The position numbers and the translations under genes were made by a program. Below are positions 1-64,000 of a stretch of 64,000 bases of DNA, piece by piece. The notes below the pieces were generated by a model. The model saw only the letters and a list, made by a program, of their open reading frames with translations, had not been told where the DNA came from and did no database searches. The stretch is from Ignavibacteriae bacterium HGW-Ignavibacteriae-1 (GTDB taxonomy: Bacteria; Bacteroidota; Ignavibacteria; Kapaibacteriales; UBA2268). The DNA is taken from the NCBI GenBank assembly GCA_002839825.1, contig PGYU01000003.1:112947-176946 (forward strand), in the 5' to 3' direction. The stretch's first letter is position 1, and each line of letters opens with the position of its first letter.

Positions 1-189
1 TGATAATATGCTGATTTGTTCAGTTGTACCTTCAATCACGAGTGACATGACACTTTGCTTTCTATCTTGGAGAGTAATACCGTGGCGGCTGAGTATAATA
101 GAGGAATTCTGAGATATTGTATTGTTTAATATCTCTACACAAGATTTATCTTCGATGAGAATAATCATAGTTCCTAATCTCTTTTCCAT
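1..189 (-). CDS. TM1266-like iron-only hydrogenase system regulator (3' part outside window)
   Basis: The first 63 codons of a minus-strand gene that runs off the left edge; absent from the ORF track. The reading begins MEKRLGTMIILIEDKS and continues with a segment containing LSRHGITLQDR and SLVIEGTTEQIS. This matches my memory of the small TM1266 family (putative iron-only hydrogenase system regulator, about 80 residues, ACT-like ferredoxin fold), which begins MEKR and carries a G-I-T/P segment and an (I/V)xGTT(D/E)xIS segment. A GAGGA sequence sits 7 nt before the ATG. It lies just downstream of hydA on the same strand, where this family is usually found with hydE and hydG. The role is poorly known; the regulator label comes from gene context. 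HydE and HydG may lie beyond the left edge. Confidence 0.72.
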   Translation of the reverse strand, partial: MEKRLGTMIILIEDKSCVEILNNTISQNSSIILSRHGITLQDRKQSVMSLVIEGTTEQISILS

Positions 190-275
190 CGGTAATTCCT
201 CAAGATAAGAATCATTGAGCATGACACATTGAGCTTAATTCAAATCAAGCTCGCCGTATTTTTATCTATAAATTA

Positions 276-307
276 TGATATGCTCCGCTCGAAAACGGAG
301 CATATCA
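276..307 (-). terminator. Intercistronic hairpin between hydA and the TM1266-like gene
   Basis: A perfect 12-bp inverted repeat (TGATATGCTCCG / CGGAGCATATCA) with an 8-nt loop lies directly after the hydA stop. On the minus strand it is followed by an AT-rich stretch but no clean T-run, so it is as likely an attenuator or mRNA-stabilising stem as a full terminator. It would lower expression of the small regulator gene relative to hydCBA. Confidence 0.5.
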
Positions 308-315
308 ATTATTAA

Positions 316-2130
316 CTAATATCTGTTTCGCTTAGTGTAGTGTGTGTGCAATAACTTGTGTGACTTATGACCCAATGGTCCGTCTTTCAAGAATTCATCA
401 TAAATTTGCTTGATTTCGGGATTTTCGTGCGATTTGCGTAATTTACAGTCTGCATCATCTTCGTAAATAGCTTTGATGCGTTCCATTCTTACTTTGTCGT
501 TAGTTGGGATAGGTTGACCACCACCACCAATACATCCGCCGGGACAAGCCATGATTTCAATAAAGTGATAAGGTGATGTGCCGTCTTTAATTTGGTCCAT
601 AATGACGCGAGCATTCTTCAAACCATGTGCAACTGCGACTCTAAGTTCGACACCTTCGAGGAAACTGTAAGCTTCGAGACAGTTTTCGAGTTTCACTGCG
701 GCATGTTTGATACCTTCCAAACCGCGAACGGGTTCGATATTTAATCTATCAAATGGTACATCTCTGCCTGTTATAAGTTCGTAAGCTGTTCTGAGAGCGG
801 CTTCCATAACACCACCTGTCGCACCGAAAATAATCGCTGCACCTGTAGAATCGCCCATAATGCTATCAAAATCCGAATCTGAGATTTCCGAGAAATCAAT
901 ACCTGCTTGTTTAATCATATGTCCAATTTCTCTGGTTGTAAGCCCGGCATCAATATCTTGATAACCGCTTGATTTCATTTCCGGACGATTTGCTTCGAAT
1001 TTCTTGGCAGCACATGGCATAGCAGCTACGCTGACGATATTTTCGGGTTTTACACCGATTTTTTCAGCATAATAAGTCTTTGCTAATGCACCAAACATTT
1101 GTTGCGGAGATTTGCAGGTTGACAAGTGTGCAAGATGTTCTGGATACATGTGTTCGATAAATTTAACCCATCCCGGAGAGCAAGAAGTTATCATTGGTAA
1201 TGCAACTGAATCGTCTTCATCTTTGATTTTGCTCTTGAGTCTGCCCAAAAGTTCTGTACCTTCTTCGACAATTGTTAAATCGGCAGTATAGTTGGTATCA
1301 AGCACGGAATCAAATCCGATTTTTTTCAACGCAGCAACCATTTTTCCGGTTACATGAGCGCCGGGAGCATATCCTAACATTTCACCAATTGCCACTCTGA
1401 CTGATGGTGCAGTGTTTATGACGACGTGCTTTTTCTCATCGCCAATTGCTTCCCATATGTCATCGAAATATCTTCTTTCGGTAAGTGCACCTGTTGGGCA
1501 ATGAATGATACATTGCCCGCAATTAACGCAAACAACTTCATTCATCGGCAAATCCATGAAAGTAGAAATCTTCATGTCTTTACCTTTGTGAGCAACTGTA
1601 ATGGCGTTAACATGTTGCAATTCTGCACAAGTTCGGACGCAACGTTGGCATCTGACGCATTTGCTGTCGTCTTTCTCTATACTCCAAGATGAGCGGTCAA
1701 CTTGAATCCCGGGTTTTAAAACGCTCAGATAAGTGTTGTTGTCCACATTATATTCCGAAGCAAGAGCTTGAAGCTCGCAATTAGTCGAGCGATAGCAAGT
1801 TGTGCATTGGGTATTGTGTTCGGAAACGAGCAAAGCAATCAAGTCCTTTCGGGCACTTCTGACTTTTGGAGTATTTGTTTTGATGACCATGTTTTGTTCA
1901 CATGGAGCAGCACAAGAAGCAGTCAAGTTTTTTGCACCTTCGACTTCAACAACACAAACTCTACAATTACCGGCAACGCACAAGTCTTCATGATGGCACA
2001 AAGTTGGGATACGAACATTAATTTTCCGTGCAGCTTCCAAAATTGTAGTGCCTTTCTCGATACTGACATCAATACCGTTAATTTTCACGCTGATGATATT
2101 TTTTATACTTTCCATTTTTTTCTTCTTCAT
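316..2130 (-). CDS. hydA: [FeFe]-hydrogenase catalytic subunit HydA (NADH-linked, HydABC type)
   Basis: Reversibly reduces protons to H2 in the cytoplasm. Domain order in 604 residues: a [2Fe-2S] plant-type ferredoxin domain (about 10-85, with CVAGNCRVC), a His/Cys [4Fe-4S] site HNTQCTTCYRSTNC (about 105-118), two bacterial [4Fe-4S] sites (CVRCQRC and CVNCGQC), then the H-cluster domain. H-cluster motifs are TSCSPGW (L1), MPCAAKKFE (L2) and EIMACPGGCIGGGGQP (L3). L2 and L3 are canonical; in L1 the usual second Cys (TSCCPxW) is Ser. By the conserved spacing to L2 that Ser falls on the residue that ligates the cubane in the clostridial enzyme. The gene follows hydB by 17 nt. Translation could also start at the second Met, five codons in. 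Membership of the family is certain; the electron donor (NADH alone, or NADH plus ferredoxin) is not. Confidence 0.96.
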   Translation of the reverse strand: MKKKKMESIKNIISVKINGIDVSIEKGTTILEAARKINVRIPTLCHHEDLCVAGNCRVCVVEVEGAKNLTASCAAPCEQNMVIKTNTPKVRSARKDLIALLVSEHNTQCTTCYRSTNCELQALASEYNVDNNTYLSVLKPGIQVDRSSWSIEKDDSKCVRCQRCVRTCAELQHVNAITVAHKGKDMKISTFMDLPMNEVVCVNCGQCIIHCPTGALTERRYFDDIWEAIGDEKKHVVINTAPSVRVAIGEMLGYAPGAHVTGKMVAALKKIGFDSVLDTNYTADLTIVEEGTELLGRLKSKIKDEDDSVALPMITSCSPGWVKFIEHMYPEHLAHLSTCKSPQQMFGALAKTYYAEKIGVKPENIVSVAAMPCAAKKFEANRPEMKSSGYQDIDAGLTTREIGHMIKQAGIDFSEISDSDFDSIMGDSTGAAIIFGATGGVMEAALRTAYELITGRDVPFDRLNIEPVRGLEGIKHAAVKLENCLEAYSFLEGVELRVAVAHGLKNARVIMDQIKDGTSPYHFIEIMACPGGCIGGGGQPIPTNDKVRMERIKAIYEDDADCKLRKSHENPEIKQIYDEFLKDGPLGHKSHKLLHTHYTKRNRY

Positions 2131-2147
2131 TTTTTTTCGATAAATTA

Positions 2148-3329
2148 TTAATAAATCATTTCTTCACGGAAATTGTCAACTATTGACGAAAAGGAATTAG
2201 CCACAGACTGTCCTAACCCGCATTTAGCAGTAATTTTCATTGTATCGGTAAGTTTGAGCAATTGTTGGAGGTATTCCGGGTCTTTATCACCACGTTTGAC
2301 AGCTTCAATACCGACTTTGAGTTGTTGGCAACCTATTCTGCAAGGAGTGCATTGACCGCATGATTCTTCTTCGAAAAAGTCAAGATAATTTCTCAATACA
2401 TTATACATCGAGCGTGAACTATTGAAAATCATCATCGAGCCGCCTGTAGGCAAGGAATCGCCTGTCAAACCGCCGGGGAAGCCAATAGTTGTAGATTGGA
2501 ATTTCTTGCGTGGGACGCAAAAACCAGACGCACCACCGACTTGAACAGCTTTAGTATCACCGTCGCCAAATTCGCGGACGAATTCATCCAATGATAGTCC
2601 GAATTCCAAGTCATAAATGCCAGGTCTTGGAGTATCGCCTGAAACTGAGAATAATTTTGAACCATGTGAATCTTGGATACCGAGTTTTTTGAATTCTTCG
2701 ACACCAATTCTGCTGACAACTTGAGCTGAAACTAATGTTTCTACATTGTTGACGACTGTTGGTTTGCCCAAGTAACCATCATTAGTTGGGAATGGCGGTT
2801 TGTTTCTCGGTTCGCCTCTGAAACCTTCCATCGAATTAAGCAGAGCAGTTTCTTCTCCACAAACATAAGCGCCGCTACCCAAAAATATTTCAATATTGAA
2901 ATCAAGTTCCAATTTGAAGCAATTCTTGTGGAATTCGGCAATTTCTCTTTCGAGATGAGGTACTAAATATTTATATTCGCCACGCAGATAAATATAACCC
3001 TTTCTGGCACCGATAACATAAGCACAAATGCCCATACCGGCTAATACTTTTTTTGGAACGAGAGTGAGAATTTCTCTATCTTTGAAAGTGCCCGGTTCGC
3101 CTTCGTCAGCATTACAAACCACGAATTTTTCATCGCCATCGGCAGCAGCAGCAAATTTCCATTTCAAACCGGTCAAAAATCCTGCACCGCCTCTGCCTTT
3201 CAATCCTGAATCTATCAAATCTGAGATAATATCTTTGGGGGCGCGTTTCAAAGCTTTTTCCATTACTTGGTATGGACTTTCCGGATGGATTCCAAGTATT
3301 ACATCTAATCTTTTTAATCTTTCTTGCAT
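2148..3329 (-). CDS. hydB: NuoF-like NADH-binding flavoprotein subunit HydB
   Basis: Takes electrons from NADH through FMN and a [4Fe-4S] cluster and passes them towards HydA. Visible: the FMN/NAD-binding GRGGAGF segment near residue 45, GAYVCGEETALLNS near 155, and the [4Fe-4S] ligands ESCGQCTPCRIGC near 325. At 393 residues it has only the NuoF core. The HydB of known electron-bifurcating trimeric hydrogenases is about 600 residues, with an N-terminal thioredoxin-like [2Fe-2S] domain and a C-terminal pair of [4Fe-4S] clusters, both absent here. It lies between hydC (9 nt upstream) and hydA (17 nt downstream), clearly one operon. A Complex I subunit is unlikely because no other nuo gene is nearby and hydA follows. 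Confidence 0.93.
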   Translation of the reverse strand: MQERLKRLDVILGIHPESPYQVMEKALKRAPKDIISDLIDSGLKGRGGAGFLTGLKWKFAAAADGDEKFVVCNADEGEPGTFKDREILTLVPKKVLAGMGICAYVIGARKGYIYLRGEYKYLVPHLEREIAEFHKNCFKLELDFNIEIFLGSGAYVCGEETALLNSMEGFRGEPRNKPPFPTNDGYLGKPTVVNNVETLVSAQVVSRIGVEEFKKLGIQDSHGSKLFSVSGDTPRPGIYDLEFGLSLDEFVREFGDGDTKAVQVGGASGFCVPRKKFQSTTIGFPGGLTGDSLPTGGSMMIFNSSRSMYNVLRNYLDFFEEESCGQCTPCRIGCQQLKVGIEAVKRGDKDPEYLQQLLKLTDTMKITAKCGLGQSVANSFSSIVDNFREEMIY

Positions 3330-3338
3330 TTTATGTTC

Positions 3339-3806
3339 CTATTCTCTGTTTTTGTAATCGGTGATAATTTCCCGAATTGTTTCGGGCGTCAAATCAGTGT
3401 AAACGTCATCGTTGATAAGCATTGCGGGTCCCTTATGGCACCAACCTAAGCAGTTTGTATATAAAAGCGAGAACTTCCTATTCAGCGTAGTTTCGCCCAC
3501 TTTTATTTTCAGTATGTTTTCTAAAGTATCCACAATTTGGTTTTTGTCGTGCATATCGCAAACGATAGTTTTGCAAACGCGAATCACAAATTTTCCTCGT
3601 GGAATTGTATCAAGAAAACTGTAGAAGGTAGATTTACCATATACGTCAGCAGACGACAAGTCAAGATTGCGAGCGATGGAAACCATAGCTTCATCTGACA
3701 CGAAGTGCTCTAAATCGTAAACTCCTTGTAAAATCGGCAAAAGGCTCTCTCGTTTGCTTCCGTATTTGTCAACGAGTTCTTTTACCATCATATCGGTTTT
3801 GGTCAT
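3339..3806 (-). CDS. hydC: NuoE-like [2Fe-2S] thioredoxin-fold subunit HydC
   Basis: Small electron-transfer subunit of the NADH-dependent hydrogenase complex. The 155 residues match the 24-kDa NuoE family: helical N-terminus, then a thioredoxin-like domain with the four [2Fe-2S] ligands in two pairs, CKTIVC (about residue 84) and CLGWC (about residue 123), followed by the usual GPAM. It is the first gene of the hydC-hydB-hydA operon, transcribed from the divergent intergenic region with aspA. With hydB and hydA it gives the HydABC composition known from fermenters and syntrophs. Confidence 0.93.
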   Translation of the reverse strand: MTKTDMMVKELVDKYGSKRESLLPILQGVYDLEHFVSDEAMVSIARNLDLSSADVYGKSTFYSFLDTIPRGKFVIRVCKTIVCDMHDKNQIVDTLENILKIKVGETTLNRKFSLLYTNCLGWCHKGPAMLINDDVYTDLTPETIREIITDYKNRE

Positions 3807-3838
3807 TGCAACACCTTTTAAATGTTATTTTAAATTAA

Positions 3839-3856
3839 TTGTTAATAAAATCACTT
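3839..3856. promoter_or_regulatory. Possible Rex-like operator, weaker copy
   Basis: TTGTTAATAAAATCACTT resembles the Rex consensus TTGTGAAnnnnTTCACAA in its left half (6 of 7) but has three mismatches in its right half. It would lie in the 5' leader of the hydC transcript, where a bound repressor could block elongation. Weak on its own; listed because a better copy lies 90 bp away. Confidence 0.3.
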
Positions 3857-3885
3857 ATTATTGATATTTTCTTCAACTTTATTTA

Positions 3886-3893
3886 TACATTTG
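3886..3893 (+). promoter_or_regulatory. Candidate -7 element for aspA-hydF
   Basis: TACATTTG fits the Bacteroidetes sigma-ABfr -7 consensus TAnnTTTG. A TTG lies 22 nt upstream, slightly long for the usual 18-20. It would give a leader of about 215 nt containing the better Rex-like palindrome. Confidence 0.3.
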
Positions 3894-3908
3894 TATCAAT
3901 ATACTATA

Positions 3909-3940
3909 CAAAACTACGGATATTACTCATAATATGCAAG
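3909..3940 (-). promoter_or_regulatory. Candidate Bacteroidetes-type promoter of hydCBA
   Basis: Read on the minus strand, a CTTG (-33 region, consensus TTTG) is followed after 20 nt by TAGTTTTG (-7, consensus TAnnTTTG). Spacing fits the class. Transcription would start near 3902, giving a leader of about 95 nt before hydC. The Rex-like palindrome at 3946-3963 abuts the -33 element. Confidence 0.45.
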
Positions 3941-3945
3941 AAAAA

Positions 3946-3963
3946 TTGTTAAATAATTCACTA
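3946..3963. promoter_or_regulatory. Rex-like redox operator
   Basis: TTGTTAAATAATTCACTA matches the 18-bp Rex operator TTGTGAA-N4-TTCACAA at 12 of 14 defined positions with the exact 4-nt spacer. Rex is the NADH/NAD+-sensing repressor that in Thermotoga and clostridia controls hydrogenase and fermentation genes, so this is where a site would be expected. No rex gene is in the window, so this stays a prediction. Confidence 0.5.
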
Positions 3964-4119
3964 TTTATCAATTACTTAGCTAAGTGCAAACTTAGATATG
4001 ATGAATTGTTTGTCGCATGTATTTCTAAAATGATTTTTAGCTATGACTTAGTTTTTTTAAATTGATTTATTACAAAATTTTCACTACTTTTATGAAACAA
4101 AAAAAATGATTGATTGAAT

Positions 4120-5580
4120 ATGCGAACAGAAAAAGACCAACTCGGAACTTGTGATATACCCAAGGATGCCTTATACGGTATCCATTCAATCAGAGCAAAG
4201 CACAATTTCCCCGACAACACGAGATTCAGTATTGAATGGTACAAAGCAGTCAGCACAGTAAAGCTAGCTTACTATTTGAATTATGAAAAATTTGCTCAAG
4301 CAGTTCAAAGCAAATTCAAAGTAGAAGATTTGCCGATGAAGTTAATCGAACCGGAAATAGTATCGGCTATGATTCGGTCGGCAGATGAGATGTCGCAAGG
4401 TAAATATTTCGAGCACTTCATTGTTCCGGCGATTCAAGGCGGAGCCGGTACAAGTGTTAATATGAATATCAATGAAATTATCGCCAATTCTGCACTTTTG
4501 TCATTGGGACATAGTTGCGGCGATTATCACATAATTGACCCGATTGAACATGCCAATATATATCAGTCAACAAACGATGTCATCCCGTCGGCGCTAAGAA
4601 TAGCAGTCATGGCTTTGCTCGAGCAATTGGAAAAATCTATCAATGAAACCCGTTCAATTTTTGAGAAACTAGAGAAAGAGCATAATTTCACCTTGAGATT
4701 GGCTTATACGCAGATGCAAGCCGCAGTACCAACCACATTTGGCAAACTTTTTTCAGCTTATACAGAAGCTTTATGGCGAGATTGGTGGCGCGTCTCGAAA
4801 TGCTTCGAGAGAATAAAAGTAGTAAATATCGGCGGAAGTGCCGCAGGAACAGGGCTCACTGTGCCACGATATTTTATCATGGAAGTGCCGAATATTTTGA
4901 AAAATATAACAAATTTGCCTGTTACGAGAAGCGAAAATTTGACCGATGCAACCTCCAATCAAGATACACTCGTGGAAGTTCACGCTATTTTGAAATCTCA
5001 TGCCGTAAATTTGGAAAAAATTGTCTCCGATTTGCGACTTCTTTCATCCGATATTGGCGAAAAATCTATCAACTTGCCGGCATTGCAAGCAGGTTCATCA
5101 ATCATGCCCGGAAAAGTTAACCCTGTGGTGAACGAATTCGTCATCGAAGTCTCGCATATTATCTATGCTCATGACCAGCTTATAACGGGATTGACAGCTA
5201 TGGGCTGCTTAGATTTGAATGCATATTTGCCAACAATCGGACATTATTTATTAAGTAGTTTGAAACTTCTCATAGCGGCTAACGAGACTATGAGCAAAAA
5301 TTTAATCTCCAAACTGACTATAAACGAAGATGAATCAATCGAAAAAGTTATGATGAGCCCTACAATTAGTACAGCGCTATTACCTCATATAGGGTATCAT
5401 AAGGCTGCACAATTGGCGAATTTTATGGTAACAAATTCAGTTGACATAATTGATGCTAATCGTCAGTTAAAAATTATTGAAGAGCATATTTTGGTAGATT
5501 TGATAAAAGCAGAGAATTTGAATAAATTAGGATTTTCAGTCAGCGAATTAATATCGAATAAGACAAATGGCAAAAGGTAA
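4120..5580 (+). CDS. aspA: Aspartate ammonia-lyase (fumarase/aspartase superfamily)
   Basis: Converts L-aspartate to fumarate and ammonia. The 486 residues show the superfamily layout: N-terminal MRTEKDQLG and YGIHSIRA as in aspartases, an STND motif (about residue 148), and the signature loop GSSIMPGKVNPV (about residue 327) with the preceding QA typical of aspartases rather than FumC. The ORF track starts at a TTG two codons earlier; the ATG at 4120 gives the usual N-terminus. The stop overlaps hydF by 14 nt, so the two are translationally coupled. From memory, aspartase genes recur beside hydE/hydF/hydG in Bacteroidetes, presumably supplying ammonia or balancing nitrogen for the bridging amine ligand of the H-cluster; that role is inference. 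Confidence 0.87.
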   Translation: MRTEKDQLGTCDIPKDALYGIHSIRAKHNFPDNTRFSIEWYKAVSTVKLAYYLNYEKFAQAVQSKFKVEDLPMKLIEPEIVSAMIRSADEMSQGKYFEHFIVPAIQGGAGTSVNMNINEIIANSALLSLGHSCGDYHIIDPIEHANIYQSTNDVIPSALRIAVMALLEQLEKSINETRSIFEKLEKEHNFTLRLAYTQMQAAVPTTFGKLFSAYTEALWRDWWRVSKCFERIKVVNIGGSAAGTGLTVPRYFIMEVPNILKNITNLPVTRSENLTDATSNQDTLVEVHAILKSHAVNLEKIVSDLRLLSSDIGEKSINLPALQAGSSIMPGKVNPVVNEFVIEVSHIIYAHDQLITGLTAMGCLDLNAYLPTIGHYLLSSLKLLIAANETMSKNLISKLTINEDESIEKVMMSPTISTALLPHIGYHKAAQLANFMVTNSVDIIDANRQLKIIEEHILVDLIKAENLNKLGFSVSELISNKTNGKR

Positions 5581-6796
5581 AGAATCTACTCTACATATAG
5601 GCATCTTTGGAATCCGTAACCAAGGAAAAAGTTCGCTGATAAACAAAATCGCCGGGCAGGAAATTGCTATCGTCTCGGAGCATCCCGGCACGACTACTGA
5701 CCCTGTCAAAAAGAGCATTGAAATCCCGGGCTTAGGTCCTGTCGTTTTGATAGATACCGCCGGAGCCGATGATACGGGCGATGTGGGGCTTAAGAGAATT
5801 GACAAAAGTATAGAAGCAATCAAACACGTTGACCTCGCAATATTAGTCATATCGGGCAATCAAATAAGCCAAACGGATATTTTCCTGATTGATTTATTCA
5901 GACAAAATGATTTGAATTTTCTTATCGCACACAACAAATCAGACTTAATCCCGATTGATAAAGATTTTGCTCTGAAAATCGAGAAGGAATATGGTGTAGA
6001 TGTTGTGTCAGTCACTTGCACAACCGAAAGCGACATTTCAAATTTGATAGCAAAAATAAGATTGAATATACCCGAATCTGCTTGGAAGAAAAATTCTATG
6101 ATTGGCGACTTGGTATCTTATGGTGATATTGTGTTGCTAATCACTCCAATTGACATCGAAGCACCCGAAGGACGTTTGATACTGCCCCAAGTGCAATCTA
6201 TCAGAGATATTTTGGACAATGACGCAGTTGCGATTGTTTTAAAAGAGCGCGAACTCGATACTTTTTTGAAAAATACCGGAATCAAACCCAAACTTGTAAT
6301 TACCGATAGTCAGATTTTGCTCAAGGCTGCGGCTTCCGTACCCGATGATATTCCACTGACAGGATTCAGCATTTTGTTAGCGCGATATAAGGGCGATTTT
6401 GAGGCATATTTGCACGGAACACCCAAAATTTCCGAACTCCAAAGCGGCGACAAAATTTTGATGTTAGAATCATGCACTCACTTGGTTTCCTGCGATGATA
6501 TTGGCAGAGTGAAATTACCACGCTGGATAAGCAATTTCACCGGAAAGGACTTACATTTTGATTTCGTAGCCGGACTCGATAAATTGCAAACCCCAATTGA
6601 TGAATACGCTCTGGTGATTCAGTGTGGTGGTTGCGTCGTCACGAAAAAGCAAATCATGAACAGATTATCACCTGCAAAAAAAGCGGATATTGCTATCACA
6701 AATTATGGAATGGCAATCGCATACGTGCAAGGAGTTTACAAGCGAGCTATCGCTCCATTTACCGGAGCAAAGATTGATTCTTTGGATTATCTTTAG
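5567..6796 (+). CDS. hydF: [FeFe]-hydrogenase H-cluster maturation GTPase HydF
   Basis: Scaffold on which the diiron subcluster is completed before transfer to HydA. Residues 1-170 are a TrmE-like GTPase: P-loop GIRNQGKSS (about 14-22), DTAGADD (G3), NKSD (G4). The C-terminal half carries the FeS ligand set as CTH near residue 304 and CGGC near 350, matching CxH...CxxC of HydF; the His that often precedes the last CxxC is Gln here, a position known to vary. Length (409) is normal. It overlaps aspA at the 5' end and, convergently, the DUF5522 gene by 38 nt at the 3' end. HydE and HydG are not in the window. Confidence 0.95.
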   Translation: MAKGKESTLHIGIFGIRNQGKSSLINKIAGQEIAIVSEHPGTTTDPVKKSIEIPGLGPVVLIDTAGADDTGDVGLKRIDKSIEAIKHVDLAILVISGNQISQTDIFLIDLFRQNDLNFLIAHNKSDLIPIDKDFALKIEKEYGVDVVSVTCTTESDISNLIAKIRLNIPESAWKKNSMIGDLVSYGDIVLLITPIDIEAPEGRLILPQVQSIRDILDNDAVAIVLKERELDTFLKNTGIKPKLVITDSQILLKAAASVPDDIPLTGFSILLARYKGDFEAYLHGTPKISELQSGDKILMLESCTHLVSCDDIGRVKLPRWISNFTGKDLHFDFVAGLDKLQTPIDEYALVIQCGGCVVTKKQIMNRLSPAKKADIAITNYGMAIAYVQGVYKRAIAPFTGAKIDSLDYL

Positions 6797-6950
6797 AATT
6801 TTTCGCGGTACCTTTGGGATTATATGGACAATGTCGGCAGCCGCATTTGCAGCAAGAGCCACGTTCCAAGAGATACTTTTCGATAAAAACTATTAAACCT
6901 GTAGTGTCAAAATAAAAATCAATGCCTTCGTGAAGCCCACGCTTTGTCAT
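6759..6950 (-). CDS. DUF5522-like Cys-rich mini-protein
   Basis: A 63-residue protein with a compact Cys cluster CCKCGCRHCPYNP near residue 33, preceded by a conserved-looking GLIVFIEKYLLERG segment. This matches what I recall of the DUF5522 family (small proteins ending ...YHLKRGYCCxSGCRHCPYGF). Five cysteines and a His within ten residues suggest a metal or FeS site; function unknown. Its start codon overlaps the stop of the upstream amidinotransferase-family gene in an ATGA, so they are co-translated. Its last dozen codons run antisense to the end of hydF. It is a real gene, not a shadow. Confidence 0.78.
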   Translation of the reverse strand: MTKRGLHEGIDFYFDTTGLIVFIEKYLLERGSCCKCGCRHCPYNPKGTAKNSKDNPKNQSLLR

Positions 6951-7813
6951 TTACGCGATAAAGGCAATGTGGAACAACGGAACAAACCGCCCAATTTTCC
7001 CACTTCGGAATAATTTGTTTCGAGCACTTCGATTGATTTGCCTCTTAAAATATCGTTCAATCTGCCAAATGTTGCATCGGAAACGACTTTATCGGGAGCT
7101 AATGAAAAAATATTCGGATACATGTGATACATCTCGTATTGAGTCACTTTGATTAGATTTCTTTCGCCAAAAATATCATAAATAGCTTCGGGATGATAAA
7201 CAAAGCCACCTTCATAAATTATCGCTGAATCTGTGCCCACAGGCTGAAAGGCACAATCAAGGTGCAGTATATTTGTTGCAGGATTCTCAGTTACACAAAG
7301 CTGAAATGGAATCACTTCCTTTTGCGGAAAAGATTTTTTCAAAAACTCGTAACCACTCCAATTAGTTCGCTCGGAAATCCCGACAAAAACATATTTCCCG
7401 TGCAAAATCACGTCGCCACCCTCAATGAAAGAATCTTCGGGCATTTCGAGAATTTGATTTTGAGGAATTTGATTGTGAATGAAGTCAATTCCCTTAAGTT
7501 CAATCCGTCGGTTCTCCTTTTTCATATTGGATTTGACCATGACATCGTCAATAACGAATGAAATGTCTCGAGCAAAGATTTGGTCTTGATTTTCAATATT
7601 TCGAGGTCTGATGACTTCAATACCTTGAGATTCGACCAACTCGGCAAAAGATTCAACATATTTGATTAATTGTGATTTGGACGGTAAAGTGCCTTGTTTC
7701 AGATGTTTTGCTATTTTCGGGTTGTTCTCATGTACAGTGGTGCCTCTGTTGTGGGCTATTCCAATAATCACAGATTCCAGCCGTGATACTTCGTCTTTGA
7801 TGTTTAGTTGCAT
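6947..7813 (-). CDS. Guanidino-group hydrolase/transferase (amidinotransferase family, DDAH-like)
   Basis: A 288-residue member of the pentein fold family that includes dimethylarginine dimethylaminohydrolase, arginine deiminase and glycine amidinotransferase. Visible: substrate-binding ARDISFVID near residue 92, FIEGGDV near 128, the catalytic His region LHLDCAF near 188, and the catalytic Cys in RCSTLPL at the C-terminus. Length and the late Cys fit the DDAH-like subgroup better than full arginine deiminase (about 410 residues). Substrate cannot be assigned from sequence. It forms a two-gene unit with the DUF5522 mini-protein (ATGA overlap). Confidence 0.82.
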   Translation of the reverse strand: MQLNIKDEVSRLESVIIGIAHNRGTTVHENNPKIAKHLKQGTLPSKSQLIKYVESFAELVESQGIEVIRPRNIENQDQIFARDISFVIDDVMVKSNMKKENRRIELKGIDFIHNQIPQNQILEMPEDSFIEGGDVILHGKYVFVGISERTNWSGYEFLKKSFPQKEVIPFQLCVTENPATNILHLDCAFQPVGTDSAIIYEGGFVYHPEAIYDIFGERNLIKVTQYEMYHMYPNIFSLAPDKVVSDATFGRLNDILRGKSIEVLETNYSEVGKLGGLFRCSTLPLSRK

Positions 7814-7910
7814 AAATTTTCAGAATTTGACATGGTTAATCTCGTTTGACGTTGTTAATAGTGAAAAAATTGTTAATTTAGCTCTGTTTCAAATTAAGTA
7901 ATCCAAATTT

Positions 7911-9086
7911 ATGAATATAAATCAAAAAGTAAGAGATTTTATTGAAAATTATGTCCAATCGGACACTCACGAGTTAGCTTTGAAAAATAAGCAACTCGAG
8001 CCGAGCGACTTGAAGATTGCTTTAGAACAAATTGAATCACGTCAGCGAATCAAGACAAAACTCCCAACGTGGTATGAAAATTTTGATTTGATACTGCCTT
8101 ACAGTAAATATTTAGAGCAATCATCAAGTGAAAGAACCGCACTCTTCAAATCTCGAATCTATCAATATAGCTCATCAATTGATTGCACAGGCGGCACAGG
8201 AGTAGATTCAGCAGCTATTGCCGTGAATTCTGAAAAGCATATGATTATTGAAAATAATCCCGATTTGGCTGAACTTTTGAAGCATAATTTCTCTGTATTG
8301 AATTTGAAGAATGTCGAGATTGTTGCAACTGATTGCATCGAATATCTCAAACAAAGCGAGACTAAATTTGATTTTGCTTATGTTGACCCTTCTCGTCGGC
8401 AAGCCGGAAAGCGAGTTATCAAACTCGATGAAATGACTCCCGATTTGGCTGTCTTGCTTCCAATTTTGAGCACAAAAGCGATCAAAATCATGATAAAACT
8501 TTCGCCATTGTTCGATATTGACGAGATTTTAAGATATTTCAGCAATATCGAATTCATTCATGTTGTTGCAGTCAATAATGAATGCAAGGAAATTTTAGTG
8601 AGTTTGAATAGCGTCGAGACAAATGAGCCACAAATCGTCGCTGTTGAACTTGGAGAGAGCAAAAGCTTTGTCACTTTCGGAACGCTCAACAAAGCTCCCG
8701 TCGGCTACGAAATGCCCAAAAAACACATCTACGAGCCTAATGTTGCATTGGTTAAGTTAGGGAAGTATTTTGATTATCAAACGCAATTCGGGATTTGGGA
8801 AATTGGTACAAATACAAATTTGTTCACATCTGAGCTTTTGGTAGAAAATTTTGCAGGAGAAATCTACGAGCTAATCGCAATTACTAAACCGAATTTAAAA
8901 GAATTGGAAAATATTTTGGGACATCATCCAAAAGCGATGCTCAAAGTCAGGAATTTCCCGATGAAAACTGAAGATTTGCGCAAAAAGTTGAATCTACTCG
9001 AAGGCGACGAGTATAAAATATTTGCTGTGACTTTATGCGATGCAAGCAAAAAATTCCTGATTTGCCGGAAAAACTTAATTGACTAA
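7911..9086 (+). CDS. PG_1098-type SAM-dependent methyltransferase with THUMP-like domain
   Basis: A 391-residue protein of a type common in Bacteroidetes. The N-terminal third is helical, the middle is a Rossmann methyltransferase: CTGGTGVDSAA (SAM-binding loop, about residue 86) and YVDPSRR (about residue 159) in the place of the DPPY/DPPR motif of RNA or DNA methyltransferases. The C-terminal region corresponds to the ferredoxin-like and THUMP-like domains described for P. gingivalis PG_1098. RNA is the likely substrate, but the target is not known to me. It stands alone on the plus strand and its end overlaps ispH convergently by 12 nt. Confidence 0.75.
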   Translation: MNINQKVRDFIENYVQSDTHELALKNKQLEPSDLKIALEQIESRQRIKTKLPTWYENFDLILPYSKYLEQSSSERTALFKSRIYQYSSSIDCTGGTGVDSAAIAVNSEKHMIIENNPDLAELLKHNFSVLNLKNVEIVATDCIEYLKQSETKFDFAYVDPSRRQAGKRVIKLDEMTPDLAVLLPILSTKAIKIMIKLSPLFDIDEILRYFSNIEFIHVVAVNNECKEILVSLNSVETNEPQIVAVELGESKSFVTFGTLNKAPVGYEMPKKHIYEPNVALVKLGKYFDYQTQFGIWEIGTNTNLFTSELLVENFAGEIYELIAITKPNLKELENILGHHPKAMLKVRNFPMKTEDLRKKLNLLEGDEYKIFAVTLCDASKKFLICRKNLID

Positions 9087-9998
9087 GGCATCTTCTACTG
9101 TATTGAATTTATTTTCGATTTCAGCTTTGACTTTTTCCATGTACCATTGTGGTGTACTCGTAGCGCCGGATATACCCACTGTCTCGGCACCCACGAACCA
9201 TGACCAATCAATTTCGGAAATATCTTCTATGAAATGGGTTTGGGAATTGACTTTCAAGCAAGACTGATAGAGGCTTTTGCCATTGGATGAATTTTTGCCG
9301 GAAACGAAAATCACAACGTCGTTATGTCTTGCAAAGTTGAGCAAAGGCTCTTCCCTACTCGTTACAGCGCGGCATGTGGTATCGCGAGCCAAGAGTTTGT
9401 TATCAATTTCTCCCAGGTCAATCATATTTTTTATTTTGCTGTCGAGATATTCTTTAACTTCGTGGAAATGGTGCTTATCCATTGTCGTTTGGGACATGAA
9501 GACAGTTTGGCGGTCAAAATCAGTGATTTGCATTGCTTCGTCAAGAGTCTTAATAACATGACAGTTATCATTGCACACGCCGCGTAGCCCAATCACTTCG
9601 GCATGTTCTTTTTTGCCGAAGATTATGATTTGAAAATCCTGCTCATGATATTTTCTGACCCGATTTTGCAAATTTGTCACAAGCGGACAAGTTGCATCCA
9701 CTACGTCTAAGTTGAGGCTTTCGGCACTTTTGTAGGTCGAAGGTGGTTCGCCATGAGCTCTAATAATCACTTTGGCATCTTTGTCATCTTTGGCGATTCG
9801 CTCCAAATCCGAATGAGAAATCGTAGTCAGACCTCTTTGTTCGAGTCTTTCGATTTCTTTTGGATTGTGAATTATATGCCCAAGAATATATACGTTCTTA
9901 CCTTCTGTTTGCGACTGATTCAGGGTTTCTTCCGCAATATCAACAGTGCGGACAACTCCCCAACAAAATCCGGATTTATTATCTATAGTTACTTTCAT
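9075..9998 (-). CDS. ispH: 4-hydroxy-3-methylbut-2-enyl diphosphate reductase
   Basis: Last step of the MEP isoprenoid pathway, giving IPP and DMAPP. The three [4Fe-4S] cysteines are visible in GFCWGV (residue 12), DATCPLV (about 104) and TTCRAV (about 209); the substrate-binding HGEPPS (about 81) and TTMDKHH (about 171) are present. Length 307 is normal. IPP feeds undecaprenyl phosphate made by UppS further along the window. It is followed after a few bases upstream by cmk on the same strand. Confidence 0.95.
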   Translation of the reverse strand: MKVTIDNKSGFCWGVVRTVDIAEETLNQSQTEGKNVYILGHIIHNPKEIERLEQRGLTTISHSDLERIAKDDKDAKVIIRAHGEPPSTYKSAESLNLDVVDATCPLVTNLQNRVRKYHEQDFQIIIFGKKEHAEVIGLRGVCNDNCHVIKTLDEAMQITDFDRQTVFMSQTTMDKHHFHEVKEYLDSKIKNMIDLGEIDNKLLARDTTCRAVTSREEPLLNFARHNDVVIFVSGKNSSNGKSLYQSCLKVNSQTHFIEDISEIDWSWFVGAETVGISGATSTPQWYMEKVKAEIENKFNTVEDALVN

Positions 9999-10004
9999 AA
10001 TAGC

Positions 10005-10676
10005 TTATTTATTGATTATTTTTGTTGCCAAATCAATTATCAAATTGGATTGCTGTTCGATTGTCAAGTCCGAAGTATCAATTTCGGTAGCATCATCTGC
10101 TTTTCGAAGCGGACTGTTGCTCCGAGAGCTATCATAATCATCTCTATCAACAATTTGTCCCTTGACTTCATACTCGGAAACATTAATTCCTTTTGCAATT
10201 GACTCCTTCAAACGACGTTGAACACGGGCAGATATTGACGCCACTAAATATATTTTAAGCTCTGCCTGAGGGAATACAACCGTTCCAATATCGCGTCCGT
10301 CCATGACTACTCCGCCATTTTTGCCCATCAATCGTTGCTGCTCGACCAACTTTTCACGGACATAGGAATACGCACTTATCGGACTGACATATTTTGTAAC
10401 ATCCGGAAGGCGAATTTCAGAGCTGACATCCTCATGATTCAGAAAAGTTCGCTGCCCCCATTCGGATTGTTTTAAATCTATGCTGAGATTGTCCATCATC
10501 TTATTTAGATTCTCGTCGTTCATGTCCAATCCGCTTCGCAGCCATTCCAAAGTTACTGCTCGATACATTGCACCTGTATCAATATATATATAACCGAGTT
10601 TTTCGGCAACAATTTTTGCAGTGGTAGATTTTCCCGAACCAGCCGGTCCGTCAATTGCTATTATGATTTTTTTCAT
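10005..10676 (-). CDS. cmk: Cytidylate kinase
   Basis: Phosphorylates CMP and dCMP. P-loop GPAGSGKSTTAK at residues 10-21, IDTGAMYRA (about 35), MDGRDIGTVVFP (about 126) and the lid region are those of bacterial CMP kinases; 223 residues is typical. Its start follows the stop of the HAD gene (10678) by one base, so the pair is co-transcribed, with ispH downstream. Confidence 0.95.
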   Translation of the reverse strand: MKKIIIAIDGPAGSGKSTTAKIVAEKLGYIYIDTGAMYRAVTLEWLRSGLDMNDENLNKMMDNLSIDLKQSEWGQRTFLNHEDVSSEIRLPDVTKYVSPISAYSYVREKLVEQQRLMGKNGGVVMDGRDIGTVVFPQAELKIYLVASISARVQRRLKESIAKGINVSEYEVKGQIVDRDDYDSSRSNSPLRKADDATEIDTSDLTIEQQSNLIIDLATKIINK

Positions 10677-10677
10677 T

Positions 10678-11385
10678 TTAATTTTCGATAAGTCTATTTA
10701 TAATTTCGATTGTATTTTGGGTGTCAGACAAGTCATTCAACACAAAGTCAGCATGGAGCAAAGATAATTCGTCGAAAGTCGCAGCACCGGTCGCAACGCA
10801 CAAAACGGCGATATTATGAGCTTTTGCACAATCAATATCACGAGGTGTGTCGCCAATTATTAGTGTATTATTCGTATTGAAAATTTCGCTCCCGACAAGT
10901 TCGTTAGCCCTTTTGATAGCTATCGGTGGGAGCATATTCCTGTCGTCTGAATCCGAACCGAAAGCACCAATTGGGAAAAATTTGTCCAAATTATGTGCAC
11001 GTAGTTTCAGATATGCATTCTCGAAGAAATTCCCCGTAATAAGCCCTAATTGTATGTCAGGATTGATGTGTAAATCGTTGATTAATTCTACAACACCGGG
11101 TAAAATTTTCACATTTTCAATTGTGGTATGTTCTTCAAAGCTTATGTAAATTCTGCTCCAAATTGTTGGCAAAATTTTCAAAGTATCATCATAAGAAACG
11201 CCGATATTTTGGCTAATGATTCTAAGAATTTGCAAATCGGTCATACCCCAAAAATCGGGAATAGCCGAATCAGGGACTTCCTTGCCGAATAATTCTGAGA
11301 GTAAATCCGCAAACAAGGATTTGGCTATGCCATGCTTGAAGTTTAAAATTGTGCCGTCAATGTCGAATAAAATTAGTTTTTTCAT
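10678..11385 (-). CDS. HAD-superfamily hydrolase, phosphoglycolate phosphatase-like
   Basis: Cytoplasmic phosphatase of HAD subfamily IA. Motif I DIDGTI at residue 8, motif II around LITGN (about 115), and motif III/IV GDTPRDIDCA (about 178) are all visible, with a helical cap between I and II. Substrate is uncertain; PGP-like proteins of 235 residues act on phosphoglycolate or other small phosphate esters. First gene of the HAD-cmk-ispH group, downstream of a strong terminator that ends ssb. Confidence 0.82.
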   Translation of the reverse strand: MKKLILFDIDGTILNFKHGIAKSLFADLLSELFGKEVPDSAIPDFWGMTDLQILRIISQNIGVSYDDTLKILPTIWSRIYISFEEHTTIENVKILPGVVELINDLHINPDIQLGLITGNFFENAYLKLRAHNLDKFFPIGAFGSDSDDRNMLPPIAIKRANELVGSEIFNTNNTLIIGDTPRDIDCAKAHNIAVLCVATGAATFDELSLLHADFVLNDLSDTQNTIEIINRLIEN

Positions 11386-11393
11386 AAAAAATA

Positions 11394-11419
11394 AAAAATT
11401 CCGGCTAACCGGAATTTTT
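11394..11419 (-). terminator. Rho-independent terminator after ssb
   Basis: Perfect 11-bp stem AAAAATTCCGG / CCGGAATTTTT with a CTAA loop, 20 bp after the ssb stop. The A/T arms make it work in either direction, but only ssb ends here. Confidence 0.85.
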
Positions 11420-11439
11420 AGATATTACAGTTTTGAAAT

Positions 11440-11862
11440 TTAAAATGGAATATCTTCCCCATTATTGTCTTGAACTTGGATATCTTCATCGTTGGAATCA
11501 TCAGCATAGTCATTATTCCTATTTGGAGCCTTGTAGTCCAATGGAATCACCATCATTGCACGGATTTCCGAAACATAGCGTTTTACACCATCTTTGCCGT
11601 CGTAAGACCTGTTTGTGATTTTACCTTCCACATAGACTTTGCTGCCTTTTTTGAGTCTTTCATGAGCAATTTCAGCCATTTTGTCCCATACCACAATTCT
11701 GTGCCATTCTGTATTCTCCTTCCATTCGCCGTTTTTATCCTTAAAACTTTCCGTTGTTGCAACATTGAGCGTAGTGACTGATAGACCTGTAGGAGTGCTT
11801 CTGAGTTCCGGGTCTTGACCCAAATTACCCAAAATTATCGCTTTGTTGACGCTTCTTGCCAT
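11440..11862 (-). CDS. ssb: Single-stranded DNA-binding protein
   Basis: Binds ssDNA in replication, repair and recombination. OB-fold core of about 105 residues begins with ARSVNKAIILGNLGQDPELR, followed by an acidic, low-complexity tail ending GEDIPF, the partner-binding tip of SSB. 140 residues is a normal size. A TTTTGGAGAT ribosome-binding site lies just before the ATG. Monocistronic, closed by the hairpin above. Confidence 0.96.
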   Translation of the reverse strand: MARSVNKAIILGNLGQDPELRSTPTGLSVTTLNVATTESFKDKNGEWKENTEWHRIVVWDKMAEIAHERLKKGSKVYVEGKITNRSYDGKDGVKRYVSEIRAMMVIPLDYKAPNRNNDYADDSNDEDIQVQDNNGEDIPF

Positions 11863-11926
11863 AAAATCTCCAAAATATGTAATGAAAAATATGTCTTACG
11901 AAATTTAAACAATTCCAACCTCTAAT

Positions 11927-12733
11927 TTAAAAATAAATTACATTAAAACCAACTGCATTATAAATATCTTTTTCATCAAAAAACATTCCATGCATAGAAT
12001 TACCGTTGTAATACTTGTAGAACAGCCGTACACCGAACTTTTTGTTGAATTGGAAATCAACACCCGTTTGGGAAATATAGCCAACACGGTTTTCGCCGTC
12101 TTTTACATCGAAAGCAAAATGAAATTTAATATTATCGGTCAATTTTGCTTCAGATTCGATACCAATTTGAGGTAGAATTTGGTTTACATTATCGGGGATA
12201 GTAGAAAACACAAGTGTCAATCCGGCATACGGACGAATTGAAAACCATGACGTAAAATGCGTTTCGTAAACTACATAAAGGTCAACAAACTCTCGGCTAT
12301 AAACAAAAGGCTCTTTGATAAATGTTCCGAATTTCGTATATCCGTCCACCAGATGTGATGAAATGTGAGCCAACCTAAATCGAGCTTCAATTAAGTCATC
12401 ACCTATCTCATGCTCGTAGGATGAATTTACACCGAAAAAATAATCTGAAGTTTCGACAGGAAATTTGAAATTATTATCGCTCCTGAGGCGAGTATATGTG
12501 AAAAAATCAGTCCCAAAAGCCAGAGCAGATTTATCATATTCATATTTTAGCAAATCAAAAGATGCACCTATATCCAATCGTAAATTCTCGTCACAGTAAT
12601 TGTAGTGCGCGCCAATTCGCGGCTCGAATGTATTTGCTGTCAAAGGTCTGAATAGCAATACATCATCACTTTGGGAGTGAACATTTATGCTAAAAATCAT
12701 AATTATAAATACTGTAAAAAATGTTTTCTTCAT
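11927..12733 (-). CDS. Outer-membrane beta-barrel protein, DUF1207-like
   Basis: A 268-residue exported protein. The signal peptide is MKKTFFTVFIIMIFSINVHSQS. The mature part alternates aromatic and polar residues in beta-strand fashion and ends with NVIYF, an aromatic C-terminus as in BamA substrates. The start LLFRPLTANTFEPRIGA resembles the DUF1207 family (LFxPLxADPRxPRF), tentatively. The ORF track begins four codons earlier at a TTG; the ATG at 12733 is preferred because GAGGA lies 5 nt upstream. It follows the sugar-phosphate transferase gene closely, so it may serve surface polysaccharide work, but that is inference. Confidence 0.6.
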   Translation of the reverse strand: MKKTFFTVFIIMIFSINVHSQSDDVLLFRPLTANTFEPRIGAHYNYCDENLRLDIGASFDLLKYEYDKSALAFGTDFFTYTRLRSDNNFKFPVETSDYFFGVNSSYEHEIGDDLIEARFRLAHISSHLVDGYTKFGTFIKEPFVYSREFVDLYVVYETHFTSWFSIRPYAGLTLVFSTIPDNVNQILPQIGIESEAKLTDNIKFHFAFDVKDGENRVGYISQTGVDFQFNKKFGVRLFYKYYNGNSMHGMFFDEKDIYNAVGFNVIYF

Positions 12734-12741
12734 GTTTGTCC

Positions 12742-14199
12742 TCAAAAACTACTTTTGCCGGTCATGACGACCCAAATCGTTTTGATAAAAATATAAAAAT
12801 CAAGTGATAAAGTCCAATTGCGAATGTAATAAATATCAGCCATACAACGCTCTTCGAAAGTCGAATCATTGCGCTCGGTTACCTGCCATAAGCCGGTAAT
12901 TCCGGGCTTGACGTTCAAGATTAATTTATCGGTATCGTTCATTTTGATTCGCTCTTCGGGCAAATATGCTCGAGGACCAATCAAACTCATATCCCCTTTG
13001 AGCACATTGAGAAATTGAGGCAATTCATCGAGGCTGAATTTGCGCAAAGTGCGTCCAAAGTTTGTGATTCGTGGGTCATCTTTCAATTTGTGAAATTTGG
13101 CATATTCCGCTTTTTTCTCGGGGTACTTTTCCAAAATTTCGCTCAAGGAATCATGAGCATCTTCCTTCATTGTGCGGAATTTGAAAAGATTGAAATGCTT
13201 ACCCTTGAGTCCCATCCTGACTTGCTTATAAAAGACATTCTTCGTGCCTGTTATGAATAGTGCAATAGTGACATAGAGCATCAAAGGTAACCAAATGACA
13301 ATCAACATAATGCTGAGAATGAGGTCGAAAAATCGTTTATAAATGATAACCGGCTTATCCAAAAGATTACTTCTCAGATTCACACCATAGAAGCTATTTG
13401 AAGAATTGAATAAGAGCCAGAAACTTGAAAGACCGTAAATTTCGTTTACTATGATTGTATCTTTGAATGTCTTAACGCAGTGGTTGATTGCTTCATGTTT
13501 GCGATTTTCAGGAATTCCTTCATTTATGAAAATGACTGTATCAATGCTATCAATCGAATCGAATAGATGCAAATCATCTAATGAGAAAGTTTCGATATTT
13601 TCGATATCTATGCTATTATTAATGTAATCATCAATGAAGCAGGCAACGGGTTTATAGCCGCCAAATGGATTTTTTTGGAGTGATTCAATAGCTTTTTTGG
13701 CAGATTTTTCTGACCCAACAATCAAAACAGGCTTTCCCCACCAGCTTTTCGAGGTGAAAATCATTTTGATGATATGCCTCATAATTGGCATAATGAATAA
13801 AAGCAATGCCCAAGACAGGAAGAAAAATGATTTGACGAACCAAATTTGGAGATGCACAAAGAGCGATGCAACAGCCATCAGGCTGAACATCAAGGTGATT
13901 GTAATCCAAATGGAACGAATTTCGTTGACGATGAAATTGCCATATCCCGGATATAGCCTGTTGATTGTAAACATGACGAAAAACACGGGCATTACAATCT
14001 GGAATTCGAGGTAGAGGTTTAGAATATCAAGTGCGGGATAATAAAAGCTGCGTACCACAACCGAAGCAATCGCAAAACAAATTATGATGGAAAGCAAATC
14101 GCTCGCTATCAGCAATAAAATGGGTTTTACAACTGAAAAATCTTGTGTTTTTCGTATTACAGAATCAAATCTGATTTTGTTGTGGTTTTCATCGGACAT
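12742..14199 (-). CDS. Polyprenyl-phosphate sugar-1-phosphate transferase (WcaJ/WbaP type)
   Basis: Starts synthesis of an exported polysaccharide by moving a hexose-1-phosphate to undecaprenyl phosphate in the inner membrane. Residues 1-150 have four membrane segments, 150-270 a CoA-binding-like Rossmann domain (VLIVGSEKSAKK), then a further membrane helix and the catalytic domain from KRFFDLILS: KQVRMGLKGKHFNLFKFRTM, DDPRITNFGRTLRK, LDELPQFLNVLKGDMSLIGPR. Length 485 is typical. Sugar specificity cannot be read. Upstream of it on the strand are the lpx genes, though separated by 37 bp; no glycosyltransferase cluster is in the window. Confidence 0.9.
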   Translation of the reverse strand: MSDENHNKIRFDSVIRKTQDFSVVKPILLLIASDLLSIIICFAIASVVVRSFYYPALDILNLYLEFQIVMPVFFVMFTINRLYPGYGNFIVNEIRSIWITITLMFSLMAVASLFVHLQIWFVKSFFFLSWALLLFIMPIMRHIIKMIFTSKSWWGKPVLIVGSEKSAKKAIESLQKNPFGGYKPVACFIDDYINNSIDIENIETFSLDDLHLFDSIDSIDTVIFINEGIPENRKHEAINHCVKTFKDTIIVNEIYGLSSFWLLFNSSNSFYGVNLRSNLLDKPVIIYKRFFDLILSIMLIVIWLPLMLYVTIALFITGTKNVFYKQVRMGLKGKHFNLFKFRTMKEDAHDSLSEILEKYPEKKAEYAKFHKLKDDPRITNFGRTLRKFSLDELPQFLNVLKGDMSLIGPRAYLPEERIKMNDTDKLILNVKPGITGLWQVTERNDSTFEERCMADIYYIRNWTLSLDFYIFIKTIWVVMTGKSSF

Positions 14200-14236
14200 A
14201 TTTCACGAAATTCCAAATTATGATAATTGGGAAAAA

Positions 14237-15013
14237 TTAGCGATGAATACCCCTGACAGAATTTTTGATGAAGTCTATGCAATAGTTTACTTCGGGGCAA
14301 GTTTCGCCCTTTTGGAGAAATTTTGCAATGCCGTCTGAATTGTTCAATCCCGAGAATAGCAAAGTATCGTAGAATAGCTCGATTTCGTTGATAGTTTCAG
14401 CTTCAAAGCCACGTCTGCGTAGTCCAATTTTATTGACACCTTCGACTTGTGCCGGTTTGCGGTCAACAAGTGTATATGGAGCAACATCCTTGACAATTTT
14501 GACATCAGCGCCAACCATCGAATGCCTTCCGACTTTGCAGAATTGGTGAATTTTGGCAACTCCACCGAGTATTACCCAATCTTCGACTACAACATGACCT
14601 GCAATCTGAACTACATTAGACATTATGACATTATCGCCGATGATACAATCATGAGCTATGTGGCAATACGCCATAATTAGGCAATTACTTCCAATTTGGG
14701 TTTTGCCGGTTTCTTTGGTTCCGCGATTGATAGTAGCAAATTCGCGTACTATGCTGTTATCGCCGATGATAGTGAAAGTTTGTTCACCATCAAATTTCAT
14801 ATCTTGTGGTTCGGTACTGATAACGGCACCGGCAAAGAGTTTGACATTATTGCCAATTCTAGCGCCATTTCCGATAACAACCGAAGAGCGAATCTCGCAA
14901 TTATCACCAATCTGAACGTCATCTTCGATAATGCTGAAAGGACCGATTGTGACGTTATTGCCGATTATCGCTTTGTCCGAAACAATAGCAGTAGGGTGAA
15001 TCTTTGTAACCAT
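14237..15013 (-). CDS. lpxA: UDP-N-acetylglucosamine acyltransferase LpxA
   Basis: First step of lipid A synthesis, acylating UDP-GlcNAc. N-terminal left-handed beta-helix of hexapeptide repeats (IHPTAIVSDKAIIGNNVTIG), with the catalytic His in MAYCHIAHDC (about residue 121) and the downstream GLRRRGF helix region; 258 residues is the normal length. Two bases separate it from the lpxC-fabZ stop, so the lpx genes form an operon in the order lpxD, lpxC/fabZ, lpxA. Confidence 0.96.
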   Translation of the reverse strand: MVTKIHPTAIVSDKAIIGNNVTIGPFSIIEDDVQIGDNCEIRSSVVIGNGARIGNNVKLFAGAVISTEPQDMKFDGEQTFTIIGDNSIVREFATINRGTKETGKTQIGSNCLIMAYCHIAHDCIIGDNVIMSNVVQIAGHVVVEDWVILGGVAKIHQFCKVGRHSMVGADVKIVKDVAPYTLVDRKPAQVEGVNKIGLRRRGFEAETINEIELFYDTLLFSGLNNSDGIAKFLQKGETCPEVNYCIDFIKNSVRGIHR

Positions 15014-15015
15014 TT

Positions 15016-16407
15016 TTATTTATCAACTAAAGCAGCTTGAAACTCGGCTTCGGCTACGATTTGACCATCAACCATAACTTTGCCTTCAAATAAGAATGTG
15101 TTCAGGCGTTTAGAAATAAGTTTGACTTCCATAATTAATTGGTCACCCGGAAAAACGGGTTTTCTGAATTTAGCATTTTTTACTCCCATAAAGAACGCTA
15201 ATTTGTTGTCAATATTTTCCACTTTTCGCGTCATCATCAGCCCGCCTGCTTGAGCAAGAGCTTCAAGTATAAGCACTCCCGGCATAACGGGTTTATCGGG
15301 AAAATGTCCGCCGAAAAATGGTTCGTTAATAGTGACATTTTTCAATCCGATAATGATGCTGTTCTCGTCATCTATAGAAATTATCCTATCTATCAATAAG
15401 AATGGATAACGATGCGGAAGAATCTTCATTATGTCGTTTATATCGAGAGATTTTTTATCATTCGGGTCGTTTTTTTTGAATTTGATTTTATTTTCAAGAT
15501 ATTTTGCTCTGATTAATTTCCCAAATTCGATGTTGCTGGCATGACCCGGACGAGCCGCAAGAATTTGTGCCTTCAGAGGTACACCAATCAAAGCCAAATC
15601 GCCAATCATATCGAGCAGTTTGTGGCGAACGGGTTCGTTTTTGAATCTCAAATCAGTGCCATTCAATATCCCATTTTCGCCCAAATTCGGAACGCCGTTC
15701 AATCTGAAAATCTTCTTCAATTCGCCAAGTTCATCAGGACTCATGTCTTTGTCAATGATGACTATTGCACTATCCAAACTTCCGCCTCTGATTAAACCTT
15801 GTTTATGCAGATGCATAACTTCGGTCAAAAAACAAAATGTACGGGCAGGTGCAAATTCAGTCACAAATTCCTTTTCCAAATCAAACATACCCGTATGCTG
15901 ACTACCGAGTGCAGGATTGAAATAATCAATCATTACAGTAATTCGGTAATCGTTATTGGGTAATGCGACTATGTCAACATGTTTGTCTTCGTTAGTGTAA
16001 CGAATTGTTTCGTCTATAACGAAATACTCTCTTTCGGCGTTAAGCTCAGTTGTGCCGGCTTCGAGAAGAGCATTTACATATGGCATCGAACTTCCGTCAA
16101 TAACGGGAGGTTCGTTAGAATTGAGTTCTATACGACAATTATCTATGCGTAAGCCTGCCAAAGCAGCTAATACGTGTTCAACTGTATGCACTCTGACACC
16201 ATTGATTCCGAGAGTTGTACCTCGTGAAAGGTCAACAACGTAATCAACAAGCGCCGGAATTTCAATCGGTGTGTCTAAGTCAGTTCTGACAAAAACATAG
16301 CCATAATTAGCCGGAGCCGGATGGAATGTAATTGTAGAAGGATTACCTGTATGTAAGCCTGTACCTGAAAATGCCACCGATTTTTGTAGTGTTCTTTGTT
16401 TTTCCAT
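15016..16407 (-). CDS. lpxC/fabZ: LpxC-FabZ fusion: lipid A deacetylase / 3-hydroxyacyl-ACP dehydratase
   Basis: Two enzymes in one chain of 463 residues. Residues 1-300 are LpxC, the Zn-dependent UDP-3-O-acyl-GlcNAc deacetylase: HTVEHVLAAL (zinc His), LDSAIVI, RHKLLDMIGDLALIG (zinc His/Asp) and RPGHASN (catalytic His). Residues 320-463 are FabZ of fatty acid synthesis: ILPHRYPFLLIDRI and GHFPDKPVMPGVLILEALAQ with its catalytic His and Glu. This fusion is known from Bacteroidetes and Chlorobi and is one of the main phylogenetic pointers in the window. Confidence 0.97.
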   Translation of the reverse strand: MEKQRTLQKSVAFSGTGLHTGNPSTITFHPAPANYGYVFVRTDLDTPIEIPALVDYVVDLSRGTTLGINGVRVHTVEHVLAALAGLRIDNCRIELNSNEPPVIDGSSMPYVNALLEAGTTELNAEREYFVIDETIRYTNEDKHVDIVALPNNDYRITVMIDYFNPALGSQHTGMFDLEKEFVTEFAPARTFCFLTEVMHLHKQGLIRGGSLDSAIVIIDKDMSPDELGELKKIFRLNGVPNLGENGILNGTDLRFKNEPVRHKLLDMIGDLALIGVPLKAQILAARPGHASNIEFGKLIRAKYLENKIKFKKNDPNDKKSLDINDIMKILPHRYPFLLIDRIISIDDENSIIIGLKNVTINEPFFGGHFPDKPVMPGVLILEALAQAGGLMMTRKVENIDNKLAFFMGVKNAKFRKPVFPGDQLIMEVKLISKRLNTFLFEGKVMVDGQIVAEAEFQAALVDK

Positions 16408-16496
16408 TTACTCTTATGAGTGAATAAAACAATTTAATTTACAAAAATACGAAAGTAAACTGAATAAATGTGATTTTTTAATTTGGTATGCCTATT

Positions 16497-17543
16497 TTAT
16501 TGATTATCAATTTCTGATAATTTTTTTTTAATGATTGCTAAATCTTTATACATTTCAGGCAAATTTCGCATAACTGCTTCAATTTTGAATGCTAATTGAA
16601 CTTCTTTTGCCGGTGAACCGAAATAAACACCTTTTTTGGAAATTCCTTTGGAAACTCCTGATTGTGCAAGCAAAACTACTTCATCTGCAATTTCGAGGTG
16701 ACCGGCTAATCCGATTTGACCACCGAATTTGCAATTTTTACCTGTCCTGACGCTGCCGGAGAATCCACTTTGTGCTGCAATTGCAGTATTGGGACCGATT
16801 TCGCAGTTATGTGCAATATGGACAAGATTGTCTATTTTAGTGCCCTGCATCACTCGTGTTGAGCCGATAAGCGCCCTATCAATAGTTGTGTTAGCGCCAA
16901 TTTCGACATGATTTTCAATGACAACATTGCCGAGTTGCGGAATTTTAGTATAAGAACCGTCAAGGTCGCTTTCCAGATAGCCAAATCCGTCTGCACCTAT
17001 GACTGCTCCTGAATATACGATGCAATTGTCGCCAATTTCAGTGTCGGAATGAATCACGCAATTAGGGTAAATCTTCGTGTTCTTCCCTATTTTCACATTG
17101 TCCATTATTGTTGTGTTCGCCATTATTGAAACGCCGGGTTGGAATATGGAATCTTTCCCGATTGTAACATGGGCTTCGATGTGAATATGTTCGGGCAATG
17201 AAACATTCGATTCGATAATCGCTGTCGGGTGCACCTTATAGCTTGAGACCTCAGTTTTGGGAGACAAATAATTCAGCAAATGAACCAATGCTTCGTGAGG
17301 ACTTTTGTGAGCAATAAAGGCTTGGTTCGGCTTCGGTTCGATATTTGTACCCAAAGGAATAATCACGCATGATGCGTCAGTCACGGGTAAATATTTGCTG
17401 TATTTGTCATTATAAAAAAATGTCAAATCACCTTGCACGGCATCTTCGATACCTTGTATCCCATTTATTACAACATTGGTGGAGCCCAAAAGTTCTCCAC
17501 CTGTTATCTCGAATATTTGATTCAAACTAATTTGAACTTTCAT
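16497..17543 (-). CDS. lpxD: UDP-3-O-(3-hydroxyacyl)glucosamine N-acyltransferase LpxD
   Basis: Third acyl-transfer step of lipid A. The N-terminal 100 residues are the LpxD uridine-binding domain; 105-300 is a hexapeptide beta-helix with VHPTAIIESN, GADGFGYLE (about residue 183) and the catalytic-His segment NLVHIAHNCEIG (about 232); the C-terminus is a helix. Length 348 is normal. The gene follows an ompH gene by 9 bp, as in many Gram-negatives where skp and lpxD adjoin. Confidence 0.95.
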   Translation of the reverse strand: MKVQISLNQIFEITGGELLGSTNVVINGIQGIEDAVQGDLTFFYNDKYSKYLPVTDASCVIIPLGTNIEPKPNQAFIAHKSPHEALVHLLNYLSPKTEVSSYKVHPTAIIESNVSLPEHIHIEAHVTIGKDSIFQPGVSIMANTTIMDNVKIGKNTKIYPNCVIHSDTEIGDNCIVYSGAVIGADGFGYLESDLDGSYTKIPQLGNVVIENHVEIGANTTIDRALIGSTRVMQGTKIDNLVHIAHNCEIGPNTAIAAQSGFSGSVRTGKNCKFGGQIGLAGHLEIADEVVLLAQSGVSKGISKKGVYFGSPAKEVQLAFKIEAVMRNLPEMYKDLAIIKKKLSEIDNQ

Positions 17544-17552
17544 TTTTTTTCT

Positions 17553-18293
17553 TTACTTTGGTCTGCTCATTTCAATTGGACGTTCTCTTGGTTGCCTAGG
17601 ATTTTCTTTGTCCTGTTCGGTTTCTTGTTCAAATTTCCGGTCCGTAGCAGGAGGAGCATCCGGGTCGTAATCGCCTCTGCCTCTCTGACGCGGTGTTCTG
17701 GATATTTTTTGTTCGTTACGCGGGTCTTTTTCAATTCGGTCTTGCAAATCTTTTTCAAGTTCGGAAACATCTACACCAAGCTCACGCAACACGTTGACAG
17801 TCAAGTCAAATTTATAGTTGACATATGGCAAGGGTTGAATGCTTTGGTCAAGTATGATGTCAAATCCTTGGTCTGCAGCTACTTTTTGGACTGCAGCATA
17901 AATTTTTTCTTCAACCGGTGTATAAATTGTTTTTAGAGCTTGGTCATGTTTGCCACTTTGTTCAAAAACTGTTTTGGCATAATCTTCGCGAACTCTTTTT
18001 TGCGAAGCTAACTCACTTTCTTTGGTACGTCTTTCATCCTCAGTCCAAATCAATCTGTTTTTCTTGATTTCGAATTCAAGGTTGTCAATCTTTTGTTGCA
18101 TAGCATCGAGTTCGCGCTTCCATTCGTCAATCATGCTTTGGACACGTTGCTGTGCTTGTTGACCCTCGGGGAATTTCTCCCTGATAGTATTAGAATTAAT
18201 GAATGCAACTCTCTGAGCCAATGCAACATTTGCAGAAGCAATCAACATAAGCACAAATAATGCTACATTACGGAATTTGGGGATTTTATTCAT
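17553..18293 (-). CDS. OmpH/Skp periplasmic chaperone with charged C-terminal tail
   Basis: Holds unfolded outer-membrane proteins on the way to BamA. Signal peptide about residues 1-27 (ending VALAQ), then RVAFINSNTIREKFPE, the OmpH start, a long coiled coil (about 45-110) and a return strand-helix. The last 55 residues (RTPRQRGRGDYDPDAPPATDR...) are Pro/Arg/Glu-rich, low complexity and beyond the usual Skp length (about 160-180). Located between a second ompH and lpxD. Confidence 0.88.
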   Translation of the reverse strand: MNKIPKFRNVALFVLMLIASANVALAQRVAFINSNTIREKFPEGQQAQQRVQSMIDEWKRELDAMQQKIDNLEFEIKKNRLIWTEDERRTKESELASQKRVREDYAKTVFEQSGKHDQALKTIYTPVEEKIYAAVQKVAADQGFDIILDQSIQPLPYVNYKFDLTVNVLRELGVDVSELEKDLQDRIEKDPRNEQKISRTPRQRGRGDYDPDAPPATDRKFEQETEQDKENPRQPRERPIEMSRPK

Positions 18294-18365
18294 ATCTAAA
18301 GTCTCTCATAATTCATAAATGAAATTCATATAACAGACGTAAAAGTTAGCAATTTATATCAATTT

Positions 18366-18884
18366 TTATTTGTTGGAACGCTTAATTGTGTCAATCACTT
18401 TGAAAGTAATATCAATTGATGTATCCGAGTAAAGTACCATGACTTTGTCCACAACCATTTTGATTTTCTCTTCTTTTGCAACTTTATCAATAGCAAGTCT
18501 TATTTTATTTCTTAATGGTTCGAGCAATTGTTCTCTGAGACCATTGAGTTCGCCTTGTTGCCCAAATTTTTCTTCTTGATATTGAACCATTTGCATATTT
18601 TGAGCTTGAAGAGCTTCTTCTTCTTTCAATTGTTGGTCTTGTTGCATCATTGATTTTTGCTTTTGATATTGCTCAAATTTTTGTTGCAATCCGGTACGAA
18701 GCTGAATTAAAGTATCTTGCCATTTTTGACCAATTTCTTTGATTCTTTTGTCAGCATCGAGTGCTTCAGGCATTTCTTTAAGTACAGTTTCGACATCTAC
18801 AACACCCAACATTGATTGAGATTGGACATTAATCGAAAAAATAAAAAACAAGAACAATAATGATGCTATTAAAATCTTATTCAT
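18366..18884 (-). CDS. OmpH/Skp periplasmic chaperone, second copy
   Basis: Signal peptide (residues 1-23, MNKILIASLL...VQSQS), then MLGVVDVETVLKEMPE, a Gln/Lys-rich coiled coil (about 45-115) and DKVMVLYSDTSIDIT at the end: the Skp tentacle layout in 172 residues. It sits between bamA and the longer ompH paralog; tandem ompH genes next to bamA are usual in Bacteroidetes. Confidence 0.88.
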   Translation of the reverse strand: MNKILIASLLFLFFIFSINVQSQSMLGVVDVETVLKEMPEALDADKRIKEIGQKWQDTLIQLRTGLQQKFEQYQKQKSMMQQDQQLKEEEALQAQNMQMVQYQEEKFGQQGELNGLREQLLEPLRNKIRLAIDKVAKEEKIKMVVDKVMVLYSDTSIDITFKVIDTIKRSNK

Positions 18885-18920
18885 AACAAAACTCCAAAAT
18901 TTATTAATGTAAAAAATATT

Positions 18921-21293
18921 CTATTGTCCGAGATGGAATAAGAATCTCCATCCTGATTTTTCTTCGTCGACGCCTAATGGGTCGAACCCATAACCGTAAC
19001 TAAATCCGATTACACCAATAGGTGCAACCATTAATTGAACCCCAAGACCGGCAGAACGTTTCAAATCGAATGGGTCTGTGGTTCTCAAATTATCCCACAC
19101 ATTGCCCGCTTCTGCAAATCCGTAAAGATAGATTGGCATTGGGTCGAGCGAAACCGCAAATCGCAATTCGGCAGTATATTTGGACATAACGCGACTTCCG
19201 CGTCCTGAGCCAATTTTATTATCCGGATAGCCCCTCAGTGGAACCACACTAAATCCGCTCAATCCATTTCCGCCCATTCTGTATAATTCGATTGGCGAAA
19301 TTGTTGTATCAGACTGAAATCCGGTGATGTAGCCCACTTTAGCCGCAATCATAAATACGAGCCTGTCCATACCTTCGATTTTTGAAATGGGATTATACAT
19401 TTCGAAATTAATTTCATTTTTGATGTAATCCGTTTCTCCCAGCCCAACAGCTCCCATTGCGAAATCTGTACCAAATGTGAATTTAGAACCGGTTGACGGG
19501 AAAAACATATTGTTGAACGATATACGGGAAATTTTCTGCCCGATAGTGAATTCGGTATATTCGCCTTGGCGATAGTAGAATGATGCAGTGCGGTTGTTAT
19601 TTAGTTGGTATCTTGTAGTGAAATCTCCACGCCAATAATCATCGGGCCATTTGAAACGACGTCCGAGATTGATGCCAACACCTGTACGACTTTGGTTCAA
19701 ATCTAAATAACGATAATAGGTATCGAAAATGTTGAAGCCTACTGTAGTAGGTGTATCGAATAGCCAAGGCTCGGTAATACCTAATGAAAAAGTACGGTAA
19801 CGATTTGCTTGACCGAATTCCCAACTTAGATTGAAAATTTGTCCACCGCCACCTTTGAGTGGTTCGAGAATTGAAAAATTGTTGAAAGTAAATCCGAGTG
19901 CACCGGTCAGACCGAAACTTCCGGCAAAACCTATTGATGCGTTGAAAGTATCTGTAGAGCGTTCATCAACTTTGTAGATGACATCTACGGCAGTATTGTC
20001 GGATTCTGATGGTTTGATGTCAGGACGTAGAGATTCGGGATTGAAATATTGCATTACTTGCAATGCACGTACACTGCGAATAATCGCCGAGCGGTCGAAG
20101 AAATCGCCCGGGCGAGTATAAAGCTCGCGGCGGATAACTTTATCTTTAGTTTTTGTATTGCCGACGATATGAACTTTGCCGACTCTAAATCTGTCATTTT
20201 CGAATATATTTATCACGATGTCCACCGAGTCAGGAGGCACTCTTTGTAGTTGAGGGATTAGCCTTGCTTGCAAGTAACCGTTATCCATGTATAGCGATGA
20301 TGCATCTGTTTGGGATTCGTTGCCCGAGAGATTCATAGTGAAACGCTCTACATCATATGTATCGCCGGGTTTGAATTCGAGGCGTCTGAGCAACACTTCG
20401 TCCGTATAGATTGTATTGCCTTTGAATTTAATGTCCCTTACATAGACTTTGGGACCTTCGGAAACATTTAGGGTGATATGAACACGTTTTTTATCTTCAT
20501 CATAAATTATCGAGTCGGACAAAATTTGAGCATCAATATAGCCTTCAGATTGGAAAAAGTTTATCAATAACTTTTTATCTTCTTCATATTTGATTGGGTC
20601 AAATTTTGCAGCTTTCCAAAATTGCCACCAAGCTTTAGTCGAAGTTTCGTCGAAAGCATCTTCTAAATCACTATCGGAAAAGTTTTCATTGCCCTCAAAA
20701 TTTATAGAAGCGACTTTGAATTCGATACCTTCTTCAATATAAGCGATTATATTAGCATAGTTGGAAGTGTCGGTCATTTGGAGCTCCAAATCAATTTGGG
20801 CAAATGTTAGACCTTCTTCCGCGTAAAGCTTTTTGATATTGCTTTTGATTAGATACAATTCGTAATTAGAGATGATATCACCTCTGATTTTGCCGGCTGC
20901 TTTGCGAATATCGAGTTCGTCAATTTTATCGTTATTTTCGATAATTAGTGCATTCATTCTCGGGAATTCGTCCACTTTGATAATCAAAAACAGACCAACT
21001 TGCGAAATCCTGTCAATAACAATATCAACTTTAGAAAATTGCTTTCTTTGCCAAATATTGGTAACAGCTTTCTGGATTTTGGTATCGGCAGGGTAATTGA
21101 TAGACTCGCCGATTCTCAAACCGGAAAGCGAGATGATAGTTTCGGCATCGGAATACACATTCCCTTCGACTGTTATGCCTGCAATAGTATATGTTTCGGG
21201 CTTTAGATTACCTAAGCCTTGTGAATTTGCAGTTAGCGACATCGCCAAAAAAAGTGCAAAAACTAAGTAAATACTAAGATTTTTTGAAAGCAT
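18921..21293 (-). CDS. bamA: Outer-membrane protein assembly factor BamA
   Basis: Inserts beta-barrel proteins into the outer membrane. With the start chosen here the protein has 790 residues: signal peptide MLSKNLSIYLVFALFLAMSL, five POTRA-like repeats (about 30-420, for example VEGNVYSDAETI, FKGNTIYTDEVLLRRL, VGNTKTKDKVIRRELY), then the Omp85 barrel (FGLTGALGFTFNNFS ... RGYPDNKIGSGRGSR ... IGFSYGYGFDPL). The RGYPD loop corresponds to the conserved VRGF/Y motif of loop 6. The ORF track opens 16 codons earlier inside uppS; the Met at 21293 gives a clean signal peptide with AGAGAG upstream. Overlaps uppS by 20 nt. Confidence 0.94.
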   Translation of the reverse strand: MLSKNLSIYLVFALFLAMSLTANSQGLGNLKPETYTIAGITVEGNVYSDAETIISLSGLRIGESINYPADTKIQKAVTNIWQRKQFSKVDIVIDRISQVGLFLIIKVDEFPRMNALIIENNDKIDELDIRKAAGKIRGDIISNYELYLIKSNIKKLYAEEGLTFAQIDLELQMTDTSNYANIIAYIEEGIEFKVASINFEGNENFSDSDLEDAFDETSTKAWWQFWKAAKFDPIKYEEDKKLLINFFQSEGYIDAQILSDSIIYDEDKKRVHITLNVSEGPKVYVRDIKFKGNTIYTDEVLLRRLEFKPGDTYDVERFTMNLSGNESQTDASSLYMDNGYLQARLIPQLQRVPPDSVDIVINIFENDRFRVGKVHIVGNTKTKDKVIRRELYTRPGDFFDRSAIIRSVRALQVMQYFNPESLRPDIKPSESDNTAVDVIYKVDERSTDTFNASIGFAGSFGLTGALGFTFNNFSILEPLKGGGGQIFNLSWEFGQANRYRTFSLGITEPWLFDTPTTVGFNIFDTYYRYLDLNQSRTGVGINLGRRFKWPDDYWRGDFTTRYQLNNNRTASFYYRQGEYTEFTIGQKISRISFNNMFFPSTGSKFTFGTDFAMGAVGLGETDYIKNEINFEMYNPISKIEGMDRLVFMIAAKVGYITGFQSDTTISPIELYRMGGNGLSGFSVVPLRGYPDNKIGSGRGSRVMSKYTAELRFAVSLDPMPIYLYGFAEAGNVWDNLRTTDPFDLKRSAGLGVQLMVAPIGVIGFSYGYGFDPLGVDEEKSGWRFLFHLGQ

Positions 21294-22116
21294 TAAAAAC
21301 TCTCTGTAAATAAGATTCTTCTGCGACATTTTGTTTTTCATTTGCTATTTGTAAAGAAGTTTTGCCGTAACGCCTTTCGCGTTGCAGATAATTGCTGAGA
21401 GCCTCGTAAATATCATTTCGGCGGAACTCGGGCCAATATTTATTGGATATGTAAATCTCACCGTAAGCCATCTCCCATAATAAAAAGTTACTCAATCTCA
21501 TTTCACCGCTTGTTCTGACCATCAAATCTGCATCGGGCAAATCATGAGTCTGAAGATACGAAGCAAACAAATCTTCGTTAATATCCTCCGGCGAAATTTT
21601 TCCACGACGAATGTCCAGACCAATCATTTGGACAGCCCTAACTAAATCCCATCTTCCGCTGTAACTCAAAGCCAAAGTAAGATTGAGCCCTTGGTTGTCT
21701 TTTGTTCTAACTTCGGAGTCCTTGAGTAGCTTCTGAACCACTTTGGGCAAAGAATTAATTTTACCGATAGCTCTCAATCTAACACCGTTTGCGTTCAATT
21801 CATCAATCTCTTGACGAAGATAATGCTCTAAAAGTTTCATAAGACCGCTAACTTCTGATATGGGTCTTTTCCAATTTTCGATAGAAAAAGCATAAAGCGT
21901 AAGGTACTGAACACCCAATTGCGAACAAGCTTTGACGATATCCCTGACGCTTTCGATGCCTTCCTTATGTCCGGCAATGCGAGGCATATTTTTTTCCACA
22001 GCCCACCTTCCGTTACCATCCATAATGATGGCAATATGGCGCGGGAACTTGCCCATCTCCATCAATTCTAACTGAATTTCTTTATCTGGGGCTTGTTGAT
22101 CGTCATTCCAATTCAC
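21274..22116 (-). CDS. uppS: Isoprenyl (undecaprenyl) diphosphate synthase
   Basis: Cis-prenyltransferase that makes the carrier lipid precursor for peptidoglycan and polysaccharides. HIAIIMDGNGRWA (about residue 28) holds the catalytic Asp; TLYAFSIENWKRP (about 97), LMVRTSGEMRLSNFLLWEMAY (about 200) and YWPEF complete the family signatures. 280 residues, slightly longer than average because of a polar N- and C-terminus. First gene of the envelope operon uppS-bamA-ompH-ompH-lpxD-lpxC/fabZ-lpxA. Confidence 0.95.
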   Translation of the reverse strand: MNWNDDQQAPDKEIQLELMEMGKFPRHIAIIMDGNGRWAVEKNMPRIAGHKEGIESVRDIVKACSQLGVQYLTLYAFSIENWKRPISEVSGLMKLLEHYLRQEIDELNANGVRLRAIGKINSLPKVVQKLLKDSEVRTKDNQGLNLTLALSYSGRWDLVRAVQMIGLDIRRGKISPEDINEDLFASYLQTHDLPDADLMVRTSGEMRLSNFLLWEMAYGEIYISNKYWPEFRRNDIYEALSNYLQRERRYGKTSLQIANEKQNVAEESYLQRVFNAFKKS

Positions 22117-22238
22117 ATAAACTCCGATTCAAAACATAAACATAATAAACCAAGAACTTCAAAAATAAAAAATTCTCAGCCATTTTAGGAAAATAAATAC
22201 ATAATTCATTATTTTAAAGACTATTATAAAAATAAATT

Positions 22239-22268
22239 TTTGTATTTAAACTAAGATTGTTAAATTTG
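22239..22268 (+). promoter_or_regulatory. Bacteroidetes-type promoter of the HU gene
   Basis: TTTG, 18 nt, TAAATTTG: a full match in sequence and spacing to the -33/-7 consensus of Bacteroidetes housekeeping promoters (TTTG-N18-20-TAnnTTTG). It would give a leader of about 50 nt ahead of the HU start at 22327. Confidence 0.55.
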
Positions 22269-22326
22269 CCTTCCTAAATTGTGACAATTTGAATTTATGT
22301 TATAAATAAAATTATACAGGTAAGCT

Positions 22327-22635
22327 ATGACTAAAGCCGATATCGTTGATGAAATTGCAAGAGCAACCGGATTGACGAAGATAGAAACAAAAGCCGTTGT
22401 GGATGGTGTTTTTGCAAGTATTATCAAGGCAATCGCTGATGGAAAGCGGATTGAACTTCGCGGGTTTGGTGTGTTTAAACATAAAAGTAGAAAACCACGT
22501 ATGGCTCGTAACCCAAAAACCGGCGACCTTGTGCCACTCGATAAAAGATATGTTCCTATTTTCAAACCCTCACCCGACTTTTTAAACAAAGTGAACGAAG
22601 CTATGAAAGTTCAATTTGAAGAAAAAGCTTCATAA
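22327..22635 (+). CDS. HU/IHF-family nucleoid DNA-binding protein
   Basis: Small dimeric DNA-bending protein of the nucleoid. 102 residues: helical N-terminus MTKADIVDEIARATGL, then the DNA-arm region IELRGFGVFKHKSRKPRMARNPKTGD with the conserved GFG and RNP, and a short acidic C-terminal extension of about eight residues. HU versus IHF identity cannot be fixed from one chain. Followed 71 bp on by the ribosomal mini-protein gene and a terminator. Confidence 0.93.
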   Translation: MTKADIVDEIARATGLTKIETKAVVDGVFASIIKAIADGKRIELRGFGVFKHKSRKPRMARNPKTGDLVPLDKRYVPIFKPSPDFLNKVNEAMKVQFEEKAS

Positions 22636-22706
22636 TTTGTTTATGTCGGAATTTTTGTTTACATTGAGAAAATTTTTCAACCAAATTTAAAAAAACGGAG
22701 CTAAAA

Positions 22707-22799
22707 ATGCCTTGCGGTAAGAAAAGAAAACGCCATAAAATGGCTACTCATAAGAGGAAGAAAAGACTGCGCAAGAATCGTCATAAAAAGAGGAAATAA
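22707..22799 (+). CDS. AURKAIP1/COX24-domain basic ribosomal mini-protein (mS38/bS22-like)
   Basis: A 30-residue gene, too short for the ORF track: it begins MPCGKKRKRHKMATHKRKK and ends RHKKRK. From memory nearly the same peptide is encoded in many Bacteroidetes and carries the AURKAIP1/COX24 domain name; relatives are mitochondrial mS38 and mycobacterial bS22, bound to the small ribosomal subunit. More than half of the residues are Lys, Arg or His. ACGGAG lies 6 nt before the ATG, and the gene lies between HU and a strong terminator. Confidence 0.85.
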   Translation: MPCGKKRKRHKMATHKRKKRLRKNRHKKRK

Positions 22800-22821
22800 T
22801 TCTCGGGCGTAAATTGTGTTT

Positions 22822-22853
22822 AAAAGGTGAATATTTTCGAGTATTCACCTTTT
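22822..22853 (+). terminator. Rho-independent terminator after the ribosomal mini-protein
   Basis: AAAAGGTGAATA and its exact complement TATTCACCTTTT around an 8-nt loop, followed by further T residues. Closes the HU plus mini-protein unit. Confidence 0.88.
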
Positions 22854-22925
22854 TTTCTTTGTTAGCTCGACATTTTTGTTTATATTCTGTTTGAGAATTG
22901 TTCCATTTCGAAAAATCAGCTAAAT

Positions 22926-25900
22926 ATGAACAAAATATACACCATAACCATAGTTCTCATCTTCATTTTAGGGTCGGCTACATCGCAGGCGCAAAGATGG
23001 GAAAAAATCGAAAACCTCCCCAATGGCTACAAAGACAATTATTGGCTTGATATTTTTTATTTAGCCCCCCAAAATACACACGGCTGGGCTTGCGGATTTA
23101 ATGGTATGGTGGTTCGTACAACCGATGGTGGTCAAACTTGGAGAGGTTCTACAGTCCCTAATGCTTATCATCTCGAACATATTCATTTCCCCACAACTCA
23201 AATTGGATATACTTCAGGTCCGGACGGATTGTTCAAATCCAAAGATGGCGGTCAATCATGGGAAGAAATCACACCCGACCTTATTTCTACCGATTATTGG
23301 GGTTGCTACTTCATGGATGCCAATTTTGGACTGGTGATTGGTGGCGGTTGTTCCAGAAATCAGAAATATTGGCGAACTACTGACGGCGGGTCTAACTGGA
23401 CTTTGTTTGAAAATGATGTAATTCACAGCGGATTGACTGATTTAATAATGTACGACAAAGCCGGATTGGGTTTTGCTGTTAGTAGCGGATTGCTTTGGAA
23501 AACCACTGACGGTGGCTTTACTTGGGACTCATTGGCACGAACAGGCTCATACATTTGGCATGAAGAAATAACTCATATCGGCACATCATTTCTTCTCCCT
23601 TATGCAGGAATTAATTGCAGTGGCGGTGGTCCTGACGGCGGAATGAGATTCACTACAAATGCAGGTTCGACTTGGAATAATTTCCAATCTATGCAACCAA
23701 TGTTCGGCGCATTTCTTTTAGGTGAGAGTGAAGGTTGGGCTTGTGGCAACAACTCAAGCGTATATTATACTTCTAACGCAGGCGTAACTTGGGCTTTGCT
23801 CAACTGCGGTATCGAAGGTGGCGATTTTGACGATATGTGGTTCAATTCAAAAGATGAAGGATGGCTTGTCGGTAGTGGGATTTACAGGTTAAGACCCGCT
23901 CGAAACGACTTGACGAAAGATTCGATTGTGTTTAGAGATGTGTGCTTGGGCACTTCTCAATTTGACACATTGTATATAGATAATGAATCATTTACTTCAA
24001 TGGATTTGGCACTTACTATTACGGGTGCCGATGCAAGCAGATTCAGACTCATAACTCCTAACAATTTCTCGAGTATGGCACAATGTACTCAGAAAATGAT
24101 TATTATTGAATTCACTCCAAACAGCCGCAACGAATCTCGTGCAATGCTCGAAGCAACGGTCACAAGAGCCGGCACGGGCAATTCCTTTATCAATATTCCA
24201 TTAATTGGTTATTCAACTTTTTCATCAGCTTATCCGCTTAGTGATATTGTTATTGTTGATAGCGTTTATGCCAATATTATGTCCACGACTAAGATTAATT
24301 GGAGAGCTGACAAAGATGGCGAAGAAATCAGATTGGTCAATAAATTGCAAAGCGATAACCAAATCACTTATATCTCCAAGGTGCCAAATATAATCCTGAA
24401 AGAAGGCTCGGTGTCAGAATTCAGAATCTTAGCACTCGACACAGGCTGGGTGGAATCTAAATTCAGAGTAACAACACAGCCTTGCCTAAAAGATACCATC
24501 TTGACAGTCAGATCTTATGCGTATTCTTCGATTATAAGTTCCGATACAAAACGAAATGTTGCATTAATGTGCGGCGATGAAGCAATAGACACACTTATCA
24601 TTCAAAATACAGGGAATGCCACCTTGTCAATGCATGATTTGAAATTTTCTAACGGTACATATTTCAAAATAATCGGGTGGATTGACGGCGCTAAGTCAAA
24701 GACTATTGAGCCGAAGCAGCAAGATACTTTGTTGATTTTGTATAAGCCTTTCGGGAATGGTCCACATACTGACAAGCTATCTATTGGCAATAATGATTCT
24801 ACCAAAGTTCGTGGCGATAAAAATCCTTACCTGATAGATTATTCGGGCGAGTACCGCCAAGCTGAACTTGTTTACGACCAAGTCATTGATTTGGGTGATG
24901 TTTGCGTCGGCAAAGTTTATCAAATTGAAAAATATATTAAAAATATAGGAACGTGGATTTCAACTTTCAACAAAAAAATTGAACTTGGAAATAATTTCAA
25001 AATTGAAATGATGCGAGATGCACCATTTTCTATTAATCCAAAAGATTCCGTCAAATTATGGGTTTCATTCTTCCCTAATGAAGCTACATCATTCTCCGAA
25101 GTATTAGAATTTATTACAGCACCTTGCGGAGATACGGTGCGTATTACATTGCGAGGGCGTGGCATTTCTAATTTGCTGACTGTGAATCCTCAATCCATTC
25201 AGGGCGCAGTCAAATCCGGTACATCTATAAAACGTGAATTGCTGATTGAATCATTATCCAATACTGATGTTACGATTACTGACATCAAAATTGTTGATTT
25301 GCCAAATACTTGGGAATTTTCATGGACACCGAATTTGCCTCAAGTTCTTTTGCCCGGTTCGCAAATAACATTCGAATTGACTTTCACAAATAACGGGCAT
25401 GAAAGCATAGATTCCGATATTATGATAGTATCAGATGGTTTATGTCCTGAAGATTATTATGTAAAGGTAGATTTATTCGGTATAATGCGGAATGTTGCTG
25501 TTGATAAAGACAAAATCGAATTTGGTGAATCGTATTGCAATGCCGCACTTGCCAATCAGACTTTGACAATTACAAATTTCGGCTTTGTGACTGATACTAT
25601 CACAAGTATTAATATCCAGCCGCAAGGTGCTTTCACAATCACAAACTTGCCGGAATTACCATATTATATCGAGCCTGAAGAATCGCTTGAGTTAGTAATT
25701 GCCTTCGTATCTAATGTTCTAGGTGCTCATAGTGCCAATCTGACTATCATAACAAATGATACCGAAAACAATGTTCATATAACTGAGCTCGTTGCATTCA
25801 ACTACTCCCCTATTACAAGTGCCGACGAGAACAAACTTGATTTTGGTGTAGCGGAACTTTGCGAGGACGACAGGACAATGACATTCAATTTGCATAATGC

Positions 25901-27140
25901 CGGCAACGTAAGTGACAATCTCGAATTTACTGTTGAAGGGACGCCGTTTTCAATTACGGAATCACAATTGGAAATTCAAGCAGATGAGACAATTCAATAT
26001 ACCGTCAAAGCTCACCCTACAATGAGCGAGCTTGGTTTGAATATAGGCAAATTACTAATCAGGAGTCGGGATTGCGATTTTGTACATGAAATTGAGCTTG
26101 AAATTGATATTTACAAGACCGAAATCGCAGTGAATCCGCAGCTTATCAATATTGACAATATTTGGTTAGGTGAAAGTAGCAACGGCAGTATCGCAATCGA
26201 GAACCTGACAGCTCACGAAGCGACTATAACAGCAATAGTGATTGAGCCTGATGCAACAGGGACAATTGAAATAGACTTCACACCGGGAACTAAAATTGCG
26301 GGCAATGGCAGCTTACAAGTGCCATATACCTATACTGCGGTTGCAAACGGGAAAATTGAATTTGATATAGCTGTATATGCTGAAAATTATTGCGAAGATA
26401 CCGAACAAATTAAGCTAATGGCAGATATACCGGAAGAAATTTACGTAGTTGATTTGATGGTCGAGCAACATGTGGCTGAAGCAGGCGAGAGAATAATGAT
26501 TCCTGTAAAATTGTTACGTGAAGATTTGAGATTCAATACTGAATATATAAGATTGGAATTTGAATTCGACCGAAAGCTATTTTTCCCGTCTATAATCACT
26601 TCAAAATTTGGTGATGAATTTGTCCAAACGGACTTTACGTACAAATTCGGAAATTTGAGCATCTTATTGGACAAAGTTTCGAGCAGAGATTTGTTTGGCG
26701 AAGTTGGCGATATAATAAGAATTGATGGCTACGCACTTAGGGCAATGCCGGATTATACACCTATTGCATTCAAAAATGTGGACCTATTTACCGAAAAAGC
26801 TGTGACACTAAGCACGCAAGACGGTGGATTGAAGGTTGAAGAGTTTTGCGTTCCGGAGGCAGCTTTTGAATTGCTCCGAATACCGCAGTTACAGTCATCG
26901 GTTCCGGAAATCGTTTTTGGAAACGACCTGAACATTCAATTTACTGCAGATAAAAACTTTGCGACAAGTATCGAATTATTAGACATTGCGGGAAATTCGG
27001 TGATTACGCGTAGCTTAACTATCCCCGAAGGCGAACTTGAATACAAGATTGATTTGAATTCGATTAGTTCAGGAGTGTATTTTATAGTAATCAAGTCAGA
27101 AAATAACAATACAAGTGCGAGATTTATAAAATCAAATTGA
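22926..27140 (+). CDS. Giant secreted protein: Ycf48/BNR repeats, hydin-like domains, T9SS tail
   Basis: A 1404-residue exported surface or secreted protein. Signal peptide 1-22. Residues 25-330 hold six BNR/Ycf48-type turns (TTDGGQTW, SKDGGQSW, TTDGGSNW, TTDGGFTW, TTNAGSTW, TSNAGVTW), probably a beta-propeller. Residues about 335-1180 are a chain of Ig-like ASPM/SPD-2/hydin-type domains (repeated DFGxxxxG...TxTIxNxG and PxxSxxLxxxF patterns). About 1190-1310 looks like a cohesin-type domain (VAEAGERIMIPVKL...). The last 75 residues, ending SGVYFIVIKSENNNTSARFIKSN, are a type A C-terminal sorting domain of type IX secretion. Function unknown; adhesion or surface-layer role is inference. Alone on the plus strand after the terminator. 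Confidence 0.85.
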   Translation: MNKIYTITIVLIFILGSATSQAQRWEKIENLPNGYKDNYWLDIFYLAPQNTHGWACGFNGMVVRTTDGGQTWRGSTVPNAYHLEHIHFPTTQIGYTSGPDGLFKSKDGGQSWEEITPDLISTDYWGCYFMDANFGLVIGGGCSRNQKYWRTTDGGSNWTLFENDVIHSGLTDLIMYDKAGLGFAVSSGLLWKTTDGGFTWDSLARTGSYIWHEEITHIGTSFLLPYAGINCSGGGPDGGMRFTTNAGSTWNNFQSMQPMFGAFLLGESEGWACGNNSSVYYTSNAGVTWALLNCGIEGGDFDDMWFNSKDEGWLVGSGIYRLRPARNDLTKDSIVFRDVCLGTSQFDTLYIDNESFTSMDLALTITGADASRFRLITPNNFSSMAQCTQKMIIIEFTPNSRNESRAMLEATVTRAGTGNSFINIPLIGYSTFSSAYPLSDIVIVDSVYANIMSTTKINWRADKDGEEIRLVNKLQSDNQITYISKVPNIILKEGSVSEFRILALDTGWVESKFRVTTQPCLKDTILTVRSYAYSSIISSDTKRNVALMCGDEAIDTLIIQNTGNATLSMHDLKFSNGTYFKIIGWIDGAKSKTIEPKQQDTLLILYKPFGNGPHTDKLSIGNNDSTKVRGDKNPYLIDYSGEYRQAELVYDQVIDLGDVCVGKVYQIEKYIKNIGTWISTFNKKIELGNNFKIEMMRDAPFSINPKDSVKLWVSFFPNEATSFSEVLEFITAPCGDTVRITLRGRGISNLLTVNPQSIQGAVKSGTSIKRELLIESLSNTDVTITDIKIVDLPNTWEFSWTPNLPQVLLPGSQITFELTFTNNGHESIDSDIMIVSDGLCPEDYYVKVDLFGIMRNVAVDKDKIEFGESYCNAALANQTLTITNFGFVTDTITSINIQPQGAFTITNLPELPYYIEPEESLELVIAFVSNVLGAHSANLTIITNDTENNVHITELVAFNYSPITSADENKLDFGVAELCEDDRTMTFNLHNAGNVSDNLEFTVEGTPFSITESQLEIQADETIQYTVKAHPTMSELGLNIGKLLIRSRDCDFVHEIELEIDIYKTEIAVNPQLINIDNIWLGESSNGSIAIENLTAHEATITAIVIEPDATGTIEIDFTPGTKIAGNGSLQVPYTYTAVANGKIEFDIAVYAENYCEDTEQIKLMADIPEEIYVVDLMVEQHVAEAGERIMIPVKLLREDLRFNTEYIRLEFEFDRKLFFPSIITSKFGDEFVQTDFTYKFGNLSILLDKVSSRDLFGEVGDIIRIDGYALRAMPDYTPIAFKNVDLFTEKAVTLSTQDGGLKVEEFCVPEAAFELLRIPQLQSSVPEIVFGNDLNIQFTADKNFATSIELLDIAGNSVITRSLTIPEGELEYKIDLNSISSGVYFIVIKSENNNTSARFIKSN

Positions 27141-27145
27141 AATTT

Positions 27146-27427
27146 TTAGTTCGATTTGTCTTTCAAAAAATAATGGTAATAGAAAATTGTTTCGGGGATC
27201 ATCAATAACAGAAGCCCAAGTGTATCGCTTGTGAAAAATATCGAATCCCATGAATAATTCCAAATCAAGTTTGCGACTGTTGCGGTCAATGCCCAACCTA
27301 TTGAAAAGAACAAACCAATGATAAGCACCGACAAAATTCCGGCTTTGACTCCACCGGATTGCCAATTTTTGGTAAAAGCGTAAAGTGCTGCAACAATATG
27401 CACATGAAAAATCAATAGTTCAATCAT
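27146..27427 (-). CDS. Small integral membrane protein, unknown function
   Basis: 93 residues with three hydrophobic segments (about 1-20, 28-55 and 67-85) and a basic C-terminus (LKDKSN). I do not recognise a family. It is likely real: an ATG start, strongly biased hydrophobic composition and a clean place between two convergent/divergent neighbours, ending 5 bp from the stop of the giant gene and starting 51 bp from cutA on the other strand. Confidence 0.65.
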   Translation of the reverse strand: MIELLIFHVHIVAALYAFTKNWQSGGVKAGILSVLIIGLFFSIGWALTATVANLIWNYSWDSIFFTSDTLGLLLLMIPETIFYYHYFLKDKSN

Positions 27428-27478
27428 ATTTTCGTAACATTGTGTATAATTTAATTCAAAAATATAAAAAGTTTTGAT

Positions 27479-27805
27479 ATGGTAAAAAATAAAGATTTCA
27501 GAATCGTTTTTGCGACGACAGATAATGAGAATTTAGCCTCGATTATTGCTGAAACTTTAGTCCAAGAAAAGCTTGCTGCGTGTTGTTCGATTATCCCCGG
27601 TGCGAAATCGATTTACGAATGGGAAGCCAAAATTGAAAAACGTAGCGAATTTATAATGATGATAAAAACTCAAAACAGCAAACTTGACGAACTTGAAAAT
27701 AGAATCAAAGAATTGCATAGCGATTCTGTCCCCGAAATCATAGCAGTTGAAATTAGCGAACTTTCCGAAGGATACATGGATTGGATGAACAAGACGATAA
27801 AATGA
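27479..27805 (+). CDS. cutA: Divalent-cation tolerance protein CutA
   Basis: Trimeric PII-like cytoplasmic protein linked to copper tolerance; its biochemical role is still unsettled. The family core is clear in 108 residues: LAACCSIIPGAKSIYEWEAKIEKRSE (split as LAACC and SIYEWEAKIE) and VPEIIAVEISELSEGYMDWM at the C-terminus. Its stop overlaps the radC start in an ATGA, so cutA-radC-M16 peptidase form one coupled operon. Confidence 0.94.
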   Translation: MVKNKDFRIVFATTDNENLASIIAETLVQEKLAACCSIIPGAKSIYEWEAKIEKRSEFIMMIKTQNSKLDELENRIKELHSDSVPEIIAVEISELSEGYMDWMNKTIK

Positions 27806-28542
27806 TTTCGAAAACAATTTCCCCAAACGAATCTGAAAACGGTACTTACAGTTCCAAAAGCCGTTTCACTCCGATTCGGGAATGGAAATCTGACGATAAA
27901 CCCAGAGAAAGACTGATGATGCACGGTCCCGAAGTGCTCTCGGACAGCGAATTATTGGCAATCATAGTTGGTTCGGGAACTGTCGGCAGGTCGGCAATAG
28001 ATATAGCAAGGGAATTATTGAAAAAATATACTTCGCTGAATCATTTAGCACGATGTGATTTTAGCGAGTTCAAAAATATTTCCGGAATCGGAGATGCAAA
28101 AGCAGTCAGTATAATTGCAGCATTCGAGTTAAGCAGAAGAATAGAAATTGCGCCTTTTTCCGGCAAAAAAATCTTTCGTTCTCCCGAAGACATCGCGGAA
28201 TACTACATACCGCGAATGCGAGATTTGCGAATCGAAATATTTAAAGTACTTTTGCTGACAAGCTCCAATCAAATTTTTCGTGATTTGACAATTACAGAGG
28301 GAATTCTGAATTCCAGCGTTGTGCATCCGCGTGAGGTATTTCGAATCGCAATTACCGAGAGTGCCGCTGCAATTATACTGATGCACAATCATCCGTCGGG
28401 CAATCCGGAACCATCAAAAGAGGACATAAAAATTACAGAGCAGATAGTACAAGCCGGAAAAATAGTCGGCATCAAAGTTTTAGACCATATAATTATAGCA
28501 GGAGACAAATTCACAAGTTTTGTCTCATTAGGTTTGATATGA
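27802..28542 (+). CDS. radC: RadC-family JAB/MPN domain protein
   Basis: 246 residues from the ATG that overlaps the cutA stop (the ORF track begins seven codons earlier at a TTG). N-terminal helix-hairpin-helix region (ISGIGDAKAVSIIAAFE, about residue 95) and a C-terminal JAMM metalloprotease-fold domain with the motif HNHPSGNPEPSKED (about 194), preceded by a conserved Glu in TEGILNSSVVHPRE. The family was named for DNA repair, but a repair role is not supported and its activity is unknown. Ends in an ATGA overlap with the M16 gene. Confidence 0.92.
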   Translation: MISKTISPNESENGTYSSKSRFTPIREWKSDDKPRERLMMHGPEVLSDSELLAIIVGSGTVGRSAIDIARELLKKYTSLNHLARCDFSEFKNISGIGDAKAVSIIAAFELSRRIEIAPFSGKKIFRSPEDIAEYYIPRMRDLRIEIFKVLLLTSSNQIFRDLTITEGILNSSVVHPREVFRIAITESAAAIILMHNHPSGNPEPSKEDIKITEQIVQAGKIVGIKVLDHIIIAGDKFTSFVSLGLI

Positions 28543-29810
28543 AAAACAAGAATAATTTACCAAAAACAAAAACTCATTCATTGGCAATTACGCGTACAGT
28601 CTTAAATAATGGATTGACCTTAGTAACCGAAAAAATCCCGAATGTCGAATCTATCGCATTGGGAATCTTTGTAAATGCAGGTTCGCGGGACGATAGTCCG
28701 GATTTCAGCGGCACAGCGCATTTTATGGAACATGCCGTTTTCAGGCGCTCCCAAAAGCGAACTTCACGCAGAATAGCGGGCGAATTCGAATCAATGGGTG
28801 CATATACAAATGCTTTTACATCGCAGGAATACACTTGCTTCTATGTTCGTGCATTGAAAAGGCACTTCCGCAGAACATTGAATATTTTGTTCGACATTAC
28901 CATGAATCCTATGCTTTTGCAAAAGGAAATCGAAAAAGAGCAGCTGATAATTTTGGAAGAAATCAAATCTTATGAAGACGACCCTGAAGAATACATCTTC
29001 GATTTGGGAGATAACATTATTTTTCAAAATCATCCCTTAGGCAATCCCATTATCGGTACAAAAGAATCTATAGATGCAATTGATTCAAATATTTTGCAAC
29101 AGTTCCATAGAGAATATTACAAACCCGACAATATCATCATTACCTTCGTCGGCGATATCGAGCATCAAATAGTATTGAACGCAATATCAAGTTTGTTTGG
29201 CGATTTGGAAGCCGGAAATAGAGTTTATACGCGCATCGCACCGGAAGCATTCATGCCTATGACTTTGGAGATGGCGAAACCTGTTCAACAATCGCATCTG
29301 CTATTGGGCAAAAGAGCAGCATCGCTCAAAGACGAAGACAGAACTGCATTGATGATATTCAATATTTTGTATGGTGATGGCATGAGCTCGCGGCTGTACC
29401 AGAAACTTCGCGACCGTCACGGAATTGCATATTCGATTTTTTCAACATTACAAATGCATTCGGATGCAGGCGTGTTCTACATTTATGCAGCAACCGATAC
29501 TAAGAAAGTCCGTAAAACTGAAACGATGATTTTCGAGCAAATGAACCAAATACTTGGCGAGAAGTTGAATCGTTCCGAAATAAATCGTGCAAAAGAGCAA
29601 TTGAAATCAAGTTTGATAATGGATTTGGAAAGCATGTCCGCGCGGATGCAGTCATTGGCAAAAAATGAGCTTTTAATCGGCGACCACGAAAGCGTTAAGG
29701 AAATCATCGAACGAATTGACGCAATAACGTTAGAAACAGTCAAAGACACAGCTGCGAAATACTTTGGTGATGGACTATGGAGTAAGGCTCACATTTATCC
29801 CGAGAAATGA
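28539..29810 (+). CDS. M16-family zinc metallopeptidase (processing-peptidase type)
   Basis: 423 residues, the single-domain-pair size of bacterial PqqL/MPP-like peptidases. The inverted zinc motif HxxEH is visible as HFMEH (about residue 63), with the third ligand Glu in the EEIKSYEDDPEE region (about 140). The C-terminal M16 domain has the usual LLGKRA and YGDGMSSRLYQKLRDRHGIAYS. No signal peptide, so cytoplasmic. Third gene of the cutA-radC operon by a 4-nt overlap. Confidence 0.92.
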   Translation: MKNKNNLPKTKTHSLAITRTVLNNGLTLVTEKIPNVESIALGIFVNAGSRDDSPDFSGTAHFMEHAVFRRSQKRTSRRIAGEFESMGAYTNAFTSQEYTCFYVRALKRHFRRTLNILFDITMNPMLLQKEIEKEQLIILEEIKSYEDDPEEYIFDLGDNIIFQNHPLGNPIIGTKESIDAIDSNILQQFHREYYKPDNIIITFVGDIEHQIVLNAISSLFGDLEAGNRVYTRIAPEAFMPMTLEMAKPVQQSHLLLGKRAASLKDEDRTALMIFNILYGDGMSSRLYQKLRDRHGIAYSIFSTLQMHSDAGVFYIYAATDTKKVRKTETMIFEQMNQILGEKLNRSEINRAKEQLKSSLIMDLESMSARMQSLAKNELLIGDHESVKEIIERIDAITLETVKDTAAKYFGDGLWSKAHIYPEK

Positions 29811-29923
29811 TAAAGCCCATAAGTGCAATCATATTACAATATTATCATACGTTCATGCGTCTTTAAACTGAGTAGAATTAATTATATTTGTATTTTAAAA
29901 ACAGTAAAATTAAAGCAATAAAA

Positions 29924-30865
29924 ATGGCAAAACATTTTAAAGTGATTATTATTGGTTCAGGTCCTGCAGGATTTACTGCAGCACTTTACGCTTCGAGAGC
30001 CAATCTCGAAGTTGCAATTTTCGAAGGAAATCAGCCCGGCGGACAACTCACTATTACGACCGATGTCGAAAATTACCCCGGATTTGCCGATGGAATCGAA
30101 GGTCCTGAAATGATGGAAATTTTCCGTAAGCAAGCCCAAAGATTCGGTGCAGTTTCATTATTCGAAACAATTGAAAAAGTAGATTTGTCCGAACGCCCGT
30201 TCAAACTGAAATCCGATAGAGAAGATTATACTTGCGATGCATTGATAATCGCAACCGGTGCAACTGCAAAGCTTTTGGACATCGAGAGCGAGCGTCGCTT
30301 TTGGGGTGCAGGGATCTCAGCATGTGCCACTTGCGATGGTTTCTTTTTCAAGGGCGAAAAAATATTCGTAATCGGCGGCGGTGATACAGCAATGGAAGAA
30401 GCGAACTATTTGACACATTTCGGCGAATCAGTCACATTAGTTCATAGACGTAGCGAATTCCGTGCATCGAAAATTATGGTCGAACGTACTCAGAAAAATC
30501 CAAAAGTCAAAATCATCACAGACAGCATTGTGGACGAATTTTTGGGCGAAGAAAACATGGGAATCAAAAGGCTGACAGGTTTGAGATTGAAAAATGTCGT
30601 TACCGGAGAAATGAGCAATCACGAAGCCGGAGGCTGTTTCATCGCAATTGGACACACTCCGAATGCATCCTTATTTGAGGGAATGCTCGACAAAGATGAG
30701 AACGGATATTTGATAACACAAGGAAAATCAACTTATACTAATATTCCGGGTGTATTTGCTTGCGGAGACGTCCAAGACCATGTCTATCGCCAAGCAGTGA
30801 CCGCAGCGGGCTCGGGATGTGCCGCTGCAATAGATGCCGAACGCTGGTTAGCCGAGCAAGAATAA
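29924..30865 (+). CDS. trxB: Thioredoxin reductase
   Basis: NADPH-dependent flavoenzyme that reduces thioredoxin. FAD-binding GSGPAGFTAALYASRA near the N-terminus, the redox-active CATC (about residue 135), NADP-binding GGGDTAMEEA (about 156) and the C-terminal FAD segment GVFACGDVQD. 313 residues from ATG 29924; the ORF track extends 12 codons to a TTG that lies in a TATATTTG element, probably the promoter -7 box. Monocistronic with its own terminator. Confidence 0.95.
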   Translation: MAKHFKVIIIGSGPAGFTAALYASRANLEVAIFEGNQPGGQLTITTDVENYPGFADGIEGPEMMEIFRKQAQRFGAVSLFETIEKVDLSERPFKLKSDREDYTCDALIIATGATAKLLDIESERRFWGAGISACATCDGFFFKGEKIFVIGGGDTAMEEANYLTHFGESVTLVHRRSEFRASKIMVERTQKNPKVKIITDSIVDEFLGEENMGIKRLTGLRLKNVVTGEMSNHEAGGCFIAIGHTPNASLFEGMLDKDENGYLITQGKSTYTNIPGVFACGDVQDHVYRQAVTAAGSGCAAAIDAERWLAEQE

Positions 30866-30876
30866 AAATTTGACAG

Positions 30877-30903
30877 AAAGGAGTTGGCTTCCAACTCCTT
30901 TTT
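30877..30903 (+). terminator. Rho-independent terminator after trxB
   Basis: AAAGGAGTTGG and CCAACTCCTTT with a 3-nt CTT loop, followed by T residues. Confidence 0.9.
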
Positions 30904-31120
30904 CATTTTGATTCTTTTTTCGATATTTTTCATACTCAACTTGATACATTAAAGCATTGACTTTAAACCATTTCCAAAATGCTAATCATTCAAAATGTTT
31001 CTGAAAATTGTTTCATACTTTATGCAATAATAAAGCACATCGTTAGTTCATACCTTTTGTGAAAAAGTATTTAATTTTAAGTGAAGATTGTTGATTTTAA
31101 AATATATAGGATTATTTGTA

Positions 31121-33181
31121 ATGTACAACATTGTAAGATTTATGGTTTTGATTTTAGCTTCTGCCGCATTTGTAAGTTTGAATTCGTGCAGTAAGGAAGA
31201 AACGACTAAAGCGGAGGAAGAGATGACAGTAAAGGCAGTAGATTCGGCAAATTTTGATTTCAATATTCATCCCGGAGATGATTTTTTCAAGTATGTAAGT
31301 GGCGGTTGGATGAAAAACAACCCAATTCCTGAATCAGAATCGCGTTGGGGAGCTTTCGCAATTTTGAATCTTGAAAATCAGACGAAACTCAGAACACTTT
31401 TTGAAGAAGCCTCAAGTGGCAAACACAAAGAAAAAGATTGGGTTAAAATCGGCGACTTTTACTCATCCGGTATGGATACCGTTGCAATCGAAAAAGCGGG
31501 AATCGAACCACTCAAACCATTGTTTGAAAAAATTGATAAGATAGCATCAGTTCAAGATTTGCAAACAACTATTGGCGAATTATCCTCATACTCGATTCAA
31601 CCAATTTTCTACTTCTATGTAAGTGCCGACGATAAAAATAGCAGTATGAATATTGCAGGATTATACCAAGGTGGATTGGGATTGCCCGATAGAGATTATT
31701 ACTTCCCGAAAGACGACAGAACCAAAAATATTTTGTCAGAATATCAAAAGCACCTTGTCAAAGTATTTGAAATTTACGGATTGGAATCAACTGAAGCAAT
31801 CAAAGCTTCCGATGTAATTCTCAAAATTGAAACTAAGATTGCCAAAGCTTCTTCGACAAAATTAGAACTCAGAGACCCGGTTAAAAATTACAACAAAATG
31901 CAAATTCAAGATTTGCAAAAATCAAGTCCAAATTTTGATTGGTCGCTCTATTTCAAAAATCTTGGAATAGACTCCCCTACAGAAATCAATGTCGGACAAC
32001 CAAAATTTTACAAAACAGTCAGCAATTTGATGAACAAAACATCAATTGAAGATTGGAAAACATTCTTGAAATGGAAAGTGATTAAAGATGCTTCACCATA
32101 TTTGAACGAAGCATACGTAAATCAAAATTTTGAATTTTACGGAAAAGTCCTAACCGGAAGCAAAGTTAATCAAGACAGATGGAAAAGAGTTTTGAACGCA
32201 ACAAGTGGCTCGCTTGGCGAATCAGTGGGCAAAATTTATTCCGAAAAATATTTTCCTGCAAAATCGAAAGAGAAAATGTTGGATTTGGTTGATAATCTTA
32301 AAATCGCATTGAAAGAACATATCCAAAATCTTTCGTGGATGGGTGATGATACCAAAGCAAAAGCATTAGTGAAACTCGAGAAAATCAATGTTAAAATTGG
32401 CTATCCCGACAAATGGAAAGACTATTCAAAAGTTGATGTTTCGAGAGACAACTATGTGATGAATGTGTTGAATGCGAGCAAATTTGAGATGGACGAAATG
32501 CTGGCGAAAATCGGCAAACCGGTTGACCGCTCTGAATGGCACATGACACCACAAACAGTCAACGCTTATTACAGCCCCAACATGAATGAAATCGTGTTCC
32601 CTGCGGCAATTCTACAGCCACCCTTCTTTTACCCTGATGGCGATGATGCCGTTAATTATGGTGCAATCGGCGTAGTAATCGGGCACGAAATGACTCACGG
32701 ATTTGATGACCAAGGCAGACAATTCGATGCCGAAGGAAATTTAGTAGAATGGTGGACAAAAGAGGACGCCGACCAGTTTACCGAAAAAGTGAAAGTCCTT
32801 GTGGACCAAGCAAACTCATTTGTTGTAATCAACGATATGAAAGTTGACGGTGCACTCACTTTAGGTGAAAACATTGCAGACCTTGGCGGCGTAACAGTCT
32901 CGCTCACAGCACTCAGAAAAGCATTAAATGGAAATGTTGACACGCCGGCGATTGACGGATTCACACCTTTGCAAAGATTTTTCATATCCTACTCGCAAGT
33001 ATGGCGCCAAAACATCCGCGATGAAGAAGAAATGAGAAGATTGAAAGAAGATGTCCATTCTCCCGGAGTTTATAGAGTCAACGGCACATTACCCAATGTC
33101 CCAGAATTCTATCAAGCTTTCAACATCACAGAAGCCAACAAACTTTACATGCCGGTTGAAAAACGCGCCATAATTTGGTAA
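31121..33181 (+). CDS. M13-family (neprilysin/PepO-like) metalloendopeptidase lipoprotein
   Basis: Zinc peptidase of 686 residues. Start at ATG 31121 gives a lipoprotein signal with lipobox LNSC at residue 23, then an acidic linker; the ORF track extends 11 codons to a TTG. Substrate-domain start DFNIHPGDDFFKYVSGGWM is typical of M13. Catalytic HEMTHGFDDQG (HExxH, about residue 522) and the third ligand region ENIADLGG (about 583) are intact, as is a C-terminal Trp. Likely anchored in the inner or outer membrane facing periplasm or surface; degrades oligopeptides. Confidence 0.93.
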   Translation: MYNIVRFMVLILASAAFVSLNSCSKEETTKAEEEMTVKAVDSANFDFNIHPGDDFFKYVSGGWMKNNPIPESESRWGAFAILNLENQTKLRTLFEEASSGKHKEKDWVKIGDFYSSGMDTVAIEKAGIEPLKPLFEKIDKIASVQDLQTTIGELSSYSIQPIFYFYVSADDKNSSMNIAGLYQGGLGLPDRDYYFPKDDRTKNILSEYQKHLVKVFEIYGLESTEAIKASDVILKIETKIAKASSTKLELRDPVKNYNKMQIQDLQKSSPNFDWSLYFKNLGIDSPTEINVGQPKFYKTVSNLMNKTSIEDWKTFLKWKVIKDASPYLNEAYVNQNFEFYGKVLTGSKVNQDRWKRVLNATSGSLGESVGKIYSEKYFPAKSKEKMLDLVDNLKIALKEHIQNLSWMGDDTKAKALVKLEKINVKIGYPDKWKDYSKVDVSRDNYVMNVLNASKFEMDEMLAKIGKPVDRSEWHMTPQTVNAYYSPNMNEIVFPAAILQPPFFYPDGDDAVNYGAIGVVIGHEMTHGFDDQGRQFDAEGNLVEWWTKEDADQFTEKVKVLVDQANSFVVINDMKVDGALTLGENIADLGGVTVSLTALRKALNGNVDTPAIDGFTPLQRFFISYSQVWRQNIRDEEEMRRLKEDVHSPGVYRVNGTLPNVPEFYQAFNITEANKLYMPVEKRAIIW

Positions 33182-33223
33182 TATTGATATGCCATTGGTG
33201 TGATGAACAAGAATTTATACAAC

Positions 33224-33247
33224 AAAAGCCGGAGCAATCCGGCTTTT
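33224..33247 (+). terminator. Rho-independent terminator after the M13 peptidase
   Basis: Perfect 10-bp stem AAAAGCCGGA / TCCGGCTTTT with a GCAA tetraloop. Confidence 0.88.
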
Positions 33248-33307
33248 GTGTTTTATGTGTGCGAATCTGAGTTTTAAATCTTTAGCCGGCTATATAGGCG
33301 TGGGAAT

Positions 33308-33775
33308 TTAGAATCCATTAAAATGTGAAATATCTATCAAAAGCACTTTGCCATGAATGGTCGCGAAATCAAAACTGATATATTGATCATAATCAGAATG
33401 ACACTTACGTTTCACATCAATCGAAAACATATCTTTAGCAAGGTGATTATATCGATAAGGAAATCCACTTTTAAAGAAATCTGAGATTTCAAGATTTTCT
33501 ACATTTTGTATAAAATGAATCGGGTAAGATTCCGGAAAAGCACCTTGCATAAATTCAGGATTATAAAATTCGCTGTTTTCAATTATTTCAACCACTTGAT
33601 TAGGATTGTCAATTATTTTTTGAACAAATTCTCTTTCCTTTTCTGTCTCAGCTTTAAACTTTCGATATGTTGGAGTTAACTTCCAATATAAGTCATCGAT
33701 CCCACGAATTCCTGTGCATGAATTCATAATGACACTCAATATTATGGCTAATACGATATACATTTTCATCTTCAT
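33308..33775 (-). CDS. Hypothetical lipoprotein
   Basis: 155 residues from the ATG at 33775. The ORF track extends 45 codons further, but MKMKMYIVLAIILSVIMNSC is a clear lipoprotein signal with the lipobox Cys at residue 20, and the longer start would bury it. The mature part is polar and helical at first (KAETEKEREFVQKII) and then mixed, with no motif I recognise. Single gene between a terminator and the palindrome region. Confidence 0.6.
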   Translation of the reverse strand: MKMKMYIVLAIILSVIMNSCTGIRGIDDLYWKLTPTYRKFKAETEKEREFVQKIIDNPNQVVEIIENSEFYNPEFMQGAFPESYPIHFIQNVENLEISDFFKSGFPYRYNHLAKDMFSIDVKRKCHSDYDQYISFDFATIHGKVLLIDISHFNGF

Positions 33776-33891
33776 ATTGTCGACCTTATTTGCATATTTA
33801 GTTTGAATGTTTATCCAATTACTATTTTGCAAACATATAAAAAAAAAGAATAGCATCAAATTCAAATTGCGAAATGTCGTGTCCAAATACC

Positions 33892-33925
33892 AGATGTGCC
33901 ACACCTGCAAAGGTGTGGCACATCT
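33892..33925. repeat. Perfect 15-bp palindrome, REP-like
   Basis: AGATGTGCCACACCT, GCAA loop, AGGTGTGGCACATCT. GC-richer than its surroundings and with no T-run, so not a terminator. The form (GTGGCAC-type stem, GNRA-like loop, intergenic) is that of REP elements mobilised by RAYT (TnpA_REP) transposases; no such transposase is in the window. Confidence 0.65.
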
Positions 33926-33968
33926 ATAACGTCATTTTCCCCTTCTATGTTTTCGTTCATTTCCCTTA

Positions 33969-33988
33969 CCCACGAATAAATTCGTGGG
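33969..33988. repeat. Perfect 9-bp palindrome, second REP-like element
   Basis: CCCACGAAT, AA, ATTCGTGGG, 44 bp from the first palindrome and flanked by TA on the left and CTA on the right. On its own a 9-bp repeat is modest, but the pair looks like a REP cluster. Confidence 0.5.
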
Positions 33989-34041
33989 CTATGTTAATAT
34001 CTCTCAACTGTTTCCCATCCCGCCAGTTGTAACAAAGACAA

Positions 34042-34077
34042 CAAAAAAAAAAAAAAGCTGCCCATTCGAGCAGCTTT
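34042..34077 (-). terminator. Rho-independent terminator of the ATP synthase operon
   Basis: On the minus strand an 8-bp stem AAAGCTGC / GCAGCTTT with an 8-nt loop is followed by about 15 T residues (an A-run on the plus strand). It lies 28 bp after the atpG stop. Confidence 0.9.
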
Positions 34078-34104
34078 CATGATATATAAATTTTTTCTGT
34101 GTGT

Positions 34105-34989
34105 TTATGCACTTTTGAGAGCGTCGGCACCACCGATGATTTCGAGCATCTCTTTTGTGATGTCGGCTTGGCGGGCTTTGTTGTATTGCAACTCGAGGAA
34201 TGTAATCAATTCCTTGGCGTTGCGAGTGGCATTATCCATTGCTATTCTGCGGGCGGCTTGCTCTGCGGCGTTGGATTCGAGAAGGGCGCTCCAAATTTTG
34301 ATGTCCACAAGCTTTGGCAGCAAATCATCTATGATTGCCTCTTTCGATGGCTCGAATATGTAATCAACCGATGTATTGGATTGGGTCGTTTGCTCGATGT
34401 TTTCAATTGGCAATACGTTTCTGATTGACGGTGCTTGTCTCATAACGTTGATGAATTCATTTGTCACGACGACGACTTTGTCATATTGCCCTTCAATAAA
34501 TTTACCTGCGAAGACATCCACAATTTGGCGTGTGTGCTCGAAATTTAATTGAGCAAAAATTCCCTGAAATTCGGCTATTACATTGTAGTTGCGTTTTTTG
34601 AGAAATGATATGCCTTTTCTGCCGATGGCTACAAAATGGATGACTGCTCCGGGATATTGCATTTTCAATTCTTCAGAATGACGAACAGCTTCTTTTAGCA
34701 AATTGGTGTTGAAACTGCCGCAAAGTCCACGGTCGGACGTCACAACGACGAGAGCGATATTCTTGACTTCGTTTGTTTTTCTGAGCAATGGATGCGTGTA
34801 ATCATCCGATAGCGAGGAGACAAGATTGGACAAAATGAAGTCAATTTTGCGGAAGTACGGGCGAGCCGATTCGATTGAGGTTTGGGCACGCTTCAATTTT
34901 GCAGTCGCAACCATTTTCATCGCCGAAGTGATTTTCGATGTACTTTTGACACCTTGAATCCGTTGTCTTATATCTCTTAATGTAGCCAT
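34105..34989 (-). CDS. atpG: ATP synthase F1 gamma subunit
   Basis: Rotor shaft of F1. N-terminus ATLRDIRQRIQGVKSTSKITSAMKMVA and C-terminal YNKARQADITKEMLEIIGGADAL are the conserved coiled-coil ends; GLCGSFN is also present. 294 residues is normal. Last gene of the operon, 21 bp after hldD. Confidence 0.96.
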   Translation of the reverse strand: MATLRDIRQRIQGVKSTSKITSAMKMVATAKLKRAQTSIESARPYFRKIDFILSNLVSSLSDDYTHPLLRKTNEVKNIALVVVTSDRGLCGSFNTNLLKEAVRHSEELKMQYPGAVIHFVAIGRKGISFLKKRNYNVIAEFQGIFAQLNFEHTRQIVDVFAGKFIEGQYDKVVVVTNEFINVMRQAPSIRNVLPIENIEQTTQSNTSVDYIFEPSKEAIIDDLLPKLVDIKIWSALLESNAAEQAARRIAMDNATRNAKELITFLELQYNKARQADITKEMLEIIGGADALKSA

Positions 34990-35010
34990 AATATTTCGTC
35001 GTTATTTTGC

Positions 35011-35976
35011 TTAATATATTTTTTGATTTTTTTCCAAGTAAGCGTTTACGTAGTCCGCAACGCTTTCCTCGAGTGTTCTGAACTTGTATTTCAATCCCGA
35101 TTCAGCTAATTTGCTCATGTCTGCTTCAGTATAATTTTGGTACTGATTGGCGATTGATTCGGGCATGTCAACGTATTCGATGTCGGGCTTAATTCCCAGC
35201 GATGCAAAAACTGCATTTGCCAAATCATTCCAACTGCGAGATTGTCCCGTTCCCAAATTATAAATCCCCGAAAAACTGCTGTCAAGGAACATTTTCCAAA
35301 CAACTTCAACAACATCCATTACATAAATGAAGTCGCGTTTTTGACCGCCGTCGCCAAATTCGGACGTATTCGATTTGAACAAGCTAACTTTTCCTGTCTC
35401 TTTGATTTGCTTATATGATTTGAATACCATGCTTGCCATTCCGGCTTTGTGATATTCGTTCGGACCAAACACGTTGAAAAATTTAATTCCCGTGAAAGTT
35501 TTGTCCAAACCCGAATCAATCACCCAATTATCAAAGAGTTGTTTGGAAAATCCGTAGCAATTCAAGGGCATTAGTCCGTCAAAATTCTTATCCGAATAAC
35601 CCAAACTTCCGTCGCCATAAGTTGCAGCACTACTTGCGTATATGAACTTTATATGATTTCGGTCAGCGTACTCGGCAAGGTCAATGCTGTAAGCCAAATT
35701 ATTATCCAATAAATATTCGGCATCAGTTTCCGTAGTGGACGAGCATGCACCGAAATGAATAATTGCGTTGATTCCTGCGGCAAATTCCCTTTGCTTTAGT
35801 TTTTCGCGAAATTCATCCTTGTTGTAATAATACTTGAACTTTTTGCCCAACAAGTTTTTCCATTTTTCGTGGGTTCCCAAATTATCAACGACGAGGATAT
35901 CTTTGATACCCTCATCGTTAAGTTTTCTCAAAAAACATGAACCTATGAAACCGGCTCCGCCTGTAAGGACTAACAT
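35011..35976 (-). CDS. hldD: ADP-L-glycero-D-manno-heptose 6-epimerase
   Basis: Makes the heptose donor for the LPS inner core. Extended SDR fold: TGGAGFIGS (residues 5-13), YASSAATYGDG (about 109), YGFSK (catalytic Tyr-Lys, about 133) and the HldD-typical KFFNVFGPNEYHKAGMASM and GGQKRDFIYV. 321 residues fits. Unusual place: inserted between atpA and atpG, two bases after atpA, so it must be co-transcribed with ATP synthase. Other epimerases of the GalE group are less likely because of the NVFGPNEYHKGxMAS signature. Confidence 0.9.
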   Translation of the reverse strand: MLVLTGGAGFIGSCFLRKLNDEGIKDILVVDNLGTHEKWKNLLGKKFKYYYNKDEFREKLKQREFAAGINAIIHFGACSSTTETDAEYLLDNNLAYSIDLAEYADRNHIKFIYASSAATYGDGSLGYSDKNFDGLMPLNCYGFSKQLFDNWVIDSGLDKTFTGIKFFNVFGPNEYHKAGMASMVFKSYKQIKETGKVSLFKSNTSEFGDGGQKRDFIYVMDVVEVVWKMFLDSSFSGIYNLGTGQSRSWNDLANAVFASLGIKPDIEYVDMPESIANQYQNYTEADMSKLAESGLKYKFRTLEESVADYVNAYLEKNQKIY

Positions 35977-35977
35977 A

Positions 35978-37534
35978 TTATTTTTTCAAACTTTTCATGA
36001 AAGTCGAATTGAAGCTCTTAATCAAATCGTTAAGGCGCTTCTTAATATCGTCGGTAAGTTCGTTTTTGTCCAAAATTTCTACTAACAAATCTGCGTGTAA
36101 ATTATCAAAATACTCGTAGTATTCTTTTTCGTAACGTTTGATTTCGTGCAAAGGTATATCGTCCAAGAAACTGTTTGTAGCTGCATAAATCAACACAATT
36201 TGCTTTTCAACAGGTATTGGATGGAACTGTGGTTGTTTCAAAATTTCTGTCAACAATCCACCACGTTTCAATTTTGCTTGAGTTGATTTGTCCAAATCCG
36301 AACCGAATTTTGCAAATGCTTCCAATTCGCGGAACATCGCCAATTCGAGTTTCAAGGGTCCTGCAATCTTTTTCATAGCTTTGATTTGAGCGGCACCACC
36401 CACACGAGATACCGAGATACCAACGTTCAATGCAGGACGTACACCGGCGTTGAACAAGTTTGGTTCGAGATAAATCTGACCGTCGGTGATTGAAATCACG
36501 TTGGTCGGGATATATGCAGATACGTCGCCTGCTTGAGTTTCGATAACAGGCAATGCAGTCAACGAACCGCCACCTTTGCTGTCGTGTAATTTAGCAGCAC
36601 GCTCTAACAAACGGCTATGGAGATAGAATACGTCACCCGGATATGCTTCGCGTCCCGGTGGGCGTCTAAGCAGCAATGAAACTTGGCGATAAGCCGCAGC
36701 TTGTTTCGACAAGTCATCATATACGATAAGCGCATCCATTCCGTTATCGCGGAAATATTCACCCATCGAGCATCCGCAGAAAGGTGCGATGAACTGAAGT
36801 GGCGCAGGGTCGGAGGCATTCGCAGTTACGATGATAGTGTATTCCATCGCTCCGTATTCTTCGAGATACGATAATACGTTTGCAACTGTAGAACCTTTTT
36901 GACCGATTGCTACGTAAATACAGTAAACAGGTTTGATTCCGCGTGCTTTGGCGTCTTCGGAGTGAGTATATTTTTGGCTGATTATTGTGTCGAGTGCCAC
37001 AATTGTCTTGCCTGTTTGGCGGTCACCAATTATCAACTCACGTTGACCTCTTCCGATTGGAATCAATGCGTCAATAGCCTTGATACCGGTCTGAAGCGGA
37101 ACATTAACGGGTTGACGAAACATTACACCCAAAGCTTTTCTTTCAATAGGGTAAAATTGATTTGTATCAATCGGACCTTTGCCATCAATTGGAATGCCGA
37201 GCGGATTGACCACTCTACCCAATAATTCTGTACCGATTGGCACTGATGCCACACGATTTGTACGGCGAACTGTATCGCCTTCTTTTACTAAATTGTCATC
37301 ACCAAATAATATGACGCCGACGTTGTCTTCTTCCAAATTCAGTACCATACCGTACACATCATTCGGAAATTCGACAAGTTCAGCCGCCATTACGTTTCTC
37401 AATCCGTAAACGCGAGCTACACCGTCACCAATTTGAAGCACCGTCCCGACTTCGTAGATATCGGTTTCGTTTTCGAATCCTGATAACTGTCGTCTTAATA
37501 TTGCTGATATTTCATCCGGACGAACATCTGCCAT
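35978..37534 (-). CDS. atpA: ATP synthase F1 alpha subunit
   Basis: Non-catalytic nucleotide-binding subunit. Walker A GDRQTGKT (about residue 169), [13 protein letters not shown] and the signature [10 protein letters not shown] (PAINVGxSVSRVGxxAQ type) are present. 518 residues, slightly above 500 through a C-terminal helix. Between atpH (29 bp) and hldD. Confidence 0.97.
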
Positions 37535-37563
37535 TGTAAAACCTTTATAATAATTTTAATTTT

Positions 37564-38121
37564 TTAATTGATTTCAACATCAAGAGTTTCTTTAAGTCTA
37601 ACTCGTAAATTTTCTAATTTATTGCTAATCGAAGCATCAAATACTTTGTCGGCAATTCGCACCATAATTCCACCTTTGATAGACGGATTGATAACAAATG
37701 TCGGTTTTATTTTTTTCTCGGTAGATTTGGTAAGCCCTGCCAATACATTTGCTTTGGTTGCTTCGTCCATTTCTCGTGCAGTAGTGATAGTAGCTTCGAC
37801 AATATTATTTTCACGATTGTAAATGATTTCAAATTGTCTGATTATGCTAAGAATTAGCCATTCACGCTGCTTGTGAGCCAAAAGTTTGATGAATTCTAAG
37901 GTAGTTTCACCAATTTGGTTCGTAAATATTTCATCAAAAATTGCTTCTTTTTTGCGATGATTGATTACCGGACTTTTGATAAAGTTCAATAATTCCGAAT
38001 TAGATGAAATTGTTCGCTGAACATTCAACATATCGGCATAAACTTTTTCTACCGAATCGAATTGAACGGCGATTCCGTATAATGCTTTGGCATATCTGCT
38101 GGAAACTTTTTGTTCAACCAT
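37564..38121 (-). CDS. atpH: ATP synthase F1 delta subunit (OSCP)
   Basis: Links the peripheral stalk to F1. 185 residues with the family's N-terminal SSRYAKALYGIA, middle FIKLLAHKQRE and the C-terminal strand-helix PSIKGGIMVRIADKVFDASISNKL. Lies 2 bp after atpF. Confidence 0.95.
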   Translation of the reverse strand: MVEQKVSSRYAKALYGIAVQFDSVEKVYADMLNVQRTISSNSELLNFIKSPVINHRKKEAIFDEIFTNQIGETTLEFIKLLAHKQREWLILSIIRQFEIIYNRENNIVEATITTAREMDEATKANVLAGLTKSTEKKIKPTFVINPSIKGGIMVRIADKVFDASISNKLENLRVRLKETLDVEIN

Positions 38122-38123
38122 GA

Positions 38124-38618
38124 TTAATTATTCGGCAATTTATCAATGAAATCATTAATTAGCTTTTTGTCCTTTGCTCCGTCCAATTTTTCCATCAAAA
38201 TTTGCTCGGTAGCCATGACGACAAGGTCGGCAACTTCGGAGCGTAATTGTACAAGAGCGGCTTCCTTGGTTCTTTCAATTTCTTTAAGAGCATCTTGAAT
38301 TTTTGATTTTTTGACAGCTTCAGCCTCTTCGGTAGCTTTTTTAATGTGCAAATCGGCTTGTTCTCTGCCTTTTGCCATCATTTCAGCCACTTGAGCTTGA
38401 GTATTATCTAACTTTTCTTGGCTTTCGACAAGCAATTTCATTGCATTTTTATTGGCTGCATCAGCGCTGTCTATAGCATGTTGGATTGAATCTTCTCTTG
38501 CTTTAATAGCATTGACAATGCCTTTGCCACCAAATTTGATAAGCAAAAACAAGAAAATACCAAAGTTGATAACAGTCCAGAAAACTAAACCGTGAGGTAT
38601 ATTTAAAATGGAATCCAT
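38124..38618 (-). CDS. atpF: ATP synthase Fo b subunit
   Basis: Peripheral stalk. One membrane helix (residues 8-28, LVFWTVINFGIFLFLLIKFG) followed by a long charged coiled coil, ending LINDFIDKLPNN; 164 residues is typical. Only one b gene is seen, so the stalk is a homodimer. Confidence 0.94.
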   Translation of the reverse strand: MDSILNIPHGLVFWTVINFGIFLFLLIKFGGKGIVNAIKAREDSIQHAIDSADAANKNAMKLLVESQEKLDNTQAQVAEMMAKGREQADLHIKKATEEAEAVKKSKIQDALKEIERTKEAALVQLRSEVADLVVMATEQILMEKLDGAKDKKLINDFIDKLPNN

Positions 38619-38726
38619 ATTTCCTCAATAATGAATTAAATAATAAAAATGATACATATTCTAAAAAAAGAGTGTGGAACGGAATACTTTAATATTCCGC
38701 TCCAACTCGAAAAAACTCAATCGTTA

Positions 38727-38954
38727 TTACTTAATTGCAAGCAATAAGCAAATAACGGCAGCGAACATCGCGATACCTTCGATAAGAGCGGCGGCAATAA
38801 TCATGGTAGTTCTGATATCACCTGCAGCTTCGGGTTGTCTGCCCGATGCTTCTAAGGCTGATGAAGCCAATTTACCAATGCCCATACCGGCGCCGATTAC
38901 TGTCAAGCCTGCTCCGAGACCGGCGGCTAAAAATGCTAATGAAGTTGCGTCCAT
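38727..38954 (-). CDS. atpE: ATP synthase Fo c subunit (proton type)
   Basis: Membrane rotor ring. 75 residues from the ATG at 38954, which has GGAGA 6 nt upstream; the ORF track runs 12 codons further without support. Two helices around the polar loop SGRQPEA, with the ion-carrying Glu in AALIEGIAMF. The Gln of helix 1 and the Ser-Thr after the Glu that mark sodium rings are replaced by Ile and Gly-Ile, so it should be a proton ring. Confidence 0.95.
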   Translation of the reverse strand: MDATSLAFLAAGLGAGLTVIGAGMGIGKLASSALEASGRQPEAAGDIRTTMIIAAALIEGIAMFAAVICLLLAIK

Positions 38955-39002
38955 TTCAAATCTCCAATTTTTGTTAGAATGATATATCAAATAAATTTTA
39001 AA

Positions 39003-40067
39003 TTAATGTGCATGACTTTCGTTTCCATGCTCGTGAGCATGGTCACCAATTGCTAAACCTACAAATATTGCCGTCAACATTGTGAACAAATAAGCTTGGA
39101 TTGTTGCTACCAACAACTCAAGGGCGTAAATGAACAGTGAAAAAGCTGTTATTGCCGGCGAAAGTGCCAATGTCTTGAAAAAGAATAAAATCCCTAATAG
39201 CGAGAGCAAAATTACGTGTCCCGCTGTCATATTTGCAAAAAGACGTATTGTGAGTGCGAACGGCTTAATGAACATACCCACAACTTCGATAGGAACCATT
39301 ATGAAGGCTAACCACCACGGAGCTCCGCCGAGTAAATGTTTGAACCACGCCCCAACACCCGAAACTTTCATTGCCGTTAAATTGATTACGAGGAATGAGA
39401 TTATTGCCAAACCTGCTGTGGTTGCTATTGCACCTGTAGCTGTATGACCTCCCGGGATTAATCCCATCAAATTCATCGTCCAAATGAAGAAAAATACGGC
39501 TAAGAAATATGGAAGTAAGAAATCCGCCACTGCTACCGAAGGTATGTTTGGGCGAACCATTTGGTCGCGTACATAAACTACGATTGATTCGACTGCATTT
39601 TGGAAACCTGTTGGTGCTTTGCCCGGACGCTTCTTGTATCCTACAAATGCTTTGCGGAATACTGCAACACAAATAAGTATTGCAAGCCATTGGAAAACTA
39701 CAAAGTTGGTTATGGATAAATCCCAAGCAGGCGCAAGACCGGTTTCGTTATTAACTATTGATTTGTGACCTTTGTGTTCGGTCACTGTATATAATCCTGA
39801 TTCTTTGACGGCTTCAGTATTTTTATAAAAATGGAAACCGTTGTCTATGTATATTTTGGGGAGGTCGGTGATTTTGTATGCTCCAAAGTAAAGAGCATCG
39901 TGGTCGTTTAATTTTCCCAACAATTGCATGAAAATCGATTCTTCTTGCTCTCCATGCCCGTGTGTTGTGTCGGAATGTGAATGATCGTGTTCATGAATTT
40001 CTAATTCGTCCGATGAAATTTTAGTATCTATCAAATCCAACTTTGTGTTGGAATTATCTTGACTCAT
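39003..40067 (-). CDS. atpB: ATP synthase Fo a subunit with His-rich termini
   Basis: Stator channel subunit. The conserved Arg lies in FALTIRLFANMTAGH (about residue 275), with the C-terminal ELLVATIQAYLFTMLTAIFVGLAI helix. At 354 residues it is longer than the E. coli form because of an N-terminal soluble region (about 1-120), as in Bacteroidetes. Both ends are unusually His-rich: HEHDHSHSDTTHGHG near residue 25 and HAHEHGNESHAH at the extreme C-terminus, suggesting metal binding. Confidence 0.95.
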   Translation of the reverse strand: MSQDNSNTKLDLIDTKISSDELEIHEHDHSHSDTTHGHGEQEESIFMQLLGKLNDHDALYFGAYKITDLPKIYIDNGFHFYKNTEAVKESGLYTVTEHKGHKSIVNNETGLAPAWDLSITNFVVFQWLAILICVAVFRKAFVGYKKRPGKAPTGFQNAVESIVVYVRDQMVRPNIPSVAVADFLLPYFLAVFFFIWTMNLMGLIPGGHTATGAIATTAGLAIISFLVINLTAMKVSGVGAWFKHLLGGAPWWLAFIMVPIEVVGMFIKPFALTIRLFANMTAGHVILLSLLGILFFFKTLALSPAITAFSLFIYALELLVATIQAYLFTMLTAIFVGLAIGDHAHEHGNESHAH

Positions 40068-40089
40068 GCAAAAACCCTTTGTTTATCAT

Positions 40090-40386
40090 TCATTTGAATT
40101 TTATCACGCTATAACGTTTGTTGATATATAATATTTCAACCAACAAAGCCAGAAAATGAGACGCTACAAAACTAACTGCGAAAACTACTTGGTCGAAACC
40201 ACTGAACATTATAATTGCTACTACAATAACTACCGAAACCAAGAATTTGATTGCCAGCATTCCAAAGAATTTACTGACAAAATCCTTCCAATTTTGCTTC
40301 TCCATAATTTTTTCGAGCCTTTTGATTACTATAAAAGCTCCGATTGCATTTATGACGACTGACGTAAGTATAGCTAATAATGTCAA
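40090..40386 (-). CDS. Small membrane protein of the atp operon (AtpI-like position)
   Basis: 98 residues with four hydrophobic segments and a basic C-terminal end (INKRYSVIKFK). It sits between atpZ and atpB, where other bacteria have an AtpI-type assembly factor; sequence similarity to AtpI is not obvious to me. The start is TTG, overlapping the atpZ stop as TTGA, so it is translationally coupled. Confidence 0.65.
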   Translation of the reverse strand: MTLLAILTSVVINAIGAFIVIKRLEKIMEKQNWKDFVSKFFGMLAIKFLVSVVIVVAIIMFSGFDQVVFAVSFVASHFLALLVEILYINKRYSVIKFK

Positions 40387-40655
40387 AGAGTTTTCTTGTC
40401 CTTTTTTTCTTTACTTCTTTTACCTTCGGAATTTATCATAGCCACAGTTTTGAACAACTTGTACATACTGACTATGAAACCAAACAAACCGAGCACAAGA
40501 GTCCACAATGGGGTTGTTCCGTACTTTTGGTCTATCCAATAATGACCAATCAACACACCAAAAGCAGCAGGCAAGAAGGTCTCCAGACCAATAGTAATGT
40601 ACCTTCCTGATTGCGACCAATTTCTTGGTTTGGATGAATTTCTGTCATTTTTTAT
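40383..40655 (-). CDS. atpZ: AtpZ-like Fo assembly / Mg-Ca transport-associated protein, non-AUG start
   Basis: About 90 residues. The two-helix AtpZ pattern is clear: GRYITIGLETFLPAAFGVLIGHYWID, then YGTTPLWTLVLGLFGFIVSMYKLFKTV (each quoted only in part), ending in a Lys-rich tail. The ORF track begins at a TTG inside the first helix. Upstream the frame stays open to a stop at 40674-40676 but has no ATG, GTG or TTG; the best candidate is ATA at 40655, giving an N-terminus IKNDRNSSKPRNWSQSG. An ATG at 40648 lies in another frame. First gene of the operon. Confidence 0.7.
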   Translation of the reverse strand: MKNDRNSSKPRNWSQSGRYITIGLETFLPAAFGVLIGHYWIDQKYGTTPLWTLVLGLFGFIVSMYKLFKTVAMINSEGKRSKEKKDKKTL

Positions 40656-40754
40656 TTCAAATTTCCGAGAATATTAAAGTTCAAAAATAAGACTTTTATA
40701 CAAGACTAACAAGATATTTTGTCATGAATTTATTTTAATATGATATTGCCGTAT

Positions 40755-42116
40755 CTAAAAGCCGTATTCAAACAAGTTTTTAATTACATCTTCGGTGAAA
40801 ATATTTTCGGATTCGCCATACCATTTGCCTTCGGGTATTAAAATTAATGAACCGTAAGTTGATGGGTCATAAGGAATGAAAGCCGATGTAGCAACTTCTG
40901 TTTTTTCTTCAGGACGATACTCGTTGTCATAGTCAATGACGACAAAAGTGCATCCGATTTCGTAAAATTCTTCGTCAAGTGGATTGCCCTCAAAGCCAAA
41001 CAAAGTGAATGGAATTCTAAATTTGAGCACGTAGCCCAAACTGTCGTCCAAAAAATTTGCAACTGCTTTTATCAATTTCGAGTCTTCTTTCTGGATTTCA
41101 GTCAATTCATCATTTGTCGAAACTTTTACAAAAGGTTCTTTGTCCAAGAAATTTCCCGGGAATACGCTTACTCGGTACAAGCCTTTGGTTGATTTTGTAC
41201 GGAAATCTACTTTTTTGCCGTTTCGTTCGGTGAATCTATCGTATGTTGGATTTGGATTGATGTCAAACCAAATGTCCAAATAATCGCTAATGCAAGTGTC
41301 GCAGCTTTGGGTAACTACAGCATCGTCAATAATTTCGACCGTAAAATACAAATAATCATCATCAAAAGCGGAAGTAACTCTGAAAGAACAATCCTTCTCG
41401 CCTTTCCAATCATATGCCCCTTCGTGAACGAAATCGGTATAATTTGCAAAAGTGTCTCCGAAATAGCCTTTGTAAACGGTTCTTCCGCGTCTGTAGGTCG
41501 GGATGCTCAGGAAATCTCTATAAAATAGTTCTTTTCCACTTCGAGTATTGATGTATTTTTCACTGCCTCGTAATGTTTGGTAGTTTCGGACACTCTCATG
41601 AGTCAAATCGCCGACTCGACCCGTATTAAAAATCTCACTAAGTAAAATTGAGCCGTTATCATAAGTATAGCCGTCCATTTTCCAGTGATTTTCTTCAAAC
41701 TTTTTGGTTACATAGCAAATATTCTTATGGATTACAACTCCGATTTCGAGTGGTAATTCTACAAATTGATATGTATGATGGGCTACTTGCCTCAAAAAGC
41801 CATCAATATCTACAAATAAATAAACTTGCATGTTTCGCGACCTATCTCCGGCAAGTCTTAGAGTAATCCCGAGGTCTGAGTGGTCATCACCCGAAAAATC
41901 GCCAACATCATAACCCCAAATAAAATAATCAACGCCTTGGGGCAATTGCTTATAAACGTCATCAATTAGCAGCTTATCAAAATATGGCTCTAATCGTTGG
42001 GCTAGTTCCGAAAATTTTAGACCTGATTGGCTATAAGATACAGATGAGCCAAACGTGAAAATTGCAATAAAAATTAAAAAATACTTTGCGATACTGTTAA
42101 CTTTCATCAATTGCAT
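40755..42116 (-). CDS. Secreted protein with a C-terminal CBM9-like domain
   Basis: 453 residues with a signal peptide (to about residue 30, ending YSQS; the second Met at 42107 is an equally good start). Residues about 220-430 resemble the family 9 carbohydrate-binding/DOMON-like sandwich: AYDWKGEKDCSFRVTSAFDDDYLYF, then DDAVVT and SDYLDIWFDINP. The N-terminal part (DVGDFSGDDHSDLGI) has an acidic FG-GAP-like turn. No T9SS tail is visible. Function unknown; no polysaccharide-use genes are adjacent. Confidence 0.6.
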   Translation of the reverse strand: MQLMKVNSIAKYFLIFIAIFTFGSSVSYSQSGLKFSELAQRLEPYFDKLLIDDVYKQLPQGVDYFIWGYDVGDFSGDDHSDLGITLRLAGDRSRNMQVYLFVDIDGFLRQVAHHTYQFVELPLEIGVVIHKNICYVTKKFEENHWKMDGYTYDNGSILLSEIFNTGRVGDLTHESVRNYQTLRGSEKYINTRSGKELFYRDFLSIPTYRRGRTVYKGYFGDTFANYTDFVHEGAYDWKGEKDCSFRVTSAFDDDYLYFTVEIIDDAVVTQSCDTCISDYLDIWFDINPNPTYDRFTERNGKKVDFRTKSTKGLYRVSVFPGNFLDKEPFVKVSTNDELTEIQKEDSKLIKAVANFLDDSLGYVLKFRIPFTLFGFEGNPLDEEFYEIGCTFVVIDYDNEYRPEEKTEVATSAFIPYDPSTYGSLILIPEGKWYGESENIFTEDVIKNLFEYGF

Positions 42117-42120
42117 ACCA

Positions 42121-43113
42121 TTATTTATTTAAATTATAAATTGAAGTCTTTATTTCAGTTAGTCCTGAGGCAACTCTTGCTCCAAGTTGTGACACTACTT
42201 TGGCTCCGGCTGACGATGCCAATCTACCTGCAATTCTCAATGAATTTGTATCAATCAGTCCATACATAAATGCTCCGGCAAATACGTCGCCTGCACCTGT
42301 CGTATCTACTAAGTTGGCAGGATAAGCATCAATTTGTTGTTTTTTGCGATTCCACAATATTTGGCTACCTTGAGCACCCATTGTGATGACTACATTTTGA
42401 CTTCTATCCGCAAAAAAGTCCATTGCTTCATCTAAAGTTGCTTTGCCTGTAAATGATAAGGCTTCGGCTTCGTTACAAAAAACTAATTCACTATCGTTGA
42501 CAACTCGGTCAAGATTCGCTTTGAAATTATCGGTAATAAAAGTGTCCGAAAAAGTGACGGCAACTTTAGTGTGATGAAGTTTGGCATATTCCATAGCTTT
42601 GAAAACAGCTTTTGTGCCTGAAGGATTAGAAAATTTATATCCTTCGATATAAAGCCATTCGGCGCGTTTTATCAATTCTTCATCAATATTTTTTTCAGTG
42701 AATAATGCAGTAGCTGCCAAACAAGTGTGCATTGTCCGCTCCGAATCGGGAGTAATTAATACAACACAAGTGCCGGTGGCTGTTTTCGCAATAGTTTGAG
42801 CACTCAATATAATGCCTAATTTCTTGAATTCTTCAGCATAAAAACGCCCAAATTCATCATCACCCACAACAGTTTTATATGCCGCTTTGCCACCAAGCTG
42901 ACTAAATGCTATTATAGTATTTGCAGCCGAACCGCCACTACAGCGATTCATAGCTTTGCCTGCCAATGATTTTAAAATTTCTGATTGGACATCATCTTCG
43001 ACAAGTCGCATTTCGCCACGACTTAGCCCAAGTTTTGCAAATTCAGCATCACTAAGTTCATATTGAAAATCTACTAATCCATTACCAAGTCCGAGAAGTT
43101 GAATATCTTTCAT
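42121..43113 (-). CDS. PfkB-family carbohydrate/nucleoside kinase
   Basis: 330-residue ribokinase-fold kinase. Signature 1 region around CSGGSAANTIIAFSQLGGKAAY (residues about 58-79) and signature 2 DTTGAGDVFAGAFMYGL (about 273) with catalytic Asp. Overall layout is closest to adenosine-kinase-like members of Bacteroidetes, but sugar specificity cannot be fixed. It follows ddl by 3 bp, with ddl in turn 1 bp after the uracil-DNA glycosylase: a housekeeping operon of three genes. Confidence 0.85.
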   Translation of the reverse strand: MKDIQLLGLGNGLVDFQYELSDAEFAKLGLSRGEMRLVEDDVQSEILKSLAGKAMNRCSGGSAANTIIAFSQLGGKAAYKTVVGDDEFGRFYAEEFKKLGIILSAQTIAKTATGTCVVLITPDSERTMHTCLAATALFTEKNIDEELIKRAEWLYIEGYKFSNPSGTKAVFKAMEYAKLHHTKVAVTFSDTFITDNFKANLDRVVNDSELVFCNEAEALSFTGKATLDEAMDFFADRSQNVVITMGAQGSQILWNRKKQQIDAYPANLVDTTGAGDVFAGAFMYGLIDTNSLRIAGRLASSAGAKVVSQLGARVASGLTEIKTSIYNLNK

Positions 43114-43116
43114 CTT

Positions 43117-44145
43117 TTAATCTTTTTCCTTATTTAATGCTAAATTTACGATTTTTTCGCAGAGTTCGGGGAATTCAATACCGATTTCCTTTGCAGCCAT
43201 AGGTACTAAACTTTTAGACGTAAAGCCCGGTATAGTATTTAATTCCAAACACCATGGCTGACCTTCATCATCCAATCTGAAATCAACTCGCGCAAATCCG
43301 TCACATCCCAAAACATTATAAACTATTGTTGCCATTGTCGCAGTAAATTCGGCTATATCATCAGTCAAATCTGCAGGACAAATATATTCGGTTTTGCCTT
43401 TTGTATATTTGTGCTCATAGTCATAAAAGCCGTCGTGCGTTATGATTTCGATGATTGGCAAAACTTCGCCACCGATTATCCCGACGGTTAACTCACGCCC
43501 TTCAATATATTTTTCTACCATAACAGGGTCGGAATATTTTGAAGCTAAGACAATTGCATTGTGAATATCGTCCAGATTGCCATTGTCAATTATTGTCAGC
43601 CCAATTGTAGAACCTTGATCGTTTGGTTTGACGACTAATTCTTTGCCCAATGATGAACGCAAATCCTTATATACATCCAAATTATCAATATCACTTTTGT
43701 GTACCATTTCCCATTGCGGAGTGAGAACACCGGCGGCGGAAAGCATCATTTTCGATGCGGCTTTATCGCTCGAAAGGGCGCTCGCTTTGACTTTACTTCC
43801 TGTGTAAGGAATACCGCGCAATTCGAGCAATGATTGGATCAGTCCGTCTTCGCCAAATTTGCCGTGTAACACTATGAATACTACATCAATTGTATCGAAT
43901 ATATCAGAGGCTATACAATCTATATATGCTCGTGTTTCGAATTGCTTTAAGTCTTCAATATCATGAAATTTTTCAATATCGGCGATTTGTTCTTCGCTGC
44001 GAGCCAAAAAATCAGCTCCATAAGCCGGGTCAACGGGCACAACTTCGTAATTTAAAGAACGTAATGCCTCGATAACGGCTTTACCACCTGCGATTGCAAC
44101 ATTTCTTTCAGTTGAGATTCCACCATAAACAACAGCTATTTTCAT
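43117..44145 (-). CDS. ddl: D-alanine--D-alanine ligase
   Basis: ATP-grasp enzyme of peptidoglycan precursor synthesis. VVYGGISTERNVAIAGGKAV at the N-terminus, LHGKFGEDGLIQSLLELRGIPYTGS (about residue 95), VEKYIEGRELTVGI and the catalytic RVDFRLDDE ... LELNTIPGFTSKSLVP. 342 residues is normal. Confidence 0.95.
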   Translation of the reverse strand: MKIAVVYGGISTERNVAIAGGKAVIEALRSLNYEVVPVDPAYGADFLARSEEQIADIEKFHDIEDLKQFETRAYIDCIASDIFDTIDVVFIVLHGKFGEDGLIQSLLELRGIPYTGSKVKASALSSDKAASKMMLSAAGVLTPQWEMVHKSDIDNLDVYKDLRSSLGKELVVKPNDQGSTIGLTIIDNGNLDDIHNAIVLASKYSDPVMVEKYIEGRELTVGIIGGEVLPIIEIITHDGFYDYEHKYTKGKTEYICPADLTDDIAEFTATMATIVYNVLGCDGFARVDFRLDDEGQPWCLELNTIPGFTSKSLVPMAAKEIGIEFPELCEKIVNLALNKEKD

Positions 44146-44949
44146 TTATTTTCCAGAATTTAGTAAATATTCGTCATATAATTTTCTTAAGAATCGTACA
44201 TCATCCCATACGAATTGTTTCCAATTCGGATTTCTGAGCAATGCCGCAGGATGATATGTTGTTATCATTTTTATGTTGTGATAATCCAAAACTTTTCCGC
44301 GAATTTCGGACATCTTATGCGTTTTTTTGAGCAATGTGTCAACTGAAGTCAGTCCCAACGAAAGTATGAAAGCAGGTTTAATCAAATCAATCTGCTTTTT
44401 CAAATATAGTTCACATTTGTCAACTTCCTCTTTGACCGGTCTGCGGTTGCCCGGAGGGCGACATTTGATGATATTTGCTATGAAGACTTCTTCGCGACTC
44501 AGATTGATTGATTCAAGAATCTTAGTCAGCAACTGCCCTGCACGCCCTACAAATGGTTTTCCTTGTTCGTCTTCATCTGCTCCGGGAGCTTCGCCAATCA
44601 CCATTATATCGGCGTTGGGGTTGCCAGTGCCGAATACAAATTTGATTCGAGTTGCACCGAGCGGACACTCCACGCATGTGTTGATTTGCGAATCAAGCTC
44701 GTCCAATGTAGCAGCGAATTTCCATTTGCTTCCAATGCTCAACTTGCTTTCAGTCGCTTGTGGCGGCAAAGTGCTTTGTATTTTCGGTTTGATTATTACT
44801 TCCTCTTTCAAAATTTCCTTTTGTGCTATCTTCGTTTCAGGTGCTTTGAACTCAATTCCAACCATATTATCAAGCAATAAACCGTTGCCGTATAGTTCGG
44901 CATTGAATTTCATATACTCGATAAGTCCGTTTTTTATGTTTGATTTCAT
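44146..44949 (-). CDS. Family 4 uracil-DNA glycosylase with [4Fe-4S] cluster
   Basis: Removes uracil from DNA. The glycosylase core has GEAPGADEDEQGKPFVGRAG (motif A, about residue 138) and TYHPAALLRN (motif B). Cluster ligands are visible as CVECP (about 107) plus Cys in IIKCRPPGNR and VDKCELYL. 267 residues, with a low-complexity N-terminal 85-residue extension that the thermophilic enzymes lack; such extensions occur in mesophilic members. Confidence 0.92.
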   Translation of the reverse strand: MKSNIKNGLIEYMKFNAELYGNGLLLDNMVGIEFKAPETKIAQKEILKEEVIIKPKIQSTLPPQATESKLSIGSKWKFAATLDELDSQINTCVECPLGATRIKFVFGTGNPNADIMVIGEAPGADEDEQGKPFVGRAGQLLTKILESINLSREEVFIANIIKCRPPGNRRPVKEEVDKCELYLKKQIDLIKPAFILSLGLTSVDTLLKKTHKMSEIRGKVLDYHNIKMITTYHPAALLRNPNWKQFVWDDVRFLRKLYDEYLLNSGK

Positions 44950-45049
44950 ATCTGCTACCTGTCAACTATACAAAAGTAAGAAAAATGAACGACTTAAATT
45001 TAGACAATAAATCGGAACTAAAAAACACGGTTTATTCATAAAATGATAT

Positions 45050-45083
45050 TATTTTTGTATTTAGTATTGTTTAATGTGAACAA
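45050..45083 (+). promoter_or_regulatory. Candidate -7 box and palindrome upstream of ptb
   Basis: TATTTTTG (45050-45057) fits the TAnnTTTG -7 consensus; no clear -33 element is seen. Just downstream TTGTTTA-ATG-TGAACAA (45067-45083) is a near-perfect inverted repeat similar to Rex half-sites but with a 3-nt instead of 4-nt spacer. Position is right for an operator; identity uncertain. Confidence 0.3.
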
Positions 45084-45108
45084 AATGTAAATTAAATGGA
45101 GAAAAGCC

Positions 45109-46005
45109 ATGGAGATTAAGTCATTAAATAGCTTTGTTGATATAGCCAAAAGTAAAGTCAAGAAGAATCTTGTAGTTGCTGCTGCAGAAGATGAACATGT
45201 ATTAGGTGCAGTCAAAGACGCAGTTGCAAATGATATAATTGAGCCAATCTTCGTTGGAAACAAATCTAAAATAGATGCTATTGCTGCAAAACTCGATTTT
45301 GATATTTCTAAATTTGAACTAATAGAAGAAAATAATCCCGCAGCTTCGGCTCAAATTGCAGTCAAACAAATAATTGACGGGCACGCTCAGATTCTGATGA
45401 AAGGATTGGTTGGTACTGCTGATTTTTTGAGGGCAATTCTTCAAAAAGACAGCGGATTGCGTAAAGGAGATTTGTTGTCTCATATCGGCTTTTTCGAAGT
45501 CCCGACTTATCATAAAATAATTGCTCTGACCGATGCAGCACAAAATATCGCTCCAGATTTCAACGAAAAAATTGCTATACTGAAAAATTCACTCGATATG
45601 TTCAAACATCTCGGCTATGAGAGTCCCAAAGTGGCATGTCTCGCAGCAATTGAAGGTGTCAATCCCAAAATGCCGTCAACTATGGAAGCAGCCGCATTGA
45701 CTCAGATGAATCGCCGAAATCAAATCAAAGGCTGCATCATTGACGGTCCTTTGGCTTTAGACAATGCTATTTCTAAGTTATCAGCCGAACACAAGGGAAT
45801 CGAAAGCGAAGTTGCCGGTGATGCAGACTTGCTTTTTGCTCCAAATATCGAAGTCGCAAATGTATTATACAAATCATTAACATATTTTGCTAATGCTACT
45901 GTTGCTGCTATTATTCTCGGAGCGTCTGTGCCTATCGTGCTTACGTCACGCTCGGATTCGGACAAGAGCAAGCTTATGTCAATCGCTTTAGCAGCATGTT
46001 ATTAA
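45109..46005 (+). CDS. ptb: Phosphate acyl-(butyryl)transferase
   Basis: Converts butyryl-CoA (or a related acyl-CoA) and phosphate to the acyl phosphate. 298 residues with the PTA/PTB fold: VVAAAEDEHVLGAVKDAV near residue 21, LMKGLVGTADFLRAIL (about 101), DGPLALDNAIS (about 212) and AGDADLLFAPNIEVANVLYKSLTY (about 240). The size and the adjoining buk gene point to Ptb rather than acetate-type Pta. GGAG lies 8 nt before the ATG. Branched-chain acyl groups are also possible substrates. Confidence 0.9.
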   Translation: MEIKSLNSFVDIAKSKVKKNLVVAAAEDEHVLGAVKDAVANDIIEPIFVGNKSKIDAIAAKLDFDISKFELIEENNPAASAQIAVKQIIDGHAQILMKGLVGTADFLRAILQKDSGLRKGDLLSHIGFFEVPTYHKIIALTDAAQNIAPDFNEKIAILKNSLDMFKHLGYESPKVACLAAIEGVNPKMPSTMEAAALTQMNRRNQIKGCIIDGPLALDNAISKLSAEHKGIESEVAGDADLLFAPNIEVANVLYKSLTYFANATVAAIILGASVPIVLTSRSDSDKSKLMSIALAACY

Positions 46006-46031
46006 AATTTTATCCAACAGGAAAATGAATC

Positions 46032-47102
46032 ATGAAATTACTTGTTATTAACCCCGGTTCGACTTCAACGAAAATCGGTGTTTACGAAGATTTAAACTTA
46101 TTATTCGATAAAACTTTGCGTCATAGTGTCGAGGATTTAGATGTTTTCCCATCTATAATTGACCAATATGACTTTCGCAAAAATGTGATTATCGAGGCTT
46201 TGAAGGAAAATAATATTGAAATCAATGAAATTGAAGCCTTTGTGGGTCGTGGTGGTTTAGTCAAACCGATTCCCGGCGGTGTTTATCGAACCAGCGCGGC
46301 AATGTTGGAAGACTTGAAAAAAGGGATTCTCGGCGAGCACGCTTCCAATTTAGGTGGGATTTTAGCTTATGAATTAGCCCGAACAGTCGGCAAACAATCA
46401 AATTCCTTCATTGTGGACCCGGTTGTTGTTGATGAATTGGATGACATTGCTCGCTATTCAGGGCGTCCGGAAATGCCGAGAGTGAGCATTTTCCATGCTT
46501 TGAACCAAAAAGCTGTTGCCAGACGATTTGCTCGCGACCGTGGAAAAAAATACGAAGACTTCAACTTAATTGTTGTTCATCTCGGTGGTGGTATCACAGT
46601 AGGTGCGCACAAGAACGGACGTGTTATTGATGTAAATAATGGTCTCGATGGCGAAGGACCATTCTCGCCCGAAAGAGCGGGCAGCCTCCCTGTCGGTACA
46701 CTAACTAAAATATGCTTTTCAGGTAAATATCAATTGCACCAAGTTAAAAAGATGATTACCGGACAAGGTGGTATAGTATCCTATCTTGGCACAAACAATT
46801 GTATGGAAGTAGAAGAAAAAATCGAAAAAGGCGATCAACAAGCAAAAATGGTTTACTTGGCAATGGCATATCAAATTGCAAAAGAAATCGGCTCATTGGC
46901 TACTGTTCTCGAAGGCAAAATTGATGCGATTATTCTCACAGGTGGTGTAGCATATTCGGAATTACTCACGAAATGGATTCGCAAAAGAGTTGCATTTTTG
47001 GCTCCTGTTTTCGTATATCCCGGCGAAGATGAATTACAAGCCTTAGCCGAAGGTGTATTTTTCGCCCTTAATGGTGAAATTGAAATCAAGGAATATATTT
47101 AA
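46032..47102 (+). CDS. buk: Butyrate kinase
   Basis: Makes ATP from acyl phosphate. ASKHA-fold kinase of 356 residues: LLVINPGSTSTKIGVYED at the N-terminus, GRGGLVKPIPGGVYR (about 72), HALNQKAVARRFA (about 158) and VHLGGGITVGAHKNGRVIDVNNGLDGEGPFSPERAG (in part). It follows ptb by 26 bp, giving the Ptb-Buk substrate-level phosphorylation pair of butyrate or branched-chain fatty acid fermentation. Confidence 0.94.
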   Translation: MKLLVINPGSTSTKIGVYEDLNLLFDKTLRHSVEDLDVFPSIIDQYDFRKNVIIEALKENNIEINEIEAFVGRGGLVKPIPGGVYRTSAAMLEDLKKGILGEHASNLGGILAYELARTVGKQSNSFIVDPVVVDELDDIARYSGRPEMPRVSIFHALNQKAVARRFARDRGKKYEDFNLIVVHLGGGITVGAHKNGRVIDVNNGLDGEGPFSPERAGSLPVGTLTKICFSGKYQLHQVKKMITGQGGIVSYLGTNNCMEVEEKIEKGDQQAKMVYLAMAYQIAKEIGSLATVLEGKIDAIILTGGVAYSELLTKWIRKRVAFLAPVFVYPGEDELQALAEGVFFALNGEIEIKEYI

Positions 47103-47358
47103 AAAAGTGTGGTAATAATTTCTGAAGAACAAAATCCTCCTGAATCATCTTAAACAAAGCGTGAAAGAGATTAGGGGGATGTTTTTTTAGCCCTGCAAAA
47201 TTAATATAAAACTCTTTTTCTTCGATTGATTTTGTTTTAGAGAAAATAATCAGATTATTTGTCCAAGATAATTCTCGCACCAGCGGTGCGAGTTTTGGAA
47301 ACGGCCTGTATTCTTCATAAAATTGCGGACAGAACACAGCTCTGTACCTATGAATCCC
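47086..47358 (-). pseudogene. Fragment of a DUF1016 (YhcG-type) nuclease gene
   Basis: Between buk and the carboxyltransferase gene the minus strand reads FYEEYRPFPKLAPLVRELSW and NNLIIFSKTKSIEEKEFYINFA. This matches what I recall of the DUF1016 N-terminal domain (FYxxY...LAxLVRELxWxHNLIILSxxKSxEEREFYL). Only about 45 residues of the domain remain, preceded by a stop, with no catalytic domain, and the end runs into buk. It is a decayed remnant rather than a gene; the full-length family is about 350 residues and is typical of mobile or defence-associated DNA. Confidence 0.7.
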
Positions 47359-47492
47359 TCAAAAAGCCGCTCCCATTTGTGAATCGTATCACATTAAACG
47401 ATAATTTTTGTGATTTCCTTGAAAATTGCGTATTTTCGAATAAATTAAAACCGAGATTTCGGCAATTTCATTATAATGTTGAGGTGTTAAAA

Positions 47493-49034
47493 ATGTCTCT
47501 CGCTACAAAAATTGTAGATTTTTTTTCAAGAAAGAAAAAAATTGACGAGCCTGCTCAAGAAGGCAAGGTAAAACAAGCCAAAATGGGCAAATTGACCGCT
47601 CGTGACAGAATAGAAGCGATTTTAGATGATGGTTCTTTTCACGAATATGACCTTTTTGTCGAGCACAAATCTGAAGATTTCGGGATGGACAAAAAGTATC
47701 TGCCACGCGATGGCGTTCTGACCGGAACGGGAACTATTATGGGCTATCCGGTATGTATCTATGCTCAAGATTTTACCGTTGCGGGTGGCTCTCTTGGTTT
47801 GGCTCATGCTCGGAAAATCACAAAAATCATGGACCATTCCATAAAATTAGGTATTCCGCTAATTGGTATCAACGATTCCGGCGGTGCGAGAATTCAAGAA
47901 GGTGTAAACTCTCTTGCCGGATATGGCGAAATTTTCTATCGCAATACTTTGGCTTCGGGCTTTATTCCCCAGATTTCAGTGATTTTGGGTCCATGTGCAG
48001 GTGGAGCAGTTTATTCTCCGGCGCTGACTGATTTTGTTTTCGTCGTTGATAAAATTTCCAAGATGTTCATTACAGGTCCTGAGGTTATAAAAACCGTACT
48101 TGGCGAAGAAATCAGCATGGAAGATTTGGGCGGAGCGAGAGTTCATGCCGAAATTACAGGCAATGCCCATTTCTTTGCGGAGTCAGAGCTTGCATGTTTT
48201 GAGCAAATCAAAAAACTCGTCACATTCATTCCTTGGAATAGTTCCAAAAAGCCGGAAAAATTCCCTGCAAAGCCACCGAAAATCAACATGAACATCAATG
48301 ACATCATACCCAAAGAACCTACAAAACCTTATGATATCCGCGATGTCATCAAAGCAATTGCCGATGATTCGGACTTTCTCGAAGTTCAGGAATTATGGGC
48401 TGCAAATATCGTAATCGGCTTTACACGATTCAATGGTGAAACAGTTGGCGTAATTGGAAATCAACCATTGGTTTTGGCAGGTGTGCTGGACGTTGATTCA
48501 TCGGACAAAGCTGCAAGATTCATAAGATTTTGCAATGCCTTCCAAATTCCTTTGCTCACGCTCGTGGATTTGCCCGGGTATTTGCCCGGCATTGACCAAG
48601 AACATGCAGGTGTGATTCGACATGGTGCAAAGATTCTTTATGCTTACAGCGAAGCATCTGTGCCTAAAATCACTATCATACTCCGCAAAGCGTATGGCGG
48701 TGGTTATATTGCTATGTGCTCGCGCCATCTTGGTGCAGATTTCGTGTTTGCACTTCCCCAAGCCGAAATCGCCGTAATGGGACCCGAAGGTGCAGCAAAC
48801 ATTATTTTCAAAAAGGAAATCACCGAATCCGATGACCCTGACAGAACTCGCAAAGAAAAAGTTGATGAATATATTGAAAAATTTGCAAATCCGTTCAATG
48901 CAGCTGCCGCAGGATATATTGACGCAGTTATAGTGCCGGACGAAATGCGAGATTACGTACTTCATTCATTACATATTTCCACCAACAAACAGGAAGCCAG
49001 ACCTACCAAGAAGCACGGCATCCCACCATTTTAA
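47493..49034 (+). CDS. Biotin-dependent acyl-CoA carboxyltransferase / decarboxylase alpha (PccB/MmdA type)
   Basis: 513 residues from ATG 47493 with GAGGT upstream. The ORF track's 78-codon extension runs through the DUF1016 remnant antisense and is not real. Carboxyltransferase signatures: INDSGGARIQEGVNSLAGYGEIF (in part, about 132), GPCAGGAVYSPAL (about 168), LPGYLPGIDQEHAGVIRHGAKILYAYSE (in part, about 360), KAYGGGYIAM and MGPEGAANIIFKKEI. Methylmalonyl-/propionyl-CoA is the usual substrate of this subgroup. A short biotin carrier follows 10 bp on, but no biotin carboxylase or sodium-pump subunit is here, so carboxylase and decarboxylase roles cannot be separated. Confidence 0.9.
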   Translation: MSLATKIVDFFSRKKKIDEPAQEGKVKQAKMGKLTARDRIEAILDDGSFHEYDLFVEHKSEDFGMDKKYLPRDGVLTGTGTIMGYPVCIYAQDFTVAGGSLGLAHARKITKIMDHSIKLGIPLIGINDSGGARIQEGVNSLAGYGEIFYRNTLASGFIPQISVILGPCAGGAVYSPALTDFVFVVDKISKMFITGPEVIKTVLGEEISMEDLGGARVHAEITGNAHFFAESELACFEQIKKLVTFIPWNSSKKPEKFPAKPPKINMNINDIIPKEPTKPYDIRDVIKAIADDSDFLEVQELWAANIVIGFTRFNGETVGVIGNQPLVLAGVLDVDSSDKAARFIRFCNAFQIPLLTLVDLPGYLPGIDQEHAGVIRHGAKILYAYSEASVPKITIILRKAYGGGYIAMCSRHLGADFVFALPQAEIAVMGPEGAANIIFKKEITESDDPDRTRKEKVDEYIEKFANPFNAAAAGYIDAVIVPDEMRDYVLHSLHISTNKQEARPTKKHGIPPF

Positions 49035-49044
49035 GGAGATTGAA

Positions 49045-49356
49045 ATGAATAATGATTTATATGACTTAAACATTGATGACACCTATTACGAGACAAAATT
49101 AACCCGAAAATTTGTCACGAGAAAGCGTTATAAACCACAAAATCATAAATTGATTAACGCTTTTATTCCAGGGACAATTCGGGAAATTTATGTCAAACCC
49201 GGGCAAATAGTCGAAATCGGACAGGATTTGCTTGTACTCGAAGCTATGAAAATGAAGAATCTTATCAAATCGGGCATCAAAGGCAAAATCCTGAAAATCC
49301 ATGTTGAATTAAACAAAACTGTTGCTAAAAACGAATTACTAATCGAATATGAATAG
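49045..49356 (+). CDS. Biotin carboxyl carrier protein
   Basis: 103 residues with the biotinylation motif EAMKMKN (Lys at about residue 72) within a lipoyl/biotinyl fold: INAFIPGTIREIYVKPGQIVEIGQDLLVLEAMKM (in part). The N-terminal 40 residues are polar and basic. AAGGAG lies 6 nt before the ATG. Partner of the carboxyltransferase 10 bp upstream; overlaps the cupin gene by 8 nt. Confidence 0.93.
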   Translation: MNNDLYDLNIDDTYYETKLTRKFVTRKRYKPQNHKLINAFIPGTIREIYVKPGQIVEIGQDLLVLEAMKMKNLIKSGIKGKILKIHVELNKTVAKNELLIEYE

Positions 49357-49681
49357 TATTGAAAATATATTTTCAAATTTACCCCAATCAACGGACGAGA
49401 TAATCGAAATACTCGTCCGTTCTCCGAATGTCCGAATTGAACGCATTATTTCAAGCGGTAATCATTCGTCTGATGGATTTTGGTACGACCAAGACGAAAA
49501 CGAGTGGGTGATTTTGCTCCAAGGCTCGGCAAAAATTGAATTTGAAGAGGAGATGATTGATTTGAAAACCGGAGATTATTTATTAATTCCTTCCCACAAA
49601 AAGCATCGTGTAGCCGAAACTTCCTCAACGGAAAAAACTATTTGGCTTGCAGTGTTTTTTACCACTCCGGTTGGTCAATGA
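49349..49681 (+). CDS. Single-domain cupin protein
   Basis: 110 residues. Cupin motif 1 region FWYDQDENEWVILLQGSAKIE, motif 2 GDYLLIPSHKKHRVAE; the metal-binding His/Glu set is only partly present (Asp/Glu at motif 1, HKKH at motif 2). Likely a small-molecule or metal-binding protein of unknown role. Overlaps the BCCP gene by 8 nt, hence co-translated, and its end overlaps ribE convergently by 23 nt. Confidence 0.82.
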   Translation: MNSIENIFSNLPQSTDEIIEILVRSPNVRIERIISSGNHSSDGFWYDQDENEWVILLQGSAKIEFEEEMIDLKTGDYLLIPSHKKHRVAETSSTEKTIWLAVFFTTPVGQ

Positions 49682-50300
49682 ATTTTTCTAATCCGCTCGG
49701 GGTGTAGTTTCCTTCGCGTTTCATCATTTTTTCGATATATTTACCCAAAATATCGAATTCTATGTTGATTTTTTGCCCGGCTTTTAAACTTCGCAATGTA
49801 GTGACATCCCAAGTATGTGGGATAACGGAAACCATAAAAGCGGAGCTATTCTCTCTCGCAACTGTCAGACTTACACCTTCAATCGCAATCGAGCCGTGAA
49901 TTACGACATATTTATAATACTCGCGGGGATATTCGACCCAAACGAGAATTCCGGTTTGCTCTTTTTCGATAGATTTGATATATGCAACGCAATCCACATG
50001 CCCTTGGACAATATGTCCTCCGAGCCTGTCTCCGACAGCGGCAGCACGTTCCAAATTGACTTTGGCGCCATTTTTGAAATGACCCAAAGTTGACTTTCGC
50101 AAAGTTTCCTCGACTGCTGTCACTTCAAAAGTTTTATCGGTAAGTGCAACTACGGTTTGGCAGACTCCGTTGATTGATACTGAGTCATCAATTTTCAAAT
50201 CGTCCATGATTTTCTTGGCAGCGATTATGAAATGCTTGCCGCCGCCGATGTTTTTGACCGAATCTATCGTTCCGATTTCTTCTATTAATCCTGTAAACAT
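49659..50300 (-). CDS. ribE: Riboflavin synthase alpha chain
   Basis: Dismutates dimethylribityllumazine to riboflavin. Two lumazine-synthase-like barrels in 213 residues: MFTGLIEEIGTIDSV, VSINGVCQTV, HIVQGHVDC, then IAIEGVSLTV and VSVIPHTWDVTTL. Starts six bases after the rnr stop. No FMN riboswitch is visible upstream. Confidence 0.95.
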   Translation of the reverse strand: MFTGLIEEIGTIDSVKNIGGGKHFIIAAKKIMDDLKIDDSVSINGVCQTVVALTDKTFEVTAVEETLRKSTLGHFKNGAKVNLERAAAVGDRLGGHIVQGHVDCVAYIKSIEKEQTGILVWVEYPREYYKYVVIHGSIAIEGVSLTVARENSSAFMVSVIPHTWDVTTLRSLKAGQKINIEFDILGKYIEKMMKREGNYTPSGLEKFIDQPEW

Positions 50301-50306
50301 GCTTGC

Positions 50307-52436
50307 CTATTCGATACTATCAACATAAGCGAGGTCAATATTTCGTTTGTTGATATTGACTTTAATAATTTTCACTCTGACTCTCATTCCAAGACCGAAG
50401 ATTTTTTTTGTTCGCTTGCCGACTAATCTATATTTCGCTTCTTCAAAAACGTAGTAATCATCGTTAATATCGCGAATATGAAGCAATCCTTCAGCCCAAA
50501 TATCATCCATTTGGACAAATAATCCAAATCCGGTGACACCCGTTATTGTACCATTGAATGAACTGCCAATATGCTTTTCGGACATTACGGCATGAGTCAA
50601 TTTGATAGACGCGCGTTCGGCTTCCATTGCGGTTCTTTCAGTGCTTGATGTATGAAATCCGCAATCTTTGACAAACATCTTAAGAAAAACTAATCTGTCG
50701 GGAGAAGGTTTGCCTTTCGCATATTCCTTAAGTAAGCGATGAACGATTAAATCGGGATAACGCCTAATAGGGGAAGTGAAATGCGAGTAGTCTGTAAATC
50801 CGAGTCCGTAATGACCTACATTTTTGTCTGTGTAAATCGCTTTTGCCATTGAGCGAATCAAAACTTGGTTTACAACACGTTCTTCGGGCTTGCCATCGAA
50901 GCTTTCCAATATATTATTAATATCCGAAGATGTGATTTTCTTCTTCTTTGTTTTATGTCCCAAGGAAGCAATGAATTCCAATACTTCGGTGATTCGTTTC
51001 GGGTCCGGCTCTTCGTGAACTCGGTACAAGAACGGCAATTCCATGTAATATTCTTTTCGCAATTTTTTGATATGCAGCGTCACTGTTTGGTTTGCCAGCA
51101 ACATACATTCCTCGACAAGCGAAGTTGCTTTTGTAGTCTTTTTGAGCAAAACTTCGACCGGTTGCTTGTTTTCGTCGAGAATGAATTTGAATTCTGTAGT
51201 ATCGAAATTGATTCCACCGTTTCGGAACCTGTTATATTTGAGCCGTTCGGCTAAATCGTGAAGCTGCAATATCAATTGTGCATTATCACCATTTTTTGAT
51301 TCGATAATATCCAGGACTTCATCGTAGTTGTAGCGTCTTTTGCTTTTGATAATTGATTCGGCAATTTCGTAATCCACAACATTGCCCTTCATATCAATTT
51401 CCATAAAAACTGAAAATGTAAGGCGCGGGACATTTGGATTCAACGAACAAATTTCATTCGATAATAATTCGGGTAACATTGGGACGACTCTATCCACAAG
51501 ATAAACACTATTGCCGCGATAACGGGCTTCGATATCAGTTTCGCTATTCTCGGGGACGTAATGGCTAACATCGGCAATATGCACTCCAAGCTTGTAATTG
51601 CCGTTTGGGAGCATATCTAAGGATAATGCGTCGTCAAAATCTTTTGCATCGAATGGGTCAATTGTTATAACCAGATTATTTCGTAAGTCCATCCTTCCCG
51701 GCGGTTTCCGCTTAATATCCGGGACTACAGCCGCAAGTTCTTTCATTACGCCATCGGGAAATTCCGTGGGCAATTCAAATTCGCGAATTATTGAATCAAA
51801 TTCTACAACAGGAACGCCCGATTTGCCAATGATTTCTTTTACTTCGGCGGCTGGAGATTGTAGAGGGTCATCCCAATGCAACAATCTTGTTTTGACTTTA
51901 TCGCCGAGTTTTGCACCTTTGAGCTTGGTTTCCGGAATCAGAAAATCAACATAATAATGCGCTTCGTCCGGTATGAGGAAGTAATAGTAGCCGTTATAAT
52001 CTATAGTTCCGACGATTGCCGTTTTATTGCGTTCAATTATTTTCGTGACTTCACCACGAGCTTTTTTACCCTTTTTTTGTGCATGAAGTTGGACTACAAC
52101 TGTATCGCCGTCAAGTGCTGTATTCAAATTTCGAGTTTGAATACTGATTTTCGGTGCAAATGAAAGTTGGGTCTCCATGACTCCCTTATCATTTACAATT
52201 CTTATCGTACCTGTAATCGTCGAATCGGAATCATTTTGCTTGAAAATATATCTGCGTTTTGCGGTCTTTTCGATTACACCTGTTCCGATAAGATGCTCGA
52301 GAGAACTTTGCAATATCGAATAATCTTCGGTATCAGATTTAATACCGAGTGATTTTGAAATATCCAAAAGCCTCAATGGAACTTCAGAATTTAGAATCAA
52401 ATCGAGAAGTTGAGTTGTTAATTTTTCGCGTTTCAT
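50307..52436 (-). CDS. rnr: Ribonuclease R
   Basis: 3'-5' exoribonuclease that degrades structured RNA. 709 residues: N-terminal winged helix (about 1-65), two cold-shock domains, the RNB catalytic domain with ITIDPFDAKDFDDALSLD (four-Asp motif, about residue 255) and YGLGFTDYSHFTSPIRRYPDL (in part, about 545), and a C-terminal S1 domain (GSSFNGTITGVTGFGLFVQM, about 625). The C-terminus is short and lacks the Lys-rich tail of the E. coli enzyme. Confidence 0.95.
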   Translation of the reverse strand: MKREKLTTQLLDLILNSEVPLRLLDISKSLGIKSDTEDYSILQSSLEHLIGTGVIEKTAKRRYIFKQNDSDSTITGTIRIVNDKGVMETQLSFAPKISIQTRNLNTALDGDTVVVQLHAQKKGKKARGEVTKIIERNKTAIVGTIDYNGYYYFLIPDEAHYYVDFLIPETKLKGAKLGDKVKTRLLHWDDPLQSPAAEVKEIIGKSGVPVVEFDSIIREFELPTEFPDGVMKELAAVVPDIKRKPPGRMDLRNNLVITIDPFDAKDFDDALSLDMLPNGNYKLGVHIADVSHYVPENSETDIEARYRGNSVYLVDRVVPMLPELLSNEICSLNPNVPRLTFSVFMEIDMKGNVVDYEIAESIIKSKRRYNYDEVLDIIESKNGDNAQLILQLHDLAERLKYNRFRNGGINFDTTEFKFILDENKQPVEVLLKKTTKATSLVEECMLLANQTVTLHIKKLRKEYYMELPFLYRVHEEPDPKRITEVLEFIASLGHKTKKKKITSSDINNILESFDGKPEERVVNQVLIRSMAKAIYTDKNVGHYGLGFTDYSHFTSPIRRYPDLIVHRLLKEYAKGKPSPDRLVFLKMFVKDCGFHTSSTERTAMEAERASIKLTHAVMSEKHIGSSFNGTITGVTGFGLFVQMDDIWAEGLLHIRDINDDYYVFEEAKYRLVGKRTKKIFGLGMRVRVKIIKVNINKRNIDLAYVDSIE

Positions 52437-52451
52437 ATAAATCTAAGGGAA

Positions 52452-54803
52452 TTAGTAAAACAAGTGCACATTGTTAGTACGTTCGAGTGCTTTGTTTAAT
52501 GCACTGCCTGCGTTATTGATAAACGATGAAATATCGTGGTCGGAGTTAGAGAGTCCGGCAATACCTATGCTTAGCGTAACGCTGAATTTGCTTCCGTCAA
52601 CGTTCAATACGGTATTTGCAATTTCGGCTCGAGCTCGTTCGGCAATTAATTTTACTTGATTTGATTCTTTGGCAACGAAAAGTACACCATAAGTTGATTC
52701 ATCAATATGACCGAATTTTTCATAATTTTTGAGATATTTTTTCACTTTTTCAATTACCATCATTTGAGCAAATTCGTAGCGGTCCCAATGTTTTTCGGGG
52801 TCAAGCGCTGCATATCTGTCAATCCTGAATATACATAATGTCAAATCATTGTGCATATCCCGACTTCTGTCCATTTCTTCTTCAATTCGCTTATAAAACG
52901 CTGTAGGGTTGAGCAGACCTGAATCATTGTTTAGTAGTTGCGAACTATTCAGGCTTTCCATTAGGTGCATTCGCTCGATAGCATTTCCGGCATGAATCCC
53001 CAGAATTTCCAAAATCGTTACATCGAAATCTGATAGATTATTCGATGACACATTTTCAACAAACATTGCTCCATAGACGCCTGTTGCAGAACGAAGTGGA
53101 ATACTGATAAATTCGCCCGATTCTAATTTCGGTTCAAATTTCGTATGCCTCACCCCGCGAATTTCTTTAGCTGAAAGTCTGAAAGTTTTGCAAGTTGTAA
53201 TCGTATTGCCCACGATTGAATCTTCGAATGTAATTTCTTGTCCTGCTGAATAGTTGAATGCTGATTTGACTGCTTTAAGTTCCCATATTTGCTTTTCGGA
53301 ATTGAAGCCTATAACGCCGGTCGTTTGATAATCAAATAATCTCGAAACCGAATCAACAATAGTTTCAGCCAAATTTTCGGTGCCGTCTTTGCTCGATGTA
53401 GCAATATAATTGAATAAGTTGACTGCTTCCAGGGTTTTCGATGCTTGCAATAAATCATATTTTTGCGTATAGCTTTTGACGAGTGCAGAAATTAGCTTAG
53501 TAAAATGCCCCAAGAATGCAACTGTTGACGAGCTATAAGCATCGTTTGAAGATGAATCGGCGCATAGCACTCCAACAGGATGTTCGCCCCAAAATACCGG
53601 CACACCAACAAAGGACATCGTATGAGAATATTGGTTGTAATAAGGTATCAAATCAAGTTCTGCAGATGGGTTAATATCGGTCAATATTTCAGGTTTGGCA
53701 TTTTCTAAGATTTGGCTCAAAATATCGGATGAAATTGGAATTCGTTTTTTACCTGAAAGTAATTCCGGTTTATTTGTAGCAAAAGCTTCAATAATAAATT
53801 CATTGTTATCGTAATCGGCAAGCAAAAATAAAGCAGTACGCGAATCTGTAATAGAGCGAATTATAATTAAAATTCGAGACAAAAAGTATTCAAATTCTTT
53901 GCGTGGCTCATCGCCGAGTATTTGGTCAATTTCCGTAAATACCGAAATCGGCAAGTCAATTTTCTTCTCGGTGAATCTTTTCGGTTCCTGTTTAGTCGGA
54001 ATCTCAGGTTGCTCTTCGATTACTTTTTCATGTGTATCTAAAGGTCCTGCAAGCTCTTCAACTATCTGCTCCATCTCTTGGATATCATGAATTTCATCAG
54101 GTTGGTTTAACTCCTCATTTGTCGTCTGTGGTGCTTCCGGTTCATTAACAATTTGATTAATTTGTTCATTATCATTGTGGTGTTCAATATCTTCAACAAC
54201 ATTTGTGTATGTGTTATCCGAATTTATATTGTCCTTAATCAAAATCTTTTCTTCTAATTCAGTATTTTTAGCCATTTCTTCGGGAGTTGTCGAAACTGCT
54301 GTATGAGTGCGCTTTGTGATTCCGACAATTCTCATTCCGGAGGTGCTTTCGTTATATGAAAATCCCGAAGCGCGAGTATCGGCTGCATATGGTTTTGATG
54401 CGACTTTAGGGTTCTCCGGTTTTGCTTTCTCGTTAGTTTTATCAGCTTCAGATTCGAAATTCATGAAAGCTTTTTCAGTCATCGGAAATTCATCATCTTT
54501 GCCAAATGATTCCTCGAAATTTTCCACTGTGCGCCGAGTACCGGTGTAATCTTTTGTTGTGGTTACCTCAAAATCGTGTCCCTCTGAGGCTTTTGGAAAT
54601 GGATTTCGGACAACATCAGAATTACGTTGCGAAATCAGCATAAATAGCGAAACCGCACCGAGTACAGCAACACTGACGCCAATAAGACGCACTGCACTGT
54701 CTTCGAAAAAAACAGCTATTATCAAACCGATTATAACTACAATTACAGGTATTACATCAATCGGCGAAATAATTTCCTTAAAATTGGACTTTCTCTTGCT
54801 CAT
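52452..54803 (-). CDS. Membrane sensor: GAF domains plus degenerate GGDEF domain
   Basis: 783 residues. Two membrane helices at the start (about 18-60), an acidic linker to about 270, a first GAF domain (about 280-440, FVGVPVFWGEHPVGVLCADS), a second (about 455-610, FISIPLRSATGVYGAMFVEN) and a C-terminal GGDEF-like domain (about 630-783, SGLLNPTAFYKRIEEEMDRS; LSIGIAG). The active-site loop that should read GGDEF reads GHIDESTYG, so it should not make cyclic-di-GMP. Likely a signalling scaffold or nucleotide-sensing protein. It follows nothing closely and precedes rnr by 15 bp. Confidence 0.78.
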   Translation of the reverse strand: MSKRKSNFKEIISPIDVIPVIVVIIGLIIAVFFEDSAVRLIGVSVAVLGAVSLFMLISQRNSDVVRNPFPKASEGHDFEVTTTKDYTGTRRTVENFEESFGKDDEFPMTEKAFMNFESEADKTNEKAKPENPKVASKPYAADTRASGFSYNESTSGMRIVGITKRTHTAVSTTPEEMAKNTELEEKILIKDNINSDNTYTNVVEDIEHHNDNEQINQIVNEPEAPQTTNEELNQPDEIHDIQEMEQIVEELAGPLDTHEKVIEEQPEIPTKQEPKRFTEKKIDLPISVFTEIDQILGDEPRKEFEYFLSRILIIIRSITDSRTALFLLADYDNNEFIIEAFATNKPELLSGKKRIPISSDILSQILENAKPEILTDINPSAELDLIPYYNQYSHTMSFVGVPVFWGEHPVGVLCADSSSNDAYSSSTVAFLGHFTKLISALVKSYTQKYDLLQASKTLEAVNLFNYIATSSKDGTENLAETIVDSVSRLFDYQTTGVIGFNSEKQIWELKAVKSAFNYSAGQEITFEDSIVGNTITTCKTFRLSAKEIRGVRHTKFEPKLESGEFISIPLRSATGVYGAMFVENVSSNNLSDFDVTILEILGIHAGNAIERMHLMESLNSSQLLNNDSGLLNPTAFYKRIEEEMDRSRDMHNDLTLCIFRIDRYAALDPEKHWDRYEFAQMMVIEKVKKYLKNYEKFGHIDESTYGVLFVAKESNQVKLIAERARAEIANTVLNVDGSKFSVTLSIGIAGLSNSDHDISSFINNAGSALNKALERTNNVHLFY

Positions 54804-54929
54804 TTTATCATTATAAATGTATTAGAAAAGCAAACCCCCTGAAAAAAAAATATGATATGATAAAATTTACCATACCATATTCTCTAAGATAAGCAATTTT
54901 TGCCAAATAGCAAAAACATGTTTAAAGGT

Positions 54930-55901
54930 TTACCACATATACATATTTCCTAATTTCCAATGTCTTGTGGTTTCTATTGTTTGCTTAAAATCTTCAGACA
55001 ATAGCGGATATGTGAAATCGAGTTTATAAACTGCTTTGAATTCATTTACTGTTCCGCGTGGGTGCAGCATCATTGTGTAATTGGCAGTGCCTGTGACATC
55101 TGATAACTGCAACAATCTCATAATATCGAACATTCGGACATGTGAAGCTTGTGGAGTGAACTTTTGGGATTGACCTTCAATTACATAATTCTTCGGTGTA
55201 ATTTGCGTAAGAGTAAATTTTGCCGAATCAATAAATTGTGAATTTTCAATCGAGACCGGAACAGCCTTCGCCCATGATGTATCCTTAGTTGCTTTGAATG
55301 TAGGAGGTATTGATTTTACAATATCGAAATAATTATTTAGAACTATATCCGATAAGCCAATTAGCCAAGTATTTTTGACTAATGAATCTCTGGGACCTGT
55401 TGCAGGATTGGTTAGATAATTTCTTTGTGCCTCCAATCGGTCACCTTCGACTTTCACTATTTCATTATAAGGAGAATAAGTAATTAAATATGTCATGCCT
55501 AAGGGTATTGAGGCGATTTTGTAATCATCATTTCCGGGCATTCTCATATCATCGGCTTGAGAGTTGAAAAAGATTATTGTATCACCGTCAGAAAATTTGT
55601 ATTCCAATGAATCTACCGATACTTCAACTTGGTTGAATCCATCTTTTGATGCATCATTCGGGGCTCTCAAGGCAAAGTAATAGGTCAGTTCTCTGTCGAA
55701 TTGCTTTGTGGTGCCATCACTAAAATTTCGAGTGATTTTCGAAATCTCGGTGAATGTATAAGAATGATGTACATTGACAGGGAAATTTACCCGAACTGTA
55801 TATGTCATTGGTGCTGTTCCGGGGCTTGCTTTTTCCTGAGAATATAAACTTTCAGAGCCAATCAGAACAGTTAAAATTAAAATGGCAAAAAATACTTTCA
55901 T
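54930..55901 (-). CDS. Hypothetical exported protein
   Basis: 323 residues; signal peptide about 1-21 (MKVFFAILILTVLIGSESLYSQ). The mature part has regular beta-strand patterning with YTFTEISKITRNFSDGTTKQF and similar, resembling DUF-type periplasmic or outer-membrane-lipid-interacting proteins, but I do not recognise a family. It follows the Nudix gene by 3 bp and is probably co-transcribed with it and ndk. Confidence 0.6.
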   Translation of the reverse strand: MKVFFAILILTVLIGSESLYSQEKASPGTAPMTYTVRVNFPVNVHHSYTFTEISKITRNFSDGTTKQFDRELTYYFALRAPNDASKDGFNQVEVSVDSLEYKFSDGDTIIFFNSQADDMRMPGNDDYKIASIPLGMTYLITYSPYNEIVKVEGDRLEAQRNYLTNPATGPRDSLVKNTWLIGLSDIVLNNYFDIVKSIPPTFKATKDTSWAKAVPVSIENSQFIDSAKFTLTQITPKNYVIEGQSQKFTPQASHVRMFDIMRLLQLSDVTGTANYTMMLHPRGTVNEFKAVYKLDFTYPLLSEDFKQTIETTRHWKLGNMYMW

Positions 55902-55904
55902 TTT

Positions 55905-56441
55905 CTAAACTCCTTTGATACACAATTTATATAAACTCCAAGCAGCAAGTGTCATTCCATCCCACAACTCTCCGCTCTTGATTAACGAATCAATCTCCAT
56001 TTCGTTAAATTTCAAAATCGAAAATTCCTCTCCGGCATCCGGTTTATTATCTTCAAAACTCAATTCTTCAGCAAAAAACACATGACAAATTTCGTTTGTC
56101 ACTCCATTTAAAGGATTAAACTCACCAATCTTTTTAATCTTACCGGTGATTAATCCGGCTTCTTCCTTTAATTCACATTTGGCATTATCTTCAATACTGT
56201 AGGCGGATTTAATTCCACCACCCGGAAATTCAATGCTTGGTTTGCTGTTTAGATAACGAAATTGCTTGACAAGGACAAAGTTCCCGTCTTTTAATCGTGG
56301 AATTATAAATACAGAGCCGGGTGTTTCGACAAAGAAGTAATCTCCGACTTTGTTGTTTGGCATCAAGTACTCATTTTTCCGATAAACCCAGTATGGATTT
56401 GCATGGATTATTTCTTGCTTTATCGTATCAAATTTTGTCAT
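55905..56441 (-). CDS. Nudix hydrolase, ADP-ribose pyrophosphatase-like
   Basis: 178 residues. Nudix box GGGIKSAYSIEDNAKCELKEEAGL: the metal-binding ELKEEAG core is intact, while the first Glu of the box and the Arg of RE are replaced (Ser and Cys). N-terminal FRYLNSKPSIEFPGGG is that of NudF/ADP-ribose-type enzymes. Substrate uncertain. Confidence 0.82.
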   Translation of the reverse strand: MTKFDTIKQEIIHANPYWVYRKNEYLMPNNKVGDYFFVETPGSVFIIPRLKDGNFVLVKQFRYLNSKPSIEFPGGGIKSAYSIEDNAKCELKEEAGLITGKIKKIGEFNPLNGVTNEICHVFFAEELSFEDNKPDAGEEFSILKFNEMEIDSLIKSGELWDGMTLAAWSLYKLCIKGV

Positions 56442-56458
56442 AATTTCACCTTGATGTA

Positions 56459-56887
56459 CTATTTACTTACAGCGACTATTTCGCTTTCAGGGAAGAAAAA
56501 TCCGATTTCGCGTAAAGCATTTTCATCGGAGTCGCTACCATGAATTGCATTTGCTTCGATTCCTGTCCCAAATCTTGCTCGAATAGTACCGGCTTCAGCT
56601 TTCTTCGGGTCTGTAGCACCGATTAAAGCACGAAATGATTCGACGGCATTGTCTTTTTCTAAGGCAAGTGGCACTATTGTTCCGCTTGTCATATAGTCAA
56701 TTAGTTCGCCATAGAAAGATCTTTCTTTGTGAACAGCGTAAAATTCTCCGGCTACTTCCGGGCTTATTTTTGTAAGTTTCATACCCAAAATCCTGAAACC
56801 TGCTTGTTGGATAGCAGCGATAATTTCGCCACTAACATTTTTAGCGGTTGCATCAGGTTTGATAATTGCTAAAGTTTTATTCGACAT
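56459..56887 (-). CDS. ndk: Nucleoside diphosphate kinase
   Basis: Balances NTP pools. 142 residues from the Met at 56887: KTLAIIKPDATAKNVSG, ARFGTGIEANAIHGSDSDENA with the phosphohistidine in the NAIHGSDS motif. GGAGG lies 5 nt upstream, and the ATG used by the ORF track four codons earlier overlaps that site. Confidence 0.96.
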   Translation of the reverse strand: MSNKTLAIIKPDATAKNVSGEIIAAIQQAGFRILGMKLTKISPEVAGEFYAVHKERSFYGELIDYMTSGTIVPLALEKDNAVESFRALIGATDPKKAEAGTIRARFGTGIEANAIHGSDSDENALREIGFFFPESEIVAVSK

Positions 56888-56964
56888 TACATCCTCCATA
56901 ATTATAATAACACATTACTTTGTTTTTTATCTCAAATCAATTGATTTTTTTTTCAAAAAAATAA

Positions 56965-56988
56965 AAGCGATGTTTAGTAACACCGCTT
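56965..56988 (-). terminator. Rho-independent terminator after the AT-hook frame
   Basis: On the minus strand AAGCGGTGTT / AACATCGCTT (one G-U pair) with a 4-nt loop, followed by TTTTATTTTTTT. It lies 28 bp beyond the stop at 57016, so the transcription unit of sucD includes the whole AT-hook frame. Confidence 0.85.
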
Positions 56989-57015
56989 CTAAAATAAGAC
57001 GATTAATATTCATTT

Positions 57016-57996
57016 CTATTCATTGTTGTTTGCATTTTCATCGCTTGAATCAAACACAATCACATTTTTAGGATTATCCGGAAATTTAACTACAGGCTCC
57101 TCAACCGGTTTTGTGTCAACGGGAGGTTTTGCAGTCGTTACCGTGATGCCTTTTTTGCGTCTGCCTCTCCTACGAGCGATGGCTCTTTCCAAAGGTGTCA
57201 TATTCGCTGTGTCAAGGACTTTCTTTGGTTTTTTAGGTGCTTTTTCTTTTGCTTCTGCTTTGTCAGCCGAAACGGGAGCTACAGTTTTTGCAACTGTACC
57301 TTCATTTTTAAAAGGTCTTCCGCGTTTTTTAGGAGCAGCATCAGTTGCTGCGGGAGCTGCAGCTTTTGCAACGATTTCCTCAGTCTTACGTGGTCTGCCT
57401 TGTTTTCTTTTTGGAGCTTCGCCGGTTGCTACGGGAGCAACAGCTTTTGCAACTGTACTTTCACTTTTGGGTGGTCTGCCTTGTTTTCTCTTTGGAGCTT
57501 CGCCAGAGGCTACGGGAGCAACAGCTTTTGCAACGGCACCTTCATTTTTGAAAGGTCTTCCGCGTTTTTTAGGAGCTGCATCAGTAGTTACCGGAGCGAC
57601 AGTTTTTGCAACGGCTCCTTCATTTTTGAAAGGTCTTCCGCGTTTTTTAGGAGTTGCATCAGTAGTTACCGGAGCGACAGTTTTTGCAACTGCACTTTCA
57701 TTTTTAAATGGTCTCCCCCGCTTTTTAGGAGCTGCATCAGTAGTTACCGGAGCGGCAACTTTTGCAACTGCACTTTCACTTTTGGGCGGTCTTCCTTGCT
57801 TTCTTTTTGGAGCAGCTTCAGTCGCTACGGGAGCGACAGTTTTTGCAACTGCACTTTCATTTTTAAATGGTCTCCCCCGCTTTTTAGGAACTGCATCAGT
57901 AGTTACCGGAGCGGCAACTTTTGCAACTGCACTTTCACTTTTGGGTGGTCTGCCTTGTTTTCTTTTTGGAGCCGCTTCTGTCGCTACAGGAGCCAC
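57016..57996 (-). CDS. AT-hook repeat tail, out of frame with sucD (-1)
   Basis: 326 residues with nine AT-hook-like cores (RKQGRPPK or KKRGRPFK) spaced 26 or 27 residues apart by Ala/Val/Lys linkers ([13 protein letters not shown]), then a 70-residue end with RRRGRRKKG and an acidic tip. The only start is a GTG inside a repeat with no Shine-Dalgarno, and it continues the same repeat that ends sucD in the other frame. It is therefore most likely the rest of a SucD fusion, reached by -1 frameshifting or cut off by a 19-nt deletion, rather than an independent gene. AT-hooks bind the minor groove of AT-rich DNA in HMGA-type proteins. Confidence 0.7.
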
Positions 57997-58118
57997 AGCT
58001 TTTTGGGTGGTCTGCCTTGTCTTCTTTTTGGAGCTTCGCCAGTCGCTACAGGAGCCACTGTTTTTGCAACTGCACTTTCACTTTTGGGTGGTCTGCCTTG
58101 CTTTCTTTTGGGAGTTGA
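57265..58118. repeat. Tandem 78/81-bp repeats coding AT-hooks
   Basis: Eleven hook-coding units, two in the sucD frame and nine in the following frame. Units with KKRGRPFK are 78 bp, those with RKQGRPPK 81 bp. A 159-bp block (one of each) is nearly identical at about 57701-57859 and 57860-58018, showing recent duplication. The long plus-strand ORFs here (for example 57023-58162) are shadows of the repeat. Confidence 0.9.
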
Positions 58119-59021
58119 TGAACCCGATTTCAAAGCGTCGAGTACTGTTTGACCAATTTTAGCAGGTGTTTCAACAACAAATATTCCGGCTTCTCTTAGA
58201 GCTTTGATTTTCTCTTCAGCAGTACCTTTGCCACCTGAAATAATTGCACCTGCATGTCCCATACGTCTTCCGGGAGGTGCAGTTCTACCTGCTATGAAGG
58301 CTATTACAGGCTTTTTCACATATTTCGCAATATATGCAGCGGCTTCTTCTTCCGCCGAGCCGCCGATTTCGCCAATCATTACGATTGCATGAGTGTTAGG
58401 GTCATCGTTAAAATATTTGATTGCATCAATATGTTGAGTTCCGATAATAGGGTCGCCGCCAATTCCAATACAAGTTGATTGACCTAAACCTAAATCAGTT
58501 AACTGCTTTACTGCTTCGTAAGTTAAAGTGCCGGAGCGAGAAACAACGCCGATATTGCCTTTTTTATGAATAAAACCCGGCATTATACCAATTTTTGCTT
58601 CGTCAGGTGTGATTACACCCGGGCAATTCGGTCCGATGAGTATTGAGGTAGAATTGTCCAAGGCATGCTTTACGGGTATCATATCACGAATAGGAATGCC
58701 TTCGGTAATACAAATTATAACCTTAATTTTTGCGCTAATTGCTTCTAAAATCGCATCAGCAGCATAAGGCGGCGGAACAAAAATTACCGAAGTATTTGCA
58801 CCCGTTTTTTTGACGGCTTCACTTACGGAATTGAAAAGTGGCACAGCAGATTTGAACATTATATCGCCTTTGCCGCCATACAACATTCCACCTTTTCCCG
58901 GAGTTACGCCGGCTACGACAGGCGTTCCATACTCAATCATTTGCGAAGTATGAAAAGTACCTTCCGAACCTGTGATGCCCTGTACGAGCAATTTTGTTTG
59001 TTTTCCTACTAAAACACTCAT
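57984..59021 (-). CDS. sucD: Succinyl-CoA synthetase alpha subunit with C-terminal AT-hook extension
   Basis: Substrate-level phosphorylation step between succinyl-CoA and succinate. Residues 1-298 are a complete Suc[25 protein letters not shown] (about 123) and the phosphohistidine loop GHAGAI (about 246) in [13 protein letters not shown]. Normal SucD ends near residue 290. Here the frame goes on for 47 residues with two AT-hook cores (RKQGRPPK and RRQGRPPK) and stops at once after CCC AAA AAG. From that A5G run a -1 shift enters the 326-residue AT-hook frame. sucC is not in the window. Confidence 0.9.
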
Positions 59022-59149
59022 TAGTCGTTCCTGAATTATTTTTTAATTGTATTTCAAATTATTATTTTATAAATTATTTTAATATTTGCTAAATTATTAA
59101 TTAACTACGAATGATAATGATAGAAAATATTTTAATAATTTTATTTTTT
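59022..59149. other. AT-rich spacer upstream of sucD
   Basis: About 128 bp, nearly all A and T, between yraN and sucD. It must contain the sucD promoter, but no element stands out. No ORF or hairpin with a GC core seen. Confidence 0.5.
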
Positions 59150-59509
59150 TCAAAAAGCATTTTCAATATGTGTAATTACAAATGGACGAACCGTTGCATC
59201 AATACCCACAAAATCCAGCCTGCACTCTCTATCGTTAATTTTATTAACATATAAATAACCTTCGGCTGTTTTGCGAATAGTTTTTCGCTTCGATAGCGGG
59301 ACAGTATCATAAATTGAACCGTATTCTACTGATGTTCGGGCTTTGACTTCTACAAAAACAAGTATTTTGCCAATTTGGGCTACTATATCTATTTCACCCA
59401 ATTTACCAAAATGAAAATTCCGTTTAATTATTGTGTAACCTTTTTCGGTCAAATAATTAGCGGCAATATCTTCAAATTTTGAGCCGATTGAACGAGTTGA
59501 ATCAGTCAT
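59150..59509 (-). CDS. YraN/UPF0102-family endonuclease-like protein
   Basis: 119 residues of the Holliday-junction-resolvase-like (PD-(D/E)XK) fold: IGSKFEDIAANYLTEKGYTII, GEIDIVAQIGKILVFVEVKAR with the Asp and EVK metal site, and RLDFVGID at the end. Function unproven in the family. Overlaps purF by 8 nt. Confidence 0.92.
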   Translation of the reverse strand: MTDSTRSIGSKFEDIAANYLTEKGYTIIKRNFHFGKLGEIDIVAQIGKILVFVEVKARTSVEYGSIYDTVPLSKRKTIRKTAEGYLYVNKINDRECRLDFVGIDATVRPFVITHIENAF

Positions 59510-61019
59510 TTGTATTTACATCTACTCCATTTTTTTCAATTTCAATTGGATAATCGCCTGTGAAGCAAGCTGTACAATAATCAATCCCTTCTTCTTGAGG
59601 GACAGATTCCATCAATTTCTCTTTCGATAAATAATGAATTGAGTCAACTCCGATATATTCGCCAATTTTTTCAATCGAATCGTGATGATTTGCAATTAAT
59701 TCCTCTTCACTTGGGAAATCCATTCCATAAAAGCACGGGTGCTTAATTGGTGGCGAACTGATTAATAAATGTAATTTTTTGGGATTTGCTTCTCGGACTA
59801 ATTTAACTAATGCCTTTGAAGTTGTTCCGCGTACTATCGAATCATCCACGAGCACAACGGTTTTACCTTCGATAACACCTTTTACCACATTGAATTTAGC
59901 TTTTACCCGAAATTCTCTGTTATTCTGTCCGGGAGCGATAAATGTTCTGCCAATATAGTGACTTCTGATTAATCCCAATTCAAATAAAGTCTCGTTGCCG
60001 TTTGCTGAGTTAACTCTTGCAAAACCGATAGTTGCAGTGTTTGCACTATCAGGCACGGGAACTGCTCTAATTTTATCATCTTTATCAACGATTGGCATTT
60101 CTTCGCCTAATTTTTTACCAAGTTTTCGGCGAACTTTATCTACACTATGCCCGAAGATTTTGCTGTCCGGACGTGAAAAATAAATATATTCGAAAATGCA
60201 ATGGTGGGCGATTGGTGTTTCATCAACGATTTTAAAAGATTTAATTTCGCCGGTTTTTAAAGTGTCTTGGTCAATTTGAATAATCTCATTGTGATGGACG
60301 CTTCGGATATATTCGGCACTTATAATATCGAATGCCGCAGTTTCGGAAGCAACAATATAAGCCCAACCGTGTTCGGTTTTCAATCTTCCAATGCTCAGTG
60401 GACGAACACCATGAGGGTCACGGGCTGCAATTAGCGTGTCATCAGTCATCATGGTCAATGAATAAGCCCCGTGAGCAGTTTGTAGTGCATCTCTCACTTT
60501 TTCAATTCGTGTTTCTTTTTTACTTTTTGCGATTAAATGCAAAAACAATTCGGAATCTGTCGTTGTTTGGAAAATCGAACCTTCTTGAATCAATTTATTG
60601 CGTAATGTCCTTGTATTTGTCAAATTGCCATTGTGAGCTAAAGCAAAAATCCCGTCATTATAAATCATGCTAAAAGGCTGAATATTATTTGCCGAGGATG
60701 AGCCTGTCGTCGAGTAACGATTATGCCCGATAGCCATATCGCCTTTTAGAGTTTGGGTCAAAACATTCGGTTCGGAAAAAACATCTAATACCAAGCCCGG
60801 ACCGCGTTTGGCGGCAAATCTCTTTCTATTTTTTTTCTCATCTTGGTAAATACTGATTATTCCGGCTGCTTCTTGACCGCGATGTTGCAAAGCATGAAGA
60901 GCATAATAGGTCATGATGGATGCTTGGGGATGCCCGTAAACTCCTACAATTGCACAATTTGGGCGAGCCTTGTCTAATTCGGAAACTAAGATAGATTTAT
61001 TATTTGGATGTTTCTTCAT
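59502..61019 (-). CDS. purF: Amidophosphoribosyltransferase
   Basis: First committed step of purine synthesis. The N-terminal glutaminase is after a 22-residue leader: catalytic Cys in NCAIVGVYGH (CGIVGI in most). The PRTase motif VVLVDDSIVRGTTS is at about residue 362. Four Cys for a [4Fe-4S] cluster, as in the Bacillus enzyme, are visible (HHCIFEY, KHPCFYG and DYCTACFTG). 505 residues. The leader before Cys suggests proteolytic maturation. Confidence 0.95.
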   Translation of the reverse strand: MKKHPNNKSILVSELDKARPNCAIVGVYGHPQASIMTYYALHALQHRGQEAAGIISIYQDEKKNRKRFAAKRGPGLVLDVFSEPNVLTQTLKGDMAIGHNRYSTTGSSSANNIQPFSMIYNDGIFALAHNGNLTNTRTLRNKLIQEGSIFQTTTDSELFLHLIAKSKKETRIEKVRDALQTAHGAYSLTMMTDDTLIAARDPHGVRPLSIGRLKTEHGWAYIVASETAAFDIISAEYIRSVHHNEIIQIDQDTLKTGEIKSFKIVDETPIAHHCIFEYIYFSRPDSKIFGHSVDKVRRKLGKKLGEEMPIVDKDDKIRAVPVPDSANTATIGFARVNSANGNETLFELGLIRSHYIGRTFIAPGQNNREFRVKAKFNVVKGVIEGKTVVLVDDSIVRGTTSKALVKLVREANPKKLHLLISSPPIKHPCFYGMDFPSEEELIANHHDSIEKIGEYIGVDSIHYLSKEKLMESVPQEEGIDYCTACFTGDYPIEIEKNGVDVNTND

Positions 61020-61109
61020 TTTAAAATGTGTTTCTCATAATACTCAAATTACAAAAATACGGATTTATTATTTTTTAAGCCGAAAGTGGAAAACTTTTTG
61101 AGTTTAGTT

Positions 61110-61577
61110 TCAATTGTCTCGGAAATAATATTCGCTTAAGTCATCAAATTTGATGTTTGTTATTATCCAATCGTGTTTTGGCGAACGATAAAAAGTAAAT
61201 ATCCATCGCACCGGATAATTGGAATGTATGCCTAAATAGTTCAATCTGATGTAAGAATTACTTACTAAATCTGCATATACAGGCTCGTTGTTGTAAATTT
61301 TGCCATATAATCCGATTGCGCGTCTGGTTTGGACAACTAAGTTATTCAAATCCTCTTTTTGGTTCATTATCGGACTATTTTGCAACAATTCCTCGTATGC
61401 TTTATTAATGTCTTCGGATTTCAAAGTTTCAAAAAAACTCCCGACACGGCTTTTCAAACTCGTTGGGACTTCGTCAAATCCTTTTCCTTGCGTATTAGAA
61501 GCGGAGTGTTGTAACCCGCCGTCTTGGGCAAAAATCACGAAGCTCATCAAAAAAAACATAGCAAACAGTATTTTCAT
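61110..61577 (-). CDS. Hypothetical exported protein
   Basis: 155 residues, signal peptide about 1-17 (MKILFAMFFLMSFVIFA), then a small alpha/beta domain with SRVGSFFETLKSEDINKAYEELL and WIFTFYRSPKHDWIITNIKFDD near the end. This resembles the NTF2-like DUF3887/DUF4019 group, tentatively. Single gene. Confidence 0.6.
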   Translation of the reverse strand: MKILFAMFFLMSFVIFAQDGGLQHSASNTQGKGFDEVPTSLKSRVGSFFETLKSEDINKAYEELLQNSPIMNQKEDLNNLVVQTRRAIGLYGKIYNNEPVYADLVSNSYIRLNYLGIHSNYPVRWIFTFYRSPKHDWIITNIKFDDLSEYYFRDN

Positions 61578-61642
61578 TTTATTCTCTTGTCGTTTTTACA
61601 AATCTAAAATTACAAAAAATATCGGAAAAAGAAAGGCTTTGT

Positions 61643-62461
61643 TTAATTTAACTTAACGATTTTTTTCACATGTTGCAATTCTTTACGGTTTAAATGCCTG
61701 TAAGTTCCTCTTGGCAAACCCGATACGTTTATCCCTGCAAATGTCTTCCTGTCAAGCTGTTTGACTTCGTACTCGAAAGTTTCAAAAATCCGCCTTACTT
61801 CGTGATTTTTCCCTTCGCGTAATGTTATCGTAACTTTCGATTTATCATAAGTATGGATGAATAATTCGCATGGTTGTGTCATTTCGCCGTTTTCGAGTTC
61901 TACGCCCTGCGAAATAGCTTTTGCGTCTTCGGTCTTAAGTACTTGGTCTAATTTCACATCATAAACGCGCTCAATTTCATACGATGGATGAGTCAGCCTA
62001 TGAGCGAGTTCGCCATCGTTAGTCAGCAAAAGCACTCCTGTTGTATTACGGTCTAATCGCCCGACAGGATAGATTCGTGCATGCTTTTTGACGATGTCAA
62101 GCACTGTTTTTCTGCCTAATTCATCGTCGGTGGTAGTTATCACATTTTTGGGTTTATTCAGTACAATGTAAATTGGCATAGTCTTTTCCTTCACAGGGTC
62201 GCCATGCACAGTTACAAAGTCAGTTTTGTTCACTTTCGTGCCCGGTTGGTCAACCACGATACCATTTACTTTTACGGCACCATCCAGAATCAATTCATCG
62301 GCTTTTCGACGCGAAGTTATTCCGGCGTCGGCGATAAATTTGTTCAACCTTATATCAACATCAAGCTCACTTTCGCCTTTTTTCCTTGGGCGAGTGCTCT
62401 TTGCTTTTGTCGTAGTTTTATTCGAGCTGACAAGTTCTCTTTTTTTAGTCACAGTTTTCAT
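61643..62461 (-). CDS. rRNA pseudouridine synthase (RsuA/RluB family)
   Basis: 272 residues: basic N-terminal tail (about 1-32, many Lys/Arg), S4 domain (RLNKFIADAGITSRRKADELI), and catalytic domain with GRLDRNTTGVLLLTNDGELAHRLTHPS (in part), holding the catalytic Asp in GRLDRNTTG. Target site among RluB/RluE/RluF/RsuA not readable from sequence. Confidence 0.93.
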   Translation of the reverse strand: MKTVTKKRELVSSNKTTTKAKSTRPRKKGESELDVDIRLNKFIADAGITSRRKADELILDGAVKVNGIVVDQPGTKVNKTDFVTVHGDPVKEKTMPIYIVLNKPKNVITTTDDELGRKTVLDIVKKHARIYPVGRLDRNTTGVLLLTNDGELAHRLTHPSYEIERVYDVKLDQVLKTEDAKAISQGVELENGEMTQPCELFIHTYDKSKVTITLREGKNHEVRRIFETFEYEVKQLDRKTFAGINVSGLPRGTYRHLNRKELQHVKKIVKLN

Positions 62462-62474
62462 TTTTTCAATCCGT

Positions 62475-63389
62475 TTAAGTCAGAAACAACATGGCAACAC
62501 CGATTACTGAAACCGATGCTCCTATTAATGCTCTTGCATTTATTTTTTCTTTGTAAAATATGTAAGTTACTGGTAATATCATAATTGGTACAGTTGACAT
62601 TAGTGTTGCGGCAATTCCTACCTGTGTGTTTGTCAATGCTACAAAACTTAACGTTATGCCTAAGTATGGTCCAATCACCGAACCAAGTGCTACGAGCCCG
62701 AATGTCTTTTTATCTCTCATGTACAATTTCACCGGATTTTTGTATCTACCTATTAAATAGGCTGCCGGTAACAAAAAAACTACAGACGATGCAATACGGA
62801 CAAAAGTGGCTGTGATGCTATGAATATCTCCATCGGAATATGCCATTTTTGCAAGTATCAACCCAATACCTTGACCTGCTGAGCCTAATAATGCGTACAT
62901 CAGGCCTTTGGCTGTCATCTGAAATTGTCGGTTGCCTGTGCTTGGTCTGCGGTCAATTATGACAATAAAAATTCCGCTGAGAGTTACTAAAATTCCAATT
63001 ATTGCATAAAGGGACATCACTTCGCCGAGTACAAAATATGCCAGAATGCCGGCGATAGCGGGATTGACAGAATAGATGAGCATTGTCATCCGAGGTCCAA
63101 TCGCACTGAATGATTTGAATAGAAAAGAATCTCCAACTACCAAACCTACTATGCCGCTTAATGTCAGCATCAGAAGTTGGTAACTCGTGACAGAGTAGCT
63201 CAGCCCTAAAATCAAAATGGTAATAGCTAACAATATTGTAGCCAATGCCATTCTGTCAACGTTCAGTTGGATTGGACCTAATTTAATGGTTGCAGCCGTG
63301 AATACTATAGACGCATTAGACCATAGTAAAGCTGCTGTAAGTGCTGAAATTTCCCCTATAAACAAATTATGTCCCAAAGTAAAATGCAA
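62475..63389 (-). CDS. EamA-domain (DMT family) membrane transporter
   Basis: 304 residues forming ten membrane helices in two EamA repeats, with the repeat signature ALIGASVSVIGVAMLF at the C-terminus and GEVMSLYAIIGILVTLSG in the first half. Inner-membrane exporter of metabolites; substrate unknown. Confidence 0.9.
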   Translation of the reverse strand: MHFTLGHNLFIGEISALTAALLWSNASIVFTAATIKLGPIQLNVDRMALATILLAITILILGLSYSVTSYQLLMLTLSGIVGLVVGDSFLFKSFSAIGPRMTMLIYSVNPAIAGILAYFVLGEVMSLYAIIGILVTLSGIFIVIIDRRPSTGNRQFQMTAKGLMYALLGSAGQGIGLILAKMAYSDGDIHSITATFVRIASSVVFLLPAAYLIGRYKNPVKLYMRDKKTFGLVALGSVIGPYLGITLSFVALTNTQVGIAATLMSTVPIMILPVTYIFYKEKINARALIGASVSVIGVAMLFLT

Positions 63390-63416
63390 AAATACGAAAC
63401 ATTCAACGAAATTTAC

Positions 63417-64000
63417 TTAACTCTTTTTGGGACTTTCGATTGAACGTCGGAAAATTTCGAATGTCAATAGCGAATCCAAATCATTGCAGGATTTGGGATT
63501 GCCCAAACTTGCATTGTTGATTATGTTTTTCACAATTTCCTTGTTGTAATAGCCACTCGAGAGTGTTTCTGAGGAATTGAGATAATCGCCAATTTCACTG
63601 CCGAATAATCTGAACATCTCTACTGCATAATCTTTGCGATATTTACTCTCGGTGAGTTTTAAGTATAATCCCGAGCTAAGTGTACCGAGATTGAATGGGA
63701 TTTCGTGTGACCCTTTTATTAAATTAATCTTAGCAATCTCCGGATAAGTTTGTCTGATAGTGTCCTTATAAAACTTGCCGTTAAACTTTTGATTTGGAGT
63801 CAAAGCAACTAACGCACGATTCATTATCGGCTGATTGAATGGGCTAAGACTGACGTGAGTATTATCAGCTAATGTCTGTTTGCCCGAAATATTATTGCTG
63901 ATTTTAAAATCTATCGAAAAATTGTCCAATCTCCTTGCTAAATCATATCGTTTATTCATTTCGTATGAATCAATGACTGTATCTGCTTTTTCTAATGTTG
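63417..64000 (-). CDS. C-terminal part of an unrecognised protein, weakly asparagine-synthase-like
   Basis: The frame is open through the right edge (TLEKADTVIDSYEMNKRYDLARR), so the ORF track Met at 63959 is internal and the 5' end lies outside. The segment SPFNQPIMNRALVALTPNQK and FYKDTIRQTYPEIAKI resembles the C-terminal end of asparagine-synthase-type proteins (PFLDxxLVxFAxSLP...YKxxLRKxxPELAKI). The similarity is weak and unverified. Alternatively an unrelated Bacteroidetes protein. Confidence 0.45.
   Translation of the reverse strand, partial: TLEKADTVIDSYEMNKRYDLARRLDNFSIDFKISNNISGKQTLADNTHVSLSPFNQPIMNRALVALTPNQKFNGKFYKDTIRQTYPEIAKINLIKGSHEIPFNLGTLSSGLYLKLTESKYRKDYAVEMFRLFGSEIGDYLNSSETLSSGYYNKEIVKNIINNASLGNPKSCNDLDSLLTFEIFRRSIESPKKS

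Follow-up and report, generated by a model that had tools for sequence, protein, structure and literature searches.

The window, a stretch of 64,000 nucleotides from contig PGYU01000003.1 of Ignavibacteriae bacterium HGW-Ignavibacteriae-1, contains the single copy of sucD in this genome. The sucD frame (59021-57984, minus strand) stays open past the normal end of the enzyme, runs through two AT-hook units and then stops, encoding 345 aa. Shifted by -1 relative to it, a second frame of 326 aa (57016-57996, minus strand) carries nine more hooks whose linkers are shared with the hooks of the SucD frame. The original prediction had described both frames, together with a terminator just after the array, and all three were recovered. 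The features of the locus are:

58131-59021, minus strand: catalytic core of SucD, the alpha subunit of succinyl-CoA synthetase (SCS), covering residues 1-297 and containing the phosphohistidine motif RMGHAGA, with matches to NF004230 and TIGR01019 and an alignment to 1jkj_A
57987-58130, minus strand: C-terminal tail in the SucD frame, two hooks followed by KLWLL and a stop
57996-58012, minus strand: the junction, reading CACCCAAAAAGCTGTGG on this strand and lacking 19 nt by comparison with the other repeat units
57016-57996, minus strand: -1 frame with nine further AT-hook units of 26-27 aa each and a conserved C-terminal end
57016-57201, minus strand: conserved C-terminal peptide, with a basic helix-forming start and acidic last 45 residues
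56962-56991, minus strand: hairpin resembling an intrinsic terminator, after the array (1 found against 0.2 expected)
56459-56899, minus strand: ndk, encoding nucleoside diphosphate kinase, the gene that follows sucD on its strand

An antisense ORF of 379 aa (57023-58162, plus strand) lies opposite the array and is probably a mirror of its repeats.

The gene is that of the SCS alpha subunit SucD, with a predicted complete catalytic core. The protein scored 454.7 bits with NF004230 (cut-off 336) and 453.9 bits with TIGR01019 (cut-off 353.2), gave an end-to-end alignment with the SCS alpha chain of E. coli (1jkj_A, E-value 3e-110), and contained the PF02629 and PF00549 domains, the CoA-binding domain being present; the RMGHAGA motif is invariant in the SucD alignment. 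Its partner SucC is encoded by one ATP-grasp_2 gene on another contig of the same genome, as an open frame of normal length (415 aa) that has no basic tail.

We compared the locus with those of the two other genomes of the genus (G001 and G002), whose SucD cores are 97-98% identical to that of the window. In G001, SucD, 11 hooks and the conserved end form a single open frame of 683 codons; in G002, SucD, 7 hooks and the same end form one of 578 codons. The sucD C-termini of relatives had been proposed as a check on the prediction, and both congeners carry hook arrays in frame. Such an architecture, intact in two congeners, is a pattern far beyond chance and, because SucD, array and conserved end are uninterrupted in both, comparison of these sequences indicates that the fusion is real. 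A separate AT-hook gene merely abutting sucD could be rejected, since the fusion is in frame in both congeners; in addition, no further hook array turned up in the window's genome when SucD with its hooks served as the query. The first option of the original prediction, a TCA-cycle enzyme with an HMGA-like tail, thus holds for the lineage. The last 61 residues are 93-95% identical between the window and both congeners, and between the three species of the genus this terminal peptide is under purifying selection (dN/dS 0.05-0.11, with dS 0.4-0.5). Within the arrays, synonymous differences per site are about two- to threefold above amino acid differences, and the array units of the window (pS 0.329, pN 0.122) bear out the claim that the downstream frame has not decayed. 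An intact fusion is also found in a public record (L045, JAGXRP010000002.1), possibly the G001 assembly itself. This record is titled Desulfobulbaceae bacterium CROMO_A_116, a title that is probably wrong, as its SucD is 97% identical to that of the window and carries a similar hook array.

The GRP core between basic residues recurs in 11 units in the window, both frames included, in 11 units in G001 and in 7 in G002. The AT-hooks announced by the prediction are present, but not with an RGRP core throughout: the residue before GRP varies, some units of the window reading KKRGRP and others, about half, KQGRP, while KPGRP is found in most G001 units. The PF02178 AT_hook profile scored 23.6 bits on the downstream frame (cut-off 17.4). 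In the whole-genome family search, the same profile yielded the C26 protein alone, below the cut-off, and it was absent from the families listed for the congeners, so this short model is unreliable here. In the AlphaFold model of the G002 protein, the core is mostly confident and matches solved SCS alpha chains, and the tail is predicted to be disordered, with pLDDT below 50 except for a helix at residues 513-522 in the conserved end. A disordered multi-hook region is thus followed by an acidic segment (5 K/R against 8 D/E in the last 45 residues after the array), an architecture like that of HMGA.

The window copy itself carries either a recent mutation of the strain, a deletion that breaks the frame, or a fault of assembly; this was the third option of the original prediction. 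The repeat unit at the junction measures 62 nt, whereas the others have 78 or 81 nt, and is 19 nt short of an 81-nt unit, exactly the number predicted to be missing; the flanking microhomology, given as AAAA, shrinks to AAA (3 nt) on a strict count. Because the flanks share just these 3 nt, De Bruijn collapse is an unlikely source of the gap. Constraint on the downstream frame, together with its lack of decay, implies that the break is recent or not real. As assembled, the copy would yield a 345-aa SucD with two hooks and, if the mutation is real, this product is still a basic-tailed enzyme, its tail (46 aa by the boundary of our tail survey, net charge +10) being of about the usual size and charge for the family. 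The second option, programmed -1 frameshifting giving a short and a long SucD in the window's species, fares poorly. The A5G run coincides exactly with the frame change, and the -1 frame has stayed open without decay, but C AAA AAG does not follow the canonical X XXY YYZ heptamer pattern, the zero-frame codons CCC AAA AAG imply that a slip would mispair the first tRNA, and the 73 nt downstream fold as RNA no better than shuffled sequences (z = +0.52). Moreover, exactly one 19-nt piece of repeat is absent and neither congener has a frame change at the site. Lacking a canonical site, a downstream stimulatory structure and conservation in relatives, programmed frameshifting was rejected as highly improbable.

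To place the array in context, we surveyed SucD in the class to which the window belongs (Ignavibacteria/Kapabacteria type), taking 84 proteins, 42 from the window's order and 42 from further class members, and scoring as a basic tail a net charge of at least +4 beyond the SucD core. Such a tail was found in 77 of them (38/42 in the order and 39/42 in the further members), in none of seven SucD sampled from the phylum's other classes, and in none of the Chlorobia, Nitrospira, Bacillota and others sampled in a set of named records. The median tail of the class has 34 residues and a net charge of +13. Outside the genus, tails contain about 31% Lys, 19% Ala and 8% Pro, with 3% Asp plus Glu, and most of them lack GRP and resemble histone H1 or AlgP; that of G361, made of AKPAAKK repeats, is almost AlgP-like. 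Charge density does not follow GC content across its range of 28-63% (rho -0.06, p 0.61), so the tail is not simply a product of A-rich DNA, which points to selection on charge. The seven class members without a tail, in which no hidden tail was found in another frame either, indicate that the tail is not essential for the enzyme. In the genus g44 (L125, L127), the SucD of G252 has an 87-residue hook tail and that of G267 has no tail, with no remnant in other frames, so that the two lend themselves to a comparison of both states. The SucD core tree does not resolve the tail to one origin, Chlorobia and other tail-less groups falling among the tailed ones with weak support.

GRP cores also occur outside the genus, in G051 (KRGRGRPKG, KRERGRPKG and KRPPGRPKG), G252, G006 and G032. 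These four tails, out of 74, contain 7 cores against 0.5 expected, a number reached in 0 of 2,000 tail shuffles, and the hook label requires 5 changes on the SucD core tree, which suggests that AT-hooks appeared at five separate places on it. The hook array of the window's genus is one form of a polybasic SucD tail that extends across the class.

We largely rejected the idea that basic tails are common to the whole proteome. Of the 338 ORFs that we sampled in three genomes, no more than 3 reached a net charge of +9 over their last 25 residues. Two of the three are SucD, which has the most basic C-terminus in both sampled relatives (92 and 99 ORFs), with few comparable ORFs. A RimK/R2K-type ATP-grasp enzyme, assigned through a weak family match (L195:10570-11670; G000:C26:46603-47667), ends in an AT-hook, KKRGRPRKES, that is conserved in three congeners; some relatives in the order have short Lys-rich tails instead. 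This protein may be a second enzyme with a DNA-binding tail, so that SucD is exceptional but not alone.

What could such a tail do? We favor, with modest confidence, a DNA tether that would hold SucCD on the nucleoid without altering its chemistry; DNA binding, localization and benefit are all things that we infer. In the window's genus, a disordered, positively charged SucD tail would have grown into an array of AT-hooks that resembles HMGA and has a conserved end. With several hooks, each alpha subunit would hold SucCD on AT-rich nucleoid DNA and leave its reaction unchanged, and turnover of ATP/GTP and succinyl-CoA would occur near the chromosome, with NDK encoded next door. This is the best supported reading because AT-hooks repeatedly replaced H1-like tails, both of which bind DNA in known proteins; DNA binding is known for the hooks of CarD, for AlgP and for the AT-hook family (PMC4374960, PMC9239181, PMC11354804). 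The intact fusions in the congeners, the purifying selection, the presence of the tail across the class and its absence from the other groups sampled, the over-representation of GRP and the low pLDDT predicted for the tail all argue for it, as do the independence of charge density from GC, the five changes of the hook label, the rarity of comparable C-termini in other ORFs, the normal length of SucC, the match of the core to solved structures and the AT-hook at the end of a second enzyme. Against it, the Q or P before GRP in many hooks of the genus should weaken minor-groove binding, the Lys/Ala-rich tails of most relatives could equally bind RNA, ribosomes, polyphosphate or acidic proteins, and neither the tail-less class members nor the tree speak for a tail acquired once and kept throughout.

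The main rival is a general polyanion anchor, because AlgP, which has the same composition as the Lys/Ala/Pro-rich tails that make up most of our sample, is found on polyphosphate granules as well as being DNA-binding (PMC9239181). The tail would then place SucCD on polyphosphate granules, RNA or ribosomes, AT-hooks being merely one basic sequence among others, and the AKPAAKK repeats of G361, so close to the KPAA repeats of AlgP, fit this well. However, GRP cores exceed the shuffled expectation and occur in several lineages, and mere charge does not call for an array of 11 hooks, so we consider this explanation unlikely, if the most serious of the alternatives. A functionless, near-neutral extension produced by slippage in low-complexity sequence would account for the rapid change in hook number (about 11, 11 and 7), for the tail-less members and for the broken copy in the window, which shows that the array can be lost; the constraint on the terminal peptide, the similar charge density at all GC contents with almost no acidic residues, and the recurrence of the tail in 77 of 84 proteins make it very doubtful. 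Only slightly less doubtful is a role in docking to another protein, for which NDK is the likeliest candidate. In most of the class, ndk comes directly after sucD, at a median distance of about 45 nt, an order seen in none of the outgroups sampled, and NME/NDPK has been reported to act on the same histidine motif of SCS and to form a complex with SCS in mitochondria (PMC7461546). In the window, the two genes lie on the same strand (56459-59021) with the terminator-like hairpin between them. Yet several families of the class have tails but no ndk in the 0.7-1 kb fetched downstream, five tail-less genomes (G026, G267, G196, G263 and G204) retain ndk, and the tail sequence lacks the conservation expected of a docking motif. 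As tail and ndk linkage separate in both directions, the tail is not only a dock for NDK.

Extending the DNA tether from the genus to the whole class calls for more caution. We tentatively propose, as a possibility that we hold with less than even confidence, a nucleoid-bound SCS throughout the class, in which the alpha subunit would double as an H1/HMGA-like chromosome-associated protein and tie a step of the TCA cycle, and the supply of NTP or succinyl-CoA, to chromatin. A DNA-binding tail on a central metabolic enzyme across a class would physically join the TCA cycle to the chromosome. If true, nucleoid-bound SCS would be a bacterial counterpart of the metabolic enzymes recruited to eukaryotic chromatin, and the tailed SucD would make the reason for the presence of such enzymes at chromatin testable in a simple system.

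In the open-licence papers that we searched, no SucD tail of this kind is described; a single signature indel of SucD turned up, reported for the related Chlorobiales and located in the core (residues 31-87). The protein shares its full catalytic core and phosphohistidine motif with known SucD (TIGR01019, NF004230; E. coli 1jkj), but these end at about residue 290-300, whereas here they are followed by some 10 to 380 residues of a tail that is basic and disordered. By analogy, the tail may work like that of HMGA or H1, although we do not claim membership of these families. Eukaryotic HMGA likewise has several GRP-core hooks between basic residues, is disordered and ends in an acidic C-terminal segment, but it has no enzyme domain, while the hooks described here are fused to an enzyme and about half of them have Q or P before GRP (PMC11354804). 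Myxococcus xanthus CarD is similar in that unfolded, HMGA-like C-terminal RGRP AT-hooks are joined to a folded domain; there the folded part is an RNA polymerase-binding regulator and the acidic segment precedes the hooks, whereas here the folded part is a TCA-cycle enzyme and the acidic end follows them (PMC4374960). The H1-like tails of Pseudomonas AlgP and PhaF, which are thought to connect granules with the nucleoid, are Lys/Ala/Pro-rich and disordered like those of most SucD relatives but, unlike them, are not fused to a central metabolic enzyme (PMC9239181).
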